Below are positions 1-64,000 of a DNA stretch of 64,000 nt, piece by piece. The notes below the pieces were generated by a model. That model saw only the letters and a program-made list of their open reading frames with translations, ran no database searches and was not told the DNA's origin. Position numbers and translations under genes: made by a program. This DNA is from Halobacteriales archaeon YIM A00013 (lineage in GTDB: Archaea > Halobacteriota > Halobacteria > Halobacteriales > Haloarculaceae). Location: contig JAKCFM010000001.1 of assembly GCA_025041195.1 (NCBI GenBank), positions 2,108,001 through 2,172,000 of the forward strand, in the 5' to 3' direction. Positions within the stretch are counted from its first letter, which is position 1; every line of letters starts with the position of its first letter.

Positions 1-1
1 C

Positions 2-1036
2 ATCAGGGGTGTCCCAATCGAGGTGCTGGCGAACAATGCGACCTTCGAGGAGAGCTGTTATCTGCTGTTCAACGATCGCCTGCCGACTGAACCCCAGCTT
101 GCAAGGTTTCAGCAGCGGCTTTCCGAGCATCGACAGCTTCCGGACCGGGTAGCGACGGTGCTGTCGCAGGCAGCCGCCGAGGCGGTCCATCCGATGGACG
201 CCGTCCGAATGGGCGTGGCCGCGCTCGATTTTGATGACAAACCACCAGCTGAACAGGCCGTTCGACTGGTGGCGGTGGTACCGACGATCGTCGCGGCGTA
301 CTGGCGATATCGAGCGGGAGAAGCTCCTGTCGAGCCGCGGGCGGAGCTTCGCCACGCCGAGAACTATCTATACATGCGTACCGGAACGGAACCCGAACCG
401 GCGGTCGTCGACGCGCTTGAGGCGTATCTGATCGCAGTGATCGACCACGGGCTCAACGCCTCAACCTTTGTCGCCAGGTCGATCGTCTCGACGGAATCGG
501 ATCTGGTGTCGGCGGTAACGGGAGCCGTTGGCGCGCTCAAAGGACCGCGTCACGGTGGTGCGCCTGGTCCGGTCCTTGAAACCCTACGGACGGTGGCAAC
601 AACCGGGTCGCCCACAGCGACTGTCGAGTCAGTCCTCGAATCTGGTGATCGGCTGATGGGCTTTGGTCACCGGGTGTATCGAACCCGCGATCCGCGTGCG
701 GCCGTGCTCGCCAGCGTGGCAGAACGGCTGGATGCACACACCGACGGCTCAACGCTGTTCGAAACCGCCAGCTCGTTCGAGGAAGTCGCCCGTGAGAAAC
801 TGGCCGCACACCATCCGGATCGACGACTGGAAACGAACGTGGAGTTCTACACGGCGGTCGTGCTAGACGGGATCGACATTCCGCCGGCGCTGTTTACTCC
901 CACGTTCGCTGTCTCCCGCGTTGTCGGCTGGACGACACACTGTCTGGAGGAACTCGAAGATCCAAAGCTCGTCCGTCCCACTGCACGCTACACTGGAAAA
1001 CGAGATCGAGGGTGGACACCACGATCGGATCGATAG
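2..1036 (+). CDS. Citrate synthase, CitA-like (5' partial)
   Basis: Condenses oxaloacetate and acetyl-CoA to citrate at the entry of the TCA and glyoxylate cycles. The open frame runs in from the window edge (the first codons read IRGVPIE, matching the YRGYDI region of the family), so about 30-40 N-terminal residues are missing. Active-site motifs are clear: DHGLNAS, GPRHGGA (catalytic His) and GFGHRVYRTRDPRA (second His). The usual catalytic Asp of NVDFY is Glu here (NVEFY, codon 842-844). The whole C-terminal half resembles the secondary citrate synthase CitA of Bacillus subtilis, which from memory also has NVEFY. It is therefore probably a paralogue rather than the main TCA enzyme; a 2-methylcitrate synthase role cannot be excluded. 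Confidence 0.9.
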   Translation: MRGVPIEVLANNATFEESCYLLFNDRLPTEPQLARFQQRLSEHRQLPDRVATVLSQAAAEAVHPMDAVRMGVAALDFDDKPPAEQAVRLVAVVPTIVAAYWRYRAGEAPVEPRAELRHAENYLYMRTGTEPEPAVVDALEAYLIAVIDHGLNASTFVARSIVSTESDLVSAVTGAVGALKGPRHGGAPGPVLETLRTVATTGSPTATVESVLESGDRLMGFGHRVYRTRDPRAAVLASVAERLDAHTDGSTLFETASSFEEVAREKLAAHHPDRRLETNVEFYTAVVLDGIDIPPALFTPTFAVSRVVGWTTHCLEELEDPKLVRPTARYTGKRDRGWTPRSDR

Positions 1037-1228
1037 CGAGCGCCTCTGGACCCAATGACGGCGACAGACCGGCGGGTTCCGAACTAGCGTCGTGATCGGC
1101 GACGAGAGAATCGGTAGCGTCGAACTGCTACGGTACCCGTATAGCGTGGCTTTCTCCTCTGATTTGAGTAATAACTGTTGGGCCGTGTTCAGTCCTGATG
1201 GCCAAACCGAGATAGGAGAGCAGTCCTA
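1037..1228. other. Intergenic region, no gene seen
   Basis: About 190 bases between the convergent citrate synthase and DHFR-fold genes. No convincing coding frame, RNA gene or repeat was found; it presumably holds the 3' ends of both transcripts. Confidence 0.4.
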
Positions 1229-1804
1229 TCAACTGGTAACACGGAATCGAAGATGGGTTGCCGAGGCTGATTCGGTCACGTCGATGAGATCCAATTCGAT
1301 CTGCTCACCATCCAGATTCTCGAACAACGGCGTTCCGCCACCCAACAGCACCGGCGCGAGATGAATCACAATCGCATCGACCAGTCCAGCAGCGAGAAAT
1401 TGCTGGCAGATGCTCGCGCCGCCCATCACACTGACAGTCTCCGCACCCGCGGCTGCCGTTGCCTGATCGAGCGCGCTTTCGATGCCATCGGTTACGAACG
1501 TGTAGACGCCATCAGCAGGGGGATCCGATGGTGGGTCGTGCGTGACGACGAACACCGGACGGCGGGCAGAACCCGTCGGGCCATCCGCCCCCCACCACGG
1601 GAGCGAACTGTCGTACGTCGTGCGGCCAGCGATGACCGCTCCCAGGTTGGCTGTCGCCTCCGCGAGGAGTTGGCTGCCAACGGCATCGTCTATCCAGTCG
1701 TGTAGTTGGGCGCCACCTTCCCCGAGAGGTTGCTCTGGAGTCTGGGTATCCGCGGTGATGTATCCGTCCAGCGAGATGCTGATGTCGATGACCACTGTAC
1801 TCAT
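1229..1804 (-). CDS. Dihydrofolate reductase family protein (RibD C-terminal fold)
   Basis: A 191-residue protein of the RibD C-terminal/DHFR superfamily, presumably an NADPH-dependent reductase of unknown substrate. The family pattern is complete: an N-terminal strand followed by SISLDGYIT (residues 9-17), the AGRTTYD segment (59-65), then a glycine-rich nucleotide-binding loop VMGGASICQQFL (127-138) and HLAPVLLGGGTPLF near the C-terminus. It follows another member of the same family with a 4-base ATGA overlap, so the two are translationally coupled and may act together. It is more like the stand-alone YyaP/YwjB type than a folate-cycle DHFR. Confidence 0.85.
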   Translation of the reverse strand: MSTVVIDISISLDGYITADTQTPEQPLGEGGAQLHDWIDDAVGSQLLAEATANLGAVIAGRTTYDSSLPWWGADGPTGSARRPVFVVTHDPPSDPPADGVYTFVTDGIESALDQATAAAGAETVSVMGGASICQQFLAAGLVDAIVIHLAPVLLGGGTPLFENLDGEQIELDLIDVTESASATHLRFRVTS

Positions 1805-2373
1805 GTGGATGGCTCCTCGGTTGCCGTTGGCTGGTATGTGAGAATCACGGCATCTGCACTGGTTCTCTCCACATCGATCAGCTCCAACTGCGTCGGCTCA
1901 ATCGCATCGGTGAACAGCTGCGTCCCGCTCCCGTGAATAATTGGATGCAGCCAGATCCGATACTCATCCACGAGCTGGTTCGCTATGAGCGTCTCCAACA
2001 GCTCGCCACTCCCGACAAGCAGTATGTCCCCACCGGACTGCGCTTTCAACTCGGTGACTGCTTCGACGACGTTCCCCGAGAGCAACTGTGCGTTCCACGA
2101 GAGATCGTCTTCGGAAAGCGTGGTTGAGACGACATGCTTTGGAACGTCGTTGATCCAGTCGGCGAACCCGATTTCGTCCGTCGATTGGGGCCAGACCGCA
2201 GACAGCCCCTGGTAGGTCACCCGCCCCAGCAACAACGCATCGAACTCGTCGATGTAGCCCTTTGCCTGGCGCGACAGGTCGTCTGGGTCGTCCCAGCAAT
2301 CCATGAGCCACTCCGCCTCGTTGTCGAAAACACCATCGAGCGTGATCTTGTTGTCGACGATGAGTTTTCTCAT
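1801..2373 (-). CDS. Dihydrofolate reductase family protein
   Basis: A 190-residue paralogue of the next gene, with the same fold landmarks: MRKLIVDNKITLDGVF at the N-terminus, LLLGRVTYQGL in the middle, GGDILLVGSGELLETL as the glycine-rich loop and HPIIHGSGTQLF near the end. Probable NAD(P)H-dependent reductase; substrate unknown. It lies 7 bases downstream of the SRPBCC gene and overlaps the following DHFR-fold gene by ATGA. ArsR, SRPBCC and the two reductases thus form one compact minus-strand operon, probably controlled by the ArsR protein. The order resembles bacterial ArsR-AHSA1-DHFR clusters. Confidence 0.85.
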   Translation of the reverse strand: MRKLIVDNKITLDGVFDNEAEWLMDCWDDPDDLSRQAKGYIDEFDALLLGRVTYQGLSAVWPQSTDEIGFADWINDVPKHVVSTTLSEDDLSWNAQLLSGNVVEAVTELKAQSGGDILLVGSGELLETLIANQLVDEYRIWLHPIIHGSGTQLFTDAIEPTQLELIDVERTSADAVILTYQPTATEEPST

Positions 2374-2380
2374 GGTGGAG

Positions 2381-2878
2381 TTACTCGACGATCTCTGCGA
2401 GATTATTGAGGGAGTCGTTCCACCCTTCTGCGGCGTCTTCGGGCGGAATTGCCTCGGGAATCCCGGCCTGTGTCACGACGAGCTCGGTTCCACCGGAAAC
2501 CGCCTCAAAGGTGACCGTCGTCGTCATCTCGCCAGCCATCCCGGATTCATCGCCTTCGAACTGTTCGATGTAGACGATTCGCTCACCCGGGATCAGCTCC
2601 TCGAACGTTCCGTAGAACGTGCTGGCGTACGGTTCTAATTCCTCGCTTTCGGCGTTGAACGACATTCGGAAGGTTCCGCCTTCGGAGGCGTCGAACTCGT
2701 GGATCTCACCAGAGAATCCCTCCGGCGGGAGCCACGCAGCGTATTCGTCGGGATCGACGAACGCCTCATACACTCGCTCGGGGGAAGCCTCGATCACGCG
2801 GTTAATCGTCACGCTTCGGTCAGCACTGGTCTGTGCGTCGTTCGCTGGAGTATCGTCAGCAGGGTCGTTGTCGGTCAT
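2381..2878 (-). CDS. SRPBCC (AHSA1-like) domain protein
   Basis: A 165-residue START/AHSA1-type hydrophobic-pocket protein. The core is intact: INRVIEASPERVYEAFVDP, then the conserved YAAWLPPEGF region, a YGTFEELIPGERIVYIEQF strand pair and the GGTELVVTQAG segment before the final helix with GWNDSLNNLAEIV. The ATG at 2878 was chosen because it overlaps the ArsR stop (ATGA), whereas the longer frame would run back into the ArsR gene. AHSA1-like genes are very often co-transcribed with an ArsR regulator; the ligand is unknown. Confidence 0.85.
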   Translation of the reverse strand: MTDNDPADDTPANDAQTSADRSVTINRVIEASPERVYEAFVDPDEYAAWLPPEGFSGEIHEFDASEGGTFRMSFNAESEELEPYASTFYGTFEELIPGERIVYIEQFEGDESGMAGEMTTTVTFEAVSGGTELVVTQAGIPEAIPPEDAAEGWNDSLNNLAEIVE

Positions 2879-3213
2879 GGTGTATCTTCTTCCAGATGGT
2901 CTTCCAGTGCGTCGAATCGATCCTCCCAGAAGACGCGGTAGCGAGTGAGCCAGCCAAATGCCTCGCTCAACGGCGCAGCCGCCAGATGACACCGGCGGAC
3001 CCGACCATCCTGCTCCACCGCAAGCAGGCCCGCGTCCTCTAAGACTCGCAGGTGTTTCGAAACCGCAGCCAGGGAAACGTCGTGGGGCGCAGCCAGCTCG
3101 CTAACGCTCTTTGGACCGTCGGCTACCTGTTCTAAGGCCGCCCGACGGATCGGGTGGGCCAATGCCTGGAAAATGGCATCGAGGTCCAGATCGTCCGACT
3201 GTTGTTCAACCAT
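2875..3213 (-). CDS. ArsR-family winged-helix transcriptional regulator
   Basis: A 112-residue regulator. The N-terminal winged helix contains ALAHPIRRAALEQV, the recognition helix region LAAPHDVSLAAVSKHL and the wing segment GLLAVEQDGRVRRCHL. The C-terminal part (LTRYRVFWEDRFDALEDHL) is typical of the non-metal ArsR proteins that precede AHSA1 genes. No CxC metal site is seen, so arsenic sensing is not suggested. A start at 3225 is also possible, but the TATA-like box sits 27 bases before the ATG at 3213, which favours a leaderless start there. It probably represses its own operon. Confidence 0.85.
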   Translation of the reverse strand: MVEQQSDDLDLDAIFQALAHPIRRAALEQVADGPKSVSELAAPHDVSLAAVSKHLRVLEDAGLLAVEQDGRVRRCHLAAAPLSEAFGWLTRYRVFWEDRFDALEDHLEEDTP

Positions 3214-3259
3214 CCGGTTAACCATACAGCAATGGATATATTAAACGTTTTGGTTAAAT
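3214..3259 (-). promoter_or_regulatory. ArsR operon promoter with repeated GGTTAA elements
   Basis: On the minus strand the TATA-like TTTAATATAT lies at 3236-3245, about 27 bases before the ATG at 3213. GGTTAA occurs twice in the same orientation, at 3216-3221 (inside the perfect palindrome GGTTAACC, 3216-3223) and 3252-3257. The copies flank the TATA box, a plausible operator layout for autorepression. That they bind the ArsR protein is inference. Confidence 0.45.
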
Positions 3260-3457
3260 GAACTGTTGATTCCATCGACGATGAAATTATCGACCGATTA
3301 CTATTTCATCGGCTTCCGTCCGGGGCGAAGGTTGTATTTTCGTGTAATCGCTGGCAGCAACACTGTGTGATCACGGACTGGGCCGGTTCGCTACGGAACG
3401 CTCGATCGGCCCACCCAAAACCTAAACCCTCATGCCAACAGTTGTTATCATGTAAAT

Positions 3458-4891
3458 ATGTCCTTGCCAACGCGACGGTCGCTCCTCTACGCCACCGGCA
3501 GTCTTCTCGCTGGAACTACCCTTGCAGGCTGTCTGAGCGATCAACAATCGCACCACAATGATACGGAGGGCGTTGGCCAGCAATCTGACAACAATTCGAA
3601 GCACAACGATCAAGCAGGCATGAACATACTCCAATCGGATAGCAACGTAATCGATACTGCGGTCGATTCGTCCACCCGTAATCGGCTGGTTCGTGGAAAT
3701 ACTGCGTTCGCACTGACGCTCCACAAAACACTCGCCGAAGCGAACAATCAAACGAATTTCCTCCTCTCGCCACACAGTATTTCGGTCGCTTTGGCAATGA
3801 CCTACGCCGGCAGCAACGCGAAAACCCGCTCGCAGATCCGAGAGACGCTCCAGTTCAGGGTCGATGATGACCGGCTTCACCACTCGTTTGCGACCCTTTC
3901 TGCTGCGGTCGACCCACCAGCATCGACCGCGACGCCGGCACAAACACCCACACCGGACACCACCAGCAACGACGAGGAAGGGACACCATTCACGCTTGAG
4001 ACAGTGAACTCCGTCTGGGGCCAGCGTGGGTTTCCGTGGCGCGACGCCTATCTCGATACGTTGGCAAAATTCTACGGCGCGGGGCTCAACGTTGTTGATT
4101 TCGAGAACGATTATGAAGCAGCTCGCACGCAGATCAACGACTGGGTGAGCGAACAGACGGCTGGGAAGATTCAGGAGCTGTTTCCGCGTGGATCGCTGCA
4201 TCAGTACACCCGGCTCGTCCTTACAAACGCGGTCTATTTCCACGCCAACTGGAAACATGCGTTCGCGAACGACCGAACGGAGAACAGACCATTCACCGCA
4301 CTCGATGGCCAGACGAGCACCGTCCCAATGATGGCCCAATCCGCCAACAAGTTGCCCTACGCCGATGAAAGCGGCGTCCAGGCCGTTGAGCTGCCCTATG
4401 TGGGAGGTGCTGTGGGGATGGTAATTCTTCTGCCAAAGGCGGGCCAGTTCAGGTCATTTGAACGGAATCTCAATGCCGACCGCCTGCAGTCAATCGTCGA
4501 TTCGTTGACCCCGACGGGTGGGACGCTTTGGCTCCCAAAATTCAGCTTCGAGACGTCCGTTGGCCTCTCTGAGACGCTGGCGTCACTCGGAATGGCGAAC
4601 GCGTTCGATCGATCGAACGCAGATTTCACAGGGATGTATCACGCTGAAACGAGCGATGGGAATCTCTTTCTCGATGATATCAAGCACAAAACGCACATTG
4701 CAGTTGATGAGAGCGGAACCGAAGCAGCCGCGGCGACGGGTGTATCGATAGGGACTACATCGGCACCCGTCGATCCGTACGAGATGACGGTCGATCGGCC
4801 GTTTCTGTTCTGTATCCGACACCGACCGACGAACGCCATGCTGTTTGTCGGCCGAGTCGGGGATGCAAGCAGTGTTGCTCCCGACAAATGA
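3458..4891 (+). CDS. Secreted lipoprotein serpin (serine protease inhibitor)
   Basis: A 477-residue serpin, an irreversible suicide inhibitor of serine proteases, rare in archaea. A twin-arginine signal (TRRSLLYATG) ends in a lipobox with Cys25, so the mature protein should be anchored outside the membrane. A low-complexity linker follows, then the full serpin fold from NTAFALTLHK, including NFLLSPHSISVALAMTYAGS, LVLTNAVYFHANW, WLPKFSFE and the C-terminal FLFCIRHRPTNAMLFVGRV. The hinge GTEAAAATG (from Gly420) is ideal for loop insertion. Counting P15 as Gly420 puts P1-P1' at Thr434-Ser435, which suggests a subtilisin- or elastase-like target. A Thr/Pro-rich insertion lies near residues 150-175. 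It is a single gene without an evident partner protease. Confidence 0.93.
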   Translation: MSLPTRRSLLYATGSLLAGTTLAGCLSDQQSHHNDTEGVGQQSDNNSKHNDQAGMNILQSDSNVIDTAVDSSTRNRLVRGNTAFALTLHKTLAEANNQTNFLLSPHSISVALAMTYAGSNAKTRSQIRETLQFRVDDDRLHHSFATLSAAVDPPASTATPAQTPTPDTTSNDEEGTPFTLETVNSVWGQRGFPWRDAYLDTLAKFYGAGLNVVDFENDYEAARTQINDWVSEQTAGKIQELFPRGSLHQYTRLVLTNAVYFHANWKHAFANDRTENRPFTALDGQTSTVPMMAQSANKLPYADESGVQAVELPYVGGAVGMVILLPKAGQFRSFERNLNADRLQSIVDSLTPTGGTLWLPKFSFETSVGLSETLASLGMANAFDRSNADFTGMYHAETSDGNLFLDDIKHKTHIAVDESGTEAAAATGVSIGTTSAPVDPYEMTVDRPFLFCIRHRPTNAMLFVGRVGDASSVAPDK

Positions 4892-5034
4892 GCCAATGGA
4901 TGCGACACCCGAGTTTGCCGGTCGTTGTTCGGTGACGTCAGAACGAATGGTCGTCTCCCCCAGATTCGCTCCTAACCAATCCACAGCGACGGCCACGAAG
5001 CACCGTTCATCGCTGTCACCGGGGCGAACCTGAC

Positions 5035-6582
5035 GTGACGGACGATACAACGCGTGGCGGCCCGCAACGGCGCGGGATCGTGCCAACAAGCGGTGAACTG
5101 AGTGCGTTCTGGTCGATGCTGCAATGGGACGTTCGCCTCCAGCTCCGCTATGGATTCTATGCTGTCTACGCAGTTCTCACGGTGGCGTTTGTCGGTGGGC
5201 TCCGAGCACTCGGGCCAGCACTGCGAACCGACGTCGCCGTACTGGTGATCGCGACTGATACGACAGTTCTGGGCTTTTATTTCATCGCTGCACTGGTGTT
5301 GTTCGAGAAGGAAACGGCTGTGCTGGATGCACTGGTAACGTCACCGCTTGGCGACCGTGGCTATCTCGCCTCGAAAGTGGTCTCTCTCTCGTTGCTTGCG
5401 GTTCTCGCCTCGGTTGTGATCGCCGTCCTCGGGCATGGACTGACGTCAGGACTGGGAGTGTTGGTCTGTGGGGTTGCCATCTCGGCGTCGCTGTTCGTAC
5501 TAATCGGATTCGTTGCGGTCGCACGCTTTGATTCTATCAACGAATATTTCATTAGTGCCGTTGGCTGGGGTGTCATCCTCTTTCTGCCGTTGATTGGCTA
5601 CGTCGGGCTCGTTGAGACATGGCTCTTCTATCTCCTCCCAGCGCAACCGGTGTTGCTCCTCATCGAGGCGGGGTTGCGTCCAGCGTCTCCGTGGACTGTG
5701 GCCTATAGCATCAGCTATCTGGTTATTGCCAACGGTATTGCCTTTTGGTGGGCGCGAAACGCGTTCCGCCGGCATATCGTTCACGAGGGCAATACCGGTG
5801 ATCAGCTCGGACGGACGGACGTCCCAGCAGCCCAGGGGCGAACCGAGGGAAGCTGGATTCAGTCCCAATCGCCCGTTGTCGGATTGGTACTCGCAGATCT
5901 TCGTAACTGGGTCCGCGATCCGATGCTCGTTATCGGGTCCATTGGTCCGTTCGTCCTCGCGGTGATCATTCGATTTGGGACCCCAACGGTTTCGACTATG
6001 CTGGCTCCTGTTCTTGTGGTACCTGAGTACTATCCAGTGATCGCTGGATCGATGGTGGTGTTCGGTCCGTCGATCTACGGATTCATTGTTGGGATGTTCA
6101 TCCTTGAGGACCGCGAGCAAGGAATGCTCGCTGTGTTCCATACGGGCCCGCTGTCTGCTCGTGGGTATCTCCAGTATCGAGGGACGACAGCCTACCTCCT
6201 GAGTCTGGTGGCAACTCTTCCCGCGGTAGCTGTCATGGATCTCGTGGATATTTCACTCCCGGGACTGCTCGGAACGACGGCAGTCGGAGCCCTCGGCGGC
6301 ACAGTCATCGCGTTTGGGTTCGGGACGCTGGCTTCGAACAGTATCGAGGGGATCGCCCTCAGTAAACTCGTCAATCTGGTCATTCTCGGTCCAGCACTGG
6401 TGATCGCTGTGGTCCCACCACCACTTCAGTACGTCGCCGGGCTGGTACCTGCCTACTGGCCCATCAAGGCGTTCGTAGCGAGTGCCAGCGGTGACCCGAT
6501 GTGGACGGTGTATCTAGGGGGCGGAGTAGTCGTCCACCTGATTGCAGTGAGTGGACTCGTTCGGTCCGACGCTTTTCCGTAG
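5035..6582 (+). CDS. ABC-2 type membrane permease, fluoroquinolone-exporter-like
   Basis: A 515-residue integral membrane protein with about twelve hydrophobic segments in two halves, separated by a hydrophilic loop near residues 245-275. The EKETAVLDALVTSPL and EDREQGMLAVFHTGPLSARGYL motifs are the repeated ABC-2 signature after helix 2 of each half, so this is a fused double permease. The start is a GTG and the N-terminus is uncertain; the ATG of MLQWDVRLQ is an alternative. Such permeases work with a separate ATPase normally encoded beside them, but none is seen here, so the partner must be elsewhere or the unit is an orphan. Export of a drug or lipid-like substrate is inferred from family only. 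Confidence 0.8.
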   Translation: MTDDTTRGGPQRRGIVPTSGELSAFWSMLQWDVRLQLRYGFYAVYAVLTVAFVGGLRALGPALRTDVAVLVIATDTTVLGFYFIAALVLFEKETAVLDALVTSPLGDRGYLASKVVSLSLLAVLASVVIAVLGHGLTSGLGVLVCGVAISASLFVLIGFVAVARFDSINEYFISAVGWGVILFLPLIGYVGLVETWLFYLLPAQPVLLLIEAGLRPASPWTVAYSISYLVIANGIAFWWARNAFRRHIVHEGNTGDQLGRTDVPAAQGRTEGSWIQSQSPVVGLVLADLRNWVRDPMLVIGSIGPFVLAVIIRFGTPTVSTMLAPVLVVPEYYPVIAGSMVVFGPSIYGFIVGMFILEDREQGMLAVFHTGPLSARGYLQYRGTTAYLLSLVATLPAVAVMDLVDISLPGLLGTTAVGALGGTVIAFGFGTLASNSIEGIALSKLVNLVILGPALVIAVVPPPLQYVAGLVPAYWPIKAFVASASGDPMWTVYLGGGVVVHLIAVSGLVRSDAFP

Positions 6583-6669
6583 CGCAGAATCGCAACAATC
6601 CATATAGCGACATACGATATATCTGTCCTGACGCGGGGAACTTTTTACCCATGACCGGGTAGCAGCCCC

Positions 6670-7575
6670 ATGGTACGGAACGTCGCCGGGGAGATGCGCG
6701 ATCTGGAGTCAGAGGATTTCTATTTGCTCTCGGGCGTCGAACACGGGATGCGGTTTAGCGAGTGGGTCGATCGGGAGACGCTGACGGAGTATGCCAGATT
6801 GGACGAGGAGGAGGTGACCCACCGATTGGATCGATGCGAGCGACGTGGACTGGTCGAACGCAAGACGATGCAGTATCAGGGCTTTCGGCTCACCTTCGAA
6901 GGATACGACATCCTCGCGTTGCATACGCTGGTCGAGCGGGGCACGATCGAGGGCTTTGGCGCACCGCTGGGCGTTGGCAAGGAAAGCGACGTCTACGAGG
7001 TGAAATCGTACAAGGCGCTGGCGTTGAAATATCACCGCGAAGGCTACACGAACTTCCGTGAAGTCCAGCGCGAGCGCGAGTACACCGCCGATCACGATCA
7101 CGTTTCCTGGCTCTACACCGCCCGAAAAGCCGCAGAACGTGAGTATGAGGCGCTCGAAACCGTCTACCCGACGGTGAGCGTCCCGCGGCCAATCGATCAC
7201 AACCGCCACGCCATCGTGATGGAGAAATTCGAGGGCGTCGAACTCTCACGAGCCACAATCGATGACTCACAGGCCGTGGGCGTCTGTGATCTGATACTCT
7301 CCGAGCTCGCCGACGCCTACAAGGAGGGCTTCGTGCACGCGGATATGAGCGAGTACAACGTCGCTGTCGCAGAATCTGGCGTGCTGTTGTTCGACTGGCC
7401 GCAGGCGGTGCCAACGGCCCACGAAAACGCAGACGAGTTCCTCGAACGAGACGTCCGAAATCTGGTTGGCTACTTCAAGCGAAAACACCCGGGCGAGTTC
7501 GAGGAGACGCCGGCAGACGAACTCGCAGCCGCGTTACGAGCGGATTCGTTCGGATCGGTCAGGTCGTTCTGGTGA
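6670..7575 (+). CDS. rio2: RIO2-type atypical serine/threonine protein kinase
   Basis: A 301-residue RIO2 kinase/ATPase, required in archaea and eukaryotes for small ribosomal subunit maturation. An N-terminal winged helix (about 1-90) is followed by the RIO kinase domain. Visible elements are the modified P-loop GVGKESDVYE (101-110), the ATP-binding lysine in ALALKYH (Lys120), hinge VMEKFEGVEL (183-192), catalytic loop FVHADMSEYNV with Asp225 and Asn230, and the metal-binding LFDWPQAV (Asp242). Length is normal for an archaeal RIO2. It stands alone, convergent with the mutase gene 6 bases downstream. A T-rich TATA-like element near 6640 would give an almost leaderless message. Confidence 0.93.
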   Translation: MVRNVAGEMRDLESEDFYLLSGVEHGMRFSEWVDRETLTEYARLDEEEVTHRLDRCERRGLVERKTMQYQGFRLTFEGYDILALHTLVERGTIEGFGAPLGVGKESDVYEVKSYKALALKYHREGYTNFREVQREREYTADHDHVSWLYTARKAAEREYEALETVYPTVSVPRPIDHNRHAIVMEKFEGVELSRATIDDSQAVGVCDLILSELADAYKEGFVHADMSEYNVAVAESGVLLFDWPQAVPTAHENADEFLERDVRNLVGYFKRKHPGEFEETPADELAAALRADSFGSVRSFW

Positions 7576-7581
7576 GTCGGT

Positions 7582-8946
7582 TCAGACTGGCGTCGGGAGA
7601 TCGCCACGAATCCAGGCCACAAGCTCTGTTGCGCGTTCCTGGGTCGATGCCTCCGCGTAGATCCGGATGAGCGGCTCCGTTCCGCTTGGTCTGACGAGTA
7701 CCCAGCCATCGTCGAAATCCAGTCGGTAGCCGTCAGTGGTGTCGAGGCTCGCATCAGCATCGCGGGCGGTCTCTTCGACCGTCTCAAGCAAGCGCTCGCG
7801 TTCGACATCCGAATCGTAGTGGAGATTCCGTCGAACGTTCTCGTAGCCGCTGTGCTCGGCGATAATCTCGCTGGCCGGCCGCTCTGCCACCAGCTCGCAA
7901 AAGCGCGCTGCCGTGTAGGCTCCATCGCGAGAGAGCCGATACTCCGGGAAGAGAATCCCGCCGTTGCCCTCGCCTGCGATTGGGACGGTTTCGTCCTCAG
8001 CCGTGAGCGCCTGGATTCGCGTGACGATGTTGGTGCTCCCGATCGGCGTCCGTTCGAGCGTGCCATCGACATCCGCAACCACATCGACAAGTCGCTGTGA
8101 GACGTTCACCGCAGAGACGCTTGTCTCGCCCGATTCCAGCTCTGCGGCCGCAAGCGCCGCGAACGCTGCGTCGCCTTCGATGTGGTTGCCCCGTTCGTCC
8201 ACAAAGATTGCGCGGTCTGCATCGCCGTCGTGGGCGATCCCCAGGTCTGCGTTAGAGGCTCCAACGAGCCGTCTGAGCGCGCTGAGATTCTCAGCGACTG
8301 GCTCGGGGTCGCGACCCGGGAACTGCCCGTCTGGCTGGGCGTTGACCGTCACGACCGAACAGCCGAGTTCGCGAAACAGCTCCGGTGAGGTCATTGAACC
8401 AGCGCCGTGGCCGGGATCGATCGCCACTGTCAGCCCCGCGTTGGCTATTTTCTCCCGGTCGACGGCGTCGATCACGGCCCCAATGTACTCCCGGTCGGCG
8501 CGTTCGATCCGGGTGCGAGTGCCTGTGTGGTCCCACGAGACGGCTTCAAAGCGCTCGGTTAGCAGTCGATCCTCGATCTGCTCTAACGTCTCGCGCACCA
8601 GCTCAACCCCGTCTGCGCCGATGAGCTTGATGCCGTTGTACTCCGGCGGGTTGTGGCTCGCCGTCACGACGAGCGCTGGCACGCCATTTCGCTCGGCGTA
8701 TGCCTGGACCGCAGGTGTGGGCAAGATTCCGAGATCGTCAACGTCACAGCCGACGCTTGCGAGCCCGCTTGCCGCACTATCACTGAACAGTTCCCCCGTT
8801 TTGCGTGTATCACGCCCCAGCGCGACCCGATCGTGTCCCATCGCCGTAAACACGGAGCCGGCTGCCATCGCGGCGCGACTGACGAACGCCGGGGTTAACT
8901 CCTCGTTGGCAACCCCCCGAACGCCACTCGATCCGAACACCTTCAT
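7582..8946 (-). CDS. glmM: Phosphoglucosamine/phosphohexomutase (GlmM-like)
   Basis: A 454-residue alpha-D-phosphohexomutase. The N-terminus FGSSGVRGVANEELTP is the family signature. The phosphoserine loop is VVTASHNPPEYNGIK, the metal-binding loop DGDADR follows DLGIAH, the sugar-binding loop is GEGNGGILFPEY and the phosphate-binding loop is VRPSGTEPLIRIYAEA. It interconverts hexose-6- and hexose-1-phosphates; the glucosamine assignment, for UDP-GlcNAc and surface glycan supply, rests on overall resemblance to archaeal GlmM and could be phosphomannomutase instead. An ATG at 8946 was preferred to the GTG one codon upstream. Confidence 0.88.
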   Translation of the reverse strand: MKVFGSSGVRGVANEELTPAFVSRAAMAAGSVFTAMGHDRVALGRDTRKTGELFSDSAASGLASVGCDVDDLGILPTPAVQAYAERNGVPALVVTASHNPPEYNGIKLIGADGVELVRETLEQIEDRLLTERFEAVSWDHTGTRTRIERADREYIGAVIDAVDREKIANAGLTVAIDPGHGAGSMTSPELFRELGCSVVTVNAQPDGQFPGRDPEPVAENLSALRRLVGASNADLGIAHDGDADRAIFVDERGNHIEGDAAFAALAAAELESGETSVSAVNVSQRLVDVVADVDGTLERTPIGSTNIVTRIQALTAEDETVPIAGEGNGGILFPEYRLSRDGAYTAARFCELVAERPASEIIAEHSGYENVRRNLHYDSDVERERLLETVEETARDADASLDTTDGYRLDFDDGWVLVRPSGTEPLIRIYAEASTQERATELVAWIRGDLPTPV

Positions 8947-9173
8947 CACTGGCCCCTAGGAGAGGGGTGCAAAAAACTCTCGCGAACTGGTCGTACACCG
9001 TATGTCGCTATATAGAGTTGGGTAGGTTCCCGAAATCTCAGCTTCTGAAGGAGGGTTTCTGGACACGATTGGGAGCAACGAGGCCAGCGCCAGGACTACC
9101 AGGCGATGATCCCGCATGAACACTACTTGATCTCGACGACAACGACCTCCCCAACCGGATCTCCGGCATATAA

Positions 9174-9455
9174 TCACTCATCATCTCCGTCGTCAGCGTT
9201 GTAGCCTTCGACATCCGGTGCAGGACCAAGCGACCCCCACGCCTCGTCAGACACACATTCGAACTCACGAGTGATCTCGTGGGCGGACTCGGTCGCATTG
9301 CGGTAGGCCGCCGCAAGCTCGTCCTCACTCGGTTTATTGTCCGCAACCTCCATGATGGCGACAGTAATGCCCTTGTTCGCATACTCAGTGCCAAGGGACA
9401 ACCGTCCCCGGTCGTCGGCTTCCTTCGTGCGGATGTCGTCGGATTCGATCTTCAT
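9174..9455 (-). CDS. Small AbrB/MazE-like protein, possible antitoxin
   Basis: A 93-residue acidic protein. The N-terminal half (DIRTKEADDRGRLSLGTEYANK) resembles the swapped-hairpin AbrB/MazE DNA-binding strand pattern, in which DDRGRLxLG is the core; the C-terminal half (DELAAAYRNATESAHEIT) is helical. The ATG at 9455 gives the conserved-looking start MKIESDD; an upstream frame to 9500 is Cys/Asn-rich and unlikely. No intact toxin partner follows: the next 230 bases carry no believable gene. The assignment is tentative. Confidence 0.5.
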   Translation of the reverse strand: MKIESDDIRTKEADDRGRLSLGTEYANKGITVAIMEVADNKPSEDELAAAYRNATESAHEITREFECVSDEAWGSLGPAPDVEGYNADDGDDE

Positions 9456-9808
9456 GTTCCTATTACCCACATTGCCTACACACTCGCTATTTCCCATCAA
9501 CTTCAGGGCCGATTCCGATTCGTATCGGTTCCACGGCCGGGGTCCAGGCCGACGCGAATCAGGGTCGCTCCCGGTTCACGACAGTCCACGGGAAGCAAGC
9601 GAAACTGTGGACTGGTGCTGAAAGCCGATCGTTTACCGTTATCACGCCACCCAAAATCGTATTGGCAGTCCGTCCAGACACACAATCAGAGCGCTGTCCG
9701 ATGACCCATTCATTCCCATTCTGAGCCCACTGCTGGGGCCATCAATGCTTTCCAGTGACCACGCTCGCATTTGCTGTGTCGATTACAGATCATTATAAAG
9801 CAAGACAG
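9456..9808. other. Intergenic region, apparently decayed
   Basis: About 350 bases between the AbrB-like gene and the GNAT pseudogene. Short open frames exist on both strands but have no start signal or recognisable protein pattern. Given decayed sequence on either side, this is probably degenerate coding DNA. Confidence 0.35.
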
Positions 9809-10120
9809 ATGTCAAGACCAACGTTCATCGACGGCGACCGTATCGACCTCCAACCAGTTGACGAAGACGATATCGAATTCCTGCTTGAGGGGGTGAATCA
9901 CCCGAAGGTGCGCCAGTACATCGGGGTGTTTAGACGACCGTACAGCGAAGCACGCTACCGAGAGGAGCTGTGGCCGATTGACACCGACGACACGGGGGTC
10001 ACGCTGCTTGCAACCCCGACATCGGGAGCATTCGAGGGCGAACCCGTCGGAACAGTGTAGCTGTATCCGCTGAACGAAGCCGATGGCTGTGCGAACTTCG
10101 GGAGTTCTATCCATCCGTGT
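9809..10120 (+). pseudogene. GNAT acetyltransferase, N-terminal fragment with in-frame stop
   Basis: The frame from 9809 reads like the N-terminal third of a RimJ/RimL-type GNAT acetyltransferase: GDRIDLQPVDEDDIEFLLEG, NHPKVRQYIG, then EGEPVGTV followed directly by a TAG at 10058-10060. The same frame continues as LYPLNEADGCANFG, exactly where the family has a V(Q)LYPxNExDGxANFG strand, so the TAG very likely replaced a CAG codon. After about 10120 the acetyl-CoA-binding part is missing. The gene is both nonsense-mutated and truncated, hence a pseudogene. Confidence 0.75.
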
Positions 10121-10136
10121 GGGGAGAAGACCCTCT

Positions 10137-10316
10137 TTAATTTAGCATCCAGAGACCAACAGCCATAACCGCTGCCGTAATGAGTCCGGCCATCAGGGTG
10201 TTTGTAATACGAAGGGTACCGGCCATACCACTATTGTACCACACAATACCCGCCATGATGATCGCCACTATGAGTACGCTGGTAATATCTTCTTCCAATA
10301 ATACTGAACTATTCAT
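10137..10316 (-). CDS. Small two-helix membrane protein (59 aa)
   Basis: A complete 59-residue frame on the minus strand. It starts MNSSVLLEEDITSVLIVAI and contains two hydrophobic helices (about 12-28 and 40-57) separated by a short loop with WYNSGMAGTLRIT. The acidic N-terminus is typical of small haloarchaeal membrane proteins. An AT-rich TATA-like TTAATAAGG lies near 10342-10350, about 30 bases before the ATG, as expected for a leaderless transcript. No function can be assigned. Confidence 0.65.
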   Translation of the reverse strand: MNSSVLLEEDITSVLIVAIIMAGIVWYNSGMAGTLRITNTLMAGLITAAVMAVGLWMLN

Positions 10317-10694
10317 AAATGAAATTTCTCACTCCATCCTTATTAACGTGCTAGATTTTCACAAGTAGCATAACATGTGCCGAGGACCACTCCGACACAG
10401 ATAACCCCACACGCTGGCGGGATTGGATATCAGCAATCGTCGGAGTGCACCCACCAGCGCATCTAATTGTGCCAAGAGTGACTGAAATAAGTCCATTCGA
10501 AGCCGACTCGCCCGTCAGAACAATATCCCACGAAAGCGCTCCAACAAGTACCAACACGACGGCAATCCAGTTGATCACTGAACGAGGAAACTTGTGAACA
10601 GCATTCACTGGCAGGGCCAGAGGTATTGCGACGAGGCGATACGGAAATTCGGATTCCTTGGGTAGTCCAAGGGAGCTGTCGCGGTGACGACCGT
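10317..10694. other. Intergenic region with a possible membrane-protein remnant
   Basis: About 380 bases between two minus-strand genes. On the minus strand one frame encodes a membrane-like stretch (VINWIAVVLVLVGALSW, about 10525-10575) that stays open from inside the binding-protein gene to 10351. It has no start codon of its own after the upstream gene ends. It may be the residue of a small membrane protein; I do not call it a gene. Confidence 0.3.
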
Positions 10695-11885
10695 TCAAAA
10701 CGAACCGTTGATGATAGTCCCAACACGACCGCGATCGAACAGCTGCTCGCCGGCTGGAATCTCTGGATACGGACCCGATTCGTAGCCTGGCCACTCGCCA
10801 AACTGGTCGGGATAGAGCTGCTTGGCGGTCATTTCTAGCTGGAAGAGATTCAAAATTGGTCCCTGATAGCGCGCACCCTGTGCATACACCCGATCATTCT
10901 TCACGGCTGGAATCTTGCCCATGACAGGATCGTCTCTCATCCGATCCCGTCCGGCTGCGATATCGGTGCCAGGAGTCATCCCACCCAGATAACAGATAAC
11001 GTCGGGATCGGCGGCCAACAGCTGTTCGGCGTCAATCGTGTCGCTCGTCGAGATATCGTCCGGATAGGCGTTAACAGCCCCGAGCGGACGCATATGAGCC
11101 GTCAAAAACCCCGGCGCATCGACAGGATAGGCATAAATCTCCTCGAGATCTGCGGAACTCAGCATCGCGACAGTTGGACGATCGCTCTCTGGTGGGAGCT
11201 TCGCTTCGAACGTGTCGAGCATTTCTTGGTGGATCGCCGCGAGGGCGTCGTATCGCTGTTGTGCCTGAAAAATTTGCGCCACTTTCTCGAACAGCTCCCA
11301 GAGCCCATAATGCGTGTACTCACCGGAGTACGTCTCTGGTGGCCGACGGTTGCGGTCGCTGAGCGCGTTTCCAAACCAGGGTGCGACGTTCGACTCGATC
11401 TCATCGAGATCAGACTGCGACCAGTTCTTGAGCGCAAGAACGCTCGCCGGATCGGCCAGGTGAACGTCGCTGTCAAGCTCGTACAGTTTCTCTTTGCTCG
11501 GCTCCCACGACGAATACAGCCCCGACCAGTCGAGTTCAACCCCATCGAGACGAGCAACGTACTGATTCCACAGGTCGTTGTAGTACTCCGGAGCGTGCAT
11601 GGCGTTGACATCGTTGCCACGGCCCAGGGCGAACGCCATCCCCGCGAGATGCGTGAGGCGGGTGAAAATCGTTGTTGGAGGGCGCTCGAATGTCACCTCA
11701 CCCATCGGGGACATCGAACCGGTGTACGAACCGCTCGATTCGGTCGAAGCGTTCGAATCGGTCGTGTCGTCCGAGGAACCAATCAGCGATGTACAACCGG
11801 CGAGTGATCCCAGCGCAACCAGACTGCCAGTGGAGACGAGCATTGCTCGTCTCGTGGGTGTCGATCCAGTAGTCGTCTCATTCAT
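10695..11885 (-). CDS. ABC transporter substrate-binding lipoprotein, iron/siderophore type
   Basis: A 396-residue periplasmic-binding-protein-like lipoprotein of the FepB/BtuF (PBP class III) type. A twin-arginine signal (PTRRAMLVSTG) ends at a lipobox SLAGC, followed by a Ser/Thr linker. The two lobes contain VTFERPPTTIFTRLTHLAGMAFALG, LLAADPDVICYLGG and KNDRVYAQGARYQGPILNLFQLEMTAKQLYPDQFG; the last is the standard C-terminal pattern for iron-complex binding proteins. Two iron-box-like palindromes lie directly upstream, fitting iron-repressed expression. No permease or ATPase for it is adjacent; the neighbouring ABC genes are of the polyamine type. Confidence 0.87.
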   Translation of the reverse strand: MNETTTGSTPTRRAMLVSTGSLVALGSLAGCTSLIGSSDDTTDSNASTESSGSYTGSMSPMGEVTFERPPTTIFTRLTHLAGMAFALGRGNDVNAMHAPEYYNDLWNQYVARLDGVELDWSGLYSSWEPSKEKLYELDSDVHLADPASVLALKNWSQSDLDEIESNVAPWFGNALSDRNRRPPETYSGEYTHYGLWELFEKVAQIFQAQQRYDALAAIHQEMLDTFEAKLPPESDRPTVAMLSSADLEEIYAYPVDAPGFLTAHMRPLGAVNAYPDDISTSDTIDAEQLLAADPDVICYLGGMTPGTDIAAGRDRMRDDPVMGKIPAVKNDRVYAQGARYQGPILNLFQLEMTAKQLYPDQFGEWPGYESGPYPEIPAGEQLFDRGRVGTIINGSF

Positions 11886-11890
11886 AATGA

Positions 11891-11904
11891 TTAGGTTAGC
11901 CTAA
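11891..11904. promoter_or_regulatory. Iron-box-like palindrome, proximal
   Basis: TTAGGTTAGCCTAA is an interrupted palindrome matching the TTAGGnTnnCCTAA pattern of DtxR/IdeR-type metalloregulators. It sits 6 bases before the ATG of the iron-type binding protein and just downstream of a TATA-like element (about 11905-11917), so binding would block initiation. Regulation by an Idr/SirR homologue is inferred. Confidence 0.65.
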
Positions 11905-11926
11905 AATAACAAAACCATTCCGAATT

Positions 11927-11940
11927 TTAGGCCTGCCTAA
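11927..11940. promoter_or_regulatory. Iron-box-like palindrome, distal
   Basis: TTAGGCCTGCCTAA is a second copy of the same pattern 36 bases further upstream, on the other side of the TATA-like element. Paired sites flanking the core promoter are what a dimer-of-dimers DtxR-type regulator would use. Confidence 0.6.
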
Positions 11941-11984
11941 TAATCTGGGTGAGAGATCAGTAGGGAACAGGGTGCGATTTCGAC

Positions 11985-13061
11985 TTACTCCTGAAACACC
12001 ACTGGCGCAGCACTCGACACGGAGAGTTCTACCGACACACCACGGTCGAACTGGCCCTGTCGACCGTGCACAACAACCGAAATCGGATCGGTCGCCACGC
12101 CATCTGGCACCACCGTCAGCGTCGTTCGATCGCCCTGGAAATATCGCTCGGTCACCGTCCCCGTGAACTGCCCGTCATCGACGATCGAGAGCGCTTCAGG
12201 TCGAATCGAGACCGTTACCGGTCCCGTCACGTCAGAATCCACCGGAATCGACACTGACCCGCCACCATCGAGCGTTACAACCGCCCCGTCATCGAAGGTT
12301 TCTGCCGTCCCCGACAGCAGATTCGTGTCACCGACGAAATCCGCAACGAACGCGTTGGCCGGCTCGCGATAGATTGCCTCGGGCGTCCCAACCTGCTCGA
12401 TCCGACCGTCGTTCATCACCGCAATCCGGTCGGAAAGCGTCATCGCCACCGACTGATCGTGCGTCACGTAGAAAAATCCGCCCGCAGTCTGTTCGTGAAG
12501 CGATCGCAGTTCTACCTGCATCTGCTGGCGGAGCTTCCGATCAAGCGATGAGAGGGGTTCATCGAGCAACAACACGCTCGGCTCGTTCACCAGCGCCCGC
12601 GCAAGGGCAACCCGCTGTTGTTGGCCACCGGATAGCGCCGATGGCTGTCGATCGCCAAAGCCTTCAAGATCGACGAGCGAGAGATACTCCTCGACGCAAT
12701 CGTCGATCGACGCTTGGTCGATCCCCGATTGCTGTAAGCCGTAGCTCACGTTCTCTGTGACCGTCATATGGGGGAAAAGCGCGAGCTGCTGGAACACGAG
12801 ATTCGTGTCCCGATCCTCCGGTGGAACGTCAGCCATCGATTCGCCTGCGATCCGAACGGACCCGGATGAGGGCTGCTCGAAGCCGCTGATCAACCGCAGC
12901 GTCGTTGTCTTCCCACAACCAGAGGGCCCCACCAGAGAGAAAAACTCACCTTGTCGAATCGTCAGATCGATATCGTCCACTGCAGTTACGTCACCGTACG
13001 CTTTGGTTACCCCAACGAGCGAAACCAGGGGATCTCCGGTCGATCTGGTGGTGTCGGTCAT
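11985..13061 (-). CDS. ABC transporter ATP-binding protein, PotA/FbpC-like
   Basis: A 358-residue ATPase energising the import system encoded on the other strand. Walker A is VGPSGCGKTTTL, followed by the Q-loop VFQQLALFPHMTV, signature LSGGQQQRVALARALV, Walker B VLLLDEPLSSLD and H-loop FFYVTHDQ. The C-terminal 120 residues form the TOBE/MOP domain of spermidine/putrescine, Fe3+ and sulfate importers. ATG at 13061 was preferred to the TTG two codons upstream. The gene is transcribed divergently from the binding-protein and permease genes across a 142-base promoter region. Confidence 0.9.
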   Translation of the reverse strand: MTDTTRSTGDPLVSLVGVTKAYGDVTAVDDIDLTIRQGEFFSLVGPSGCGKTTTLRLISGFEQPSSGSVRIAGESMADVPPEDRDTNLVFQQLALFPHMTVTENVSYGLQQSGIDQASIDDCVEEYLSLVDLEGFGDRQPSALSGGQQQRVALARALVNEPSVLLLDEPLSSLDRKLRQQMQVELRSLHEQTAGGFFYVTHDQSVAMTLSDRIAVMNDGRIEQVGTPEAIYREPANAFVADFVGDTNLLSGTAETFDDGAVVTLDGGGSVSIPVDSDVTGPVTVSIRPEALSIVDDGQFTGTVTERYFQGDRTTLTVVPDGVATDPISVVVHGRQGQFDRGVSVELSVSSAAPVVFQE

Positions 13062-13203
13062 TCTCAAGAGATATCAACGAACCTACTTGAATGTGATGGT
13101 GAACACAGATTCGACGAGGATCCATAGTGAGTCTTGCTGGTTGAAATCATATTACCAGATAGCCACAGGAATTATGTCATTGAGATACTGATACATACAG
13201 ACC

Positions 13204-14367
13204 ATGGCGGGAGCAACCAGCGACGGAACACGAACCACGTCTCGACGCAGACTGCTAGAAATCGGCGGGGCCACGGGAGCAATCGCGTTGAGCGGGTGTC
13301 TGGCGTCCGATCTGTTCGGTGGAACGAGCAGCGGTGGGGACCCAACGATTCACGTGTTAACCTGGGAGGAGTACGCGAACGACGACATCAAACGGCGGAT
13401 CGAGGAGACGGTAGGCGTCACGCTTGAGATCACGAAATCCACCTCCTCGGCAAAGATGTTCAACCAGTGGAATCAGGGCGAGTACAAACAGTACGACATC
13501 GCGATTCCGAACAACAACTACGTCCCGAAGATGCTGGCTGCGACAAAGGACGGTAGCCCGATGATTGCTCCGGTTGACCGCGACGTTGTCACGAATCTCG
13601 ATGGGATCTACGAGACGTTCTCCGGATTTGCTGAGAATCAGTTCACCAAGGACGGCTCGATCTATGGGGTACCGATCCGGTTTGGCTGGTACGGCTACTC
13701 CTATGACTCGCGAACAGTTCCAGAGCACGAAGAGAGCTACGAGATCCTCTTTTCGCCCACGTTCGAGGGAGTAGATCTTTCGAACCAGATTGTCATGTAC
13801 GACAACCACTTCAAGGCAATGAGCGCGGCGGCGCTCTATCTCGGCTTTCGTGATGCGTTTTCCGGGGCACAGGTGACGCTCACAGCGTCGCAGATCGAGG
13901 ACGTCAAAACGACGATGATCGAGCAAAAGCCAACGCTTCAGGGCTACATTGCGGAGGATCCCCGATACATCAAGCAGTTCAAGCAGGGGAACTTCCTGGT
14001 GGGCCAGTCCGGTCGAAACGAGATCGTCGAGCTGTGGGACCAGGGCGCCGACTGGGCGACAATGGCCACTCCAAAAGAGGGCGCTCTCGCCTGGTTCGAA
14101 TCCGCAGTCGTCTCAGCGGCGTCAGAGTCGAAAACGAAGGCCTGGGAGGTGATCAACGAGTACATTGGCGCGAAAAACGGGGCAACACTGGCCAAAACCG
14201 GCTTTTCGCCGAGCGTGAATCCGGAGACGAAATCGGAGCTCTCAAGCGAAGAGAACGAGCGCTTTGGCGCGATCGATCCGTCACGGCTGGAGGATATGGT
14301 GCCGTTCAAAACTGTTGAAAATGAGGACGATTGGCAGACGGCCTGGGAAGCAATCAAGGCTGCGTGA
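13204..14367 (+). CDS. ABC transporter substrate-binding protein, PotD-like
   Basis: A 387-residue extracellular solute-binding protein. A twin-arginine signal (SRRRLLEIGGATG) leads to a lipobox LSGC, so it is a lipid-anchored receptor. The mature part starts IHVLTWEEYANDDIKRRIEE and continues with TSSAKMFNQWNQGEYKQYDI and YGVPIRFGWYGYSYDSRTVP, the lobe pattern of spermidine/putrescine-type receptors. Other small cations or organic acids are possible ligands. It is the first gene of a tight binding-protein/permease/permease operon; the next start lies 4 bases after its stop. Confidence 0.87.
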   Translation: MAGATSDGTRTTSRRRLLEIGGATGAIALSGCLASDLFGGTSSGGDPTIHVLTWEEYANDDIKRRIEETVGVTLEITKSTSSAKMFNQWNQGEYKQYDIAIPNNNYVPKMLAATKDGSPMIAPVDRDVVTNLDGIYETFSGFAENQFTKDGSIYGVPIRFGWYGYSYDSRTVPEHEESYEILFSPTFEGVDLSNQIVMYDNHFKAMSAAALYLGFRDAFSGAQVTLTASQIEDVKTTMIEQKPTLQGYIAEDPRYIKQFKQGNFLVGQSGRNEIVELWDQGADWATMATPKEGALAWFESAVVSAASESKTKAWEVINEYIGAKNGATLAKTGFSPSVNPETKSELSSEENERFGAIDPSRLEDMVPFKTVENEDDWQTAWEAIKAA

Positions 14368-14371
14368 TCGA

Positions 14372-15286
14372 ATGACAGGAGAGCGTTCGCGGACGAAGCT
14401 GTGGCGACTGTTGTCCACCCCTCACCGGAGTCGATGGCTCTCCGCCGGGCCGGCGGCGGTGTGGCTGGGGCTGTTGTTGCTTGCACCACTGACATACATG
14501 GTCGTGGTGAGCTTCCTTTCGGTCAGCGAGGAAACCTACCAGCTGGTCTGGTCACCAACACTCGAAGCGTACGGCTCATTGTTCAACGCTGACCCTGTTT
14601 GGACGGCACCGTTCGTCGATGCGCTGTTGATCTCGGTGTTCGTGGCCGTAGTGACGACGCTGCTCTGTTTGGTCACCGCCTTTCCGGTTGCGTATCTGCT
14701 GGCACGCAGGGAGGGCCGCTGGGTGCGAGTGACGTTCTTTCTGGTGTTGTTGCCGTTTTTCACCATGTATCTGGTGCGGGCGTACTCGTGGATGCTGGTG
14801 TTTGGAAAATCCGGGGTGTTGAACACGACGCTCCAGGCACTCGGTCTCGTTGGCGGTCCAGTTGGGCTCTTTACGTTTGGACTCCCGGCGATCATCGTGG
14901 GGTTGACCCACGCGTATTTCCCGTACATGTTGCTCTCTCTGTACGCGAGTCTCGACGGAATCGACATGGATCTCGTGGCTGTTGCCAGGGATCTTGGAGC
15001 AACCCGGGTGGCCGTCGTTCGGGACGTGCTCGTCCCACTAACGCTTCCGGGGATGGTCAGCGGCGGACTGTTCGTCTTCGTTCCGACGCTAGGGGCGTTC
15101 GTCACGCCAGACATTCTTGGAGCAGGGAAGATTCAGATGATCGGTAATTTCATCGAGGGACGAATCCTGGGCGCTGCTGATCTTGCGGCCGGGAGCGCTG
15201 CTGCAATGTTCATCGTCGTGGCGATCGTCCTGGTGTTCGCGGTTGTCATCCAGGTTGTCGACCCCGAAGAGCTGGGGGCGGTCTGA
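14372..15286 (+). CDS. ABC transporter permease, PotB-like
   Basis: A 304-residue inner-membrane permease with about six helices, starting PAAVWLGLLLLAPLTYMVVVSFL. The cytoplasmic EAA loop, which contacts the ATPase, is visible as VAVARDLGATRVAVVRDVLVPLTLPG. The ATG at 14372 sits 4 bases after the receptor stop; longer readings overlap the receptor gene. It pairs with the following permease as a heterodimer. Confidence 0.9.
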   Translation: MTGERSRTKLWRLLSTPHRSRWLSAGPAAVWLGLLLLAPLTYMVVVSFLSVSEETYQLVWSPTLEAYGSLFNADPVWTAPFVDALLISVFVAVVTTLLCLVTAFPVAYLLARREGRWVRVTFFLVLLPFFTMYLVRAYSWMLVFGKSGVLNTTLQALGLVGGPVGLFTFGLPAIIVGLTHAYFPYMLLSLYASLDGIDMDLVAVARDLGATRVAVVRDVLVPLTLPGMVSGGLFVFVPTLGAFVTPDILGAGKIQMIGNFIEGRILGAADLAAGSAAAMFIVVAIVLVFAVVIQVVDPEELGAV

Positions 15287-16135
15287 GTGCGACGATGGCT
15301 TCGTTCCCCATCACAGTGGTGGCCAGCCCGTGAACAGCGATCTTCCTATGCGCTCTGGGCGGTCACGATTCTGATGGTCGGCTTTCTCTGGGTGCCCTTG
15401 CTGGTAATGATCGTGCTGTCGGTGTCTGAAAACCCGAGCACACTCGTTCCGTTCGAGGGCCTCACCCTCGATCATATGCGCGCGGCGCTTGCCGATCGGT
15501 CGCTGTTGGTGGCGACGTTCCGGAGCGTTCAGATTGCCACGATCGCCGCCGGGATCGCAACCGTTCTTGGCGTGCCCGCGAGCATCGCAATCGTTCGTCA
15601 CCAGCTTCCGTTCGAAGGCGCGTATCGCACCGGGCTCATTCTCCCGATGATCGTGCCCGGCATCGTGTTCGGTGTGGGGATGTTACTGTTCGTGCGCACG
15701 GTCGTACCAGGCCTCGATACTGGTGTGTTCGCCGTGATTTTGACCCACAGCGTCTACGGATTGCCGTTCGTGGTGCTGATCGTAACAGCACGACTCTATG
15801 GCTTCGACGAAACGCTCGAAGAGAGTGCTCGGGATCTGGGTGCAGGGCCGCTCTCTGTCTTCCGGGAGATCACGCTCCCAATCATCGCTCCGGCCGTCGG
15901 CGCGGGATTTCTCTTCGCGTGGATCCGGTCGTTCGAGGATTTCATTCGCGCGTTTTTCGTCCGCGGGACGACAGATCTACTCACCACATCGATGTATTCG
16001 ATGATCGAATACGGCGCCGCACCGAAGATGAACGCGATCTCTACCATCATTCTTCTCGTGGTGGCAGTTGCGCTGGCGATTGCGATGAACGTCGGTGCCG
16101 TCACCGATCTCGTTGCTGGGACCGAAGCGGAGTGA
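15287..16135 (+). CDS. ABC transporter permease, PotC-like
   Basis: A 282-residue second permease with six helices and the EAA loop ESARDLGAGPLSVFREITLPIIAPAV. It starts with GTG immediately after the stop of the first permease, indicating coupled translation. Together with the divergent ATPase and the lipoprotein receptor it completes a PotABCD-type importer. The C-terminus (MNAISTIILLVVAVALAIAMN) is typical of PotC proteins. Confidence 0.9.
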   Translation: MRRWLRSPSQWWPAREQRSSYALWAVTILMVGFLWVPLLVMIVLSVSENPSTLVPFEGLTLDHMRAALADRSLLVATFRSVQIATIAAGIATVLGVPASIAIVRHQLPFEGAYRTGLILPMIVPGIVFGVGMLLFVRTVVPGLDTGVFAVILTHSVYGLPFVVLIVTARLYGFDETLEESARDLGAGPLSVFREITLPIIAPAVGAGFLFAWIRSFEDFIRAFFVRGTTDLLTTSMYSMIEYGAAPKMNAISTIILLVVAVALAIAMNVGAVTDLVAGTEAE

Positions 16136-16197
16136 GCACCGGCGTACCCGCACCCCAATCGGTTTGGTTGGCTGGCACACAGTTCGATCACGTTCCC

Positions 16198-16656
16198 ATG
16201 ACCAGACCAGCAGTTCGACTCGAACCGGTCGATGACGAGACGGTAGGGATCGCCAAAACGCTCCTTTCGGACGCCGGATTGGGGACCCAGGACATTCGTG
16301 GAGCGCCCGACTGGTTGTATATCGCCCACAACAATGGCCGTCGTATTGGTGTCGGTGGGATCCAGCCAGTCGATGGGTACGGACTGGTTCGCTCAGTTGT
16401 CGTCAAGCCAGCCGTCCGTGGCCGCGGGTACGGCAGTGCGCTCTGTCGAGCACTCGAACGCCGTGGGATAGAACAAGCGATTTCGGAGCTCTATCTGCTC
16501 ACCACCTCGGCAGCACAGTTTTTCGAGGCGTTGGGCTACGACGCCTGCGACAGGTCAGCAGCCCCGACAGCCATGCAGAAGACGGCGCAGTTCGACGTAC
16601 TCTGTCCGGCGACGGCGAGCTGCCTCCGAAAATCGATTGCCCACGGGCGATCGTAA
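16198..16656 (+). CDS. GNAT N-acetyltransferase, ArsN2-like
   Basis: A 152-residue acetyltransferase. The acetyl-CoA-binding motif A is VVVKPAVRGRGYGSALCRALE (residues about 64-84), followed by LYLLTTSAAQFFEALGYDACDR, the motif-B segment that characterises ArsN2 and related N-acetyltransferases. The substrate is unknown; the ArsN2 link to arsenic compounds is family-based only and no ars genes are near. It starts 62 bases after the transporter operon. Confidence 0.8.
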   Translation: MTRPAVRLEPVDDETVGIAKTLLSDAGLGTQDIRGAPDWLYIAHNNGRRIGVGGIQPVDGYGLVRSVVVKPAVRGRGYGSALCRALERRGIEQAISELYLLTTSAAQFFEALGYDACDRSAAPTAMQKTAQFDVLCPATASCLRKSIAHGRS

Positions 16657-16673
16657 GGGACGATGGGGCGGGT

Positions 16674-17189
16674 TCAGAGCCGTTCAGCGTTGATTTTCAC
16701 GTCGTAATCGTCAACGGCCCCTGGGTCGTCGCCGTTGAACAGCGTCTTGAACAGCCACTCTTCGCCGGCACCTAGATCAGTCGTGTTTGTCATGCCATCA
16801 CCGATCAGTTCGCCGTCGGCGTTGCGATAGTGAATCTTGATTTCGGCGTAATCGATCAGCGTTTCAGCGTTGTTGATGACCGTTCCGCGAACGCCAGCGG
16901 AGTAGTCGGTCGTGAAAAAGTCGTGTTCGAGCAGTTCCAGCTGGTTTGCGGGATGGGGCGTCTGTTGGCTGGCTGCGGTCGGCGTGGACGTAACGGGGGC
17001 TGGTTCAGCGGTGTACTCGATCGCGTCATCGCTCTCATAGCCGCCGTCATGGGAGGATTCACCCGTCGAAAACGACTGAAAATCATCCCACACCGACGCA
17101 AAGCTGGACTCCATCGAGCCAAGACAGCCGCTGAGTGACACGCTGAGACCCACTGGAACCGACACACGGAGGAACTGGCGTCTGTCCAT
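16674..17189 (-). CDS. Secreted lipoprotein with FxLYD-like beta domain
   Basis: A 171-residue haloarchaeal lipoprotein. The signal DRRQFLRVSVPVGLSVSLSGC places the lipidated Cys near residue 22. A Ser/Thr/Pro linker follows, and then a beta-sandwich: LLEHDFFTTDYSAGVRGTVIN, IDYAEIKIHYRNADGELIG and LGAGEEWLFKTLF, the pattern of FxLYD domains. The role at the cell surface is unknown. The longer upstream frame is not used, because it reads into the decayed copy of another gene (17322-17514). Confidence 0.75.
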   Translation of the reverse strand: MDRRQFLRVSVPVGLSVSLSGCLGSMESSFASVWDDFQSFSTGESSHDGGYESDDAIEYTAEPAPVTSTPTAASQQTPHPANQLELLEHDFFTTDYSAGVRGTVINNAETLIDYAEIKIHYRNADGELIGDGMTNTTDLGAGEEWLFKTLFNGDDPGAVDDYDVKINAERL

Positions 17190-17321
17190 TGTCACGTGTG
17201 TGTTGTGTTGATTGGACAATAATGGTTTCCATAAAGATAGGTCGACGGGGAAGTCGGTGGTCCACTGGAATGGGTGCACCGTTGCCAGTGACACACCGCT
17301 CTGCATCGGTTTGGGTAACTC

Positions 17322-17514
17322 GTTAGTGGTGATGCGCGCCAGTGCAGGGTGCTGGTCTTCGAGTCCTGTTGGACAGCCGAGACTGCGATATCTACCGTAC
17401 GAGTTGAACAGTTCGATCAAGCCAGTGGATGCGCTTGCACAGCTTGGACGGTCGATCCGTTCGAGCGGTACGTTCGGATCCGAAGCGGGGAAGGTGAGCT
17501 GTTGAATCTCACCA
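17322..17514 (-). pseudogene. Decayed C-terminal copy of the unknown gene at 20531-21058
   Basis: This minus-strand stretch reads EIQQLTFPASDPNVPLERI, then DRPSCASASTGLIELFNSY and GRYRSLGCPTGLEDQHPAL. The last 65 or so codons of the intact gene at 20531-21058 read almost the same (HQLTFPAEDPKSPLERI, GLIELLDSYGRYRSLGCPTG). The two share the exact 19-mer GGACAGCCGAGACTGCGAT on the plus strand. No N-terminal part or start is present, so this is a 3' remnant. It is in the same orientation as the full copy, and the 717-aa toxin-like gene and the small membrane protein gene lie between the two. Confidence 0.8.
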
Positions 17515-17520
17515 GAATCT

Positions 17521-17821
17521 ATCTCGGAGTTCTCTTGTGGCCAGTCATTGATGATATTTATACTAGAATTTGATTAATAAAAAATAAATTAGGTTACAAT
17601 GGAGCAAATCCACCGAGGCGTACGCTCCAATACCGTTACAATATCTGACTCACGGTAGTGGAGGCTGCTGTATTACATTTGCAGATATTAATTCTAATTT
17701 ACATCCTAATATAGTCCAAACTAAATGGTCGAGCTAGGAGAACTCATTTGATATCGTCATTATACGATGTCTGATTCGCTATAATCGCAATTATTATACT
17801 ATTATAGGATAGCTAATACAC
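17521..17821. other. AT-rich intergenic region upstream of the small membrane protein
   Basis: About 300 bases, distinctly AT-rich compared with the surrounding genome. No coding frame is convincing. TATA-like runs (ATTATTATACTATTATAGG, about 17790-17808) lie shortly before the ATG at 17822. The composition matches the neighbouring small gene and the 3' end of the gene facing it. Confidence 0.5.
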
Positions 17822-18076
17822 ATGATAGATGACCTGGAAGATGTAATTTTTTACATTGAGGCGATTATAATCGGATTGGTCGTTCTCTATCTGTATTTAA
17901 ATTTTTTACAACCATTTTTAGCAGGTATTAGTGGGATTTTTTCCATGCCATCTAATCCCTCCACTGGTAGATACCCCGATTCTGTGGCTGGACTTGTATA
18001 TATTATTATCTACGTTATAATTCTAATTACTTATCAAGTGGGTAAAGTACTACTGTTGTGGGATGGTGAAGAATAA
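17822..18076 (+). CDS. Small membrane protein, candidate immunity protein
   Basis: An 84-residue protein with two hydrophobic helices (about 8-35 and 57-78), joined by a polar loop with STGRYPDSVAGLV. The gene is AT-rich. The loop and the preceding helix end (FLQPFL) match the protein encoded at 41467-41865 (FLHPIL, SGRYPDSPAQLV), so the two are paralogues. It ends 14 bases from the stop of the convergent 717-aa toxin-like gene, whose own 3' end is equally AT-rich. Small membrane proteins beside toxin tips are often immunity proteins; that role is inference here. Confidence 0.6.
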   Translation: MIDDLEDVIFYIEAIIIGLVVLYLYLNFLQPFLAGISGIFSMPSNPSTGRYPDSVAGLVYIIIYVIILITYQVGKVLLLWDGEE

Positions 18077-18090
18077 TTAAGTATGTCGTA

Positions 18091-20244
18091 CTAATTCGCT
18101 GATGAATTGTCCCGGCCAATCTGCCAGCTTCTGCCATTCCAAAAGATATTGCCTAGGATAACCCCTCCATTTTTACCTTTGTAAAGTTTGTTCGTAATTT
18201 TCTTAGAAAGCATCGGTCCTTCTTTGAATTTCTTTTTCACCATCTCTGATGACATCGACTTACTATGAACTTTATCAACAACTTTCAGACTTATTCCTTT
18301 ATCAACATAATATTTGATATCCTTCTTGGGAATCCCATCAGCCTGTAGCTTTTTGACTTGTCGCAGCGTCGATCCGTGGCCGAGGTACGATCCATCGCGT
18401 TTCATGGGATCAATACGGGCGATATACTTTCGATTGCCCTTCTTCGTGATGTCGACCAGTTCATCACCACTCCAGCCGGTGCGTTTCAATTCGGTGGCCA
18501 TCTTGAGGTCAGCCTTCTCACGAGCCAACGTCGTCACCTGATCCGTCCCGACCCCCTCGTGTTTGAGGGCCGTCGCAGCGTCTGGATCGGCTCCCTTTCG
18601 AGCGAGCGTTGTGATTTGCTCCGCATCGAAATCGGAGTAATCGAGCTTTCGGGCTTTCTTATACTCCATTCCGTTTTCAGCAAGCGTTGTGACATGCTTG
18701 TTGGTAAAGCCCATGCGCTTCATCTGTGGTATCTCATCAACGTTCGCTCCCTTGTCCGTTAGCGTCCGAATCTGGGACGACGAGAGCTGCTGATTCTGTA
18801 GATCAGCAATCTTGTTGAGATTGATGTCATTATCGACGTAGTACCGAATATCCTCCGCTGGAATCCCCCGGTTCTGAAGCGTACGCACCCGGTCTAGACT
18901 GACGTCTTTTGCGATGAATCGACGCACATCTGGGCCTTTGAATGGCCCATCCTGGAGCTGCTTGATCCGCTGTTTACTGTACCCCTTATCGACATAGTGT
19001 GATAGCTCGGAGCCAGAAATGACGTCTGCTTTCTTTGCTGTGTCACCATGGCCAAGCACCTCCAGGATTTTCTCCTTTGCCTTCCCCGGAATCTTCGAAA
19101 GCGGACTCGCCGAACGCTTGATTCCAGAGATGAGATCACTGGCTTTGTTTCCAACCATTCCAACCCATTTAGTCACCTGGAGCGGCACCTGCCCAACATC
19201 CGCAACTTTACCGATCGCTGGGATTGCCGAAAGGGCTCCCAACGTAGCGCCGATCATATCGCCGTTGAGCGCAGATTGGATCGTATCCCGAACATCTGCA
19301 AAAATGTCAAAGTATGGAATGAATGAGCCGCCAACCCACCCCACGAAATACGGAATCGTTGTTGCTTCCTTGACTGGTTTTTCGCCGCCTTCTACACCCA
19401 CGCCACCCATAACCGCTCCAACCAATAATTCGTAGGCCATCTGCGGATGGAGGAGGGCCTGCAAGAGCAGATCATCAACTATACCGGGAGTTAGCAAAGT
19501 AGCCCCGGTCAGTTTTTTCTGATGCTTTTTGAAGAATCCATTGTGTTTTTCAATAAATGAGACAATACTCTCCAACGTCGATTTATTTTCTCCAGACAGT
19601 GGATTGTCCTCGGTATCCGGCGTCGGGGTCGATGATTGCTGCTCCTCTGTTGATGGGGATTCAGTCGTTGGTGTCTGTACCGGTGGCACTCCTTCTGACT
19701 CGGTCGATGGCGCACTCTCACCATTCACTGGTGCTGTCGTCGCGTGGAAGGTCATCGCTGGGCGGAGTGTTTCGCCCGATCCGACTGACTCGGCGTCAAT
19801 AACAACCGACACAGACACATCCTCACCGGGTTTGAGACGGACCGCGCCTGCTTTCGACTCAAGGGGCTCTCCCGAGCGCCCGCGTTCGTATGTCACTACA
19901 TCGCTGGTATCATCCAGCCAGATCGACGCCGCCGCAGTCCCCTGGTTTCTGATCGTAAACACGTTCGCGACGGTCGTTTCTGAACCCGCATTCACTCCCG
20001 TTCCACCCCCTTTAGCCATCTTTGAGAGCTGCAACTGCAAACGACCGTTCTCCGTGCTTGCGTACTCCCCGTTCGGACCCTCTGCTGGATGAAAGCCAAC
20101 GTAGCCGGTGGCATCACCCGCGACGTTGACATCCGCAGTTCGTGAGGCGAGCATACTGTCGAACGCCCCAGTCCCGTACACTACACTCGTCAGCACGCCA
20201 ATCGTGATCAGTATAATCGAAACGCGGCGAACTGTCAGTTCCAT
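18091..20244 (-). CDS. Exported modular repeat protein, polymorphic-toxin-like (717 aa)
   Basis: Residues 1-30 form a signal/anchor helix ending YGTGAFDS. Residues 35-170 form a secreted beta domain of the haloarchaeal type (RTADVNVAGDATGYVGF; TIRNQGTAAASIWLDD). Residues 172-222 are a Thr/Ser/Pro/Glu linker. Residues 245-375 form a hydrophobic segment with IPYFDIFADVRDTIQSALNG followed by DMIGATLGALSAIPAIG, a pattern that recurs before the toxin tips of bacterial polymorphic toxins. Residues 410-664 hold nine 26-residue helical repeats. The last 50 residues are Lys-rich and end GNIFWNGRSWQIGRDNSSAN. The final 85 codons or so are AT-rich, unlike the rest of the gene, as expected of an exchanged C-terminal module. 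No known nuclease or pore motif is recognised. A structural surface-protein role is the alternative. Confidence 0.7.
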   Translation of the reverse strand: MELTVRRVSIILITIGVLTSVVYGTGAFDSMLASRTADVNVAGDATGYVGFHPAEGPNGEYASTENGRLQLQLSKMAKGGGTGVNAGSETTVANVFTIRNQGTAAASIWLDDTSDVVTYERGRSGEPLESKAGAVRLKPGEDVSVSVVIDAESVGSGETLRPAMTFHATTAPVNGESAPSTESEGVPPVQTPTTESPSTEEQQSSTPTPDTEDNPLSGENKSTLESIVSFIEKHNGFFKKHQKKLTGATLLTPGIVDDLLLQALLHPQMAYELLVGAVMGGVGVEGGEKPVKEATTIPYFVGWVGGSFIPYFDIFADVRDTIQSALNGDMIGATLGALSAIPAIGKVADVGQVPLQVTKWVGMVGNKASDLISGIKRSASPLSKIPGKAKEKILEVLGHGDTAKKADVISGSELSHYVDKGYSKQRIKQLQDGPFKGPDVRRFIAKDVSLDRVRTLQNRGIPAEDIRYYVDNDINLNKIADLQNQQLSSSQIRTLTDKGANVDEIPQMKRMGFTNKHVTTLAENGMEYKKARKLDYSDFDAEQITTLARKGADPDAATALKHEGVGTDQVTTLAREKADLKMATELKRTGWSGDELVDITKKGNRKYIARIDPMKRDGSYLGHGSTLRQVKKLQADGIPKKDIKYYVDKGISLKVVDKVHSKSMSSEMVKKKFKEGPMLSKKITNKLYKGKNGGVILGNIFWNGRSWQIGRDNSSAN
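18253..19017 (-). repeat. 26-residue helical repeats in the 717-aa protein
   Basis: Nine units of 26 residues cover residues 410-664. Examples are PAEDIRYYVDNDINLNKIAD (462-481), DAEQITTLARKGADPDAATA (540-559) and PKKDIKYYVDKGISLKVVDK (639-658). The consensus is roughly xxxxIxxLxxKGxxxxxxxxLxxxGI, which would form two short helices per unit. The eighth unit carries a 21-residue insertion. The DNA of the units has diverged, so this is an old protein-level repeat rather than a recent minisatellite. Confidence 0.8.
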
Positions 20245-20530
20245 CCGGTACCACCTGCTCCAAACTCACCACTCAGTAGATCAGCAGACAGCTGTCGATT
20301 CATTGGCCAATAGTTATATTCTACTACTACTTTGTATTCGGTCCCGAGAAGATTGCTAATCACTCCTTCAATTGTTAGCCTGATCGTTCATGGCTGTGCT
20401 ATGACTACTTAAGTGCACACCAGTGAATAAGCAAATCACAATAGAGGGCGCGCCTGGAACGCTATTCTTCTGAACAGTCGAAAGAATTTATTATAATAAA
20501 ATTCCAGAAGGAGGCCTTCCACACCCCACC
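20245..20530. other. Intergenic leader of the 717-aa gene with a terminator-like palindrome
   Basis: About 285 bases between two minus-strand genes. TATA-like AATATAACT (minus strand, near 20310-20320) could serve the 717-aa gene with a leader of about 40 bases. An AT-rich inverted repeat at 20484-20504 follows the upstream gene. No small gene is seen. Confidence 0.45.
20484..20504 (-). terminator. AT-rich inverted repeat after the unknown 175-aa gene
   Basis: GAATTTATTATAATAAAATTC is nearly its own reverse complement and lies 27 bases beyond the stop of the minus-strand gene at 20531-21058. Archaeal termination relies mainly on T-runs, so a terminator role is only suggested. Confidence 0.35.
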
Positions 20531-21058
20531 CTACTCGGTCGTAATCCGAGCCACCGCAGGATGTTGATCCGCGAGCCCAGTCGGACAGCCGAGACTGCGA
20601 TACCGACCATACGAATCGAGCAGCTCAATCAATCCATCAGCCGCACTCGCACAGCCGGGTCGGTCAATCCGTTCGAGCGGTGATTTCGGATCTTCAGCGG
20701 GAAAGGTCAGCTGATGAATCTCGCCGTTGTTCGTTTCGTGATAGCGGACCTTCGCACCCGTATCAAACGTCGCGGCCACGACCGTTTCCCCCGTTGCACG
20801 ATAGCGCGTGATTCGCTCGATACCAGGCAAATGCTCGTAGCTCGTTCGCTCGCTCGCGAGATCAGCCATCGTCAGAATCTGCTCAATTCTCGTTGCGTGT
20901 GGACAACCCGTCGATTGACACGGCCGACACCACGTTCCCTGGCCGATATCCACCACGTGATAGAGCTCAGCTTCGGAGAGCTCCGCCCGAGAATCGACCG
21001 TCGAGAGATTCACGCAGTTGCGATCCTCGTCACGAAAGAGAAACAGAGGCAGCGTCAT
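20531..21058 (-). CDS. Hypothetical haloarchaeal protein with Cys/His cluster
   Basis: A 175-residue protein of no recognised family. It starts MTLPLFLFRDEDRNCVNLST. A cluster GTWCRPCQSTGCPHATRI (CxxCxxxxCxH) could bind a metal. The C-terminal 70 residues (LERIDRP, LIELLDSYGRYRSLGCPTG, DQHPAVARITTE) are duplicated as a decayed fragment at 17322-17514. The ATG at 21058 overlaps the stop of a possible 45-residue Cys-rich reading frame (ATGA). Its repeated occurrence on both sides of the toxin-like gene suggests a link to that mobile unit, but its role is unknown. Confidence 0.6.
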   Translation of the reverse strand: MTLPLFLFRDEDRNCVNLSTVDSRAELSEAELYHVVDIGQGTWCRPCQSTGCPHATRIEQILTMADLASERTSYEHLPGIERITRYRATGETVVAATFDTGAKVRYHETNNGEIHQLTFPAEDPKSPLERIDRPGCASAADGLIELLDSYGRYRSLGCPTGLADQHPAVARITTE

Positions 21059-21192
21059 CGTCGCCCCCACAGCGGACAACCCAGGTGATGGTCACGGTGC
21101 CCGCGAAGCTGTCGCCGACAAACGACACAGCTGTGGCTGTAGTAGTTTAGTGAGCCGGTACAATTACGGTCGTATGTGTTCTCCCATTGCAT
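21055..21192 (-). CDS. Possible 45-aa Cys/His-rich protein
   Basis: The frame starts MQWENTYDRNCTGSLNYY and continues SHSCVVCRRQLRGHRDHHLG, so Cys and His are spaced like a small zinc finger (C, CxxC, HxxHH, C). The stop overlaps the start of the next gene as ATGA, the coupling pattern common in this genome; that is the main support. No promoter fits closely, and the frame could be chance. Confidence 0.35.
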   Translation of the reverse strand: MQWENTYDRNCTGSLNYYSHSCVVCRRQLRGHRDHHLGCPLWGRR

Positions 21193-21403
21193 GGGTAACT
21201 CATCTCTGAGAATCCCGGCGTCGGGTGCCCTTAACACCCGGCGCATTCAATACGAACGCGCAACGCCTGTATGCGCCACCGGCATCCTCATGATGCTATG
21301 GCTTCCCGATAGCTTATAAAGTTGTTTAGAAATAAACGTGAAAGACTGTTCAAGCAACAGCTCTCAGCACGCCAGTTCCAGAACCGTCCCACACGCTGTG
21401 AAC
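21193..21403. other. Intergenic region with a hairpin and a minus-strand TATA box
   Basis: About 210 bases downstream of the TrkA-type gene. It holds a strong hairpin (21218-21244) and a TATA-like TTTATAAGC on the minus strand at 21311-21319, which may drive the two small genes to its left. Confidence 0.4.
21218..21244 (-). other. GC-rich 10-bp stem-loop
   Basis: GCGTCGGGTG (21218-21227) pairs with CACCCGGCGC (21235-21244), with one G-T pair, across a 7-base loop. It lies within the transcript predicted from the TATA box at 21311-21319, about 25 bases upstream of the possible 45-aa gene. A terminator for the TrkA-type gene is the other reading. Confidence 0.5.
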
Positions 21404-23044
21404 CTAGGTTGAAAGGAGCTCCGTAAAGCGGTTCGTGTCCTGATCAGTGCCGGCAATGACGAGCGTATCGCCGGCCTGGATGCGAAAGTCCGGCGGGAGC
21501 GTCGTAATGACAGCATCGTTGCGCTCGACGGCGACAACGGTACAGCCGGTTCGCGTACGGACGTTGGCGTCCGCCAGCGTGTAGCCGGCCAGCCGAGGGG
21601 CGCTCGTTCGAATGATCTCCACCTGCGTGTCGAGCGACACCACCTCTTCGTCCTCAAGAATGGTCGAGGCGAGCATCCGACCGGTGACCGTTCCAAGCGA
21701 GAGCACATACTCCGCACCGGCGCGATACATCTTCGCCATCGCTTCGGACTCTTCGGCGCGGGCGATCACCTCAACGGAGGGATCGAGATCTCGAATGACG
21801 AGCGTGACGTACTGAGCAACCGTGTCGTCTGGCAACGCGAGAATCACCGATTGGGCATCGTCTACGGCTGCCGTCCGCAGGACGTCGGGATCGGTCGCAT
21901 CACCCACAACGTCGACACCCGGTTTGTCATCCGCATCGATGATCGTATACGGCAATTCTGCACCAGCGAGCGCGCTGACTGCACTCTCGCCGACCTCATC
22001 GTAGCCGACAACGACGGTTTTGCCGCGTTCGTGTCGACGAACGTCGGAGAGCGTCAGCTCTTTGAGCCGTTCGAGCTGGTCGTGACGACCCGCCAGCAAC
22101 AAAATTGTTCCTCGTCGCAACACCGTCGATGGTGATGGCGGTGTCTCAAACTCGCCGTGATACCACGCTCCAATGACGTTCACACCAACGCGTTCGCGAA
22201 TCGAGCTCTCCGCGAGCGTCCGACCGATCAACTCGCTGTGTTGCTGGATCGGTAGCTCGACGATGTCAAACGCCTCGCCAACGTCGATGGCGTCGTCGAG
22301 ATCAGTCGACACGCCGGTCGTCACCTTTGTTGCCAGCGATTCACCGAGCAGTTCTCTCGGTGAGAGCACCTCATCAGCACCCGCCAACCGGTGATACGTC
22401 TCGCGTTCTGGCTCGTCGACGACGCTGATCACTCGAACCCCATCCGCCGCCTCCTTCGCGGTGAGAACGATGCTCACATCCACGGCATCAGACGTGTCCG
22501 TGACAACCGCGCGGGCTGAGCGAACCCGCGCCGCCGAAAACGCTTCGACGGACTCCGGATCGGCGTTGATCACGCTGTGCTCTCCTTCGTACAGCGTCGC
22601 TGCGAGCTCTCGATCGGGCTCTATGATGACGTAGTCGATCCCCCACGAGGTCAGCTCTGCGATCAACGTCTCAATCCGTGGGGTATAGCCACAGATGATA
22701 ACATGGTCGTCTACGGTTCCTTTAATTGCAGTCGGCACCGTCACCGACAGCGCCTCCTCGAACCACGGAACAATCAACACCGGAAGCGCAATGAAAATCA
22801 GGGCAACGCCGGCAATGTCGATCACGCTCACGAAAATGAGCATCGGTGGCGTTGTCCAGGGTCCATCGTTACCGTAGCCGGTGGTCGTGAACGTCTGGAC
22901 GATCATATGAATCGATTCAAAAATCGTTTGCGAGCGATCGCCCTCAAAATAGATCATTCCATAATGATACAAAAGCGTGAACCCCACCATTAACGACAGA
23001 ATCAACACCAGATATATCGACACGCGTCTGCGCCAGGTGCCCAT
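21404..23044 (-). CDS. TrkA-type potassium channel with two RCK units
   Basis: A 546-residue K+ channel subunit. Two membrane helices (about 8-28 and 68-95) flank a pore with filter TTTGYGND (53-60). Two TrkA-N (Rossmann) and TrkA-C pairs follow: DDHVIICGYTPRIETLIAEL then VGVNVIGAWYHGEF and RGTILLLAGRHDQLERL; KTVVVGYDEVGESAVSAL then CTVVAVERNDAVITTLPPDF and GDTLVIAGTDQDTNRF. The architecture resembles MthK/Kch-like haloarchaeal channels. It probably controls K+ flux, central to a salt-in lifestyle, gated by nucleotides or ions through the RCK domains. The glycine motifs (GYTPRIE, GYDEVGE) depart from perfect GxGxxG, so NAD binding is uncertain. Confidence 0.9.
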   Translation of the reverse strand: MGTWRRRVSIYLVLILSLMVGFTLLYHYGMIYFEGDRSQTIFESIHMIVQTFTTTGYGNDGPWTTPPMLIFVSVIDIAGVALIFIALPVLIVPWFEEALSVTVPTAIKGTVDDHVIICGYTPRIETLIAELTSWGIDYVIIEPDRELAATLYEGEHSVINADPESVEAFSAARVRSARAVVTDTSDAVDVSIVLTAKEAADGVRVISVVDEPERETYHRLAGADEVLSPRELLGESLATKVTTGVSTDLDDAIDVGEAFDIVELPIQQHSELIGRTLAESSIRERVGVNVIGAWYHGEFETPPSPSTVLRRGTILLLAGRHDQLERLKELTLSDVRRHERGKTVVVGYDEVGESAVSALAGAELPYTIIDADDKPGVDVVGDATDPDVLRTAAVDDAQSVILALPDDTVAQYVTLVIRDLDPSVEVIARAEESEAMAKMYRAGAEYVLSLGTVTGRMLASTILEDEEVVSLDTQVEIIRTSAPRLAGYTLADANVRTRTGCTVVAVERNDAVITTLPPDFRIQAGDTLVIAGTDQDTNRFTELLST

Positions 23045-23110
23045 AGCGAGCTATTCAGAAGATTCGCAGAAAATCGTTCTGATCAGCCCCGATCCTTGCC
23101 GTGGAGGAAA

Positions 23111-23596
23111 TTATCCACGGCTGAGCCACAGCAAAACGACCGCGCCACAGAACAGTGAGAGCACGACCCCGATCGGGTAGCCACCATCGATCGAGCTGTA
23201 GACCACATAGCCAGCTGCCCCGAGCAAGGTTGCCACGAGGACGGTAATCGACAGATGGACGGCAAGCAGCCGCCGTGTTGGCGTCGCACGGCCGAGCGTC
23301 CGAGCGAGATCACTGGTGTACAGATGGGAATCCCAGGCCCCGATCAGGAGGACCATCCCTGTGAGGATGGGAACCGGCCCAGCACCCACAACTCCCGCTG
23401 TGAGCAGCCCGAGAAGCTGACAGACCGCCCCGACGCCAGCGAGCAGTCGACGTTGAGTGTGTGTTGCAGCCACCAGTGCCACACCACCAACGAGCGCCAC
23501 AATCGCCCCAACGCCGGTCGTGAGTACGACGCCGAGCGAAAAGACGCCGGTGAGAACGACACCAGCTCGTGGTGGCCGATCGTCGAACGCGCTCAT
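23111..23596 (-). CDS. Membrane protein, DUF7519-like
   Basis: A 161-residue protein with about five hydrophobic segments, starting MSAFDDRPPRAGVVLTGVFS and ending in GVVLSLFCGAVVLLWLSRG. It is the last gene of the DUF4129-DUF7269-DUF58 operon, and its ATG overlaps the DUF58 stop as ATGA. Its position, length and topology fit the DUF7519 family that accompanies these genes in other haloarchaea; the family name is from memory. Function unknown. Confidence 0.65.
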   Translation of the reverse strand: MSAFDDRPPRAGVVLTGVFSLGVVLTTGVGAIVALVGGVALVAATHTQRRLLAGVGAVCQLLGLLTAGVVGAGPVPILTGMVLLIGAWDSHLYTSDLARTLGRATPTRRLLAVHLSITVLVATLLGAAGYVVYSSIDGGYPIGVVLSLFCGAVVLLWLSRG

Positions 23597-24891
23597 CGCG
23601 ACCACCGGCGGACTGCACGCTCGACGCTCACCTGGATCGATTCATCCCGCCAGTCGAGACACCGAATGCCGTCATTGCGGAGCGAGCGCACGCGTTCAGC
23701 GCGCTCAAGGGCTGCAACTGCAACGCGTGGAGCGTCCGAGTCATCATCGACTGATATGGTCGGATCAGGACTCACAATCGTCGTGGGATAGCCATGCGCC
23801 ATCAGTCGTCTCCCAGCCAGTGCTGGATACGAATCGGCCAGTGGCGTACAGAGGACAACCTGCGCGTCCGATGGGAGTCGGTGTCGAAGTTGCGTGAGCA
23901 TCGTTATCGGCAGATACGGCTCCGTGGGTGCGATCGGTTGGAGCGCTGGATGTGTCCCAAACAGTTTCCGGAGTTGGCTACGGTGATCATCGCCCGTACT
24001 GGGTTCGAGCCAGCATTCCGTTGGCGAGAGCGCACTGACACCGACGCGATTGGTCGTCCGTAACAGCCCCTCCGTGATGGCGTGGGCCCCCGCAATCGCT
24101 CGCTCGATGGCCGGTTGACCGTCCGGGTCTGCGTTGCAGTACGCCTGTGCGCGGGCATCAACCACCACAACAACGGTTGCTGCCCGCTCGCGAACGTACT
24201 CGATCGTCGAGAGTTCGCCAGTGCTAGCCGCCCGGTTCCAGTCAATGCGACTCGGCGGATCGCCACGGCGATACTCACGAACGGCGTGAAACTCCGTGCC
24301 GCTCCCGCCAGATTGTGTTGCTATTCGACCGGTTGACCCAACCGCCTGTCCGTACAGGGCGAGTTCGACGGGCTGTGGCGCTGGGGGAACACAGCTCACC
24401 GACGACTGGCCCATTACCGGAACGCGAAACTGGCGAATGAGTGTTCCTGTTGCATTTCCAATAGAAATCCAGCAATCATCGAACTCGTGAACGCCACGTG
24501 TTGCCGTGATCGTATACTCCGTCGTGACAGTGCCTCCGGGGGCGAGGGGCCGACCCAGCCGTGGTGAGCCATCGCTAACGGCGAGTGCGGGTGGAACGCC
24601 ATCGACTGCCCGACAGTCATAACAGATCGACTCGCTTCGATTCGTAATCCGCAGCGTGACCGTCACCTCCTCACCGGCTGTTGGGGTCGCCGTTGACAAT
24701 GAGCGGCTGATATCGATCGCGTGGTTCGGTTCGCTGTCAATCCGGTCGGCAAAGGCGAATCCGACCGCAACGACGCCGGCAAGCACAAGCACGGGCGACC
24801 CCGCCAACACACCCACACCGATGCAACAGAACGACACTCCGGCGATCCCATACCAGCGATTCGTCCGCTGGACGTCGGCTGCCTCAGCCAT
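23593..24891 (-). CDS. DUF58 domain protein
   Basis: A 432-residue protein with two membrane helices near the N-terminus (about 12-50), an immunoglobulin-like extracellular segment (AGEEVTVTLRITNRSES, VHEFDDCWISIGNATG), then the DUF58 signature EFHAVREYRRGDPPSRIDWNRAASTGEL and a vWA-like C-terminal region (TVVVVVDARAQAYC). DUF58 proteins work with MoxR ATPases, probably in maturing or chaperoning surface or envelope complexes. ATG at 24891 overlaps the upstream gene by 8 bases. The MoxR partner is 3.8 kb away on the same strand. Confidence 0.88.
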   Translation of the reverse strand: MAEAADVQRTNRWYGIAGVSFCCIGVGVLAGSPVLVLAGVVAVGFAFADRIDSEPNHAIDISRSLSTATPTAGEEVTVTLRITNRSESICYDCRAVDGVPPALAVSDGSPRLGRPLAPGGTVTTEYTITATRGVHEFDDCWISIGNATGTLIRQFRVPVMGQSSVSCVPPAPQPVELALYGQAVGSTGRIATQSGGSGTEFHAVREYRRGDPPSRIDWNRAASTGELSTIEYVRERAATVVVVVDARAQAYCNADPDGQPAIERAIAGAHAITEGLLRTTNRVGVSALSPTECWLEPSTGDDHRSQLRKLFGTHPALQPIAPTEPYLPITMLTQLRHRLPSDAQVVLCTPLADSYPALAGRRLMAHGYPTTIVSPDPTISVDDDSDAPRVAVAALERAERVRSLRNDGIRCLDWRDESIQVSVERAVRRWSR

Positions 24892-25453
24892 CGGTTTTCC
24901 CTCGTTCGATGCGCGCGGAGAGCGCCCCAATCGCCCGGTTCAACCGATGTCGATAGACATCATCGGGTGATCGAAGCGACGCAAGCCGTTCAGTAAGCGG
25001 CATTTCGACGGTATCAGGGGCAAAAAATGCCTGTGCGTGTGGGTCGGTGGTCCAGGTTCCAGAATCAAGTCGCTCTTTCGCGCGCGTGCGCGAGTTACCA
25101 TCGTATCGAACGAGCACGTCGATCGCTAGCTCGCGAACAGCATTGCGCCCCTGCTTTTGGGCACGACGACGGGCACGATACGACAGACGTGGCTGATCGA
25201 ACGCATCGATTTCGGTTTCTGGTGTTGGTACGGTGGCGACCTGGAGCTGTTCAACCGCAGGAGCTGTCGAACGAGTTCGATTGCGACCGTAGCGGGCGTG
25301 GGCGAGCATGAACGAAACGAACAGGGCCACCAGACCGATTACAAACAGCAGTTCCCGTGGTCCAGCAACGCCCCCAAGAAGGGCCGGATTGAGAAGTCCA
25401 AGCAGTCCGCCTACCGAAACGAGTACGCCGACGAGCAGTACACCTCTATTCAT
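24884..25453 (-). CDS. DUF7269-like membrane-anchored protein
   Basis: A 189-residue protein with two N-terminal hydrophobic helices (about 1-30 and 35-52) and a basic cytoplasmic part containing LSYRARRRAQKQGRNAVRELA and ERLASLRSPDDVYRHRLNRAIG. This matches the small protein usually placed between DUF4129 and DUF58 genes in haloarchaea. It starts 3 bases after the DUF4129 stop, so the operon is continuous. Function unknown; a linker or scaffold of the MoxR-DUF58 machine is a reasonable guess. Confidence 0.65.
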   Translation of the reverse strand: MNRGVLLVGVLVSVGGLLGLLNPALLGGVAGPRELLFVIGLVALFVSFMLAHARYGRNRTRSTAPAVEQLQVATVPTPETEIDAFDQPRLSYRARRRAQKQGRNAVRELAIDVLVRYDGNSRTRAKERLDSGTWTTDPHAQAFFAPDTVEMPLTERLASLRSPDDVYRHRLNRAIGALSARIERGKTDG

Positions 25454-25456
25454 CGA

Positions 25457-26359
25457 TCAGTCACCGTTCCGTTCGGTATCGTCGCGGTCGATTCGTCGCC
25501 GTGCCTCAATCGCCCGCCGTTCACGGGCTGGTGTTGCCGATTCAGTACCATAGCGTGTCGCTTCGAACAGTGCAGTGAGCGTTTCGACAGCCGCCGGATC
25601 CATGCCCGCCTCGATGGCTGCAGCAGCAAATTCGCGTGGCGTCGTCGTTTCGAGCGGTAAGGCAAGCTCTGTTGCCATCGACTTCCAGGCCTCGGTGATC
25701 GCATTCTCTGCTGTCGGATTGGGGGTGTACTCTGCCGCCGACTGGGGCTCGGACGAGTCAGTGACCGTCGACGCGGTGGAATCGGAGTCAGAGTGACCCG
25801 AAGATGTGAGGATGGGACGCGACCCGAATCGGTCAGCCCCGTACAGGATGAAAACAAACGCGACCACCACAACAGCGAGCACCACCCCCGCGACGAGCAG
25901 TGGTTCGGGCAGGGCTGTTGCGCTCCCAGACCCACCACCCATCCCGCCAGATCCACCGGGTGTTGTCGCCGTGGGTCCTGCTGTGGAAGGTGAGCCCGGT
26001 TGCGACGACGATCCACCAAGCAACAGGAGCACCCCGACAACGACGAGGGCAACGATCGCGATGACAACTGGACCAACCAGCGACCGGAGCCCCTCGCGAT
26101 ACAGCGTTATCACAAGTAAACAGCATCCCACAACGAGTAACAGCGCAAAAACAACTTCCAGGACTGCAGTGAGCAAGGTGTTCGAGCCATCGATCGTGAT
26201 CGGTTCAGTGTTTGTAGCCGCCACTGACTCGCTTGATTCGCCATCCCCCTCACCTGCTGAGCCCGGTGTGGTGGGCTGATCTACCGTCGCTCCGGCGGCC
26301 GCTATCGTGAGCCCAATGAGTGCGGCGAGCCCAATAGCACGGAGACGGTCGCGATTCAC
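25457..26359 (-). CDS. DUF4129 domain membrane protein
   Basis: A 300-residue protein: signal-like helix at the N-terminus (RLRAIGLAALIGLTIAAAGA), Gly/Ser/Thr-rich external loops, further helices around 70-115 and 155-180, and the cytoplasmic DUF4129 motif at the end (WKSMATELALPLETTTPREF then VETLTALFEATRYGTESATP). DUF4129 is usually found with DUF58, MoxR and transglutaminase-like proteins. No ATG fits; GTG codons at 26365 and 26359 are the likely starts, and the much longer upstream frame crosses the divergent phosphoesterase gene. No transglutaminase is present here. Confidence 0.78.
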   Translation of the reverse strand: MNRDRLRAIGLAALIGLTIAAAGATVDQPTTPGSAGEGDGESSESVAATNTEPITIDGSNTLLTAVLEVVFALLLVVGCCLLVITLYREGLRSLVGPVVIAIVALVVVGVLLLLGGSSSQPGSPSTAGPTATTPGGSGGMGGGSGSATALPEPLLVAGVVLAVVVVAFVFILYGADRFGSRPILTSSGHSDSDSTASTVTDSSEPQSAAEYTPNPTAENAITEAWKSMATELALPLETTTPREFAAAAIEAGMDPAAVETLTALFEATRYGTESATPARERRAIEARRRIDRDDTERNGD

Positions 26360-26442
26360 ACTCACACTGATAACTGCACCACTATGGATGTAACGACATG
26401 TCAACACCCAACATTCAAGGATCGATAGCACGGAGGTGAGCC

Positions 26443-27105
26443 ATGCAGATTGGAGTGATCGCTGACGTTCACGCCAATCGACCGGCGCTTTTGGCCGTCC
26501 TGGAGGCACTGGGCCCTGTCGACCACCTCCTCTGTGCGGGCGATATCGTCGGCTATAATCCATATCCAGCATGGTGTGTGAACCGTGCACAGGAGTCGAT
26601 GCTCTGCGTGCAGGGAAATCACGACCGACTGGTTGACGCCCCCGAACCGTATCGCTCGAATCAGATGGCGTATGCTGGACTGTGTTACGCCCAGGAACAG
26701 CTGTGTGAAAACCAGCTCCGCTGGCTGGATTCCTTACCAGAAGAACGGACGCTGATCGACGGCGCGATCCGAATGGTGCATAGCCATCCGGCCAACCGGG
26801 ATCAGTACGTCCGACCGGCACAGTTTTCCACGCTCGAACCACACCTCCGAGAAGAAGCCGTGCTCATCCTCGGGCACACCCACATGCAACACACCGAACG
26901 CGTTGGCGAGACGCTCGTTTGCAATCCCGGGAGCGTTGGCCAGCCACGGGATGGCGATCCACGCGCGGGATACGCCGTGATCGACACGGAAAGCTACTCG
27001 GTCACCACCCATCGCGTCACTTACGATATCGAGACGGTACAGCATGCAATCGAGGCAGCAGATCTCCCGTCAGAAACGGCCGACCGGCTCAATGCCGGCC
27101 GATAA
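26443..27105 (+). CDS. Metallophosphoesterase, YfcE/MJ0936 type
   Basis: A 220-residue calcineurin-like phosphoesterase. All metal motifs are present: DVHAN (Asp9, His11), GDIVGYN, GNHD (Asn, His), MVHSHP and LGHTHMQ, followed by NPGSVGQPRDGDPRAGYAVID, the C-terminal signature of the YfcE/MJ0936 group. Likely a Mn/Ni-dependent phosphodiesterase; the natural substrate is unknown. With the next gene it forms a plus-strand pair lying between moxR and the DUF4129 operon. Confidence 0.9.
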   Translation: MQIGVIADVHANRPALLAVLEALGPVDHLLCAGDIVGYNPYPAWCVNRAQESMLCVQGNHDRLVDAPEPYRSNQMAYAGLCYAQEQLCENQLRWLDSLPEERTLIDGAIRMVHSHPANRDQYVRPAQFSTLEPHLREEAVLILGHTHMQHTERVGETLVCNPGSVGQPRDGDPRAGYAVIDTESYSVTTHRVTYDIETVQHAIEAADLPSETADRLNAGR

Positions 27106-27244
27106 ATGAAGAGATATCACAGTTCATAACTGTTTACGATCGTTTCACATCGTTTTACTCGGTGACTGATGGGGCCACTGTACTCGGGTGAACAAAAAAA
27201 GGTCTATGTGTACGGACCGAATCGATTATGATATTGGTAGAAGA

Positions 27245-28720
27245 ATGTCGAGATATCAGTCTCCCGGGCGCGTGATCAGCCTGGTGATATTTTTAGGGCT
27301 GTTCCTGCTCGGATCGACTGTAGGAGTCGTGAGCAGTGCCCCAGCAGTCGCCGTCGATGACGTGTCGGTTGCGTCGGACTCGGTCGTCGAAACCGAGGCA
27401 AATGGACCACACATTGCAGCCTGGAAAGGCCTGGGAGTCAACTCGACAGTAAGCGGCGAGACGGGCGAGTACTACGTCTGTCTCAGCATTGGCACTGAGC
27501 TACAAAAACAGTCGATTAGCTGTAAAACCATTCACCACTCGGGAGCAACCGAATCAATCCAGTTTACTGAGCAGTCGCTCCCGACGAATGTGAGCGAGAG
27601 CGAAACGCTCCGAATTGAACTCTACGCGAACGGGAGTTCCGCAACCCCGATCGATACTGCCACACAGCAGGTAACAGTGCTCAAAAAGGGAAGTGACCCT
27701 GATGACGACGGGATAATCACTGGTGACGAACTGTCAAACGACGCAGATCCAATGCGGGAAGACACTGACAGCGATGGGCTCGACGACGGAAGTGAGATTC
27801 GAGAGTATAAGTCAAATCCAGCCAAAAAGGACACGGACGGCGATGGCTTGAGCGATGGCGTCGAAGTCGAAGAGCCGTTTTCTGATCCGACGAAAAACGA
27901 CACTGATGGAGACGGATTGAACGACACCGTCGAGATCAACAAACACCAGACGCATCCAAACAAGGTCGATACGGATGATGACAACCTCACCGATTTCGCA
28001 GAGCTCAACGACCACGAGACGAATCCGACACATGCCGACACCGATGGCGATGGACTGGCTGACGACCGGGAAATCAGAATCGGCTCGAATCCGAAGGAAT
28101 CAGATTCTGACAACGACGGGCTCGCTGATGGGGCAGAGATGGATCACAACACGAATCCGACAAAGCCAGACACCGACGGTGATGGTCTGAAGGACGGTGT
28201 TGAAGTTCATAAACACAACACGGATCCAACCGAGGAGGACACCGATGGTGATGGGGTTGACGATCTCACCGAACTCGAACGCGGCACGGATCCGAATCCA
28301 CAGCCGTTTTATCTGTTCGCTCCGCTGGAAAATCCGGTGAAAACGGCAGGGACAGCGCTCGCCGTGCTCGTGATTGGGGTTGGCGGATTCGTCTATCGAC
28401 GCCGCAGTACGGAGGGGAGTACACCTGTCGAACCCGCACCGGAACACCCGACTGCGTCGCCGAGCGTACCGATTGACCAACAGCCAGCCGAGCCACTCAC
28501 CGACGCAGACCACATCCAGCAGCTGCTTGGCACTAACGACGGCCGGATGCACCAGTCGGAAATCGTCGAATCAACTGGTTGGTCGAAATCGAAAGTGAGC
28601 CGGCTGCTCTCACGGATGGAAGACAACGACGAAATCAGCAAAATTAGCGTTGGACGAGAGAATCTCATCACCCGACCCGGTGATGAACCCAAGCACGCCG
28701 GCTCGACGTTCGAAGAGTGA
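27245..28720 (+). CDS. Calcium-repeat transmembrane protein with cytoplasmic winged helix
   Basis: A 491-residue single-pass protein. After a signal helix (SLVIFLGLFLLGSTVGVVSS) comes an extracellular domain, then nine thrombospondin-type-3/EF-like repeats of about 22 residues (for example DTDGDGLSDGVEV and DTDGDGLADDREI), which should bind Ca2+. A membrane helix (AGTALAVLVIGVGGFVYRRR) follows, and the cytoplasmic end is a winged helix: MHQSEIVESTGWSKSKVSRL then LLSRMEDNDEISKISVGREN, as in haloarchaeal DUF7343-type regulators. The layout is that of a one-component transmembrane sensor: outside ligand, inside DNA. It ends 2 bases from the convergent moxR stop. ATG at 27245 was chosen for the signal peptide. 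Confidence 0.85.
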   Translation: MSRYQSPGRVISLVIFLGLFLLGSTVGVVSSAPAVAVDDVSVASDSVVETEANGPHIAAWKGLGVNSTVSGETGEYYVCLSIGTELQKQSISCKTIHHSGATESIQFTEQSLPTNVSESETLRIELYANGSSATPIDTATQQVTVLKKGSDPDDDGIITGDELSNDADPMREDTDSDGLDDGSEIREYKSNPAKKDTDGDGLSDGVEVEEPFSDPTKNDTDGDGLNDTVEINKHQTHPNKVDTDDDNLTDFAELNDHETNPTHADTDGDGLADDREIRIGSNPKESDSDNDGLADGAEMDHNTNPTKPDTDGDGLKDGVEVHKHNTDPTEEDTDGDGVDDLTELERGTDPNPQPFYLFAPLENPVKTAGTALAVLVIGVGGFVYRRRSTEGSTPVEPAPEHPTASPSVPIDQQPAEPLTDADHIQQLLGTNDGRMHQSEIVESTGWSKSKVSRLLSRMEDNDEISKISVGRENLITRPGDEPKHAGSTFEE

Positions 28721-28722
28721 GA

Positions 28723-29715
28723 TTAGACGGTTGGAACCGCCACCCGGTCGAACACGCCATCGATGACTGCTGACCGTGAGACTCCATCGACCAGTGCGTC
28801 CGTCGTGAGCACGAGTCGATGTGAAAGGACCGGTGTTGCAAGCCTGCGCACATCGTCAGGGGTGACGTACGACCGACCAACTACCACTGCTCGCGCCCTG
28901 AGAAGCTCACAGAGCTGCTGTGTTCCTCGCGGACTCACCCCAACTTCAACCCGTGAATCTTCTCGCGTTTCACGACAGATCGACGCTACATACTCCAGGA
29001 GATCAGGATCGACTGTCACCGATTCCGGAACGGTCCGAATCGATTGGACGGTCGACTCGTTGAGCACTTGTTCTACGCCTGGCGTTCGATTCGCTCGGTT
29101 GAGCCGCCGAGAAAGCAGTTCAACTTCACCGTCGAACTCTGGGTACCCGAGGCTCGTTTTGACCGCGAATCGATCGAGCTGGGCTTCGGGGAGGCCGAAC
29201 GTCCCATCCATCTCGATCGGGTTCTGCGTGGCGATAACGAAAAACGGCTCAGGGAGCTGATGGGTCGTCCCTTCAACGGTGACCTGTCCTTCGGCCATCG
29301 CCTCTAGCAGGGCGCTCTGCGTTTTCGGTGGTGCGCGATTGATCTCATCCGCGAGCACGACGTTTGCAAACAGCGGCCCCTCGCGAAACTCGAACTCGTG
29401 GGTCCGCTCGTTGTACAGTTCGGTCCCGGTGATGTCGGAGGGCAACAGATCCGGCGTAAACTGAATTCTAGAGAACGAAAGCCCAAGCGCGGTCCCCAGC
29501 GAGCGGGCGGTGAGCGTCTTTCCGGTTCCGGGCACATCCTCTAACAACACGTGCCCACGACCGAGAAATCCAACGAGCACCTCTTCAAGAAATCGTCGTT
29601 CACAGATCACTGCCGACTGAATGGATTCGAGAACTGTCGAGGTGTGCTCAGTCGCCGTCTCGAGTGCCATCATCTCCGTCCCGGAGTCCGATGACGAATT
29701 TGTCGCCTGATCCAT
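28723..29715 (-). CDS. moxR: MoxR-type AAA+ ATPase
   Basis: A 330-residue MoxR chaperone ATPase. Walker A is EDVPGTGKTLTA (residues 60-70), Walker B VVLADEINRAPPK, sensor 1 FFVIATQNPIEMDGTFGLPEAQLDRF, and the lid carries VEVGVSPRGTQQL. MoxR ATPases remodel partner proteins, typically DUF58/vWA proteins; the natural partners are the genes at 23593-26359. Here the usual contiguous arrangement is split by two plus-strand genes. ATG at 29715 was preferred to a GTG six codons upstream. Confidence 0.92.
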   Translation of the reverse strand: MDQATNSSSDSGTEMMALETATEHTSTVLESIQSAVICERRFLEEVLVGFLGRGHVLLEDVPGTGKTLTARSLGTALGLSFSRIQFTPDLLPSDITGTELYNERTHEFEFREGPLFANVVLADEINRAPPKTQSALLEAMAEGQVTVEGTTHQLPEPFFVIATQNPIEMDGTFGLPEAQLDRFAVKTSLGYPEFDGEVELLSRRLNRANRTPGVEQVLNESTVQSIRTVPESVTVDPDLLEYVASICRETREDSRVEVGVSPRGTQQLCELLRARAVVVGRSYVTPDDVRRLATPVLSHRLVLTTDALVDGVSRSAVIDGVFDRVAVPTV

Positions 29716-29759
29716 ACTGTGGGACAGTGACACAATGGCTTCGGTGTTGTGATTGTCTC

Positions 29760-31637
29760 TCAGGTTGCAGATAGGTCCGGGTCACAGAGCTCAATCGCCT
29801 CTCGGACGGACTCCTTGCGGCCGATAATAGTGAGGTGGTCGCCGTATTCGAGCTCGAAATCGCCAGTTGGAACGACGTTTTCGCCTTCACGACTCACCAG
29901 CCCGATGATACAGCCGCCGGGGAAATCCGACCCCAGATCCGCAATCCGAACGCCAGAGAGCTTCTCTGATTTGATTTCGACTTCCTGAACGTCACCACTG
30001 CGCCCGAGCTCATTCATCCAGTCCGACAGCGCAGGGCGTTCGATCGCGTTGTCCATCGCCCACGCCACCGACAGCCCCGAGGAGATGGTCTGTACGCCGA
30101 GTTCCTCGAAGGCGTTGACGTTCGAGCGATTGTTCGCACGCGCGATCACATCACCAACGTCGAATGACGTTCGTGCGAGCTGTGCAACCAGGAGGTTGGC
30201 GTCATCATCACCAGTGGCTGCGGCCACAATTTTTGCGTGTTCCGCGCCGGCCTCGCGTAATGTTTCGAGGTCGGTTGCATCGCCCTGTTGTGCGGAAAAG
30301 CCCTCGGCCTGTAGCTGATCGACAACCTCGGAGTTTTCCTCAACGATGATAACGTTCTCTCCACGATCCTCCAGCCGTTCTGCAAGCGCGCGACCAACTC
30401 GGCCGCCGCCAACGATGAGTACACGCATTGGTATCACATTCAGATACTCCGCAAGGTGTCGTGCGAGACCGCCCTCAAACACGACGGTTAACAGGATAAC
30501 CAGGAACACCGTGCCAATGAGCAGTGTGGCAGCCGTCCCCAGTCCCTGTGCTTCGAGTTCGATCGCAAACAGCGTGGCGACGCTGGCCGGGATGATGCCA
30601 CGCGGTGCGACTGCTGCCATCCAGAGCCGTTCGTTTTTGGTGATCGAGGTGCCGTAGGTGGAGATGCCAATAATCAGTGGCCGGATCACCACTGCCACGG
30701 CTAACACCACGGCGAGTCCACCGAGCCCCGGAGCTAACAGCTCCTCGAATTCTATCAGCGCGCCAAGCGTTATGAAGACGAACGAAAGCACCAACAGCGA
30801 GAGATCGCCGTTGAACGCCTCGATGTCCTCCTCGAATGAGAGATTCGCATTCCCGAGCACGAAGCCGATCGTGACGGCCGCCGCGATGCCTGCCTCTTCG
30901 GCGATCGTATTGGCAACGGTGAACGCGACGAGTGCGCTCGCGATCGCGAGCATTCGAGCGAGCTGAGAGCCACCGTCAGACGCAATTTCGATGTGTTCGA
31001 GCACGTACCAGACGATGGCGGCAAGCACGAGGCCGACGAGAAGGCCTGCACCAAGCCGCTCGAAAAACGTTCTAATGATCGCTGATGTTGGCTCTCCTTC
31101 ACTCACAATGAAGTGGAAGACGGCGACAGCAAGGATCGCCGCCGTCACGTCGTTGATGACACCCTCGGTTTCGAGCGCTGCTGCCACTCGATCGTGGAGT
31201 TTGACGGTCTGAAGCAACGGTGTGATCACGGTCGGGCCGGTCGCTACGAGCAACGCCCCGATGAGAAACGCCGTCGTCCATTCGGCCTCAAGAAAGATCC
31301 TGACCGCCGCTGCCGTGCCAAGCAACGCGATCACACCGCCAACAGTGATCAGCCGAATGGTCGTTTTCGGTGCCTCGCGGAATTTTTGAATTTTTAGATG
31401 GAACGCCGCCTCAAACATGATGATACCGACGCTGAGCCCGACAATCGTGCTCAGAGTGTTCACGCCGAATAGCTCAAGCGGGCGGATACCGAGCCCCTCG
31501 GGCCCAATACCCAGTCCCATCAGTAACAAAAACAAAACACTCGGCACTTCGAACCGATCCGCAAGGAGCTGTGCGATGACACCCAGCGCAATAATTGCCA
31601 CAATGAGCGGCCCCATCGGATCACCGGCTGCGCTCAT
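29760..31637 (-). CDS. Na+(K+)/H+ antiporter, CPA family with TrkA-N/TrkA-C domains
   Basis: A 625-residue monovalent cation/proton antiporter. About twelve helices form the CPA exchanger (LLLMGLGIGPEGLGI; LLVATGPTVITPLL, where the TGPT replaces the TDP seen in NhaP; NANLSFEEDIEAF). A soluble part follows with a perfect Rossmann motif (VLIVGGGRVGRALAERLED) and a TrkA-C domain (YGDHLTIIGRKESVREAI). A GGAGGGG Shine-Dalgarno-like run at 31644-31650 fixes the ATG at 31637, rather than the GTG at 31652. It contributes to ion homeostasis, like the RCK channel at 21404. Confidence 0.9.
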   Translation of the reverse strand: MSAAGDPMGPLIVAIIALGVIAQLLADRFEVPSVLFLLLMGLGIGPEGLGIRPLELFGVNTLSTIVGLSVGIIMFEAAFHLKIQKFREAPKTTIRLITVGGVIALLGTAAAVRIFLEAEWTTAFLIGALLVATGPTVITPLLQTVKLHDRVAAALETEGVINDVTAAILAVAVFHFIVSEGEPTSAIIRTFFERLGAGLLVGLVLAAIVWYVLEHIEIASDGGSQLARMLAIASALVAFTVANTIAEEAGIAAAVTIGFVLGNANLSFEEDIEAFNGDLSLLVLSFVFITLGALIEFEELLAPGLGGLAVVLAVAVVIRPLIIGISTYGTSITKNERLWMAAVAPRGIIPASVATLFAIELEAQGLGTAATLLIGTVFLVILLTVVFEGGLARHLAEYLNVIPMRVLIVGGGRVGRALAERLEDRGENVIIVEENSEVVDQLQAEGFSAQQGDATDLETLREAGAEHAKIVAAATGDDDANLLVAQLARTSFDVGDVIARANNRSNVNAFEELGVQTISSGLSVAWAMDNAIERPALSDWMNELGRSGDVQEVEIKSEKLSGVRIADLGSDFPGGCIIGLVSREGENVVPTGDFELEYGDHLTIIGRKESVREAIELCDPDLSAT

Positions 31638-31835
31638 CCAGCTCCCCTCCACGTTCGCTGATAGTCCGACATATCGATTGGAGTCCTCTAGGCCTTCTTG
31701 GAGTTCTGGATTGAAAAGCTGCCGATACTCCGCGTCTCCATCACGAACATTGATTCATGATGATTGAGTGGTATTTTTGGGAGAGGGGATGGAAACCGAA
31801 ACCGACTAAATGGTGGCTACTGTACTGGGAACTGT

Positions 31836-31920
31836 GCCGGAGTAGCCTAGCCTGGCCAAGGCGGCAGATTCGAAATCTGCTGTCCTCACGGACTCGAGAG
31901 TTCAAATCTCTCCTCCGGCG
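31836..31920 (+). tRNA. tRNA-Ser (CGA)
   Basis: The acceptor stem GCCGGAG pairs with CTCCGGC at 31913-31919, with a G discriminator. The anticodon arm GCAGA-TTCGAAA-TCTGC gives anticodon CGA. A long variable arm, as expected for serine, precedes a T arm with GTTCAAATC. No CCA is encoded and no intron is present. Confidence 0.95.
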
Positions 31921-31928
31921 TCACTTTC

Positions 31929-32123
31929 CTATATCAGTCCCGATCGGAACGCGATCCACCCCAACGCCGTCACGAACAGGATTGGTGGCATGATCATCAG
32001 TCCCCAGATCGGATTGAGCCCCCACTGGAGCAAAAACGACACGCTCAACAGTCCGAGAACGAGAAATGGAGCGATGGCGAACGCCGCACGACCCCGGGAC
32101 AGACCTTGCTCTGATTCGGACAC
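31929..32123 (-). CDS. Small two-helix membrane protein (64 aa)
   Basis: A 64-residue protein starting MSESEQGLSRGRAAFAIAPF, with two hydrophobic helices (about 13-33 and 42-59) and a WGLNPIWGLM loop. This resembles small conserved haloarchaeal membrane proteins of unknown function. It lies 9 bases from the tRNA-Ser gene, convergent with it. Confidence 0.7.
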   Translation of the reverse strand: MSESEQGLSRGRAAFAIAPFLVLGLLSVSFLLQWGLNPIWGLMIMPPILFVTALGWIAFRSGLI

Positions 32124-32273
32124 ATCGTAGCTCTGCGAGCGTCCACAAAAAGCGTCGCGTTATTACTGACCGCCGATTTGTGAATTTCTTGCCTTGCTAT
32201 TAATAATCCTTAATTCTATAACGGGGTTTCGTAACAGCTGGATTAATAATACTGAGACGAGTACCGATTCATA

Positions 32274-34547
32274 ATGAGTGATCAAGCGTCGTGTTGTTCG
32301 CAGACGGACTGTGCTGCGACCTCGTCGGTGGCGTCTGACGGTGGGACCGGCGAGCGACACAGGTTGTCCGTCCCGCAGATGGACTGTCCGTCGTGTGCAG
32401 AAACCGTTGGGCGATCGCTAGATGGGGTTTCCGCAGTCGAATCGTATGAGTTACAGCCGACGACGGGGACAGCGGTGGTGGAAACGACCGCTGGGGCCAC
32501 TGCGGCTCCAGTCGTGGATGCGATCGAAAACGCCGGCTACGAGGTGAACGGTGACGGCGGCGGCGAAGCGCCAGCTCCAACGCCGATCTACAGACGACCG
32601 CGAGCGATCAAAACCGGTGTGAGCGCGCTGTTTGCGACGATTGCGCTCGTTGTCACCGTGGTCGGACCGTCGGCCGACCAGTTGCTCGTCACGGTTGAAG
32701 GAACCCCAATATCGGTGGCCGATCTGTTCTTCCTTGGGTCGGTCGCCGTCGGTGGCGAAGTGATTCTCACCCAGGGCTATCGGTCGCTCCGGGTTGGGTC
32801 GCTCGATATGGATCTGTTGATGAGCAGCGCGATCCTCGGGGCGCTGGCGATCACCGCACTGACAACGAGAGAGCTCTACTTCGAAGCAGCATCGCTGGCA
32901 GTGTTGTTCAATGTGGCCGAGCTCCTTGAGAGCTACTCGGTCGGTCGCGCCCGCCAATCGCTGTCAGAACTGCTTGAGCTCTCGCCAGAAACGGCGATCG
33001 TCGTCCGTGATGGGACCGAACAGGAGGTACCAGTCGAGCAGGTTGCAGTGGGTGAAACCGTCCACGTCCAGCCCGGCGAGAAAATCCCGCTCGATGGCGA
33101 AGTGATTGACGGCGAGAGCGCGGTCGATCAGTCGCCCGTCACGGGAGAGAGCGTTCCGGTCGAGAAGGCCTCGGGTGACACCGTTTACGCCGGAACGGTG
33201 ACAACCGATGGCTTTCTGTCGATCGAAACGACTGCTGCGAGCGATGACACCACCATTGCACGCGTGATCGATCTCGTTGCATCCGCACAGGAACGCCAGA
33301 CCGACCACGAGCAGTTCGTCGATCGGTTTGCTGGCTACTACACGCCGGTAGTGGTGACGTTTGCGTTGCTCGTTAGCGTCGGCCCACCACTGGTGTTCGG
33401 GCTGGGCTGGGTCAAGTGGCTCATTCGGGGAATCGAACTGCTGGTGATCGCCTGTCCGTGTGCATTCGTGATCTCAACACCAGTGACGGTTGTTTCGGGG
33501 CTCACCAGCGCAGCCAACGAGGGAGTCCTGATCAAAGGAGGCGACCATCTCGAAGCGATGGGTACCATCGACACCATCGCGTTCGACAAAACGGGAACGC
33601 TTACCCGTGGTGATCTGGCGGTCACCGACGTGGTTGCGCTGAATGGTCACTCGGAAGCGTCGATGTTGCGCTGTGCGCGCAGCGTCGAGCGGCGAAGTGA
33701 ACACCCGATCGCGACGGCGATCACTGACAGAGCAACTGACGAAGCAGCCGGAACGACACACGGCGGTGGAATCGACGGCTTCGAAGCACTCACGGGACAG
33801 GGGGTGCGAGCAGAGCTCGGTGGCATCACCCACTACGCCGGCTCGCCAGCGCTGTTTGATGAGCGTGGCGTCGATCTTGACCGGCCAGTGCCGGGTGCCG
33901 AGTCTTCAGAATCGATCACCGAACGGATCGAGTCGCTGCAAGATGAGGGGAAAACTGTCATCCTCGTTGGGACCGACGAAGAGCTTGAAGGGCTGATCGC
34001 CGTCGCCGATACGGTTCGACAAACAGCACGCGAGACGGTCAGTGCGCTCTCGAAACAGGGGCTCACGACAGTGATGCTCACCGGCGACAACGAACGGACC
34101 GCACGTGCAGTCGCAGAACGTGTTGGCGTTGATGAGTACCGAGCTGCACTGCTCCCAGAAGAGAAAGTGGCTGCGATCGAACGCCTCGGAACGAACGGCG
34201 CCATCGCAATGGTTGGCGATGGCATCAACGATGCGCCAGCACTCGCGACGGCTGATGTGGGTATCGCGATGGGAGCAGCTGGCTCAGACACCGCAATCGA
34301 AGCCGCGGACATTGCGCTGTTGAGCGACGCCATCGATCGGCTTCCGTATCTGACGCGCCTCTCACAACGCGCAACCGGAGCGATCAGACAGAACGTCTTC
34401 GGGAGTCTCGCGGTCAAGGGAGCGCTTGCGCTGTTGATTCCCCTCATTTTCATCCCCGTGTATCTGGTCATTCTCATCGGCGATGTTGGAATGACGCTGC
34501 TGGTGACGGCCAACGCGCTCCGGCTCGGCCGAATTTCCGCCACGTAG
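32274..34547 (+). CDS. Zn2+/Cd2+-type P1B ATPase
   Basis: A 757-residue heavy-metal exporter. A Cys-rich N-terminus (CCSQTDC) precedes a heavy-metal-associated domain with MDCPSCAE. Membrane helices, the actuator motif DQSPVTGESVPVEK, the metal-site CPC in ACPCAFVISTPVTVVSG, the phosphorylation site DKTGTLTRGD, and hinge GDGINDAPALATADVGIAMG all match. The CPC-VISTP sequence and GVLIKGGDHLEAMG place it with ZntA/CadA (Zn, Cd, Pb) rather than copper pumps. A TATA-like ATTAATAAT lies about 27 bases before the ATG, so the message is probably leaderless. No metalloregulator gene is adjacent. Confidence 0.92.
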   Translation: MSDQASCCSQTDCAATSSVASDGGTGERHRLSVPQMDCPSCAETVGRSLDGVSAVESYELQPTTGTAVVETTAGATAAPVVDAIENAGYEVNGDGGGEAPAPTPIYRRPRAIKTGVSALFATIALVVTVVGPSADQLLVTVEGTPISVADLFFLGSVAVGGEVILTQGYRSLRVGSLDMDLLMSSAILGALAITALTTRELYFEAASLAVLFNVAELLESYSVGRARQSLSELLELSPETAIVVRDGTEQEVPVEQVAVGETVHVQPGEKIPLDGEVIDGESAVDQSPVTGESVPVEKASGDTVYAGTVTTDGFLSIETTAASDDTTIARVIDLVASAQERQTDHEQFVDRFAGYYTPVVVTFALLVSVGPPLVFGLGWVKWLIRGIELLVIACPCAFVISTPVTVVSGLTSAANEGVLIKGGDHLEAMGTIDTIAFDKTGTLTRGDLAVTDVVALNGHSEASMLRCARSVERRSEHPIATAITDRATDEAAGTTHGGGIDGFEALTGQGVRAELGGITHYAGSPALFDERGVDLDRPVPGAESSESITERIESLQDEGKTVILVGTDEELEGLIAVADTVRQTARETVSALSKQGLTTVMLTGDNERTARAVAERVGVDEYRAALLPEEKVAAIERLGTNGAIAMVGDGINDAPALATADVGIAMGAAGSDTAIEAADIALLSDAIDRLPYLTRLSQRATGAIRQNVFGSLAVKGALALLIPLIFIPVYLVILIGDVGMTLLVTANALRLGRISAT

Positions 34548-34548
34548 G

Positions 34549-34836
34549 CTAGATGTCATCAACCAACTGTCCGAACTCCTCAACTGGAACGATCTCCATC
34601 GTCTGGACGTCAAGTCCACGCCGCTCGATGAGCAACGCAACCTGAAACGCGTGATTTCTGTCCCTGGCCTCGAACAGCACCAGAAAGTCGTACTCACCGA
34701 GGATGGCGTACGACTCCGTGACCGTGCCGCCGTTCTCTGCGATCTCGGCACGGAGATCCGCCCAGATCGTCGTCAGCTCCTGGACGTTCTGAATCCGCGC
34801 CTCGTTCACCGTCACCAGCGCCATATACACGCCCAT
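34549..34836 (-). CDS. GYD domain protein
   Basis: A 95-residue ferredoxin-fold protein with VQELTTIWADLRAEIAENGG, then ESYAILGEYDFLVLFEARD (the GEYD motif naming the family) and RGLDVQTMEIVPVEEF. Function is unknown; GYD proteins resemble ligand-binding Dabb/RAM-like domains. The start may be ATG at 34836 or four codons later. It ends one base from the stop of the convergent P-type ATPase gene. Confidence 0.82.
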   Translation of the reverse strand: MGVYMALVTVNEARIQNVQELTTIWADLRAEIAENGGTVTESYAILGEYDFLVLFEARDRNHAFQVALLIERRGLDVQTMEIVPVEEFGQLVDDI

Positions 34837-34951
34837 ACTGTGTGTATTGGTAACAATTCCTAAAACGGTTTTGGCAGCTCACACCCCAGATCTGTGTCTT
34901 GTGCATCATTCACCGGGTTAGCTTTTCATACTTCCTTGCTGAATGTATGGT

Positions 34952-35392
34952 ATGGTACAGACCGCCACCGTTCACGGGGTCGGTGTGAGCATGTCCGAAG
35001 AGGGCCAGGAGGTTCCAGTGGTGCTGCTGGACGCAACTGAGAAGGTAGTGCCCATCTACATCAGTCCCGACCAGGCCCGCTCGATACAGCTTGCACTGAA
35101 TGGCGAATCGTTTGACCGACCGCTGACGCAAGATTTGCTCGTCGAGATGGTAACGGAGTTTGGCGCGGCGATCGACACCATCTGCATTGACGATCTCTCC
35201 GGACAGACGTTTTACGCGAAGATCCACACCGAGCAGTACCGTGACGGTGAGCGACGAACCAGAACGTTCGATGCGAGACCAAGCGACGGCATTGCAATCG
35301 CACTACGTGTGGACTGTCCGATCGAGCTCGAAGAGACCGTCGTTGATGAAGCCGGACAGCCTCCCTCTTCGTACGACGAATCGTCGATCTAG
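34952..35392 (+). CDS. Bifunctional nuclease (DUF151) family protein
   Basis: A 146-residue protein of the BFN/DUF151 family, with dual DNase/RNase activity reported for a plant member. The core pattern is VVLLDATEKVVPIYISPDQA, DRPLTQDLLVEMVTEFGAAI and the closing RPSDGIAIALRVDCPIEL. ATG at 34952 was chosen because a TATA-like TTTTCATA lies about 27 bases upstream; three codons earlier is possible. Its stop codon shares the tetranucleotide CTAG with the convergent PIN-ATPase gene. Confidence 0.85.
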   Translation: MVQTATVHGVGVSMSEEGQEVPVVLLDATEKVVPIYISPDQARSIQLALNGESFDRPLTQDLLVEMVTEFGAAIDTICIDDLSGQTFYAKIHTEQYRDGERRTRTFDARPSDGIAIALRVDCPIELEETVVDEAGQPPSSYDESSI

Positions 35393-37245
35393 GTCCGGAC
35401 GGTTATCTCACGGCGGTTGTCGATCGCCCGCTCAAGTTCTTCGGCTATTGCGCTGCCACGTGACACCTGGACTTCGCCGCCGCGACTCACCGTCGCCGTG
35501 AACAGATACTCCCCATCAGCAGCGATTTCTACCGTCTCACCCGCATACTCCTCTAGCGGGATAATGACGTGTCGGGCCGTGATTTCTGGCGTCACCAGTG
35601 CTCCCCCGCCGTTTGTGTGATCGTTCGAGTCGGTGTCCACTCCAGCGGACGGTGTGTGCTCTTCGAGTGAGCGCACGTCGATATTAAGCCCGAGATTGTT
35701 CTCGATCTGGGCGATACGTCCACCGCCCTTTCCGATCACGGCCGAGATGTCATCCTCTTCGACGAAGACGATCGCCCGGTTGTTCCCCTGGAGTTCGACC
35801 TGGACGTGGCCGCGAGCCACCGATCGGATCTCGCGTTCGATCTCCTTCTTCGCAATTTTGCCCACGCCAGATTCAGATTCGCTCGTTTCGTCGATCGGAA
35901 CGGTCACGACCTGCCGGTTGAACGTGTACATTTCATACACCGGCCGTTCGGTCTCCACGTCTTTGATGACGATCACTGGCCGGGCCAGATCTTCTTCCAT
36001 CAGCCCTTCGGGAACCTTCACGCGCGTAGAAACGTCATACATCGTGTCGATGTCACCGGCATCGATGTACGCGACGGTGTCGACGACCTGTGGGATCAAT
36101 CCAAGCTCGACGCGCCCAACGAGTCGCTGGAGTGCATCGATCGCCCGGGTGGCGTGGACCACACCCACCATGCCGACGCCCGCCAGGCGCATGTCGGCAA
36201 AGGTGCTGAAGTCGCTCGTTTTTCTGACCTCATCGTAGATCGTGTAATCCGGACGGACCATCAACAGCGAGTCGGCCGTGGCGTCCATCTGGCCGCCAAG
36301 CTCGGTGTACTGCGTGATCTCCGGGCCGACCTGGAGATCGCGCGGTTTCTCCATCGTTTTGACCGAATTGCCGCTTTCTGAGAGGAAGTTGGCGACTGCC
36401 TGTGCCAGCGTGGATTTACCAGCCCCCGGTGCGCCGGCGATCAACACGCCGCGCTGGCGGTCGAGTAGGCGCGTTTCGAGTTCTTCGTCGTGGCTGTAAT
36501 CGGTGAGCTCCGTCTGGACGAGCGGCCGAACGGCCGTGATTTCGAGCGCATCGGAAAACGGTGGCTCGGCCATCGCAATCCGGTACTCCCGGAACTGCAC
36601 GATGGTCATTCCTGGCTCAGTGAGTTCAATGAAGCCGTCTTCTGCACTCTGGGCTGCGTTGCGAATCTCACTTGAGTGCTCTCTGAGCGCTTCATCGTCG
36701 AGAATCTCCTCGCCAATCGGGCCATAGGTGACCTCGGCCACGTCGCCACGTTTTGCCATCGGGCGGACGCCGGATTTGAGGTGGACACTCATCGTTTCGT
36801 CATCGAAGTACGATTCAATCTCCAGCGCACCGATCTCCGTCTGGTACGGCTCAAGGTAGATCGTCGCCACGTCCTGGGCGCTCGCGACCTCGCTCTGGGC
36901 TAGATCGCTGGTCAGCAGCGTGGCATCATACTCGCGCGCAATGTCGCGAATGATGGCATCAATTTCCCCTTGGGCAGCTCGCTCGATCTGTTCGTTCGTC
37001 GCCCGTGATCCGACGTAGGACACCTGGATCTGTCCGTCGTGTTCGAGCTCGACGAGTCGTTGTAACTCTTCGATACCCCGCCATCCGATCGCTCGCCCGG
37101 CGTTTGCCTGGGACTCCAGTTCGCCGATGACCACTTCGGGGATGTAGATATGGGCATCGGTGAAGTCGGTTTCCGCGGCGTCCGGGTCGACGCGCTCGGA
37201 CACGCGGCCATCAATCACTACGCTCGTGTCCGGAACGACGTTCAT
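35389..37245 (-). CDS. PIN-domain/PilT-like ATPase/KH protein
   Basis: A 618-residue archaeal fusion. The N-terminal PIN domain shows PDTSVVIDGRV (Asp6), PEVVIGELE (Glu42), GEIDAIIRDIA (Asp96) and LLTSDLAQ (Asp114), so a metal-dependent RNase centre is intact. The central PilT/VirB11-like ATPase has Walker A IAGAPGAGKSTLAQA (269-283) and YTIYDEVRK. Near the C-terminus is a KH domain, DISAVIGKGGGRIAQIENNL. The combination suggests an RNA-processing or ribosome-linked nuclease-motor. The ATG at 37245 starts exactly at the PIN strand. Confidence 0.9.
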   Translation of the reverse strand: MNVVPDTSVVIDGRVSERVDPDAAETDFTDAHIYIPEVVIGELESQANAGRAIGWRGIEELQRLVELEHDGQIQVSYVGSRATNEQIERAAQGEIDAIIRDIAREYDATLLTSDLAQSEVASAQDVATIYLEPYQTEIGALEIESYFDDETMSVHLKSGVRPMAKRGDVAEVTYGPIGEEILDDEALREHSSEIRNAAQSAEDGFIELTEPGMTIVQFREYRIAMAEPPFSDALEITAVRPLVQTELTDYSHDEELETRLLDRQRGVLIAGAPGAGKSTLAQAVANFLSESGNSVKTMEKPRDLQVGPEITQYTELGGQMDATADSLLMVRPDYTIYDEVRKTSDFSTFADMRLAGVGMVGVVHATRAIDALQRLVGRVELGLIPQVVDTVAYIDAGDIDTMYDVSTRVKVPEGLMEEDLARPVIVIKDVETERPVYEMYTFNRQVVTVPIDETSESESGVGKIAKKEIEREIRSVARGHVQVELQGNNRAIVFVEEDDISAVIGKGGGRIAQIENNLGLNIDVRSLEEHTPSAGVDTDSNDHTNGGGALVTPEITARHVIIPLEEYAGETVEIAADGEYLFTATVSRGGEVQVSRGSAIAEELERAIDNRREITVRT

Positions 37246-37379
37246 ACTCTGGCTACGGCCCCCCGGCGCTATAAGAGTGTCCACCAGCCGAGACAACCGC
37301 TGGCCAGGCCGTTCGGTAGATAGTCTTTAATACTGACATAATCATTTACGCTTACAATCACGCAGGGGCAACTGAAACC

Positions 37380-38447
37380 GTGGCACTCACTGCGCTAGCA
37401 CAGCAGCTCGTTGCGATTCCGAGTCACGACGATCCGGAACCCGTTGAAACCGCGATCGTTGGGGAGCTCGGCGGGCAAAATGGGGTCGAGATCGAAACCA
37501 GCGACGCCGGGATCATCGCTCGGCGCGGTGGCGGTGGTGACTTCACGCTGGTCTGCCATCACGACGTGGTGGCTCCGGACGAGCGCCAACTCGATGGCGA
37601 TGAGTACGCCACAGCCATTCGGGATGGTCGGTTGTACGGTCGCGGGAGCGCGGACATGAAAGGCGCACTCGCCGCTGCCATTCGGGCGTTCTGTGACGCC
37701 GACGAACCGTGTACGCTCGCCAGCTTCCGCGGCGAAGAGCAGGGTGGTGTTGGTGTGCGTCGCGCCATCGACGATGGATTCGATCCCGCGTTCGCCGTCG
37801 TCTGTGAGGGATCGACCGGCTACTCCCACCCAGGCGTCACAGACATTGCCGTCGCACATCTTGGTCGGCGTGCCAGCACCATCACAACGCACGGCACGGC
37901 CGCACACGCGAGCCAGCCAGACGCCGGAGCAAACGCCATCTACCGCGCGAGCACGATCGTCGATCGACTTCGAGCGCTGGCACCCCCAACGGCGACAGTA
38001 CTCGGGTCCGACCTCCAGGGGACGCTCGCTGTAACGGAAATCGACGGCGGCGATGCCTGGAATGTGATTCCCGATCGCTGTGCAATCACCGTGGACGAAC
38101 GGACCGTTCCCGGCAATCGGCTTCCGATTGAGGACTGTACGACCGACTCGTGGTGTTCGTGGTCGATCGACCAGGAGCTGCCACCGTTCGAATGTACTGA
38201 TGAGTCGTTCGCCGAGCGCGCACTCGAAACGGCACACGCCGTCCAGCCGAACGCCCCCGCACTGGTACCCAAACCCCACGCCACTGATGCGGGCTGGCTC
38301 GCCCAGGAAGCAACGACCTGTCTCGTCTGTGGCCCCGCCGAACCAGGTGAAGCCCACACCGCCACTGAAAGCGTCTCTATGGAGGCACTCAAACGCTGTT
38401 ATCGGATCTATCTGGGGCTCATCGATCGAATGGCACAAACGGATTAA
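37380..38447 (+). CDS. M20 family zinc peptidase/deacylase, DapE/ArgE-like
   Basis: A 355-residue metallo-deacylase that hydrolyses N-acyl amino acids or peptides. Zinc ligands and catalytic residues are visible: LVCHHDVVAPD (His and Asp), GRLYGRGSADMKGALAAAI, FRGEEQGGVGVR (Glu-Glu pair), VVCEGSTG and the C-terminal KPHATDAGW. The dimerisation insert begins VAHLGRRASTITTHGTAAHASQP. Substrate is not clear from sequence; succinyl-diaminopimelate or LysW-lysine/ornithine types are possible relatives. It starts with GTG. Confidence 0.85.
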   Translation: MALTALAQQLVAIPSHDDPEPVETAIVGELGGQNGVEIETSDAGIIARRGGGGDFTLVCHHDVVAPDERQLDGDEYATAIRDGRLYGRGSADMKGALAAAIRAFCDADEPCTLASFRGEEQGGVGVRRAIDDGFDPAFAVVCEGSTGYSHPGVTDIAVAHLGRRASTITTHGTAAHASQPDAGANAIYRASTIVDRLRALAPPTATVLGSDLQGTLAVTEIDGGDAWNVIPDRCAITVDERTVPGNRLPIEDCTTDSWCSWSIDQELPPFECTDESFAERALETAHAVQPNAPALVPKPHATDAGWLAQEATTCLVCGPAEPGEAHTATESVSMEALKRCYRIYLGLIDRMAQTD

Positions 38448-38472
38448 TACCGTCCGGGAGCCTGACACTGGT

Positions 38473-39969
38473 ATGGCAACGGCCGACCAGTACGACGCGT
38501 TCATCGAGCACGTGCAACGACTCACCAACGTTGGGACAGCCAGTCAGGTTCTTTCGTGGGATCAGCAGGTGATGATGCCTGCGGGTGGGACGCCCGCTCG
38601 CTCACAGCAGCTCTCGACGTTATCGTCCATTCGTCACGAACTGTTGACGAGCGATGAGACCGCTACGGCACTCGACGAACTCGATCGTGGTGGACTCGAT
38701 GACCAACAGATGGCCGTCGTTCGAGAGATTGAGCGCCAGTATGACCGGGCCGCAAGCGTCGATCGATCACTGGTCGAAGCCATTTCACAAACGACAAGCG
38801 AAGCACTCCCGGAGTGGGAGCAGGCGAAAAATAACGACGATTTTGATGCGTTTGCACCCACGCTCGAACGGATCGTCGAGCTCAAACGCGAGTACGCAGC
38901 CCAGATCGATCCCGACGCGGATCCGTACGCGGTGTTGTTCGCCGAGTACGAGCCGTATCTCGACCTGGAAACGACGACGCGAATTCTCGATCGACTCCGC
39001 GATCGGCTGGTCGAGTTGATCGATGCGATTGATGCCCGCGGAGCCACGATCGAAACGAACGCGTTCGAGGGTAGCTATCCAGTCGACGAGCAAGCCACAG
39101 TTTGTCATGATCTCTTAGATACGCTTGGCTATCCGTTCGAGCACGGCCGGCTCGACACCGCACCGCATCCGTTCTCGACGGGCACACAGTTCGACGCGCG
39201 GGTGACGACGCGCTACAACGATGCCGCACCGCTCGAAGCGATCACCTCAACGATTCACGAGTTTGGTCACGCGACCTACACGCTCGGGCTCCCCCGAGAG
39301 GAGTATGGCACGCCGCTGGGTCAGTCACGAAATCTTTCGGTCCACGAATCGCAGTCCCGGCTCTGGGAGAACCACGTTGGCCGCTCGAAATCGTTCTGGG
39401 AGACCGCCCTCCCCGTCGTCGCCGACACCTTCCCAACAGCCAGCGACTGCTCGACACAGGACGTGTACGAAACCATTAATCAGGTGTATCCGGACAACAC
39501 CATCCGTGTTGAGGCCGACGAGCTCACCTACCATCTTCACATTATCATCAGATTCGAAATTGAGAAGGCACTCGTCCGCGGCGAGATCGACGTTGCAGAG
39601 ATTCCCCAGCTCTGGAACGAGAAGATGGAGTCGTATCTCGGCATTCGCCCGCAAACGGACGCAGAGGGCTGTCTGCAGGACATCCACTGGACGCACGGCA
39701 ACTTCGGCTATTTCCCCACCTATTCGCTTGGGAGCGTGCTCGCCGCACAGCTCTATGCGAGTGTCTCCGCGGAGATTGACGGGCTTGACGAACAGCTCCG
39801 AGCGGGCGAGTTCGATGTGCTCCACGAGTGGCTCACCGACGCCATTCACCAGCATGGACAGCGATACACCACTCCGGAGCTGATCGAAGTCGCAACCGGC
39901 GAGCCGTTCACCGCTGATTACTTCCTTGAGTACGTTGAGGAGAAGTACTCGGATCTCTACGAGCTCTGA
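38473..39969 (+). CDS. Carboxypeptidase Taq (M32 metallocarboxypeptidase)
   Basis: A 498-residue broad-specificity carboxypeptidase, the normal M32 length. The zinc motif HEFGHATYTLGLPREEYGTP holds the HExxH variant HEFGH, followed by the conserved VHESQSRLWENHVGRSKSFW, where the Glu is the third ligand. The N-terminal LSWDQQVMMPAGG and the C-terminal DIHWTHGNFGYFPTYSLGSV are M32 signatures. It lies 25 bases after the M20 peptidase gene on the same strand, so the two peptidases may form an operon for peptide breakdown. Confidence 0.93.
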   Translation: MATADQYDAFIEHVQRLTNVGTASQVLSWDQQVMMPAGGTPARSQQLSTLSSIRHELLTSDETATALDELDRGGLDDQQMAVVREIERQYDRAASVDRSLVEAISQTTSEALPEWEQAKNNDDFDAFAPTLERIVELKREYAAQIDPDADPYAVLFAEYEPYLDLETTTRILDRLRDRLVELIDAIDARGATIETNAFEGSYPVDEQATVCHDLLDTLGYPFEHGRLDTAPHPFSTGTQFDARVTTRYNDAAPLEAITSTIHEFGHATYTLGLPREEYGTPLGQSRNLSVHESQSRLWENHVGRSKSFWETALPVVADTFPTASDCSTQDVYETINQVYPDNTIRVEADELTYHLHIIIRFEIEKALVRGEIDVAEIPQLWNEKMESYLGIRPQTDAEGCLQDIHWTHGNFGYFPTYSLGSVLAAQLYASVSAEIDGLDEQLRAGEFDVLHEWLTDAIHQHGQRYTTPELIEVATGEPFTADYFLEYVEEKYSDLYEL

Positions 39970-40050
39970 TCGATCACCGACAGCCACCCCTATCTAAGGG
40001 CCTGATAATACATGCAATGAACTCATCCGACAAACTGACGTTCAGCGCAT

Positions 40051-40212
40051 ATGGTTCGTTCCGACGATCCGGTCTGTCCGGTGTGTAAGCGCTCGACGCC
40101 GACCCAACGCACCTGGCATCCGGCGTACAACCATCTCTGTAGCGCGTGTGGTGTTCTCTTCAACGGTGATGACACGGAGATGACGCTCGCGACCTACACG
40201 CTCGAATCATAG
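40051..40212 (+). CDS. Small zinc-ribbon protein (53 aa)
   Basis: A complete 53-residue frame starting MVRSDDPVCPVCKRSTPTQR, with a second pair LCSACGVLFNGD. The two CxxC knuckles are 18 residues apart, forming a typical zinc ribbon. Small zinc-finger proteins are abundant in haloarchaea, and many are regulators or of unknown role. It overlaps the convergent phosphate permease gene by 6 bases at the stop. Confidence 0.75.
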   Translation: MVRSDDPVCPVCKRSTPTQRTWHPAYNHLCSACGVLFNGDDTEMTLATYTLES

Positions 40213-41379
40213 CACCATCGTCACGACGGTGTATGCGCCGTAGCTGCCCACGATGGCTATTGTCAGCGAGAGTACCCACGCAATGATCGTGTTTCGCATT
40301 TTCGACTGGCTCACACTGCTTTTCCCGCCAGCGGCGAGTCCGCTGCCGATGATGGCGCTCAGGATGATTTCGTTGAACGAAACGGGGATGCCAAACAAGA
40401 CGGCCGTCTGTGCCAGCGCGAACGATGGAACCAGCGCGGCGATCGATCGACGCGGTCCCAGCGAGGAGTAGTCCTGTGAGAGGGCTTTGATCATGCGCGG
40501 TGCGCCCATCCACGAGCCGGCGAGGAGACCGATACCGCCACCAACCAGCAGCGCGAGCAACGTAATCGGAAGCCGGTCAACCAGCGGGACAAGGGGGCCA
40601 ACGGCCAGTCCGACCTGACTCGCGCCGGCAGAGAAGGCCACCAGCCCGCCGAGAATGAGCAGAAAGTGTCGGAGTCCACGGTCGGCATCCGCCATATCCC
40701 AGGCGACGAGTGCGCCGGCAAGGAGCCCAAGCGCGATCGTCACCACGATTTCCCCACCGGGAAGGTTTGAAATCGGCCCCCAGCTGGCCCCAACGGTGGC
40801 GATCGACCGGTTATCCAGAAAGACGAACGACATGTTCGCGATAATAGCTCCGACGAGGCCAGCGAGCACGGCGACGCTCACCCGCTCTGGAATCTGTTCG
40901 TTCCGGAGCAATCGCGCGGTTGCATACGCCACGGAGCTTCCGACGAAGGGGACCAGCACCCACATCGAGCCGATCATCTGGTAGTTCCCCCAGGCTGGGA
41001 GGCCACCGAGCGCGAGTCCGACGCCGATCACCGCCCCCGTTGCCGTGAATCCCGTTGGAATTGGATAGCCCGTGAAGATTCCGATCGAGACAAGTGCGGC
41101 GGCGACGAACAGTCCGACGGCTACCGCCCCCGGTGTGAGCGTAATCCCACGGACCAGTCCGGTGCCGACCGTCCCCGCAACGTTTGCGCCCTGCAACACC
41201 GCACCGAAAAAGCCGAGAATGCCGACGAGAAAACCCGCTCGCATCACCGAAATGACGTTCGCACCAGCGGCTGGTGCGAACGGAGTCGAGCCGCTCGATC
41301 CTGCGCCTATCGTCCACGCCATGAACAGGCTGGCGAGCGACGCGACCAGGACGATCGCCAGAAAGTCCAGGGCAATCAT
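40207..41379 (-). CDS. Inorganic phosphate transporter, PiT family
   Basis: A 390-residue permease with about ten helices and the duplicated PiT signature: the N-terminal GSSGSTPFAPAAGANVISVM, where the usual GANDVANA is degenerate, and the C-terminal FGIPVSFNEIILSAIIGSGLAAGG. PiT proteins import phosphate with H+ or Na+. ATG at 41379 was preferred to the GTG two codons earlier. No PhoU-like gene is adjacent. Confidence 0.85.
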   Translation of the reverse strand: MIALDFLAIVLVASLASLFMAWTIGAGSSGSTPFAPAAGANVISVMRAGFLVGILGFFGAVLQGANVAGTVGTGLVRGITLTPGAVAVGLFVAAALVSIGIFTGYPIPTGFTATGAVIGVGLALGGLPAWGNYQMIGSMWVLVPFVGSSVAYATARLLRNEQIPERVSVAVLAGLVGAIIANMSFVFLDNRSIATVGASWGPISNLPGGEIVVTIALGLLAGALVAWDMADADRGLRHFLLILGGLVAFSAGASQVGLAVGPLVPLVDRLPITLLALLVGGGIGLLAGSWMGAPRMIKALSQDYSSLGPRRSIAALVPSFALAQTAVLFGIPVSFNEIILSAIIGSGLAAGGKSSVSQSKMRNTIIAWVLSLTIAIVGSYGAYTVVTMVL

Positions 41380-41466
41380 TGTCACCCATTCTTGGTGGCC
41401 AGTTAAGATCCTGTTGCTGTCTGTCGATCGAATGTCGTGTGGGTGAGGGAAGGCTATGAGACCAGA

Positions 41467-41865
41467 TCAAGAGCGCTCGTCATCTGGTTCGTGATTGGGA
41501 TTCCAGCGGTTGATTCCGAATATAGGTAAAATATCAGACTTGATTATTGCTACAGGTAATGTGATGAAAATCCCATATATTACGAGCGCCATATCATTCA
41601 TTGTTGTATCATCATTATAAACAATCAGAAGTATTGCTAGATATGCATACCCTCCGAGGATGATAAAACCATACAGAACTAGTTGAGCCGGACTATCAGG
41701 GTATCTACCAGAGTACCCGTCTGCAGATTGCTCAAATACAGGACTGACGAGTAGTAAAATCGGATGAAGAAACGCCCAAAATACATACCATAGCAGTAGA
41801 ACAAATAGGGCCCCAGCACTCAATAACCAAATCGGATGCGGAAGATTGTCTGTCACTTCACTCAT
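41467..41865 (-). CDS. Membrane protein paralogous to the candidate immunity protein
   Basis: A 132-residue protein with about four hydrophobic helices in an AT-rich gene. Its first half (YVFWAFLHPILLLVSPVF, then SGRYPDSPAQLVLYGFIIL) aligns with the 84-aa protein at 17822-18076. The extra C-terminal pair of helices ends in an Arg/Asp/Glu-rich tail. It stands alone between the phosphate permease and TrpRS genes, without any toxin-like gene, as an orphan immunity gene might. Function is otherwise unknown. ATG at 41865 was preferred over the upstream GTG at 41901. Confidence 0.6.
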   Translation of the reverse strand: MSEVTDNLPHPIWLLSAGALFVLLLWYVFWAFLHPILLLVSPVFEQSADGYSGRYPDSPAQLVLYGFIILGGYAYLAILLIVYNDDTTMNDMALVIYGIFITLPVAIIKSDILPIFGINRWNPNHEPDDERS

Positions 41866-42207
41866 GTAGTATTCCCCTTGGCGTACTTCGATAACTTCCA
41901 CGATAGAACGACCAGGCTCGAAATCGTTTCATCCTCCGCCATAGACGTTTCTCGGGTCCTACTGGAATGTATTGGAATTGCTCTGGCCATCCCAATTAAG
42001 TAGATCGAACTAGTAATACTTCCAATGGCTTCCCGACGGGCCACTGCCTGGCCGTGGCGTTCGCCGTCCTCGGGAAGTGACAAGTAACGACACACCGGAC
42101 CGGCTCGGACCTCCCCGACCGATCTGGTGTCGGTGCTCACTCGCTTTTTCGTGCTGAATCGACGCGTCAGCCACCGCCTGGTCGGTACGCCAGCACACAC
42201 CCAATCA
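41866..42207. other. Intergenic region upstream of trpS, with a structured element
   Basis: About 340 bases between divergent genes. It carries the strong inverted repeat at 42029-42077. Longer open frames continuing into trpS have no family similarity at their N-termini and are not used. Confidence 0.45.
42029..42077 (+). ncRNA. Possible structured RNA or trpS leader hairpin
   Basis: CTTCCCGA (42029-42036) pairs with TCGGGAAG (42070-42077), and inside it GCCAC pairs with GTGGC (about 42040-42058), forming a nested hairpin. A TATA-like AATTAAGTAG lies near 41995-42004, about 27 bases before the first stem base. A short RNA beginning at the stem is possible. It could also be a long leader of trpS, which starts 130 bases on. 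No known RNA family is recognised. Confidence 0.35.
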
Positions 42208-43380
42208 ATGACAGATTTCACGGTTACACCGTACGATGTTCGGGGAACGATCGACTACGAAAAACTGCTCGAACAGTTCGGGGCAGACCAACTCACCGAC
42301 GAACAGATCAACCGATTTCCGAGCCCAGTCCATCCACTCCTCCGGCGCAGACAGTTCTACGCCCACCGCGATATCGATCGCTTCTGTGATGCGATCGAGG
42401 CCAAACAGACCCATTCGATCGTGACTGGTCGCGGCCCCTCCGGAGCGATGCATCTCGGCCACATCATTCCGCTCTACTTCGCGAAATACGTCCAGGAGCA
42501 AACGAACGCGCGGGTGTACATCCCGTTTTCCGACGACGAAAAATTCCTCGTGAAAGACCGAACGCTCGAAACGATCGGCGAGCAAACCCGAGACAACCTC
42601 AAAGAGCTCCTCGCCGTCGGCTTCGATCCCGAACGAACGCGAATCATTATCGACACCCACGACGCAGACGTGATCTACCCGCTGGCAGTGGCCTTCGGAG
42701 AATCCATCACGCAGTCGACCTTCAACAGTACCTACGGCGAGCCGAAAAACATCGGCCACTCGTTCTATCCCGCCGTCCAGACCGCACACCTGCTACTGCC
42801 ACAGCTCATCCACGGCGCCCATCCCACGCTCGTCCCAATCGGCATCGACCAGGACCCACACGTCCGAGTCAGCCGCGATGTGGCGAGCAAACGCCGCTTT
42901 CCGGTCGAAAAACCGACCGCGTTGCTCTCAAAATTCCTCCCACGACTCGATGGCCCGGGGAAGATGTCCGCCAGCGGCGACGCACACGCCACCATCACCC
43001 TCGCCGATGACCGAGAAACGATCGCAACGAAGATTCACACCCACGCGGTCACCGGCGGCCAAGCTTCGAAAGCAGCGCATCGAAAACACGGCGGCGATCC
43101 AACGGCGGATGTGCCGTTTCAGCTGCTCCAGGCGATGTTCGAACCAGACGACGAACGACTCGCCCGTATTGAACACGACTATCGGAGTGGCAAACTGCTC
43201 AGCGGCGAACTCAAAGCAATCGCCATCGACGCCATCGCCGAGTTCCTCGCCGCACACCAGCAACGGAAAACGCAGCTCGGTCCGCTCAAAACGGAACTCA
43301 GTCAGTATCGACTCTCAGACACGGAACGAACCACCGCTCGAAAACGTGTTGGGCATTATGAACTTAAAAGCATGAACTGA
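42208..43380 (+). CDS. trpS: Tryptophan--tRNA ligase
   Basis: A 390-residue class I aminoacyl-tRNA synthetase of the archaeal/eukaryotic type. It charges tRNA-Trp. The HIGH motif appears as GAMHLGHIIPLYFAKYVQE and the KMSKS motif as GPGKMSASGDAHATI. The N-terminal PYDVRGTIDYEKLLEQFG segment is typical of archaeal TrpRS. Length is normal. ATG at 42208 starts at the conserved MTDFTVTPYDVRG. Confidence 0.93.
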   Translation: MTDFTVTPYDVRGTIDYEKLLEQFGADQLTDEQINRFPSPVHPLLRRRQFYAHRDIDRFCDAIEAKQTHSIVTGRGPSGAMHLGHIIPLYFAKYVQEQTNARVYIPFSDDEKFLVKDRTLETIGEQTRDNLKELLAVGFDPERTRIIIDTHDADVIYPLAVAFGESITQSTFNSTYGEPKNIGHSFYPAVQTAHLLLPQLIHGAHPTLVPIGIDQDPHVRVSRDVASKRRFPVEKPTALLSKFLPRLDGPGKMSASGDAHATITLADDRETIATKIHTHAVTGGQASKAAHRKHGGDPTADVPFQLLQAMFEPDDERLARIEHDYRSGKLLSGELKAIAIDAIAEFLAAHQQRKTQLGPLKTELSQYRLSDTERTTARKRVGHYELKSMN

Positions 43381-43634
43381 CAAGCATTACCCACAGGGCC
43401 GTCCGTCAGCAAGTGTCTACTGCGGACTGGCGACGAGGACATTTGGCGTGTGACGAATCTAGGTTGTCGGATGGTGTCAGCCACACGCGACAGGTCTCCC
43501 GTCTTCCCCCTCAACCATGTCGCTGTGTGCTAGTGATACCGCCGCCGGTCGCACTCCCGTTTCTACTACAATGGCGATCTGTTCGGACCACTGGAGCGGA
43601 AGATTTACCCGAGACACTGGCACATATGCAGCTA
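43381..43634. other. Intergenic region upstream of tfe
   Basis: About 250 bases with no gene seen. A TATA-like GAAGATTTAC lies at about 43598-43608, suitably placed for a leaderless or nearly leaderless tfe transcript. Confidence 0.4.
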
Positions 43635-44153
43635 ATGGCTTTCGAGGAGTTACTGAATGACCCCGTCATTCAAAAATATCTACACGAGCTCGTTGGTCCG
43701 ACGGGGATGCCTGTCGCAGCTGCCCCACCCGACGGAGAGGTGACCGACGAGGAACTTGCAGAAGAGCTCAGTCTTGAGTTGAACGACGTCCGGCGAGCGT
43801 TGTTCATTCTCTATGAAAACGACCTGGCGAGCTACCGCCGGCTCAGAGACGAAGACTCAGGATGGCTGACCTATCTGTGGACGTTCCACTACGAGAACGT
43901 CCCAGAACAGCTTGAAGAGGAGATGTACCGGCTGCTCGACGCGCTCGATGATCGCCGTGAATACGAAGCAGCCCACGAGTTCTATCTCTGCCCAGAAGAG
44001 TCGATTCGGTTCGAATTCGAGGAGGCAATCGAGTTCCAGTTCGAATGCCCCCAGTGTGGGTCTGAACTTGAGCCGATGAACAACGACGTACTCGTCGAGG
44101 CTATGGACGAGCGGATCGACGATCTGCGATCTGAGCTCAACGTGGACGCCTGA
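43635..44153 (+). CDS. tfe: Transcription initiation factor TFE (TFIIE alpha homologue)
   Basis: A 172-residue TFE, which stabilises the open complex with TBP, TFB and RNA polymerase. The N-terminal winged helix reads LLNDPVIQKYLHELVGPTGM and VTDEELAEELSLELNDVRRA; a charged helix follows. The C-terminal zinc ribbon reads YLCPEESIRFEFEEAIEFQF then ECPQCGSELEP. The first knuckle has only one cysteine (CPEE instead of CxxC), so zinc binding may be altered. ATG at 43635 gives the conserved MAFEELL; another ATG lies three codons earlier. It heads the TFE-DUF2110-DUF5803 operon. Confidence 0.92.
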   Translation: MAFEELLNDPVIQKYLHELVGPTGMPVAAAPPDGEVTDEELAEELSLELNDVRRALFILYENDLASYRRLRDEDSGWLTYLWTFHYENVPEQLEEEMYRLLDALDDRREYEAAHEFYLCPEESIRFEFEEAIEFQFECPQCGSELEPMNNDVLVEAMDERIDDLRSELNVDA

Positions 44154-44156
44154 ACG

Positions 44157-44861
44157 ATGGTCGTTCTCGCAACCAAACTGTACGTCGACGGAACTGCACG
44201 CGAGCGCGCCATCGATTCGCTCGATTCACTCGTAGCCAACGATCTCGGTGGCGTTGAGGTCGACTGGACGATTGGCGTTCGTGATGATGACTTTCCCTCG
44301 GTGACGATTTCGGGGCCGGACGCGACGGTCGCTCGAAACGTGTTGGCCGATCACTGGGGGACGATCACGCCGGACTTCGAGTCCGGCGAAACGTACGTTG
44401 GAACGCTCGATTCCTGGGATACGGACGGAATCGTCCTCGATGTGGGCGACGGCGCAGCCCTTCCGGCATCGATCAGCGACAGTGGCGGGCTGCGTATCGA
44501 AACGGACCAGCTTGGCCTCGGCCCAGGAACCCCTGAGCAGATCCGAACCCGCTTTGGACTCATTCAGCATCTCGGTCTCACGTTCGTCTACGACGAGCAG
44601 GAACCGCGACTGGCTGACAGCACCCGAGACCAGCTGTTTGATTGGTCTCGCGGCGCAGGTCGGGTCAACGTGAACAGCGCAACCAGGGCTGAGGTCCGAG
44701 CGGCCGTTAATCGTGCTGGCCACGCGAATGACATCATCACCGTCGAGCGCCAGGGCCTGCTTGAGCAGTCGATCGTCTGTACCGAAAACACCGATCCGCC
44801 GGGGCTACTCGCCGCCATCGGTGACCAGCTGCCGGCAGAGCTGCTCTGTATTGTGCCATGA
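44157..44861 (+). CDS. DUF2110 family protein
   Basis: A 234-residue archaeal protein of the DUF2110 family, which sits next to tfe in many Euryarchaeota. It reads MVVLATKLYVDGTARERAID at the start, has a beta-rich middle (FESGETYVGTLDSWDTDGI, VLDVGDGAALPASI, resembling an S1-like barrel) and ends QSIVCTENTDPPGLLAAIG. The conserved linkage suggests a role tied to transcription or RNA, but no function is established here. It starts 3 bases after the tfe stop. Confidence 0.8.
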   Translation: MVVLATKLYVDGTARERAIDSLDSLVANDLGGVEVDWTIGVRDDDFPSVTISGPDATVARNVLADHWGTITPDFESGETYVGTLDSWDTDGIVLDVGDGAALPASISDSGGLRIETDQLGLGPGTPEQIRTRFGLIQHLGLTFVYDEQEPRLADSTRDQLFDWSRGAGRVNVNSATRAEVRAAVNRAGHANDIITVERQGLLEQSIVCTENTDPPGLLAAIGDQLPAELLCIVP

Positions 44862-45604
44862 AACGAACCCTCGCACTCGTCATTGTCGCGTTGCTCGCCG
44901 TTTCAGCGGGCTGTCTCTCGCTTGCCAACGCAGGTGACGAAGGCGATGGTGTCGCCCAGCTGCTCGGTGGCGAAAAACAGAGCAACGTCACGTACGACTG
45001 GGAGACGGACGCCGACGCGACGATCACGATCGGGGCTGACACCTACCGGTCAGTCTATAAACTCGAAACGACTTCGATCGAGCTGTACTACCGCGGCGAA
45101 ATCGACAGACGCCAGCCTGTCTCAGTCGAGGCAGTCCGCTATCGCTACTCGAACGGCACCGTCATCTCGGATCACCCGAAGCTGACGACTGAATCAGACG
45201 ATGACGTGACGACGATCACCGTACCCGAAGCGAACGGCACCGTGGCGTTTCAGGCCCGATCACACCGCAAGGAGTTCATCGCACCGGTCTATCTCGGGCG
45301 AGAAAAGCCCTCCTACGAGGTTATCCTCCCTCCAGACACGGATGTCAGCATCCCAGTGGTCAGTTCGATCCACCCACAGGGGGCAACCACAACGACCGAA
45401 GACGGCCGTGTGCACATCCGTTGGGATGAGATGACGGCCAACTCAATCGCTATCAAGTGGTATCTCACTCGCGATCTCTATCTCTTCGCAGGGATTCTCG
45501 GCGCTGTGACCGTCGTCGGGTCGGTTGGAATGGCCTACTACGTGATCACGCTCAGAAAACTCCGCGAACAGCGCGAGCAGATGGAAGTCGACTCCGTCGA
45601 GTGA
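44858..45604 (+). CDS. DUF5803 family lipoprotein-like membrane protein
   Basis: A 248-residue protein with an N-terminal lipobox signal (LALVIVALLAVSAGC), a beta-rich extracellular domain, and a C-terminal membrane helix (LYLFAGILGAVTVVGSVGMA) followed by a charged tail. It corresponds to the haloarchaeal DUF5803 family found after DUF2110 genes. The ATG overlaps the DUF2110 stop (ATGA). Function unknown; it ends one base from the convergent RidA gene. Confidence 0.78.
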   Translation: MKRTLALVIVALLAVSAGCLSLANAGDEGDGVAQLLGGEKQSNVTYDWETDADATITIGADTYRSVYKLETTSIELYYRGEIDRRQPVSVEAVRYRYSNGTVISDHPKLTTESDDDVTTITVPEANGTVAFQARSHRKEFIAPVYLGREKPSYEVILPPDTDVSIPVVSSIHPQGATTTTEDGRVHIRWDEMTANSIAIKWYLTRDLYLFAGILGAVTVVGSVGMAYYVITLRKLREQREQMEVDSVE

Positions 45605-45605
45605 G

Positions 45606-45989
45606 CTACTCACAGATTGCGTCCGCTTCGATTTCCACACAGAGCGACGGATCGATCAGTCGGTCTACTTCGACCATCGTCGCCGCCGGCCGAATCGATT
45701 CGAACACAGCCGCGTGCGCCCGGCCAATCGCTTCCCAGTCGTCGATATCCGTAACGAACAGGCGGGTCCGGGTGACGTCCTCGATCGATGCACCAGCTTC
45801 CGTGAGTGCGTGCTCGATCCGTTCGAGACAGCGGATCGTCTGTTCGTACGGACCGCCGTCAATCGGCTCGCCATCCGCATCCGTTGCGGTCGTTCCTGCC
45901 ACGTGCACCACATCACCAACGCGAGTTGCTCGCGAATAGCCAACGGCCGATTCCCACGCAGTGCCGCTCGAAACGCGTTGTCGGGTCAC
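45606..45989 (-). CDS. RidA/YjgF family enamine/imine deaminase
   Basis: A 127-residue Rid-fold protein that hydrolyses reactive enamines/imines. Core motifs are VGDVVHVAGTTATDADGEPI, QTIRCLERIEHALTEAGASI, DVTRTRLFVTDIDDW and a C-terminal EVDRLIDPSLCVEIEADAI. The active-site Arg of RidA (in TKTTVFV-type positions) corresponds to the Arg in VTRTRLFV. Start assigned at 45989. Confidence 0.87.
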   Translation of the reverse strand: MTRQRVSSGTAWESAVGYSRATRVGDVVHVAGTTATDADGEPIDGGPYEQTIRCLERIEHALTEAGASIEDVTRTRLFVTDIDDWEAIGRAHAAVFESIRPAATMVEVDRLIDPSLCVEIEADAICE

Positions 45990-46021
45990 AAACGTTCTTC
46001 GTGCGAAGCGTAAAAAAGCGA

Positions 46022-47074
46022 TCAGTTACCAGCGTAGCCTTTCTCTACGTCCACGAGATCATCACCGTCGACCGACGAGCGGAGGCTGTCCATCCCGTCG
46101 TCGCGGTCGATATGGAAGTTTGCTTCGACGAGTCCGCGAACGCGTTCGGTCTCTTCGGGACTGAGCGGTGGCGTTTCGGAGGCAGCCGCCCACTCGTCGA
46201 TGTCGTCTGTCGTCCGGAACGTCGGTGTGACGGTGGCGACTTCGTCGTGACTCAAGAGCCACTGGATTGCCGCCTGGCCCATGGTGCGCTCGCCGTCGCG
46301 CTCTAAGAATCTGAGCGAATCGACTTTCTCCCAGCCGGTCTCGTACCACGCGTCTGGGCGATACGCGCGGTGGTCACCCTCCGCAAGCTCTGTTGTTGGG
46401 GTAACCTGTTCGTTGAGCAGCCCCGACGAGTGTGGCACGCGCGCGATCAGACTCGTTTCGGTGGCTTGCTTGCGAATCTCGTCGATGAAATGCTGACCAG
46501 GAACCTGTTCGAACACGTTGAAGACGGTTTGAACCGCGTCGAACTCCTCTGTGACGGCGAATTCGCCCTCAGCAAGCCAGCCAATCGATGGACCCAACGC
46601 GAGACCAATCGCGTCAACCCGTCCCTCTTCGCGGAGCGTATCCAGCGTCTCAAGGACGGCAGGCGTTATTTCCCCAACGTTCGCGTTATGCAACTGTAGC
46701 AGTTCGACGTGGTCAACGCCGAGTCGATCGAGCGATCGGTCGAAGGCCGTGCGGAGATACTCTGGAGAGCAGTCCTTTGGGAGTTCACCGTGACCAGCCT
46801 GTGGATTGTTATAGAAGTCGTAGCCGATTTTCGTACCGAGGGTGATTTCATTGCGAACCTCCCCCAGGGCTGCACCGAGCAGCTCCTCGCTGTTGCCGTG
46901 TCCGTACACGTCGCCCGTGTCGAAGAACGTAATGTCCTGGTCGACGGCGTGCTGAACCATCTCGACCGCCTGCTCACGCGTCCGATCGCCCCACCAGTCC
47001 GTTCCCACGACCCACGCCCCGAAGCCGACTTCGCTGACTTCGACGGCGCTCTTTCCGAGCGTTCGGTAGTGCAT
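46022..47074 (-). CDS. Aldo/keto reductase
   Basis: A 350-residue NADPH-dependent oxidoreductase of the YghZ/Kv-beta-like AKR group. The TIM-barrel signature is present: LGKSAVEVSEVGFGAWVVGT, FFDTGDVYGHGNSEELLGAAL (Asp and Tyr of the tetrad), LGTKIGYDF (Lys) and VELLQLHN (His). Substrate not predictable. ATG at 47074 begins at the conserved MHYRTLG; the upstream extension lacks similarity. Confidence 0.9.
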   Translation of the reverse strand: MHYRTLGKSAVEVSEVGFGAWVVGTDWWGDRTREQAVEMVQHAVDQDITFFDTGDVYGHGNSEELLGAALGEVRNEITLGTKIGYDFYNNPQAGHGELPKDCSPEYLRTAFDRSLDRLGVDHVELLQLHNANVGEITPAVLETLDTLREEGRVDAIGLALGPSIGWLAEGEFAVTEEFDAVQTVFNVFEQVPGQHFIDEIRKQATETSLIARVPHSSGLLNEQVTPTTELAEGDHRAYRPDAWYETGWEKVDSLRFLERDGERTMGQAAIQWLLSHDEVATVTPTFRTTDDIDEWAAASETPPLSPEETERVRGLVEANFHIDRDDGMDSLRSSVDGDDLVDVEKGYAGN

Positions 47075-47201
47075 ACTCGCAATTGGACCCAGGCGCACTT
47101 ATCCAGCCCGGTATCGTGTCCGTCGAAGGGAATATTGCAGGGCGCGCCCAAATGGTACGCCGACGGAAACTTCTATGCCGTCGCACGCCGAACACGTTGT
47201 C

Positions 47202-48101
47202 ATGACGAAACGTCACGTGTCGCTACCGATCGGCGCAGAAGAGGGGTTGCGAACCTTCATCGCGGAGGTTGACGAACGGTTGGCCGGCTCGGAGGACACC
47301 TGTGATGTCGTCGAGGACGTGTTGATCGATCTGTACGGTGATCGCGACGCGTACGAACGGTGGCAAAGCGGAGAGTCGATATCGCCTGCAACCCGTGTAC
47401 GGCTCCAGGGATATGACCCGTGTAACTCGACGCTCGAAAGCGAGTATTACGCTGAAAAAGACGAAGCGACCTTCCAACGCTCGAAGCATCTGCAGTGGCT
47501 CTGGCGCCAATTCGACGCGACACCGATGGCAGACAACATCGAGTTTGCGCTCAGATTCCGGCGGATGTTGGCTCGGCATCTGTTCGCCGACGTAGGCGAG
47601 GACGTTCGGATCTTCAAGGATGTAACGTTCTCCTATGGCCACAACATCACCATCGGAGACAACACGGTCATCCACGACGATGTGCATCTCGACGACCGGG
47701 GAAAGCTCACGATCGGCGATCGCGTGAGCATCTCGGATGACGCACACGTTTACTCACACGACCACGATGTGATTGATCAGACGGACGTGGAAAACTACCA
47801 CACGATCATCGAGAATGACGCAAGAATCACCTACGATTCGATGGTCCGAGCAGGCGTTCGCATCGGAGAGAACAGCATTCTCGCCGCGAAGTCGATCGCC
47901 CAGCGCGACATTCCCGACCATCACATCGCGGCCGGAACGCCCGCAAAATCCATCCGCATCAAACCCGGCTGGGAGGAAACGGCAAAGCCCGTCGGAGAGA
48001 TGATCGACAACCGCGACGAGCGGGTGATTCCCTCTTCCGTCCCGGATGACGTGACGGTATTCGATGAGTTCGGACGGACGCGGACGCCACCGACCGAATA
48101 A
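47202..48101 (+). CDS. Left-handed beta-helix acyltransferase
   Basis: A 299-residue hexapeptide-repeat transferase related to maltose/galactoside O-acetyltransferases. The N-terminal half is helical (FRRMLARHLFADVGEDVRIF is the family entry). The hexapeptide part contains ITIGDNTVIHDDVHLDDRGK, VSISDDAHVYSHDHDV (catalytic His region) and RAGVRIGENSILAAKSIAQR, and ends IAAGTPAKSIRIKPGWEE. It probably acetylates a sugar for surface glycans. The N-terminal extension of about 90 residues is longer than in bacterial enzymes. Confidence 0.85.
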   Translation: MTKRHVSLPIGAEEGLRTFIAEVDERLAGSEDTCDVVEDVLIDLYGDRDAYERWQSGESISPATRVRLQGYDPCNSTLESEYYAEKDEATFQRSKHLQWLWRQFDATPMADNIEFALRFRRMLARHLFADVGEDVRIFKDVTFSYGHNITIGDNTVIHDDVHLDDRGKLTIGDRVSISDDAHVYSHDHDVIDQTDVENYHTIIENDARITYDSMVRAGVRIGENSILAAKSIAQRDIPDHHIAAGTPAKSIRIKPGWEETAKPVGEMIDNRDERVIPSSVPDDVTVFDEFGRTRTPPTE

Positions 48102-48130
48102 CTTCCTGTACTGGCTATGAACACCCAGTG

Positions 48131-49219
48131 ATGAACCGACGAACGTTCTGTGCGACGGTCGCAACGATCCCGGTACTCGCGAGCGTCGGCTGTCAGACTA
48201 CCGACGATGACCAACCGACGCCCACAGATGGCACCGACGACACATCCGAAATCAGTGTCGAGACGGTCGTCGACGGACTCGTCGTTCCGTGGGGAGTCAC
48301 GCTTCGCGAGGAGACCATTTTCGTCACCGAACGACCCGGTCGTATTCAGCGAATTACAGATGGAACCGCCACAGAGGTTGCCAACCTGGAAGATTCCACC
48401 AGAACCGGCGGTGAAGGGGGACTCTTGGGCCTCGCAGCGCACCCAACCAATGCGAACGTTGTCTACTCGTATCAGACCTATGCGACGGACTCGGGCCGAG
48501 CGAACAGGGTTCTCCGACATGATGTCGCTGCTGACTGGTCATGGACCGTCCTCTTCGATGGCATTCCTGGTGGATCGATTCACGATGGCGGACGGCTGTT
48601 CATCCACGACGATGCGCTGTTTGTAACCACCGGTGACGCAAGTGACGGCGGGGGAGCCCAGAATCCGGATCAACTGAACGGCAAAATTCTCCGGTTGACA
48701 CTCGATGGAGCGCCACATCCGGACAATCCATTCGACAACGCGGTGTTCACCTACGGGCATCGGAATCCAGAGGGGCTTGCCCAACGAGACGGTGTCCTGT
48801 ATACGATCGAACACGGCCCTGATGAAGACGATGAGGTCAACCGACTCACTGCGGGTGGAAACTACGGCTGGCCGGAGACGACTGGCGAAAGCGACCGTTC
48901 GGAGTTCGTCGATCCAGTCGTCACGTTTTCCGATATTATCGCCCCTGGCGGTGGCACGTTTTACGACGGCCCCGTAGACGCATGGCAAGGTGATCTGTTC
49001 CTGGGCACGCTTGCCGGCGAACACCTGCGGCAAATACGTCTTGATAACGATTCAATCGTTAATAATGAGCCACTTTTTGAAGGAGAGTTCGGCCGGCTCC
49101 GGACGCCGTTTATGGGACCGAATCAACAGCTCTGTGTCACGACGTCGAACCGAGACGGCCGTGGAAATCCATCCGCAACTGATGATGCAATCCTCAGGTT
49201 TCGAGCCAATCGCTCATAA
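48131..49219 (+). CDS. PQQ-dependent sugar dehydrogenase-like lipoprotein
   Basis: A 362-residue beta-propeller of the sorbosone/soluble glucose dehydrogenase family. A twin-arginine-type signal (NRRTFCATVATIP) with lipobox ASVGC makes it a lipoprotein. The fold is shown by GLVVPWGVTLREETIFVTER, GGEGGLLGLAAHPT, FTYGHRNPEGLAQRDGVLYT, HGPDEDDEVNRLTAGGNYGW and TPFMGPNQQLCVTTSNRDGR. The HRNPEG and HGP-D-E-N motifs carry the catalytic His and PQQ/Ca contacts. Whether haloarchaea supply PQQ is uncertain, so the true cofactor is open. Confidence 0.87.
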   Translation: MNRRTFCATVATIPVLASVGCQTTDDDQPTPTDGTDDTSEISVETVVDGLVVPWGVTLREETIFVTERPGRIQRITDGTATEVANLEDSTRTGGEGGLLGLAAHPTNANVVYSYQTYATDSGRANRVLRHDVAADWSWTVLFDGIPGGSIHDGGRLFIHDDALFVTTGDASDGGGAQNPDQLNGKILRLTLDGAPHPDNPFDNAVFTYGHRNPEGLAQRDGVLYTIEHGPDEDDEVNRLTAGGNYGWPETTGESDRSEFVDPVVTFSDIIAPGGGTFYDGPVDAWQGDLFLGTLAGEHLRQIRLDNDSIVNNEPLFEGEFGRLRTPFMGPNQQLCVTTSNRDGRGNPSATDDAILRFRANRS

Positions 49220-49486
49220 AATGAGTCGGATATCGCTGCGTAAACCATGAATACTACCGGATAGTGCCGTCTGACACGGGGAGTAGCAGCTATCTTTTCG
49301 AGGACCGAGTTCCCACCAACGGGATCGGTGGGCGCAAATGAGCAAGAGAGGGGGGAACGTCTCCTGCTCGATACTGTACTCACAGCCATATTGTAAAATA
49401 GTTCCGGAACTATTTTCGTACATATACTAATATCAGGCAAAAACGTCCTCGCTGGTCAAAATTGAAGAATTATGCGTCTCTGCCGC
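49220..49486. other. Intergenic region with a perfect palindrome
   Basis: About 265 bases between convergent genes, holding the 22-bp palindrome at 49395-49416 and no coding frame of note. Confidence 0.45.
49395..49416. terminator. Perfect 22-bp palindrome, possible two-way terminator
   Basis: AAAATAGTT-CCGG-AACTATTTT is an exact inverted repeat. It stands between the 3' ends of two convergent genes, and each strand ends in an A/T run, which suits a bidirectional terminator. It could also be an operator for a dimeric protein, though no promoter is evident nearby. Confidence 0.45.
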
Positions 49487-49969
49487 TTAGAGCAGCACTG
49501 TTGCAACGTGGGGTCGTTGGATTTTCAACCCCGCAATCGTGAACGTATCGTACCGAACGAGTTCCTGGTGACAATACGCCTCTGGCGTATCACACGCGTC
49601 ATGGTTGAAATCTGCAGCGAACGACTCGATTTTGACGCCTTCAGCGTCAAACATTTCTTCACGCACCCAACCTTCGCCAGTCTCACTGAACTGTAGCCAC
49701 GATCCTCCCTCGAAGAACAGCCGTGCGATAGTGCGACCGTCATCATCCGTTACGATCGAATGCGTGACGATCGACGGTGGCCGTTCGACCGGTTCCCGTG
49801 GGGGATCTGCGACGACCGTCTGTTTACACCATGGACAGGTGTACGTCGCGGTCGTTTCCTGGCGTTCGATGCGGTGAGCCTGTTGTGGAACGAATCCTCG
49901 ATCACAGTTGGTGCAGTGGCGGTCACGCTCGGTGTGACCCTCTGCTTCGACGACGAGTCCGTCACTCAT
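49487..49969 (-). CDS. Zinc-ribbon protein of unknown function
   Basis: A 160-residue acidic protein. Two CxxC pairs, RHCTNCDRGF and YTCPWCKQT, build an N-terminal zinc ribbon. The rest is beta-rich (GRTIARLFFEGGSWLQFSET, GWVREEMFDAEGV) and ends in a segment with DTPEAYCHQELVRYDTFTIA. No family is recognised. ATG at 49969 was chosen over the earlier GTG/ATG, because it lies just before the acidic entry to the ribbon. Confidence 0.65.
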   Translation of the reverse strand: MSDGLVVEAEGHTERDRHCTNCDRGFVPQQAHRIERQETTATYTCPWCKQTVVADPPREPVERPPSIVTHSIVTDDDGRTIARLFFEGGSWLQFSETGEGWVREEMFDAEGVKIESFAADFNHDACDTPEAYCHQELVRYDTFTIAGLKIQRPHVATVLL

Positions 49970-50430
49970 CGTGATCACCAACGCTGTGTCGCGGTATTCG
50001 AACGGTGTGATGCTCTGCTGCTCGGAAATGCCCTGTTGTGTTCATTGGTGAACGTGTTTCATCGGTTCGTTGTAGATGCCTCTGTGTGCTATCCTATCGT
50101 TCTACAGACCGTCACGACAGATGTGATCGGTGGGAGGCCGTTCGCATAGCCCCAATCGCCATATCCTCCCCGTCTGCGCCGCCCAGCACGGGAACGATAC
50201 TGACGAACGGTATTGCCAGCCGGATCACACCTGGCCAGCGTGAGATGCGTTTCTCACCCGGAATCCAGCTCACTGCTGGCCGACGGTGTACAGCCGTTCG
50301 CTGTCAGAGCGGTATTGTTCAGCTCACACTGCTCAACATTACAAGCCACCTACTTATAATACCATTATTATTTACCTCTCATTGGATTTGTTCATTTGTA
50401 GTGTGGAGTGTGGTTTGTTCACTCACCACC

Positions 50431-50445
50431 TGAGCAATTTGCTCA
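50431..50445. repeat. Inverted repeat TGAGCAA-t-TTGCTCA
   Basis: A perfect 7-bp inverted repeat with a single central base, too tight for a hairpin but suitable as an operator. It lies about 65 bases after a strong TATA-like run. Confidence 0.4.
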
Positions 50446-50496
50446 AGCGTTGCTCGAAAAATCGATTCATAGGTAAACTACACATTAACAAAAATT

Positions 50497-50520
50497 AGTT
50501 TCGTCTCAAGGAGACTAACT
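50497..50520 (+). other. Stem-loop in the AT-rich region
   Basis: AGTT(TC)GTCTC-AAG-GAGAC(T)AACT forms a 9-bp stem with a small internal bulge. It may terminate a short transcript from the TATA-like run near 50353-50372. Confidence 0.35.
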
Positions 50521-50770
50521 GGTTTGAATGAACGTATTGGGTCAAAATGTTAGCTATATTTGAGTGTATCCATCTGGATTGATTTTGAGCGGTGACGGCG
50601 CGCTGATTGTATCGATTTCAGCGTTCGTTACATATCAACGTGTTTTCGTGACCGGCGGGATTGTGATCAGTGCGCATAGACGGATACACCTGCCATGTCG
50701 TATTTTTTATGTCAATATAGTAAGTAATCAAAAGATATGTTTAAGACATAATCGTTTATTGTCTATTTTG

Positions 50771-51709
50771 ATGTCCTCACATCACCCTAGACTGCTGTCT
50801 ATTGTTACATTCGTCGTAGCAGTAGGCGTAGTTACAGGTATGGTGTGGACGGTTCCACACCACGCACAGGCAAACCCAATTCAGGAGCGGTTATCGCCTC
50901 CCTCTATCGAGGACTCCATCTCACCGTCTGATTCGGTGAGTGGATCGGTCGAGGGCATCGATAGTCTTGAAGAATTATCAGCGGATAATGCAGCGGAGTA
51001 TGGTGACTGGTATGAGATTTCAGTAGATGGACCTGGGACGTTGGTTATCGAAGATGATTCCCAGGCAACCGTTATCGGGAATGTGATTTCCGATACTGGT
51101 TCGAACGAACTGTTCGTCGAGGAAGGCTCCGGGCTGGGTAACGGGGTCGACAACGCGTACCGCGCCACCAAGGCGGGGACGTATTACGTGCAGATTGCGA
51201 CAATCGAAGGGACGCAGTATTCTGTGAACTTCGATTTCAGGTCGGCAGATGATGATTCGGACGACGGTGCAGATGATACCCCGACGGACGAACCAACGGA
51301 CACCCCGACGGACGAACCAACGGACACCCCGACGGACGAACCAACGGATACCCCGACGGATGAACCAACGGACACTCCGACGGATGAACCAACGGACACT
51401 CCGACGGATGAACCAACGGACACCCCGACGGACGAACCAACGGACACTCCGACGGATGAACCAACGGATACCCCGACGGATGAACCAACGGACACCCCGA
51501 CGGATGAACCAACGGATACCCCGACGGACGAACCAACGGACACTCCGACGGATGAACCAACTGATGATGACAGCGACGACGAGTCGGCAGACGACGACAG
51601 TGATGGCGCAGGTGACGATTCGGACGACACGACCGACGACGGATCAGACGATGCGGCAGACGATACCGAGTCGGACGATGACTCTAGTGACGAAGAGGCT
51701 CCCTGCTGA
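50771..51709 (+). CDS. Secreted acidic protein with Thr-Asp-Glu-Pro repeats
   Basis: A 312-residue exported protein. The signal peptide is LLSIVTFVVAVGVVTGMVW. A beta-sandwich domain follows (residues about 55-155; YGDWYEISVDGPGTLVIEDD, NAYRATKAGTYYVQIATIEG), resembling the bacterial pre-peptidase C-terminal (PPC) fold. Twelve copies of an 8-residue TPTDEPTD unit then lead to a Ser/Asp-rich tail ending EEAPC. There is no C-terminal anchor, and the protein ends in a lone Cys. The stretch may act as a stiff, charged, possibly O-glycosylated spacer. Function unknown. Confidence 0.75.
   Translation: MSSHHPRLLSIVTFVVAVGVVTGMVWTVPHHAQANPIQERLSPPSIEDSISPSDSVSGSVEGIDSLEELSADNAAEYGDWYEISVDGPGTLVIEDDSQATVIGNVISDTGSNELFVEEGSGLGNGVDNAYRATKAGTYYVQIATIEGTQYSVNFDFRSADDDSDDGADDTPTDEPTDTPTDEPTDTPTDEPTDTPTDEPTDTPTDEPTDTPTDEPTDTPTDEPTDTPTDEPTDTPTDEPTDTPTDEPTDTPTDEPTDTPTDEPTDDDSDDESADDDSDGAGDDSDDTTDDGSDDAADDTESDDDSSDEEAPC
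51278..51565 (+). repeat. Minisatellite: 12 x 24-bp tandem repeat
   Basis: Each 24-bp unit reads ACNCCGACGGAYGAACCAAC plus GGAY, with only synonymous third-position changes (GAC/GAT, ACC/ACT), giving the protein unit TPTDEPTD. The near identity shows recent expansion by slippage or unequal exchange, and copy number probably differs between strains without breaking the frame. Confidence 0.95.
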
Positions 51710-51877
51710 CTGAGCAGGATAGTCGGTACTACCCATCAGTCACCACCCCCTACGTGGGGGAGCACACATTTTTTGAAAACGGACACTGTCAGCACCAGTG
51801 AGCGGGCCGCTCAAAGAGAAACGACTGTTGGTGTGAACTTTGCGTGACCAGTTTACTTCCGAAAACTCGCTCCTCAC

Positions 51878-51948
51878 TGCGCTGGCCGGGAATTGAACCC
51901 GGGCTATGAGCTTGGGAAGCTCATGTCCTACCACTAGACCACCAGCGC
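51878..51948 (-). tRNA. tRNA-Gly (CCC)
   Basis: On the minus strand the acceptor stem GCGCTGG pairs with CCAGCGC, the D arm reads GGTCTAGTGGTAGGAC, the anticodon arm TGAGC-TTCCCAA-GCTCA gives CCC, and the T arm is CCGGGTTCAATTCCCGG. No intron and no encoded CCA. Confidence 0.95.
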
Positions 51949-52038
51949 GCGGACGTATTCATTTGCCAGTCATTGCCCCTCCCACTTGAACGTAGCGACT
52001 CACCAGGCGCCAGACCGGTGTGAAGCGTCCACCCACCA

Positions 52039-52212
52039 TCACACCAGACTCGCAACAGCGATAACTACCCCCACCGTGGCTGCGTAGAGAACGCTGCTAA
52101 TCACCGTAACGCTACTGGTAAGACAGAAAGCGAGTACCCCAGCAAACGCGAGGAGAAAAACCACCCCAGCTCGGTGACCGTCGTTCTCAATCAGTGATGT
52201 TCCAAACGACAT
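52039..52212 (-). CDS. Small two-helix membrane protein (57 aa)
   Basis: A complete 57-residue frame starting MSFGTSLIENDGHRAGVVFL, with two hydrophobic helices (about 15-31 and 35-56). An excellent TATA box (TTTTTATATAATAT, minus strand 52231-52245) lies 26 bases before the ATG, as in leaderless haloarchaeal genes, which is strong support that it is expressed. Function unknown. Confidence 0.7.
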   Translation of the reverse strand: MSFGTSLIENDGHRAGVVFLLAFAGVLAFCLTSSVTVISSVLYAATVGVVIAVASLV

Positions 52213-52230
52213 GACATCCTAAGAATAAAC

Positions 52231-52245
52231 ATATTATATAAAAAG
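52231..52245 (-). promoter_or_regulatory. TATA box of the 57-aa membrane protein
   Basis: The minus-strand sequence TTTTTATATAATAT stands out from the GC-rich surroundings and is centred 26 bases before the start codon at 52212. Confidence 0.6.
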
Positions 52246-52428
52246 ATTTTGGGAAGTTACACCTTTTGGCACTGTTTTGCTGGCGCGTTCACCCCTGCCG
52301 TTTGAAGTCGATAATCAGCAGCAGAGCGACCGTAGAATCTGGCAGACACACACCCATAAACCGTCTGATTGTTCAGGTATCGTAGTCAGACGCTGGACTA
52401 TTAGTCACCGACGCCGTACAATCGGAGC

Positions 52429-53262
52429 ATGGCCGACATTATGACGCTTCCTGAGGGTGACCGACCGATCGAACTGTCTCTGTCACGCGATGAGCTCGAC
52501 GCACACAGGGATCAAATCATCGGCTTCATCGAGTCCGTCGTCGAATCGGCCAACGCAGATGGGGCTGTAATCGGACTGTCCGGTGGAATCGACAGCTCTC
52601 TCACGGCCACGCTTGGGGCGAAGGCACTCGGTCCAGAACGGATCCACGGGCTCGTCCTGCCAAGCGCCGTGAACCCCGACGAGAGCATGAGCGATGCAGA
52701 ACAACTCGCCTCCGGACTCGGCATCGAGTACGATGTGATCGAAATCGGCCCCATCGTCTCTTCGTTTTTCGATGCGTATCCGGCAGGGAAAGACGAGCAG
52801 ACGCCTGCGGGGAACGTTCGCGTGCGGGCGCGTGCGGTGCTGAACTACTTCGTTGCGAACACCGAGAACAAAATCGTGCTCGGAACGGGCAACCGAAGTG
52901 AGGCGTTGACGGGATATTTCACGAAATACGGCGATCAGGCGGTTGACTGCAACCCAATTGGCAATCTCTACAAGCAGCAGGTTCGCCAGCTTGGGGCCCA
53001 TGTCGGTGTCGCCGACGAACTGATCGAAAAGCCACCAAGCGCTGAGATGTGGCACGGCCAGACTGACGCCCAGGAGATGGGCGTGAGTTATGACCTGCTG
53101 GATGCGGTGCTCGCGCTTCATATCGACGGGCCCCTCACTCGACGCGCCACCGTCGAAACGCTGGGTATCGAAGCCGCCGCTGTTGATCGGGTTCGCGAGC
53201 TCTATCACTCTAGTGCGCACAAACGGGTGCTTCCAGCCGCGCCCGAGCCACTCGATCTCTAG
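52429..53262 (+). CDS. nadE: NAD+ synthetase
   Basis: A 277-residue ammonia-dependent NAD synthetase, which amidates deamido-NAD with ATP. The PP-loop is LSGGIDSSLTATL (from residue 50), followed by LPSAVNPDESMSDAEQLAS, VLGTGNRSEALTGYFTKYGD and YKQQVRQLGAHVGV. Absence of a glutaminase domain means free ammonia is used. The stop shares CTAG with the convergent enoyl-CoA hydratase-like gene. Confidence 0.93.
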   Translation: MADIMTLPEGDRPIELSLSRDELDAHRDQIIGFIESVVESANADGAVIGLSGGIDSSLTATLGAKALGPERIHGLVLPSAVNPDESMSDAEQLASGLGIEYDVIEIGPIVSSFFDAYPAGKDEQTPAGNVRVRARAVLNYFVANTENKIVLGTGNRSEALTGYFTKYGDQAVDCNPIGNLYKQQVRQLGAHVGVADELIEKPPSAEMWHGQTDAQEMGVSYDLLDAVLALHIDGPLTRRATVETLGIEAAAVDRVRELYHSSAHKRVLPAAPEPLDL

Positions 53263-53984
53263 CGATGCAGTTGCCCAAGCGAGCTTGCGTGCTCTGCAAC
53301 AAGTGACGCGAACGCGTTCGCTTCACGCTCGTGCTGTCGTGAGCGATCAGTCGGTCGTGAATGGGCGAGCAACGAATAGATGTGTTCGAGCGTCGCCCGA
53401 TCATGGGCGCCAATTTCTGCAACGACGGCTGCTGGATCGTCGGTGACACGGGAGAGGAGTCCAATCGAGCGCGCCGCCTCGGCCCCGATAGTGCGGCCAG
53501 AGAGCGCCAGATCGAACGCCTGTGTCTGGCCGACGAGTTCGATGAGTCTCTGTGTACCACCCCAGGCGCCAAACAGCCCGAATTTGACGCCCGGTTCGCC
53601 AAACGTTGCTCTTGGAGTTCCAACCCGAAGATCACACGCCAGGGCGAGTTCCATGCCACCACCGCGTGCGGGGCCATCGATCGTACAGACTATGATCGTG
53701 TCGCTCCGTTCGATCGCCGCACAGAGCTGTTGCCCCGCTCTGGCGAACTGGTAGGCCGGCTCGGTGTCACCCGCCGCGGCCGCACTGGCGAGCGTCTGAA
53801 TCGTCTCGAAATCGGCGCCCGCGGAAAATGCCGACCCAGCACCACGGAGTCGAACGACTGGCAGCGGGGATTCCGTGATCGCATCAGCGAGCGACTCAAG
53901 TGCAGCGGGTGTGAGTGCGTTTCGTTTCTCTTCTCGACAGAGCGTAACCGTCCTGACTGGTCCGTCGTCGTCCGTCTGAATCAC
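53259..53984 (-). CDS. Enoyl-CoA hydratase/isomerase family protein
   Basis: A 241-residue crotonase-fold protein. The oxyanion-hole motifs are AGSAFSAGADFETIQ and GPARGGGMELALACDLRVGT. The first catalytic Glu (in GGGMELA) is present. At the position of the second (usually FGQPEI) the sequence is FGEPGVKFGLFGAWGG, so the standard hydratase Glu is missing, and another crotonase reaction (isomerase, hydrolase) is possible. GTG at 53984 gives a normal N-terminus (VIQTDDDGPVRTVTL). The longer reading would overlap the divergent gene at 54037. Confidence 0.82.
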   Translation of the reverse strand: MIQTDDDGPVRTVTLCREEKRNALTPAALESLADAITESPLPVVRLRGAGSAFSAGADFETIQTLASAAAAGDTEPAYQFARAGQQLCAAIERSDTIIVCTIDGPARGGGMELALACDLRVGTPRATFGEPGVKFGLFGAWGGTQRLIELVGQTQAFDLALSGRTIGAEAARSIGLLSRVTDDPAAVVAEIGAHDRATLEHIYSLLAHSRPTDRSRQHEREANAFASLVAEHASSLGQLHR

Positions 53985-54036
53985 GTCTGAACGTGAGTCC
54001 AAAGGTCTTTGCCCATTGCGAATCAAATTTTCGCTG

Positions 54037-54690
54037 ATGGACGAAGCCGCTGCTGTGCGTAGCGCCGCGAGGGCGACGGTTGAGGATGTCGAGCCCGAGC
54101 GCCTCCGGAGTTCCCTGCTGGGCTTCATTGATTCAACCTCGTTGACGCCCGGTGTAGTGGCGTTGCTCACCGCACGTCTCTGTTCGAATCCCGATGGCGA
54201 TCATGAGCGACCGGCCGCGGGCGTGCAGTTGATCTATAACGGACTCCGCCTCACGAAAGAACTGGCTCATACGGAGCCGTGGCTGACCGATACCCATCGA
54301 GAGCGAGGAAATATGGAGATTCTGGTGGCCGACGTGCTGGTGGCACGCGGGTTTTCGTTGCTTTCGCACACCAGTGCCGGCACCGCTGCCGTTGATGTCG
54401 TCCGATCGTTTGGCCAGAATGAAGCCGACGCGTTCGACGCAGAGCACACGACGCCAGAAGCAACAGAGCGCGCGCTCAAACGCGACGTGCTCGAACTCGC
54501 CCTGATCACTGGGACGACCGTCGTCGATGAGGTACAATCGGCTGGAATGCATGCGGATCTCCAACGCATCGCCGCTGATCTCGTCGACTCCTGTGATGGC
54601 TCCGGCTTTCCCGCCCCGGATACGTTTCTCTCGAACGGCGTTGCCGATCGGCTGACCCAATCGGTCGCCGGCGCGTCCGTGGATTCGTGA
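54037..54690 (+). CDS. DUF7114-like helical protein
   Basis: A 217-residue, mostly alpha-helical haloarchaeal protein starting MDEAAAVRSAARATVEDVEP. The segment GVQLIYNGLRLTKELAHTEP, followed by MEILVADVLVARGFSLLSHT, resembles isoprenyl-synthase-fold helices, but the Asp-rich DDxxD motifs are absent, so catalysis of that type is not expected. The DUF7114 name is a recollection of a haloarchaeal family with this layout. It lies upstream of tRNA-Thr. Confidence 0.6.
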   Translation: MDEAAAVRSAARATVEDVEPERLRSSLLGFIDSTSLTPGVVALLTARLCSNPDGDHERPAAGVQLIYNGLRLTKELAHTEPWLTDTHRERGNMEILVADVLVARGFSLLSHTSAGTAAVDVVRSFGQNEADAFDAEHTTPEATERALKRDVLELALITGTTVVDEVQSAGMHADLQRIAADLVDSCDGSGFPAPDTFLSNGVADRLTQSVAGASVDS

Positions 54691-54749
54691 ATCGAAACGC
54701 CTAAAGACAGATCACGAATAACTGTGTGTACGGACGCAGAACACAGCCT

Positions 54750-54821
54750 GCCTGGGTAGCTTAGCGGTAAAGCGCGTCCTTGGTAAGGACGAGAGCCCGG
54801 GTTCAAATCCCGGCCTAGGCT
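54750..54821 (+). tRNA. tRNA-Thr (GGT)
   Basis: The acceptor stem GCCTGGG pairs with CCTAGGC (one G-T pair), the D arm is GCTTAGCGGTAAAGC, the anticodon arm CGTCC-TTGGTAA-GGACG gives GGT, and the T arm is CCGGGTTCAAATCCCGG. No intron and no encoded CCA. Confidence 0.95.
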
Positions 54822-54968
54822 GTCACTTCCATCTACTGCATTTACGTCGTGTGATGGTTTTTGAATTAGTTGATCGGTGTCTTCACCTAGCTACACCGGA
54901 GTCAATTAGTCAATAACCGGTTTTGTGTATACGGTACGACATCGTGACAATAGGTGGACGAGAACTGG

Positions 54969-55424
54969 TTATCCAGGATTCGAGTCCGTCACGTTCCACG
55001 TGTAGATGCTTTCGGCACAGTAGTTCAACACGAGACTACAGCCGATGCCGATCAGATTCGCGATCGTCGGCCAGAGATCAGCACCGTTCACGACGACGGT
55101 GATCGTCGTCTTCGTCGTGAGTACCCAGAGGATCACGAACGCGACCGAGAGCCCACCGATTCTGACGAGATGCGATCGACACCACCGACGACAGACGGCA
55201 AGCGGTGACGAGGGGGCATCGCTGGCGAACGTGATCCGATCGTTCAACAGAAACATGAGCGAAATCGACAGCTCCGCACCAAGCCCTTTCGCGAGGAGGG
55301 GCGCGAGTCCACCCAGCGTGGTAACAACCAGCACGACGGCTGTCTCGGCGAGCGCACCGACGACGCCAACGGAAACGAACTGTCCAATCCGCCGGACCGA
55401 AAGCAGCGGTCCAAACCGACCCAC
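54969..55424 (-). CDS. GtrA-family membrane protein
   Basis: A 151-residue four-helix GtrA protein, thought to move lipid-linked sugars across the membrane. It starts MGRFGPLLSVRRIGQFVSVG, with helices around 15-30, 40-60, 85-105 and 120-140, and the conserved ELSISLMFLLNDRITF and SLVLNYCAESIYTW. The second is the usual NYxxxxxxvF ending. It follows the glycosyltransferase gene by 2 bases, the standard pairing. Confidence 0.85.
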   Translation of the reverse strand: MGRFGPLLSVRRIGQFVSVGVVGALAETAVVLVVTTLGGLAPLLAKGLGAELSISLMFLLNDRITFASDAPSSPLAVCRRWCRSHLVRIGGLSVAFVILWVLTTKTTITVVVNGADLWPTIANLIGIGCSLVLNYCAESIYTWNVTDSNPG

Positions 55425-55426
55425 AG

Positions 55427-56200
55427 TCAGTCACCGCCCGTCGAATCCGTCGGCGAAACGTTCGATTCGATCGGTTCATCGTCAGCCACAGAGTCATCGA
55501 TCGTGTTGAGTCGGCGCCGGATTGCAAACAGCGCCGTTCCCATCTCATAGGTGGCACCCAGTGGATCGACCGTCGAGCCGGGCTGGTCGTTCCAGCGAAC
55601 TGGCACCTCACGATGAGTTATGCCGAGGTATCCCGCCAGTCCAAGCAGCTCAAGGTCCCACGCGAAGCCGGTTTCCGTGATCGACGGCCGAATTCGCTCC
55701 CACGCGTCCGCAGTCAGCGCCTTGGCGCCACACTGGTAATCGTAAACACTGATTGGCAACAGCTGACGGGCAAGCCAGGCGAATGAGTCACCCAGCCGTC
55801 GACGGAAACGCGTCTGATGCGATTCGATCGTTGCTGCTGGGTGTCGGCGAGAGCCGATCGATAGCTCAACCGAGCCGTCGCGAACCGGCGCCACCACGGC
55901 GTCAATCGATGCCGATGGGGTCGCTCCATCTGCGTCCGCAAACGCCAGAATGTCCGTCTCCAACGAGTCAAACCCATTCGTGATAGCCTGTCCCTTCCCC
56001 CGACGGTTCCGAACGACGGTGTGACTGTCAGGCGCGTTGAGTACTCCCGCCGGTGGCCCATCTGGGGCGTCAAGCTCAACGTGAACCACGTCGGCCACCC
56101 CGGCCTGAAGATCCTGCACGTACGACGACAGCAACTCGTAATTCGGGTCGAAGGCAGGGATCACAACGCCAACAGTAGGAGATCGCTCTGAGAGAGACAC
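55427..56200 (-). CDS. Glycosyltransferase family 2, DPM1/DPG-like
   Basis: A 257-residue GT2 enzyme, probably a polyprenyl-phosphate glycosyltransferase. The GT-A fold shows TVGVVIPAFDPNYELLSSYV, NRRGKGQAITNGFDSLETDI, LAFADADGATPSASIDAVV (DxD) and YDYQCGAKALTADAWERI, with FAWDLELLGLAGYLGITHRE VPVRW as the acceptor side. It works with the GtrA protein next to it and likely feeds protein or lipid glycosylation. The start is GTG at 56200. Confidence 0.86.
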   Translation of the reverse strand: MSLSERSPTVGVVIPAFDPNYELLSSYVQDLQAGVADVVHVELDAPDGPPAGVLNAPDSHTVVRNRRGKGQAITNGFDSLETDILAFADADGATPSASIDAVVAPVRDGSVELSIGSRRHPAATIESHQTRFRRRLGDSFAWLARQLLPISVYDYQCGAKALTADAWERIRPSITETGFAWDLELLGLAGYLGITHREVPVRWNDQPGSTVDPLGATYEMGTALFAIRRRLNTIDDSVADDEPIESNVSPTDSTGGD

Positions 56201-56305
56201 GGGTTACATCGATTTGTTTCCATTTCAACTAAAAAATTTCTACTTGGGTTCACGCAACGCGAGATCACCAGAGCGGTTTTAGTGTGCATTCCCCTGTCAG
56301 CACAC

Positions 56306-57451
56306 ATGCGAACCGTCGATATTGACGATTTTACTGTAGGTACAGGCCACCAGCCACGGGTTATGGGGGTGTTGAACATGTCGGTCGAATCGAACTGGGC
56401 ACCAAACGTTGCGGCGGCGTCGGCCGACGCAGCTACACTGGCACAGGAATCGCTCATCGACAACGGCGCTGACATCGTCGATATCGGCTTACAGTCGGCC
56501 AATCCGAAAAACGACTGGCAGCCGGTGGCAGTCGAACTCGATCGGCTCGCAAACGCATTGGAGGTGCTCGATCAGATCGGTCACGATGCGGCCGCATTTT
56601 CGATCGAAACGCGCTACAGCGAGGTGGCTGATCGGGCACTTGCTGGTGGTTTCGATCTGGTGAACGACGTGTGTGGGTTTGCGGACCCCGAAATGCGCAG
56701 CGTCTGTGACGCACACGACGCGCCGGTGGTGAAAATGGCGAGTCCGCCATCAGTCAAACTGCCAGGGCATCTCAAAACGATCGATGACGTGTTTGAGGCC
56801 CTCGAACGGGGGGGCTTCACCGAGAAGACAATTCTCGATCCGGCGTTTGGTGGCTGGTATGATGGGCGAACCGACGAGGATAACTGGGAGATGTTCCGCC
56901 GACTGCGGGAGTTTCGGGCGTTTGGCCGACCGTTGCTCACGGCGACAAATCGTGAGGACTTTCTCGGCACGCTTGCCGGAAAACTCGACAACGAACAGCA
57001 GCTGTTCGTCAGTCTCGCGGCTGCGACACTCGAAGTTGACCGCGGCGTCGACATCATTCGAACGCATGACGTGCCTGAAACTGTTGACGTCGTCGCAGTC
57101 GCTCACGAACTCCGGTCAGAACGCGTCGAAGCCGATGATCCACGCATCGTCGAACTCCAACAGCTCTCACGCCGTGCGCTAGAACGGTTCGAATCACGGG
57201 CGGGTGTCGAGCACGGAACGCTTTCTGACACCGCCCAGTACTGCTTCCAACTTGCGGGACTGACCGACGACTCACGCAGGGGATTGCGCCAGACCATCCG
57301 AGAAACCGACGCCACCGTGCTCTCATTGGGGGAATCGGACGTTCTCGTTGGAAATCACGACGCGCTACGAGCGGCCATCGATTCGCTCGAATCGGCCAGA
57401 TACGTCCCAGAATCGCTCGTGGGCGCCATCCGTCGGGCGCTCATTCGCTAG
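56306..57451 (+). CDS. Dihydropteroate synthase-like protein, divergent
   Basis: A 381-residue protein on the DHPS TIM-barrel. Recognisable parts are RVMGVLNMSVESNW, ADIVDIGLQSANP, GGFDLVNDVCGF, VVKMASPP, KTILDPAFGGWYDGRTDEDN, PLLTATNREDFLG and VDIIRTHDVPETVDVVAVAH. Pterin-site signatures differ from true DHPS: the GGESTRPG loop is GLQSANPK and the SRKSF lysine motif is TNREDF. It may therefore be a folate-pathway enzyme of relaxed type or a paralogue with another substrate. The C-terminal 100 residues are an extension not found in bacterial DHPS. ATG at 56306. Confidence 0.7.
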   Translation: MRTVDIDDFTVGTGHQPRVMGVLNMSVESNWAPNVAAASADAATLAQESLIDNGADIVDIGLQSANPKNDWQPVAVELDRLANALEVLDQIGHDAAAFSIETRYSEVADRALAGGFDLVNDVCGFADPEMRSVCDAHDAPVVKMASPPSVKLPGHLKTIDDVFEALERGGFTEKTILDPAFGGWYDGRTDEDNWEMFRRLREFRAFGRPLLTATNREDFLGTLAGKLDNEQQLFVSLAAATLEVDRGVDIIRTHDVPETVDVVAVAHELRSERVEADDPRIVELQQLSRRALERFESRAGVEHGTLSDTAQYCFQLAGLTDDSRRGLRQTIRETDATVLSLGESDVLVGNHDALRAAIDSLESARYVPESLVGAIRRALIR

Positions 57452-57697
57452 GTCGGTGTCCGATCGAGTCAACCGACATCCTTCAGAGTGTGGGAACCAC
57501 AGCACCGCCCCGCCACAAAAAATTTCGTGAATGTGTCCGCTGTGGCAGATCGCACAACGAAGCGGAGTCGCACGGTCGACCCAGGAGAGAGGCTGATTCC
57601 GTTGATTTCGCCGCTCAGAAAAGTCCATCCTCATCATTCATTCACAATTACAAGGGAATAACGGCAGAATTTTTAGCCTGACGACGGAACTTTTGGT
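57452..57697. other. Intergenic region upstream of icd
   Basis: About 245 bases with no gene. A T-rich GAATTTTTAGCC at 57668-57679 is about 25 bases before the icd ATG and probably acts as its TATA element. Confidence 0.4.
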
Positions 57698-58966
57698 ATG
57701 GCTTCCGGTTACGATAGAGTTGAAGTTCCAGAGGACGGTGCACCCATCGAGGTCGTAGACCCGGCGACCGACGAGCTCGATGTTCCTGACAACCCAATTA
57801 TTCCAATCATTTACGGCGATGGCATCGGAAGCGATGTCGGACCCGCAGCCCAGACGGTCCTGCAGGCCGCTGCCGAGGCGACCGGCCGTAAGATTCATTG
57901 GATGCGTCTGTACGCCGGCGAGTCGGCACGTGAGAAATACGACGAGAACCTCCCAGCCGACACGGTTGAGGCGATGAATGAGTTCACGGTCTCGATCAAA
58001 GGGCCACTGACGACGCCGGTCGGCGCTGGCTTTCGGAGTCTCAATGTCGCGCTTCGCAAGAAGCTCGACCTGTACACGAATATGCGGCCAACGTTCCATC
58101 TGGATGGCGTTCCGTCACCAGTCTCGCGTCCAGAGCAGATGGATATGGTGACGTTCCGTGAGAACACTGAGGACGTTTACGCCGGTATTGAGTGGGAATC
58201 TGGCTCCGAGGGCGTCAAAAAAGTCCGAGAGTTCGTCGAATCCGAGATGGGCTACGACGATACGATGCATGATGGCCCAATCGGCATTGGCATCAAACCA
58301 ATCAGCGAGTTCGGAACCAAACGACTCGTCCGCAAGGCGATCGACTACGCACTCGAACACGACCGCGATTCGGTGACGCTTGTCCACAAGGGCAACATCA
58401 TGAAGTTCACCGAAGGTGCGTTCCGTGACTGGGGCTATGAGGTTGCAGAAGAGGAGTACGGCGATGAGGTCATCACCGAGGATACGCTCTGGGAAGAGCG
58501 CGACGGCGAACCACCAGAGGACGCCGTCGTTGTCAATGACCGCATTGCAGACAACATGCTCCAGCAGGTGCTCACGCGCACGTCACAGTACGATGTGCTT
58601 GCACTCCCGAACCTCAACGGCGATTACCTCTCGGATGCGTGTGGTGCACAGATTGGCGGCCTCGGCATCGCCCCTGGTGCAAACATCGGCGATGGCCTGT
58701 TCCTCGCCGAACCGGTCCACGGAAGTGCCCCGAAATACGCCGGACAGGACAAAGTCAATCCGTCGGCAATGATCCTCTCGGGCCGCATCATGCTCGAATA
58801 TTTGGGCTGGCACGACGCCGCAGAACTCGTCCGCGACGCGCTCGAAGAGACGATCTCCGCAAAACAGGTCACCTACGACATCGAACGCCAGATCAGCGGC
58901 GGCACAAAGCTTTCGACCAGCGACTTCGCTGGAAAAGTTGCCGAAACGATCCACGACCTGGCCTAA
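57698..58966 (+). CDS. icd: Isocitrate dehydrogenase (NADP-type)
   Basis: A 422-residue TCA-cycle enzyme that oxidises isocitrate to 2-oxoglutarate. Signatures are IPIIYGDGIGSDVGPAAQTV, KGPLTTPVGAGFRSLNVALR (phosphate-site Ser), NMRPTFHLDGVPSPVSRPEQ, VTFRENTEDVYAGIEW, TLVHKGNIMKFTEGAFRDWG, and NLNGDYLSDACGAQIGGLGI, followed by EPVHGSAPKYAGQDKVNPSA. Length and motifs match haloarchaeal Icd. With isocitrate lyase 1.8 kb away, it defines the branch point between TCA and glyoxylate routes. Confidence 0.95.
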   Translation: MASGYDRVEVPEDGAPIEVVDPATDELDVPDNPIIPIIYGDGIGSDVGPAAQTVLQAAAEATGRKIHWMRLYAGESAREKYDENLPADTVEAMNEFTVSIKGPLTTPVGAGFRSLNVALRKKLDLYTNMRPTFHLDGVPSPVSRPEQMDMVTFRENTEDVYAGIEWESGSEGVKKVREFVESEMGYDDTMHDGPIGIGIKPISEFGTKRLVRKAIDYALEHDRDSVTLVHKGNIMKFTEGAFRDWGYEVAEEEYGDEVITEDTLWEERDGEPPEDAVVVNDRIADNMLQQVLTRTSQYDVLALPNLNGDYLSDACGAQIGGLGIAPGANIGDGLFLAEPVHGSAPKYAGQDKVNPSAMILSGRIMLEYLGWHDAAELVRDALEETISAKQVTYDIERQISGGTKLSTSDFAGKVAETIHDLA

Positions 58967-59022
58967 ACGGTCGATACGGCTCACGGTTGATTACTGCGAA
59001 AATTTTTGACAGGGCTGATCGA

Positions 59023-59790
59023 TCAGTTCGAGGTCGACGATTTCGCTTCTTCAAGCCACTCCGGTGGCGACACAGTGGTATTACCGACTTTTGAGATTCG
59101 ATACGTTACTTCGGCCTGCTGGTCACCGCCATCGTAGCTAAACTGGAGCCGCAGTGACCGAACCACGCCGTCGGGCGAGACAAGCATCGTCCCGTTTTTG
59201 AGCGTGGTGTCCGGCACGTCACCGGTGAGGTTCTGGGGCATAATTTCGCCGGAATCATCGTAGCTCGTCACGTTGAACTCCCGGTACGTCGTTCCATCGA
59301 TATCTCTGGTGTCGGTTGCCGTCACATTCAGTGACTCCATCCACTCTTTCATGTCGGTCGTGTTCGTGTTGTTTGCCACCAGCCGGTCGAACGAGCGTTC
59401 GGAGGTGTTGTACTGGGTGCCAAAAATCCCGAGCGAGGCCTTCTCGTACAGCGTCGACCCGTTCTGGTACTCCTCGTACGCGAGTACCTGTGAGTCATCA
59501 CGCTCGACGGCCGCCGTGCTGAGCCCCCGTTCGTTCGCCATATCGAACTGTGAGGTCATCTCAACGGAGGTTCGATTCGGTAGGCCACCAAAGGTTATCT
59601 CCATCGTGAAGCTATCCGAATTGTTGAGCACCTGGTAGTGATCCGACGCCGCCGTCTGTGGATCAGTGATGCCGGACTCGTTGTAGCCGTCAGGATACTC
59701 CGGGCCGGAGGAAAGTGGATTCATCGACGAACAGCCAGCAACTGAGACGAGCACCACCACCCCGAGGACCAATTTCCATCGTCTAGACAT
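59023..59790 (-). CDS. Haloarchaeal lipoprotein, DUF7537-like
   Basis: A 255-residue lipoprotein with lipobox VVVLVSVAGC (Cys20), then DHYQVLNNSDSFTMEITFGG and a long beta-rich domain (VRSLRLQFSYDGGDQQAEVT), a LolA/LppX-like half-barrel pattern. Many N-x-S/T sites suggest N-glycosylation. It matches the haloarchaeal family I know as DUF7537. Function unknown; possibly lipid or envelope related. Confidence 0.75.
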   Translation of the reverse strand: MSRRWKLVLGVVVLVSVAGCSSMNPLSSGPEYPDGYNESGITDPQTAASDHYQVLNNSDSFTMEITFGGLPNRTSVEMTSQFDMANERGLSTAAVERDDSQVLAYEEYQNGSTLYEKASLGIFGTQYNTSERSFDRLVANNTNTTDMKEWMESLNVTATDTRDIDGTTYREFNVTSYDDSGEIMPQNLTGDVPDTTLKNGTMLVSPDGVVRSLRLQFSYDGGDQQAEVTYRISKVGNTTVSPPEWLEEAKSSTSN

Positions 59791-59905
59791 ACATGCAGTT
59801 CGTCACCAGTTGTTGCTGTATATCTTTTGATTTTATGCACCCGTTTGCGGCCATGGATGGCACGATGGGGAACCGTTTATATCCACCCTTACGCTACCAA
59901 CAATC

Positions 59906-60421
59906 ATGTACAGCGTCGTCGGCTGCCCCGAATGTGAAGCGATCACGGTCGTTGCCGACCGCCCAGAAACGACGGGCTGTCCACGATGTCGGAAGCGACT
60001 CACGTTCGAAGATCTCAGGGTGATCTACCAATCCGACAACGCCGATGAAGCCAGAGAGATCCGCGGCCGGTTGCTCGCAGATCGGTCCGGTCACGCCGAC
60101 GCGTTCGAATCCGTCGATTCCTTTGCGGCGCTTGAAACGGAGATCGAAGACGCCGGACTCGCAGCAAAAGCGTATCGACAGCTCGCTGGAGGGGGAAACA
60201 CGTCTCCAACCCCAGCCACAGCCCGTACCGAGAGCGGATCAGGAAATCGAACCGAGCGGGTCAAAAACGCGATCCGGTCGCTGGAGCAACCGACCCGCGA
60301 GGCAATCATCGAACACGCCACCGAAAACGGAGTTCCTACGGACGCCGCCGCGTCAATTCTTGAGAAACTTCGCCAAAACGGCGAACTGACCGTCACCGAC
60401 GGCGCGTATCGATTGCTCTGA
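59906..60421 (+). CDS. DUF5817-like zinc-ribbon/winged-helix protein
   Basis: A 171-residue protein. The N-terminus is a zinc ribbon (VGCPECEAITVVADRPETTG, CPRCRKRLTF). A helical middle (DEAREIRGRLLADRSGHADA, ALETEIEDAGLAAKAYRQLA) leads to a C-terminal winged helix (EAIIEHATENGVPTDAAASI, LEKLRQNGELTVTDGAYRLL). The same layout is known in the haloarchaeal DUF5817 family. It may bind DNA; the target is unknown. Confidence 0.78.
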   Translation: MYSVVGCPECEAITVVADRPETTGCPRCRKRLTFEDLRVIYQSDNADEAREIRGRLLADRSGHADAFESVDSFAALETEIEDAGLAAKAYRQLAGGGNTSPTPATARTESGSGNRTERVKNAIRSLEQPTREAIIEHATENGVPTDAAASILEKLRQNGELTVTDGAYRLL

Positions 60422-60767
60422 ACCACAACTCGATATGAGTCGGGGTGCATCCAGACGGCCTGTGGGAGGGTTCCCCACCGCATAGAACAACGAACAGAAA
60501 CCACCCCCTTCCTTGCTGATTTCACGCTCATTCCAGAATTCTGATACAGGTGATTCGACTGCCCGCTTGCGATTATCCTCGGTCGGTCGCCTGCTAGATA
60601 CTCACACTCCCTTTAATCCTATCACTGCATATTGAGGCTCCAAAGCCATTAAAGAATATTATCATTATAAATCATAACAGTTTTTACTGCTGCAATGGCA
60701 TCGATGAACGCGCACAACGGTACGATGGCCCCGGTGATCCGGCGGGAGAACTCCGGATCAGGTAACC
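60422..60767. other. Leader region of aceA
   Basis: About 345 bases. The first 200 hold nothing recognisable. A TATA-like ATTATAAATCATAAC at 60662-60676 would give an mRNA start near 60700 and a 5' leader of about 70 bases, unusual in a genome of mostly leaderless genes. The leader ends in the hairpin at 60735-60760. Confidence 0.5.
60735..60760 (+). promoter_or_regulatory. Stem-loop just before the aceA start codon
   Basis: TGATCCGG (60735-60742) pairs perfectly with CCGGATCA (60753-60760) across a 10-base loop CGGGAGAACT, 7 bases before the ATG at 60768. It could hold back ribosome entry on the leadered mRNA, or be a DNA palindrome bound by a regulator. Confidence 0.5.
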
Positions 60768-61829
60768 ATGACCAAGGATACAGGAGAGGACAAGGTCGAA
60801 CAGCTCGTGAACGATAGAGAGGCAAGCATTCGGGACGTTGACAACGTGGCGGGACGTGAGTTCCGCGATCTGTTGAACTCGGAGGACTACGTGTTCGCGC
60901 CGGGTCTGTACCACGCGCTCGACGCCCGATTGGCCGAAATGGCCGGGCTCGACGCCGCGTACATGAGCGGCTACTCCACGGTGCTGGGACAGTTTGGATT
61001 CCCGGACCTGGAGATGGTGACGATGACTGAGATGGTTGAGAACGCAAAGCGGATCGTCGAGGCGACGAATCTGCCGGTCATTGCCGACTGTGACACGGGC
61101 TACGGTGGCGTGCACAACGTCCGACGGGCCGTCCGTGAGTACGAGAAGGCCGGTGTGGCTGCCGTCCACATCGAGGACCAGACCACGCCAAAGCGGTGTG
61201 GACACATCGCGGGCAAGCAGATCATCTCGCGTGAAGATGCCCGGTCCCGATTCTCGGCCGCCGTCGACGCCAAACAATCCGACGACACGGTGGTCATTGC
61301 ACGGACGGACGCGTACGGATCGGCAAACGGTGACTGGGACGAACACCTAGAGCGCGGTCGGATCTACGCCGACGCCGGTGTTGATCTCGTCTGGCCGGAG
61401 ATGCCAGATCCATCGCGTGAGGACGCGGTGAACTACGCCGAAACGATTCACGAGACCCACCCAGACCTGAAGCTCGCCTTCAACTACTCGTCGAGTTTCG
61501 CCTGGTCAGAGGAAGAAGATCCGCTCACGTTCCAGGAGCTCGGCGATCTGGGCTACAACTACATCTTCATCACCCTGTACGGCCTGCACTCGGGGGCCCA
61601 CTCGGTGTACGAAGACTTCGCCAACATTGCCGAAAACGACGAGGAGGCCCAGTTCGACCTTGAGGGCAAATATCTCGGTCACGAAACCGAGAGCCACCAC
61701 GAGCTCTCGTTCGTGAGCCGGTATCAGGAGATCGAGGCAGAGTTCGACCCAGAGGCCAAAGCCCGAATGGAGGCCTCCGAAGGATTCAGTGAGGAGAAAT
61801 CCGATCCGATCTCCTCGGACGACGACTGA
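60768..61829 (+). CDS. aceA: Isocitrate lyase
   Basis: A 353-residue isocitrate lyase that splits isocitrate into succinate and glyoxylate. The catalytic KRCGH is at residues 142-146 (Cys144). Other family parts are [59 protein letters not shown] (metal-binding Asp), [26 protein letters not shown] and [10 protein letters not shown]. It belongs to the short (about 350 aa) haloarchaeal type. It is followed after 11 bases by the malyl-CoA lyase-type gene, forming a glyoxylate operon. Confidence 0.95.
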
Positions 61830-61840
61830 GTAGCGCGACA

Positions 61841-62755
61841 ATGACAGACGAGATCAAACTCCGTCGCTCGCAGCTCGCCGTGCCCGCAAGCAATCCAGAA
61901 TTCATCGCGAAAGCGCCCACCTCGGGGGCTGATGAGGCGTTTCTGGATCTAGAAGACTCCGTGGCACCGAACAAGAAGGTCGATTCGCGTGCAAACGTCA
62001 TCGAGGGACTGATCGAGAACGACTGGTCGGAGACGCTCCCATGCTACCGGATGAACGGCACGGACACCAAGTGGTGGTATGACGACATCGTCGAGGTCAT
62101 CGGACAGGCCGGCGAGTTCGTCGACACGATCATGGTGCCGATGGCGAACAACCCCGGTGTGGTCGCCTCCGTCGACAACCTGTTGACGGCCGTCGAAGAG
62201 AACAACGGCCTCCCCGTGGGTGAGATCGGACTCCAGTGTCAGATCGAACACGCCGAGGGAATGACGAAGATCGAGTCGGTCGCAGAGGCCTCGGACCGCA
62301 TCGAGTCGCTGGTGTTCGGCCCCGGCGATTACACCGCAAGCGTGGATGCGGCCGGGCTGACGATCGGCTCGGGCGAGGGCTATCCGGGCCACTACTGGCA
62401 GTATCAGCTCTCACGAATCGCACACGTCGCCAAATCACACGGAATGCAGGTGATCGACGGGCCATACTCCGACATCGACAACGCGGCCGGATTTAACAAA
62501 TCCTGTCAGAACGCGGCTCGCCTCGGCTGTGACGGCAAGTGGGCAATCCATCCAAGCCAGATCGAGCCGGCAAACGAAGTGTTTGCTCCAAGCCGTGAGG
62601 AAGCGGATCGAGCAAAACGCATCGTCGATGAGTACGAGGCCGCAACCGACGCGGGATCCGGCGCGGTGAAAATCGACGGCGAGATGGTGGATGAAGCCAC
62701 CAGAAAAATGGCCATCAACGTGATGCGCCAGGCCGACCAGGCCGGGATGTACTGA
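61841..62755 (+). CDS. mcl: Malyl-CoA/beta-methylmalyl-CoA lyase-type CoA-ester lyase
   Basis: A 304-residue HpcH/HpaI (CitE-like) TIM-barrel lyase. Its overall sequence follows Rhodobacter Mcl1: LRRSQLAVPASNPEFIAKAP, EAFLDLEDSVAPNKKVDSRA, CYRMNGTDTKWWYDDIVEVI, EIGLQCQIEHAEGMTKIESV, VFGPGDYTASVDAAG and CDGKWAIHPSQIEPANEVFA. Metal-binding Glu (in QIEHAEG) and Asp (in FLDLEDS) are present. It should join glyoxylate and acetyl-CoA to malyl-CoA, or work in reverse. It lies in the position where other haloarchaea have malate synthase (aceB), and may act with a separate thioesterase as an apparent malate synthase. Confidence 0.87.
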   Translation: MTDEIKLRRSQLAVPASNPEFIAKAPTSGADEAFLDLEDSVAPNKKVDSRANVIEGLIENDWSETLPCYRMNGTDTKWWYDDIVEVIGQAGEFVDTIMVPMANNPGVVASVDNLLTAVEENNGLPVGEIGLQCQIEHAEGMTKIESVAEASDRIESLVFGPGDYTASVDAAGLTIGSGEGYPGHYWQYQLSRIAHVAKSHGMQVIDGPYSDIDNAAGFNKSCQNAARLGCDGKWAIHPSQIEPANEVFAPSREEADRAKRIVDEYEAATDAGSGAVKIDGEMVDEATRKMAINVMRQADQAGMY

Positions 62756-62773
62756 ACGCAACAGACTGCCAAC

Positions 62774-63070
62774 TCACTCTATCGTTTCCGTCGCGCCCCA
62801 GCCACCGGTTGCATCCGCAGCCGGATGGGTCGTGTATTCGATTGTGGTCGATTCCGTGAGCGTGCCATCTCCGTGGACATCCGTGACGACGAACGGAACG
62901 TAGTGTGCACCGCCACAACAGCCGGTGTCGACGAACTCTTCGAACTGGTCACCTTCGCTGAGTGTCTCGTGTGAGCGACGCAACCAGGCCCTGAAATGGG
63001 GCTGGTTGATCTGTAGTCGCCCCCAGTCACTCAGTTCGTCGGGATGGGAGAGAACGACGTGTGTGATCAT
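62774..63070 (-). CDS. Hypothetical haloarchaeal protein with GCCGG motif
   Basis: A 98-residue protein starting MITHVVLSHPDELSDWGRLQ, then QPHFRAWLRRSHETLSEGDQ, followed by EEFVDTGCCGGAHYVPFVV and a beta-rich end (TTIEYTTHP). The adjacent cysteines in TGCCGG stand out in a protein otherwise without Cys and may bind metal or be modified. It may correspond to a conserved haloarchaeal family (DUF7968-like, from memory). ATG at 63070 was chosen. Function unknown; it ends 18 bases from the convergent mcl gene. Confidence 0.6.
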   Translation of the reverse strand: MITHVVLSHPDELSDWGRLQINQPHFRAWLRRSHETLSEGDQFEEFVDTGCCGGAHYVPFVVTDVHGDGTLTESTTIEYTTHPAADATGGWGATETIE

Positions 63071-63112
63071 ACCACAATATACGGTCCCCGCAGCCGAGAA
63101 TGTTGCGGGCAA

Positions 63113-64000
63113 CTACTCCGCTTCTTCTTCGTCGTCGAGAATCTCAAGCCCGCGGTTGTTGACAGCGTACGGATCGAGACCAACCTCTTCGAGGAACTGC
63201 TTGTACTCGCGTTCACAGCGTTCTGCGGCCTGTTGTTTTTCGGAGGCCCGATCACAGAGCTGGAGGAGATCAACTGGCACATCGTTCGTATACACGATCC
63301 AGTGGTTGATCAGATCTGAAAGCCGTCGGATCGGACTGGTGAAATGGCCGTAGATCTCGAAATTGAGCGCGTGGTGGCCACCAAATGGATCGTTCATATA
63401 CTTTGCGCGAGGCATCACGCGCATCACCGCGCGCTGAATCTTGTTCAGCTGTCTGTCTGGCGCCGCCTCCAGCGCCGCGTTGACCGCCTTTCTGGGGTCA
63501 TCCCACGAGCTTCCGGGGATCGAGACGCCGTTGAGCTCCTGGATCTCCCGGAGCGCCTTGTCCCATTCGTCCGGCGAGGGCTGTGGATGAACGCGATACA
63601 TGGCCTCAACGCCACGATCCCACATGAGTTCGTGTGTGACGGCTTTGTTCGCCTTGAGCATGCACTCCTCGATAATAGTGTGTGCGCGATCGCGGCTCGG
63701 ATTCAACACGAGCGAGCCATCGGCCTTCCGCTGTTCGTGCATCTGATCGGCGAGTTCGAAGACGAGTGCACATTCATCGTGCAACGGCGCGTCCGGATCG
63801 TCGAGACGCTGTTCGCACTCGTTGTAGGTGAGGCGCTCGTCACTGTTGATAACGGATTTGTAGATATCGATCTCTTCGTACGAGAGCGTCTCCGGGTCGA
63901 GATGCATTTCGACCGTGTGTGCTAGACGGTCCTCCTGGGGAACGAGTGAACAGACCGTCTCTGCGAGCACCGGCGGAAGCATATGAATCGTGTAGGCCGG
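63113..64000 (-). CDS. RNase R/RNB-family exoribonuclease (5' part beyond window)
   Basis: The C-terminal 296 residues of an RNB-domain 3'-5' exoribonuclease; the frame stays open to the window end (PAYTIHMLPPVLAETVCSLV continues the RNB domain). Conserved parts are RLAHTVEMHLDP, LVFELADQMHEQRKADGSLV, TIIEECMLKANKAVTHELMW, and HFTSPIRRLSDLINHWIVYT, the HFTSPIRRYxDL signature of RNase R/II. There is no C-terminal S1 domain after it: the protein ends in an acidic tail (ILDDEEEAE). This is the short haloarchaeal version, probably for RNA turnover. Confidence 0.9.
   Translation of the reverse strand, partial: PAYTIHMLPPVLAETVCSLVPQEDRLAHTVEMHLDPETLSYEEIDIYKSVINSDERLTYNECEQRLDDPDAPLHDECALVFELADQMHEQRKADGSLVLNPSRDRAHTIIEECMLKANKAVTHELMWDRGVEAMYRVHPQPSPDEWDKALREIQELNGVSIPGSSWDDPRKAVNAALEAAPDRQLNKIQRAVMRVMPRAKYMNDPFGGHHALNFEIYGHFTSPIRRLSDLINHWIVYTNDVPVDLLQLCDRASEKQQAAERCEREYKQFLEEVGLDPYAVNNRGLEILDDEEEAE

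Follow-up and report, generated by a model that had tools for sequence, protein, structure and literature searches.

A thrombospondin-type stalk protein with a cytoplasmic winged helix represents a widespread family of predicted membrane-anchored regulators in haloarchaea

The stretch of DNA analyzed here (the window, 64,000 nucleotides) carries on its plus strand, at 27245..28720, an open frame of 491 amino acids encoding a transmembrane winged-helix protein with a stalk of thrombospondin type 3 (TSP3) repeats; an alternative in-frame start, a GTG at 27188, would add 19 residues. By hydropathy the protein has two hydrophobic stretches, that of a predicted signal peptide (27245..27337, approximately residues 1–31, hydrophobic core 10–28) and a single membrane helix (28337..28393, residues 365–383), which is followed by YRRR on the cytoplasmic side. 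Between the two lie a membrane-distal beta-sandwich tip domain with Trp60, Cys79, and Cys93 (27350..27688, residues ~36–148, from the AlphaFold2 model and the two-cysteine count) and nine predicted calcium-binding repeats of the TSP3 type (27695..28306, residues 151–354). The repeats start at residues 151, 173, 196, 219, 242, 265, 287, 309, and 332, i.e., with a spacing of 22–23 residues; the G is missing from one of them, which reads DTDDDNLTD. Pfam scores six stretches as TSP3_bac (PF18884, E=3.9e-31, 106.9 bits, above the cut-off), while nine repeats are counted by eye; as the ligand residues are present they are predicted to bind Ca2+. On the other side of the membrane helix there is a flexible linker rich in proline and acidic residues (28394..28489, residues 384–415) and a cytoplasmic winged helix of the DUF7343 type (28490..28684, residues 416–480) with the recognition helix WSKSKVSRLLSRM.

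The winged helix is matched by PF24034 (DUF7343) with E=1e-25 and 89.8 bits against a cut-off of 27.6, and the IclR-type helix-turn-helix (HTH_IclR) also scores above its own cut-off. AlphaFold2 folds the C-terminal domain as H-E-H-H-E-E, i.e., a helix, a short strand, two further helices, and two wing strands, with 10-residue blocks over model residues 11–70 at pLDDT 90–94. The best Foldseek matches of this model are DNA-binding domains of the MarR/ArsR type, including HsmR with DNA bound. Residues Q437, W446, S447, V451, S452, R453, G470, and R471 are 100% conserved in 103 relatives and take in the core of the recognition helix, WSKSKVSR, as well as the wing; the recognition-helix residues as a whole are 90–100% invariant. 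The preliminary description had read the protein as a membrane-anchored one-component regulator with nine calcium-type repeats outside, one membrane helix, and a winged helix inside. This reading is supported: the repeat starts and the PF18884 match account for the first part, hydropathy for the second, with a matching helix in 102 of 103 members, and Pfam, Foldseek, and the canonical winged helix predicted by AlphaFold2 (core pLDDT >90) for the third, and the architecture is kept in 130 members. What that description missed is the N-terminal domain of about 110 residues, the family, a second type of gene neighborhood, and the promoter array, all considered below.

A profile of the tip domain was searched in 392 genomes of the order (E <= 0.001) and matched in 121 of them, some of these matches being to TSP3 repeats only. 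The winged helix is also found in 104 of 114 fetched open reading frames with a full tip domain, and 103 distinct family proteins from 31 genera make up the first set. All 27 members fetched later have the winged helix, which is thus kept in 131 of the 141 tip-domain frames examined. The co-occurrence in the first set and its repetition in the held-out members argue for a stable and widespread haloarchaeal family, which comprises at least 130 proteins, each with the winged helix, from more than 30 genera. The family is undescribed, and its members are publicly annotated as 'helix-turn-helix domain-containing protein', 'MarR family transcriptional regulator' or 'thrombospondin type 3 repeat-containing protein'. 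Within the DUF7343 group the family is in the minority, as most of the best 80 DUF7343 loci in GTDB are of another type, and its distribution within genera is uneven, with members in three of the seven Halocatena genomes searched. The orthologue of Halocatena marina, which belongs to the same genus as the source of the window, is only 47% identical to the window protein. Three paralogues of the DUF7345-DUF7343 type are present in the genome of the window; Pfam finds DUF7345 in all three and not in the window protein.

Some members are arranged in other ways. Genera g46 and g37 have two family members approximately 30–50 kb apart in opposite orientation on one plasmid-sized contig of 58–89 kb (L192/L219, L194/L225, L200/L215, L216/L217, and L229/L232); in most cases the two occupy separate glycan or DUF58 islands. 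At L198:7330-8025 and L123:7356-8234, a Haloferax denitrificans contig, the gene is split over two frames, the tip and first repeats in one and the last repeats and winged helix in the other, by either a frameshift or an assembly error. Nine proteins of family f12 (L063, L242, L245, L248, L249, L251, L256, L260, and L266) consist of the tip and TSP3 repeats without a winged helix; L063, which was read through, has a hydrophobic stretch at its C-terminal end. They appear to be surface proteins that branched off from the regulator or preceded it in evolution.

Directly upstream of the window gene, and co-oriented with it, lies a metallophosphoesterase gene (26443..27105, plus strand, Pfam). The two genes are adjacent and co-oriented also in H. 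marina and Halomarina, and the metallophosphoesterase may be functionally linked to the regulator. The pair is enclosed by a MoxR-DUF4129-DUF7269-DUF58-DUF7519 module: moxR, encoding an AAA_3 ATPase, is the convergent neighbor (28723..29733, minus strand, Pfam), and the DUF4129, DUF7269, DUF58, and DUF7519 genes of the same envelope module occupy 23111..26374 on the minus strand (Pfam). The domain calls confirm the original placement of the gene between moxR and the DUF4129-DUF58 genes. The same gene set surrounds the pair in H. marina and likewise in Halomarina, there with moxR on the other side.

Neighborhoods of 6.5 kb were compared with those of 71 control loci, i.e., DUF7343 genes of the DUF7345 type. 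At least two surface-polysaccharide genes (UDP-sugar dehydrogenase, GT2/GT4, GlmS, GlmU, DegT, Gfo/Idh, DUF354, DUF1616, and others) were found at 48 of 103 family loci vs. 3 of 71 controls (p=2e-10), and MoxR, DUF58, or DUF4129 near 17 of 103 vs. none of 71 (p=1e-4), in a comparison in which the family loci served to define the neighbor clusters and closely related genera are not independent data points. The MoxR-type context occurs in nine of 31 genera, belonging to three families, and requires at least three changes on the tree, most simply seven. In 18 of 31 genera a gene for another winged-helix protein, DUF7344, lies close to the family gene, in most cases right next to it and in the same orientation; DUF7344 proteins usually have one or two membrane helices. 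A separate group of genera, in families f5 and f6 (L174, L177, L178, L054, L176, and relatives), has the gene flanked by ligA and uvrC, frequently together with an ABC transporter; this is a DNA-repair setting instead of a surface one, which weighs against the surface-regulator reading.

The promoter region of the window gene holds two elements. The first, at 27122..27155 (plus strand), is a candidate operator of four GTTY units at an exact 10-bp spacing (GTTCATAACTGTTTACGATCGTTTCACATCGTTT), a layout shared with the H. marina orthologue, which has GTTC/GTTT/GTTT/GTTT at the corresponding upstream place. The second, AAAAAAAGGTCTATG at 27194..27208 (plus strand), is conserved upstream of the Halocatena and Halomarina orthologues. 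The four-unit pattern occurs once in the window and in none of 100 Markov-simulated windows. Family-wide enrichment was assessed with a rule (units GNAAC or GTTNC, step 9–12 bp) that was fixed on the 103 loci and compared with 1159 control upstream regions. At least two units were present in 26/103 family promoters vs. 35/1159 controls, and at least three relaxed units in 15/103 vs. 3/1159. As the rule had been shaped on these 103 loci it was tested on the 27 held-out members, where at least two units were found in 8/27 vs. 35/1159 (p=2e-6) and at least three in 5/27 vs. 3/1159 (p=2e-7), the carriers including genera new to the first set (g61, g82, and g106). The Haloferax mediterranei member has TAAAC-GAAAC-TAAAC upstream of its operon, ahead of a DUF7344-like gene. 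In three quarters of the family promoters, among them those of all the 14 loci of g5, no array is recognizable. The idea that every DUF7343 gene has an array was rejected, since only 2 of 70 DUF7345-type promoters carry one, and so was the idea that every DUF7344 gene has one, as most lack them. Phased direct repeats at the promoter of a putative regulator suggest, from their layout, cooperative binding and autoregulation.

A motif search found no array upstream of the moxR or DUF4129 genes, nor elsewhere in the window, and direct control of moxR through the same array was therefore set aside for the window. The earlier proposal that the protein controls the moxR and DUF58 genes accordingly survives as a neighborhood link, which recurs in at least three parts of the tree and in nine of 31 genera, but not as an array upstream of either gene at this locus. 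In the genome of the window the exact triple GTTT array occurs once, against one match of a reversed control pattern, and with one mismatch allowed there are 12 matches against 11 for the control, so that no regulon can be read from this genome. In 20 relatives at least about 63 array matches were listed vs. a handful of control matches; a regulon was not accepted there either, as many matches are inside genes, where Glu-Thr codons may inflate the motif, and the clearest promoter cases are DUF7344 genes.

In two related genomes phased GAAAC arrays of five units (L302:2309-2355) and four units (L303:2231-2265), followed by the TATA-like CTTTATTA, lie immediately ahead of a lone DUF7344 gene that is distant from the TSP3 gene, and at L311 an array also precedes a DUF7344 gene. 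Since DUF7344 genes that stand alone can thus have an array, their product may be what binds it. DUF7344, or a third factor, would then bind the arrays while the TSP3 protein is a surface-sensing partner, whose winged helix serves mainly for pairing or modulation; the tandem DUF7344 neighbors in many genera are in line with this. On the other hand arrays also precede TSP3 genes without a DUF7344 neighbor (in the window, H. marina, Halomarina, L048, L199, L276, and L287), most of the DUF7344 promoters examined are without arrays, and the TSP3 protein has an invariant recognition helix. We regard this division of labor as the most serious of the alternatives, albeit an unlikely one, and favor binding of the arrays by the winged helix of the TSP3 protein itself.

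The extracellular part of the protein combines a constant and a variable element. The tip domain matches no Pfam family in a search with the window protein, and is modeled by AlphaFold2 as a beta-sandwich (pLDDT 90.5). A tip with exactly two cysteines is found in 103/103 members of the first set and 27/27 held-out ones, i.e., in 130/130, although the first cysteine is displaced by two residues in two of the 103; W60 is present in 99% of the 103. The cysteines correspond to model residues 55 and 69, on the adjacent strands 50–59 and 64–74 of one hairpin, and their spacing of 6–26 residues across members is as expected of a hairpin loop of variable length. In the model their placement is compatible with a cross-strand disulfide, which they probably form. 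A redox switch was considered for the pair and rejected, as a purely structural disulfide would explain it just as well. The Foldseek matches of the tip, namely accessory domains of glycosidases, a porphyran-binding module, Wzt, and NPC2, are weak (best E 1.8e-4, TM about 0.5); they are generic beta-sandwiches and too weak to name a ligand. The number of TSP3-type repeats on the other hand varies from 2 to 12 across the family, and a loop Asp is replaced by Ser or Asn in some genera (DTSGNG). The constant parts of the family are the winged helix and the two-cysteine tip domain. The variability in number makes the repeats look like a stalk and, taken with the constant cysteine pair, the tip like the sensing part.

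This bears on the original suggestion that the protein senses Ca2+ directly. TSP3 repeats could gain or lose Ca2+, or stiffen with salinity, and pass the change to the winged helix; the window protein has nine near-canonical loops, and every member examined has at least two repeats. However, variation in both repeat number and ligand residues would be unusual for a tuned sensor, and the invariant features of the ectodomain sit in the tip, outside the repeats. Brines contain millimolar Ca2+, and the repeat sites would therefore be saturated. Ca2+ sensing as the conserved function was consequently dropped as the leading idea, and we hold it to be improbable.

The linker between the membrane helix and the winged helix is 23–146 amino acids long across the family. 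A long, flexible linker in all members is compatible with a signal-triggered proteolytic cut in or near the membrane that frees the winged helix as a soluble regulator, but known transmembrane regulators can do their work while tethered (PMC10269533; ArnR, PMC6396743), and release appears to us just as improbable as Ca2+ sensing. A chiefly structural role as a surface protein or adhesin, in which the winged helix would make protein-protein contacts and have no part in transcription, would fit the nine f12 proteins without a winged helix but is very unlikely in view of the 90–100% invariance of the recognition helix, the arrays upstream of family genes, and the retention of the winged helix in nearly all tip-domain frames.

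On balance we lean toward a single-pass, membrane-anchored one-component regulator that monitors the cell surface and acts at the phased arrays and on a surface island. This regulatory function is inferred, as are the class of ligand, the protein that binds the arrays, the targets, and whether control is positive or negative. The beta-sandwich tip, of a disulfide type, would be held off the membrane by a calcium-filled TSP3 stalk, the length of which would be adjusted lineage by lineage and set its reach. A surface component, i.e., a glycan, the S-layer, or a secreted protein, may bind or displace the tip and thereby change how the regulator molecules are spaced or oligomerize in the membrane. 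Their MarR-like winged helices, which stay tethered, could then bind the phased GNAAC (GTTNC) half-site arrays cooperatively, either at the regulator's own promoter or at that of an operon of DUF7344 and the regulator, and occupancy of the array would set the regulator's own level. Together with the DUF7344 membrane partner, where present, the regulator would set the state of the surface-glycan or MoxR/DUF58 island. The arrangement suggests that information on the cell's own surface is passed straight to the gene. Against this model, the sequence does not account for the way in which a signal would cross a single membrane helix and a linker of 30 residues. It is tempting to speculate, as a rather doubtful extension, that in each species the length of the stalk corresponds to how thick its S-layer or glycan coat is, the regulators multimerizing on phased arrays to regulate coat or envelope genes; if true, the protein would be a ruler-like sensor of the state of the cell coat that acts directly at the DNA.

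At least 130 proteins are grouped here into one family, which has a specific candidate operator, a pair of cysteines that is never lost, and recurrent links to surface-glycan and MoxR/DUF58 islands. The hypothesis is directly testable in the genetically tractable Haloferax mediterranei, where an intact member (E6P09_RS17105) is encoded in a glycan island and has an array upstream. In the literature library searched, no paper names DUF7343 and none links thrombospondin type 3 with haloarchaea.

Transmembrane transcription regulators (TTRs) combine a DNA-binding domain with at least one membrane helix, single-pass proteins being the commonest (Demey et al., 2023, PMC10269533). The window protein shares the predicted DNA-binding domain and the membrane helix and is likewise single-pass; by sequence it is a TTR, with a predicted role in transcription. 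The main text of that survey has no mention of thrombospondin, calcium, or Halobacteria, and the TSP3-stalk architecture, the two-cysteine tip, and the operator arrays are absent from it. Haloarchaeal membrane proteins of the DUF7345-DUF7343 type (PF24036 and PF24034) have the same C-terminal winged helix, membrane helix, and linker, but a DUF7345 ectodomain with neither TSP3 stalk nor two-cysteine tip, different gene neighbors, and almost no promoter arrays. ArnR/ArnR1 of Sulfolobus is an archaeal membrane-bound one-component regulator of surface structures, with an N-terminal HTH, a HAMP-like and a sensing domain, and two C-terminal membrane helices (PMC6396743). The window protein has the opposite order, a large ectodomain, and just one membrane helix, and it falls outside the definition of ArnR. 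Regulators of the ToxR/CadC type have an N-terminal, OmpR-type Trans_reg_C domain, whereas the window protein has no Trans_reg_C match and a C-terminal winged helix. Archaeal clusters of MoxR-type ATPases with Ig-like surface proteins have been proposed to act in secretion or membrane remodeling (Makarova et al., 2015, PMC5898192). There, a MoxR-family ATPase is found beside membrane and Ig-like surface proteins, and the DUF1616 (pfam07760) proteins of that system occur near the TSP3-stalk family too; a TSP3-stalk regulator is not listed in the parts of that paper considered here, and the link made here is one of gene neighborhood only. Finally, surface proteins of the TSP3_bac type (PF18884) have the same type of repeat, which the window protein joins to an intracellular winged helix.
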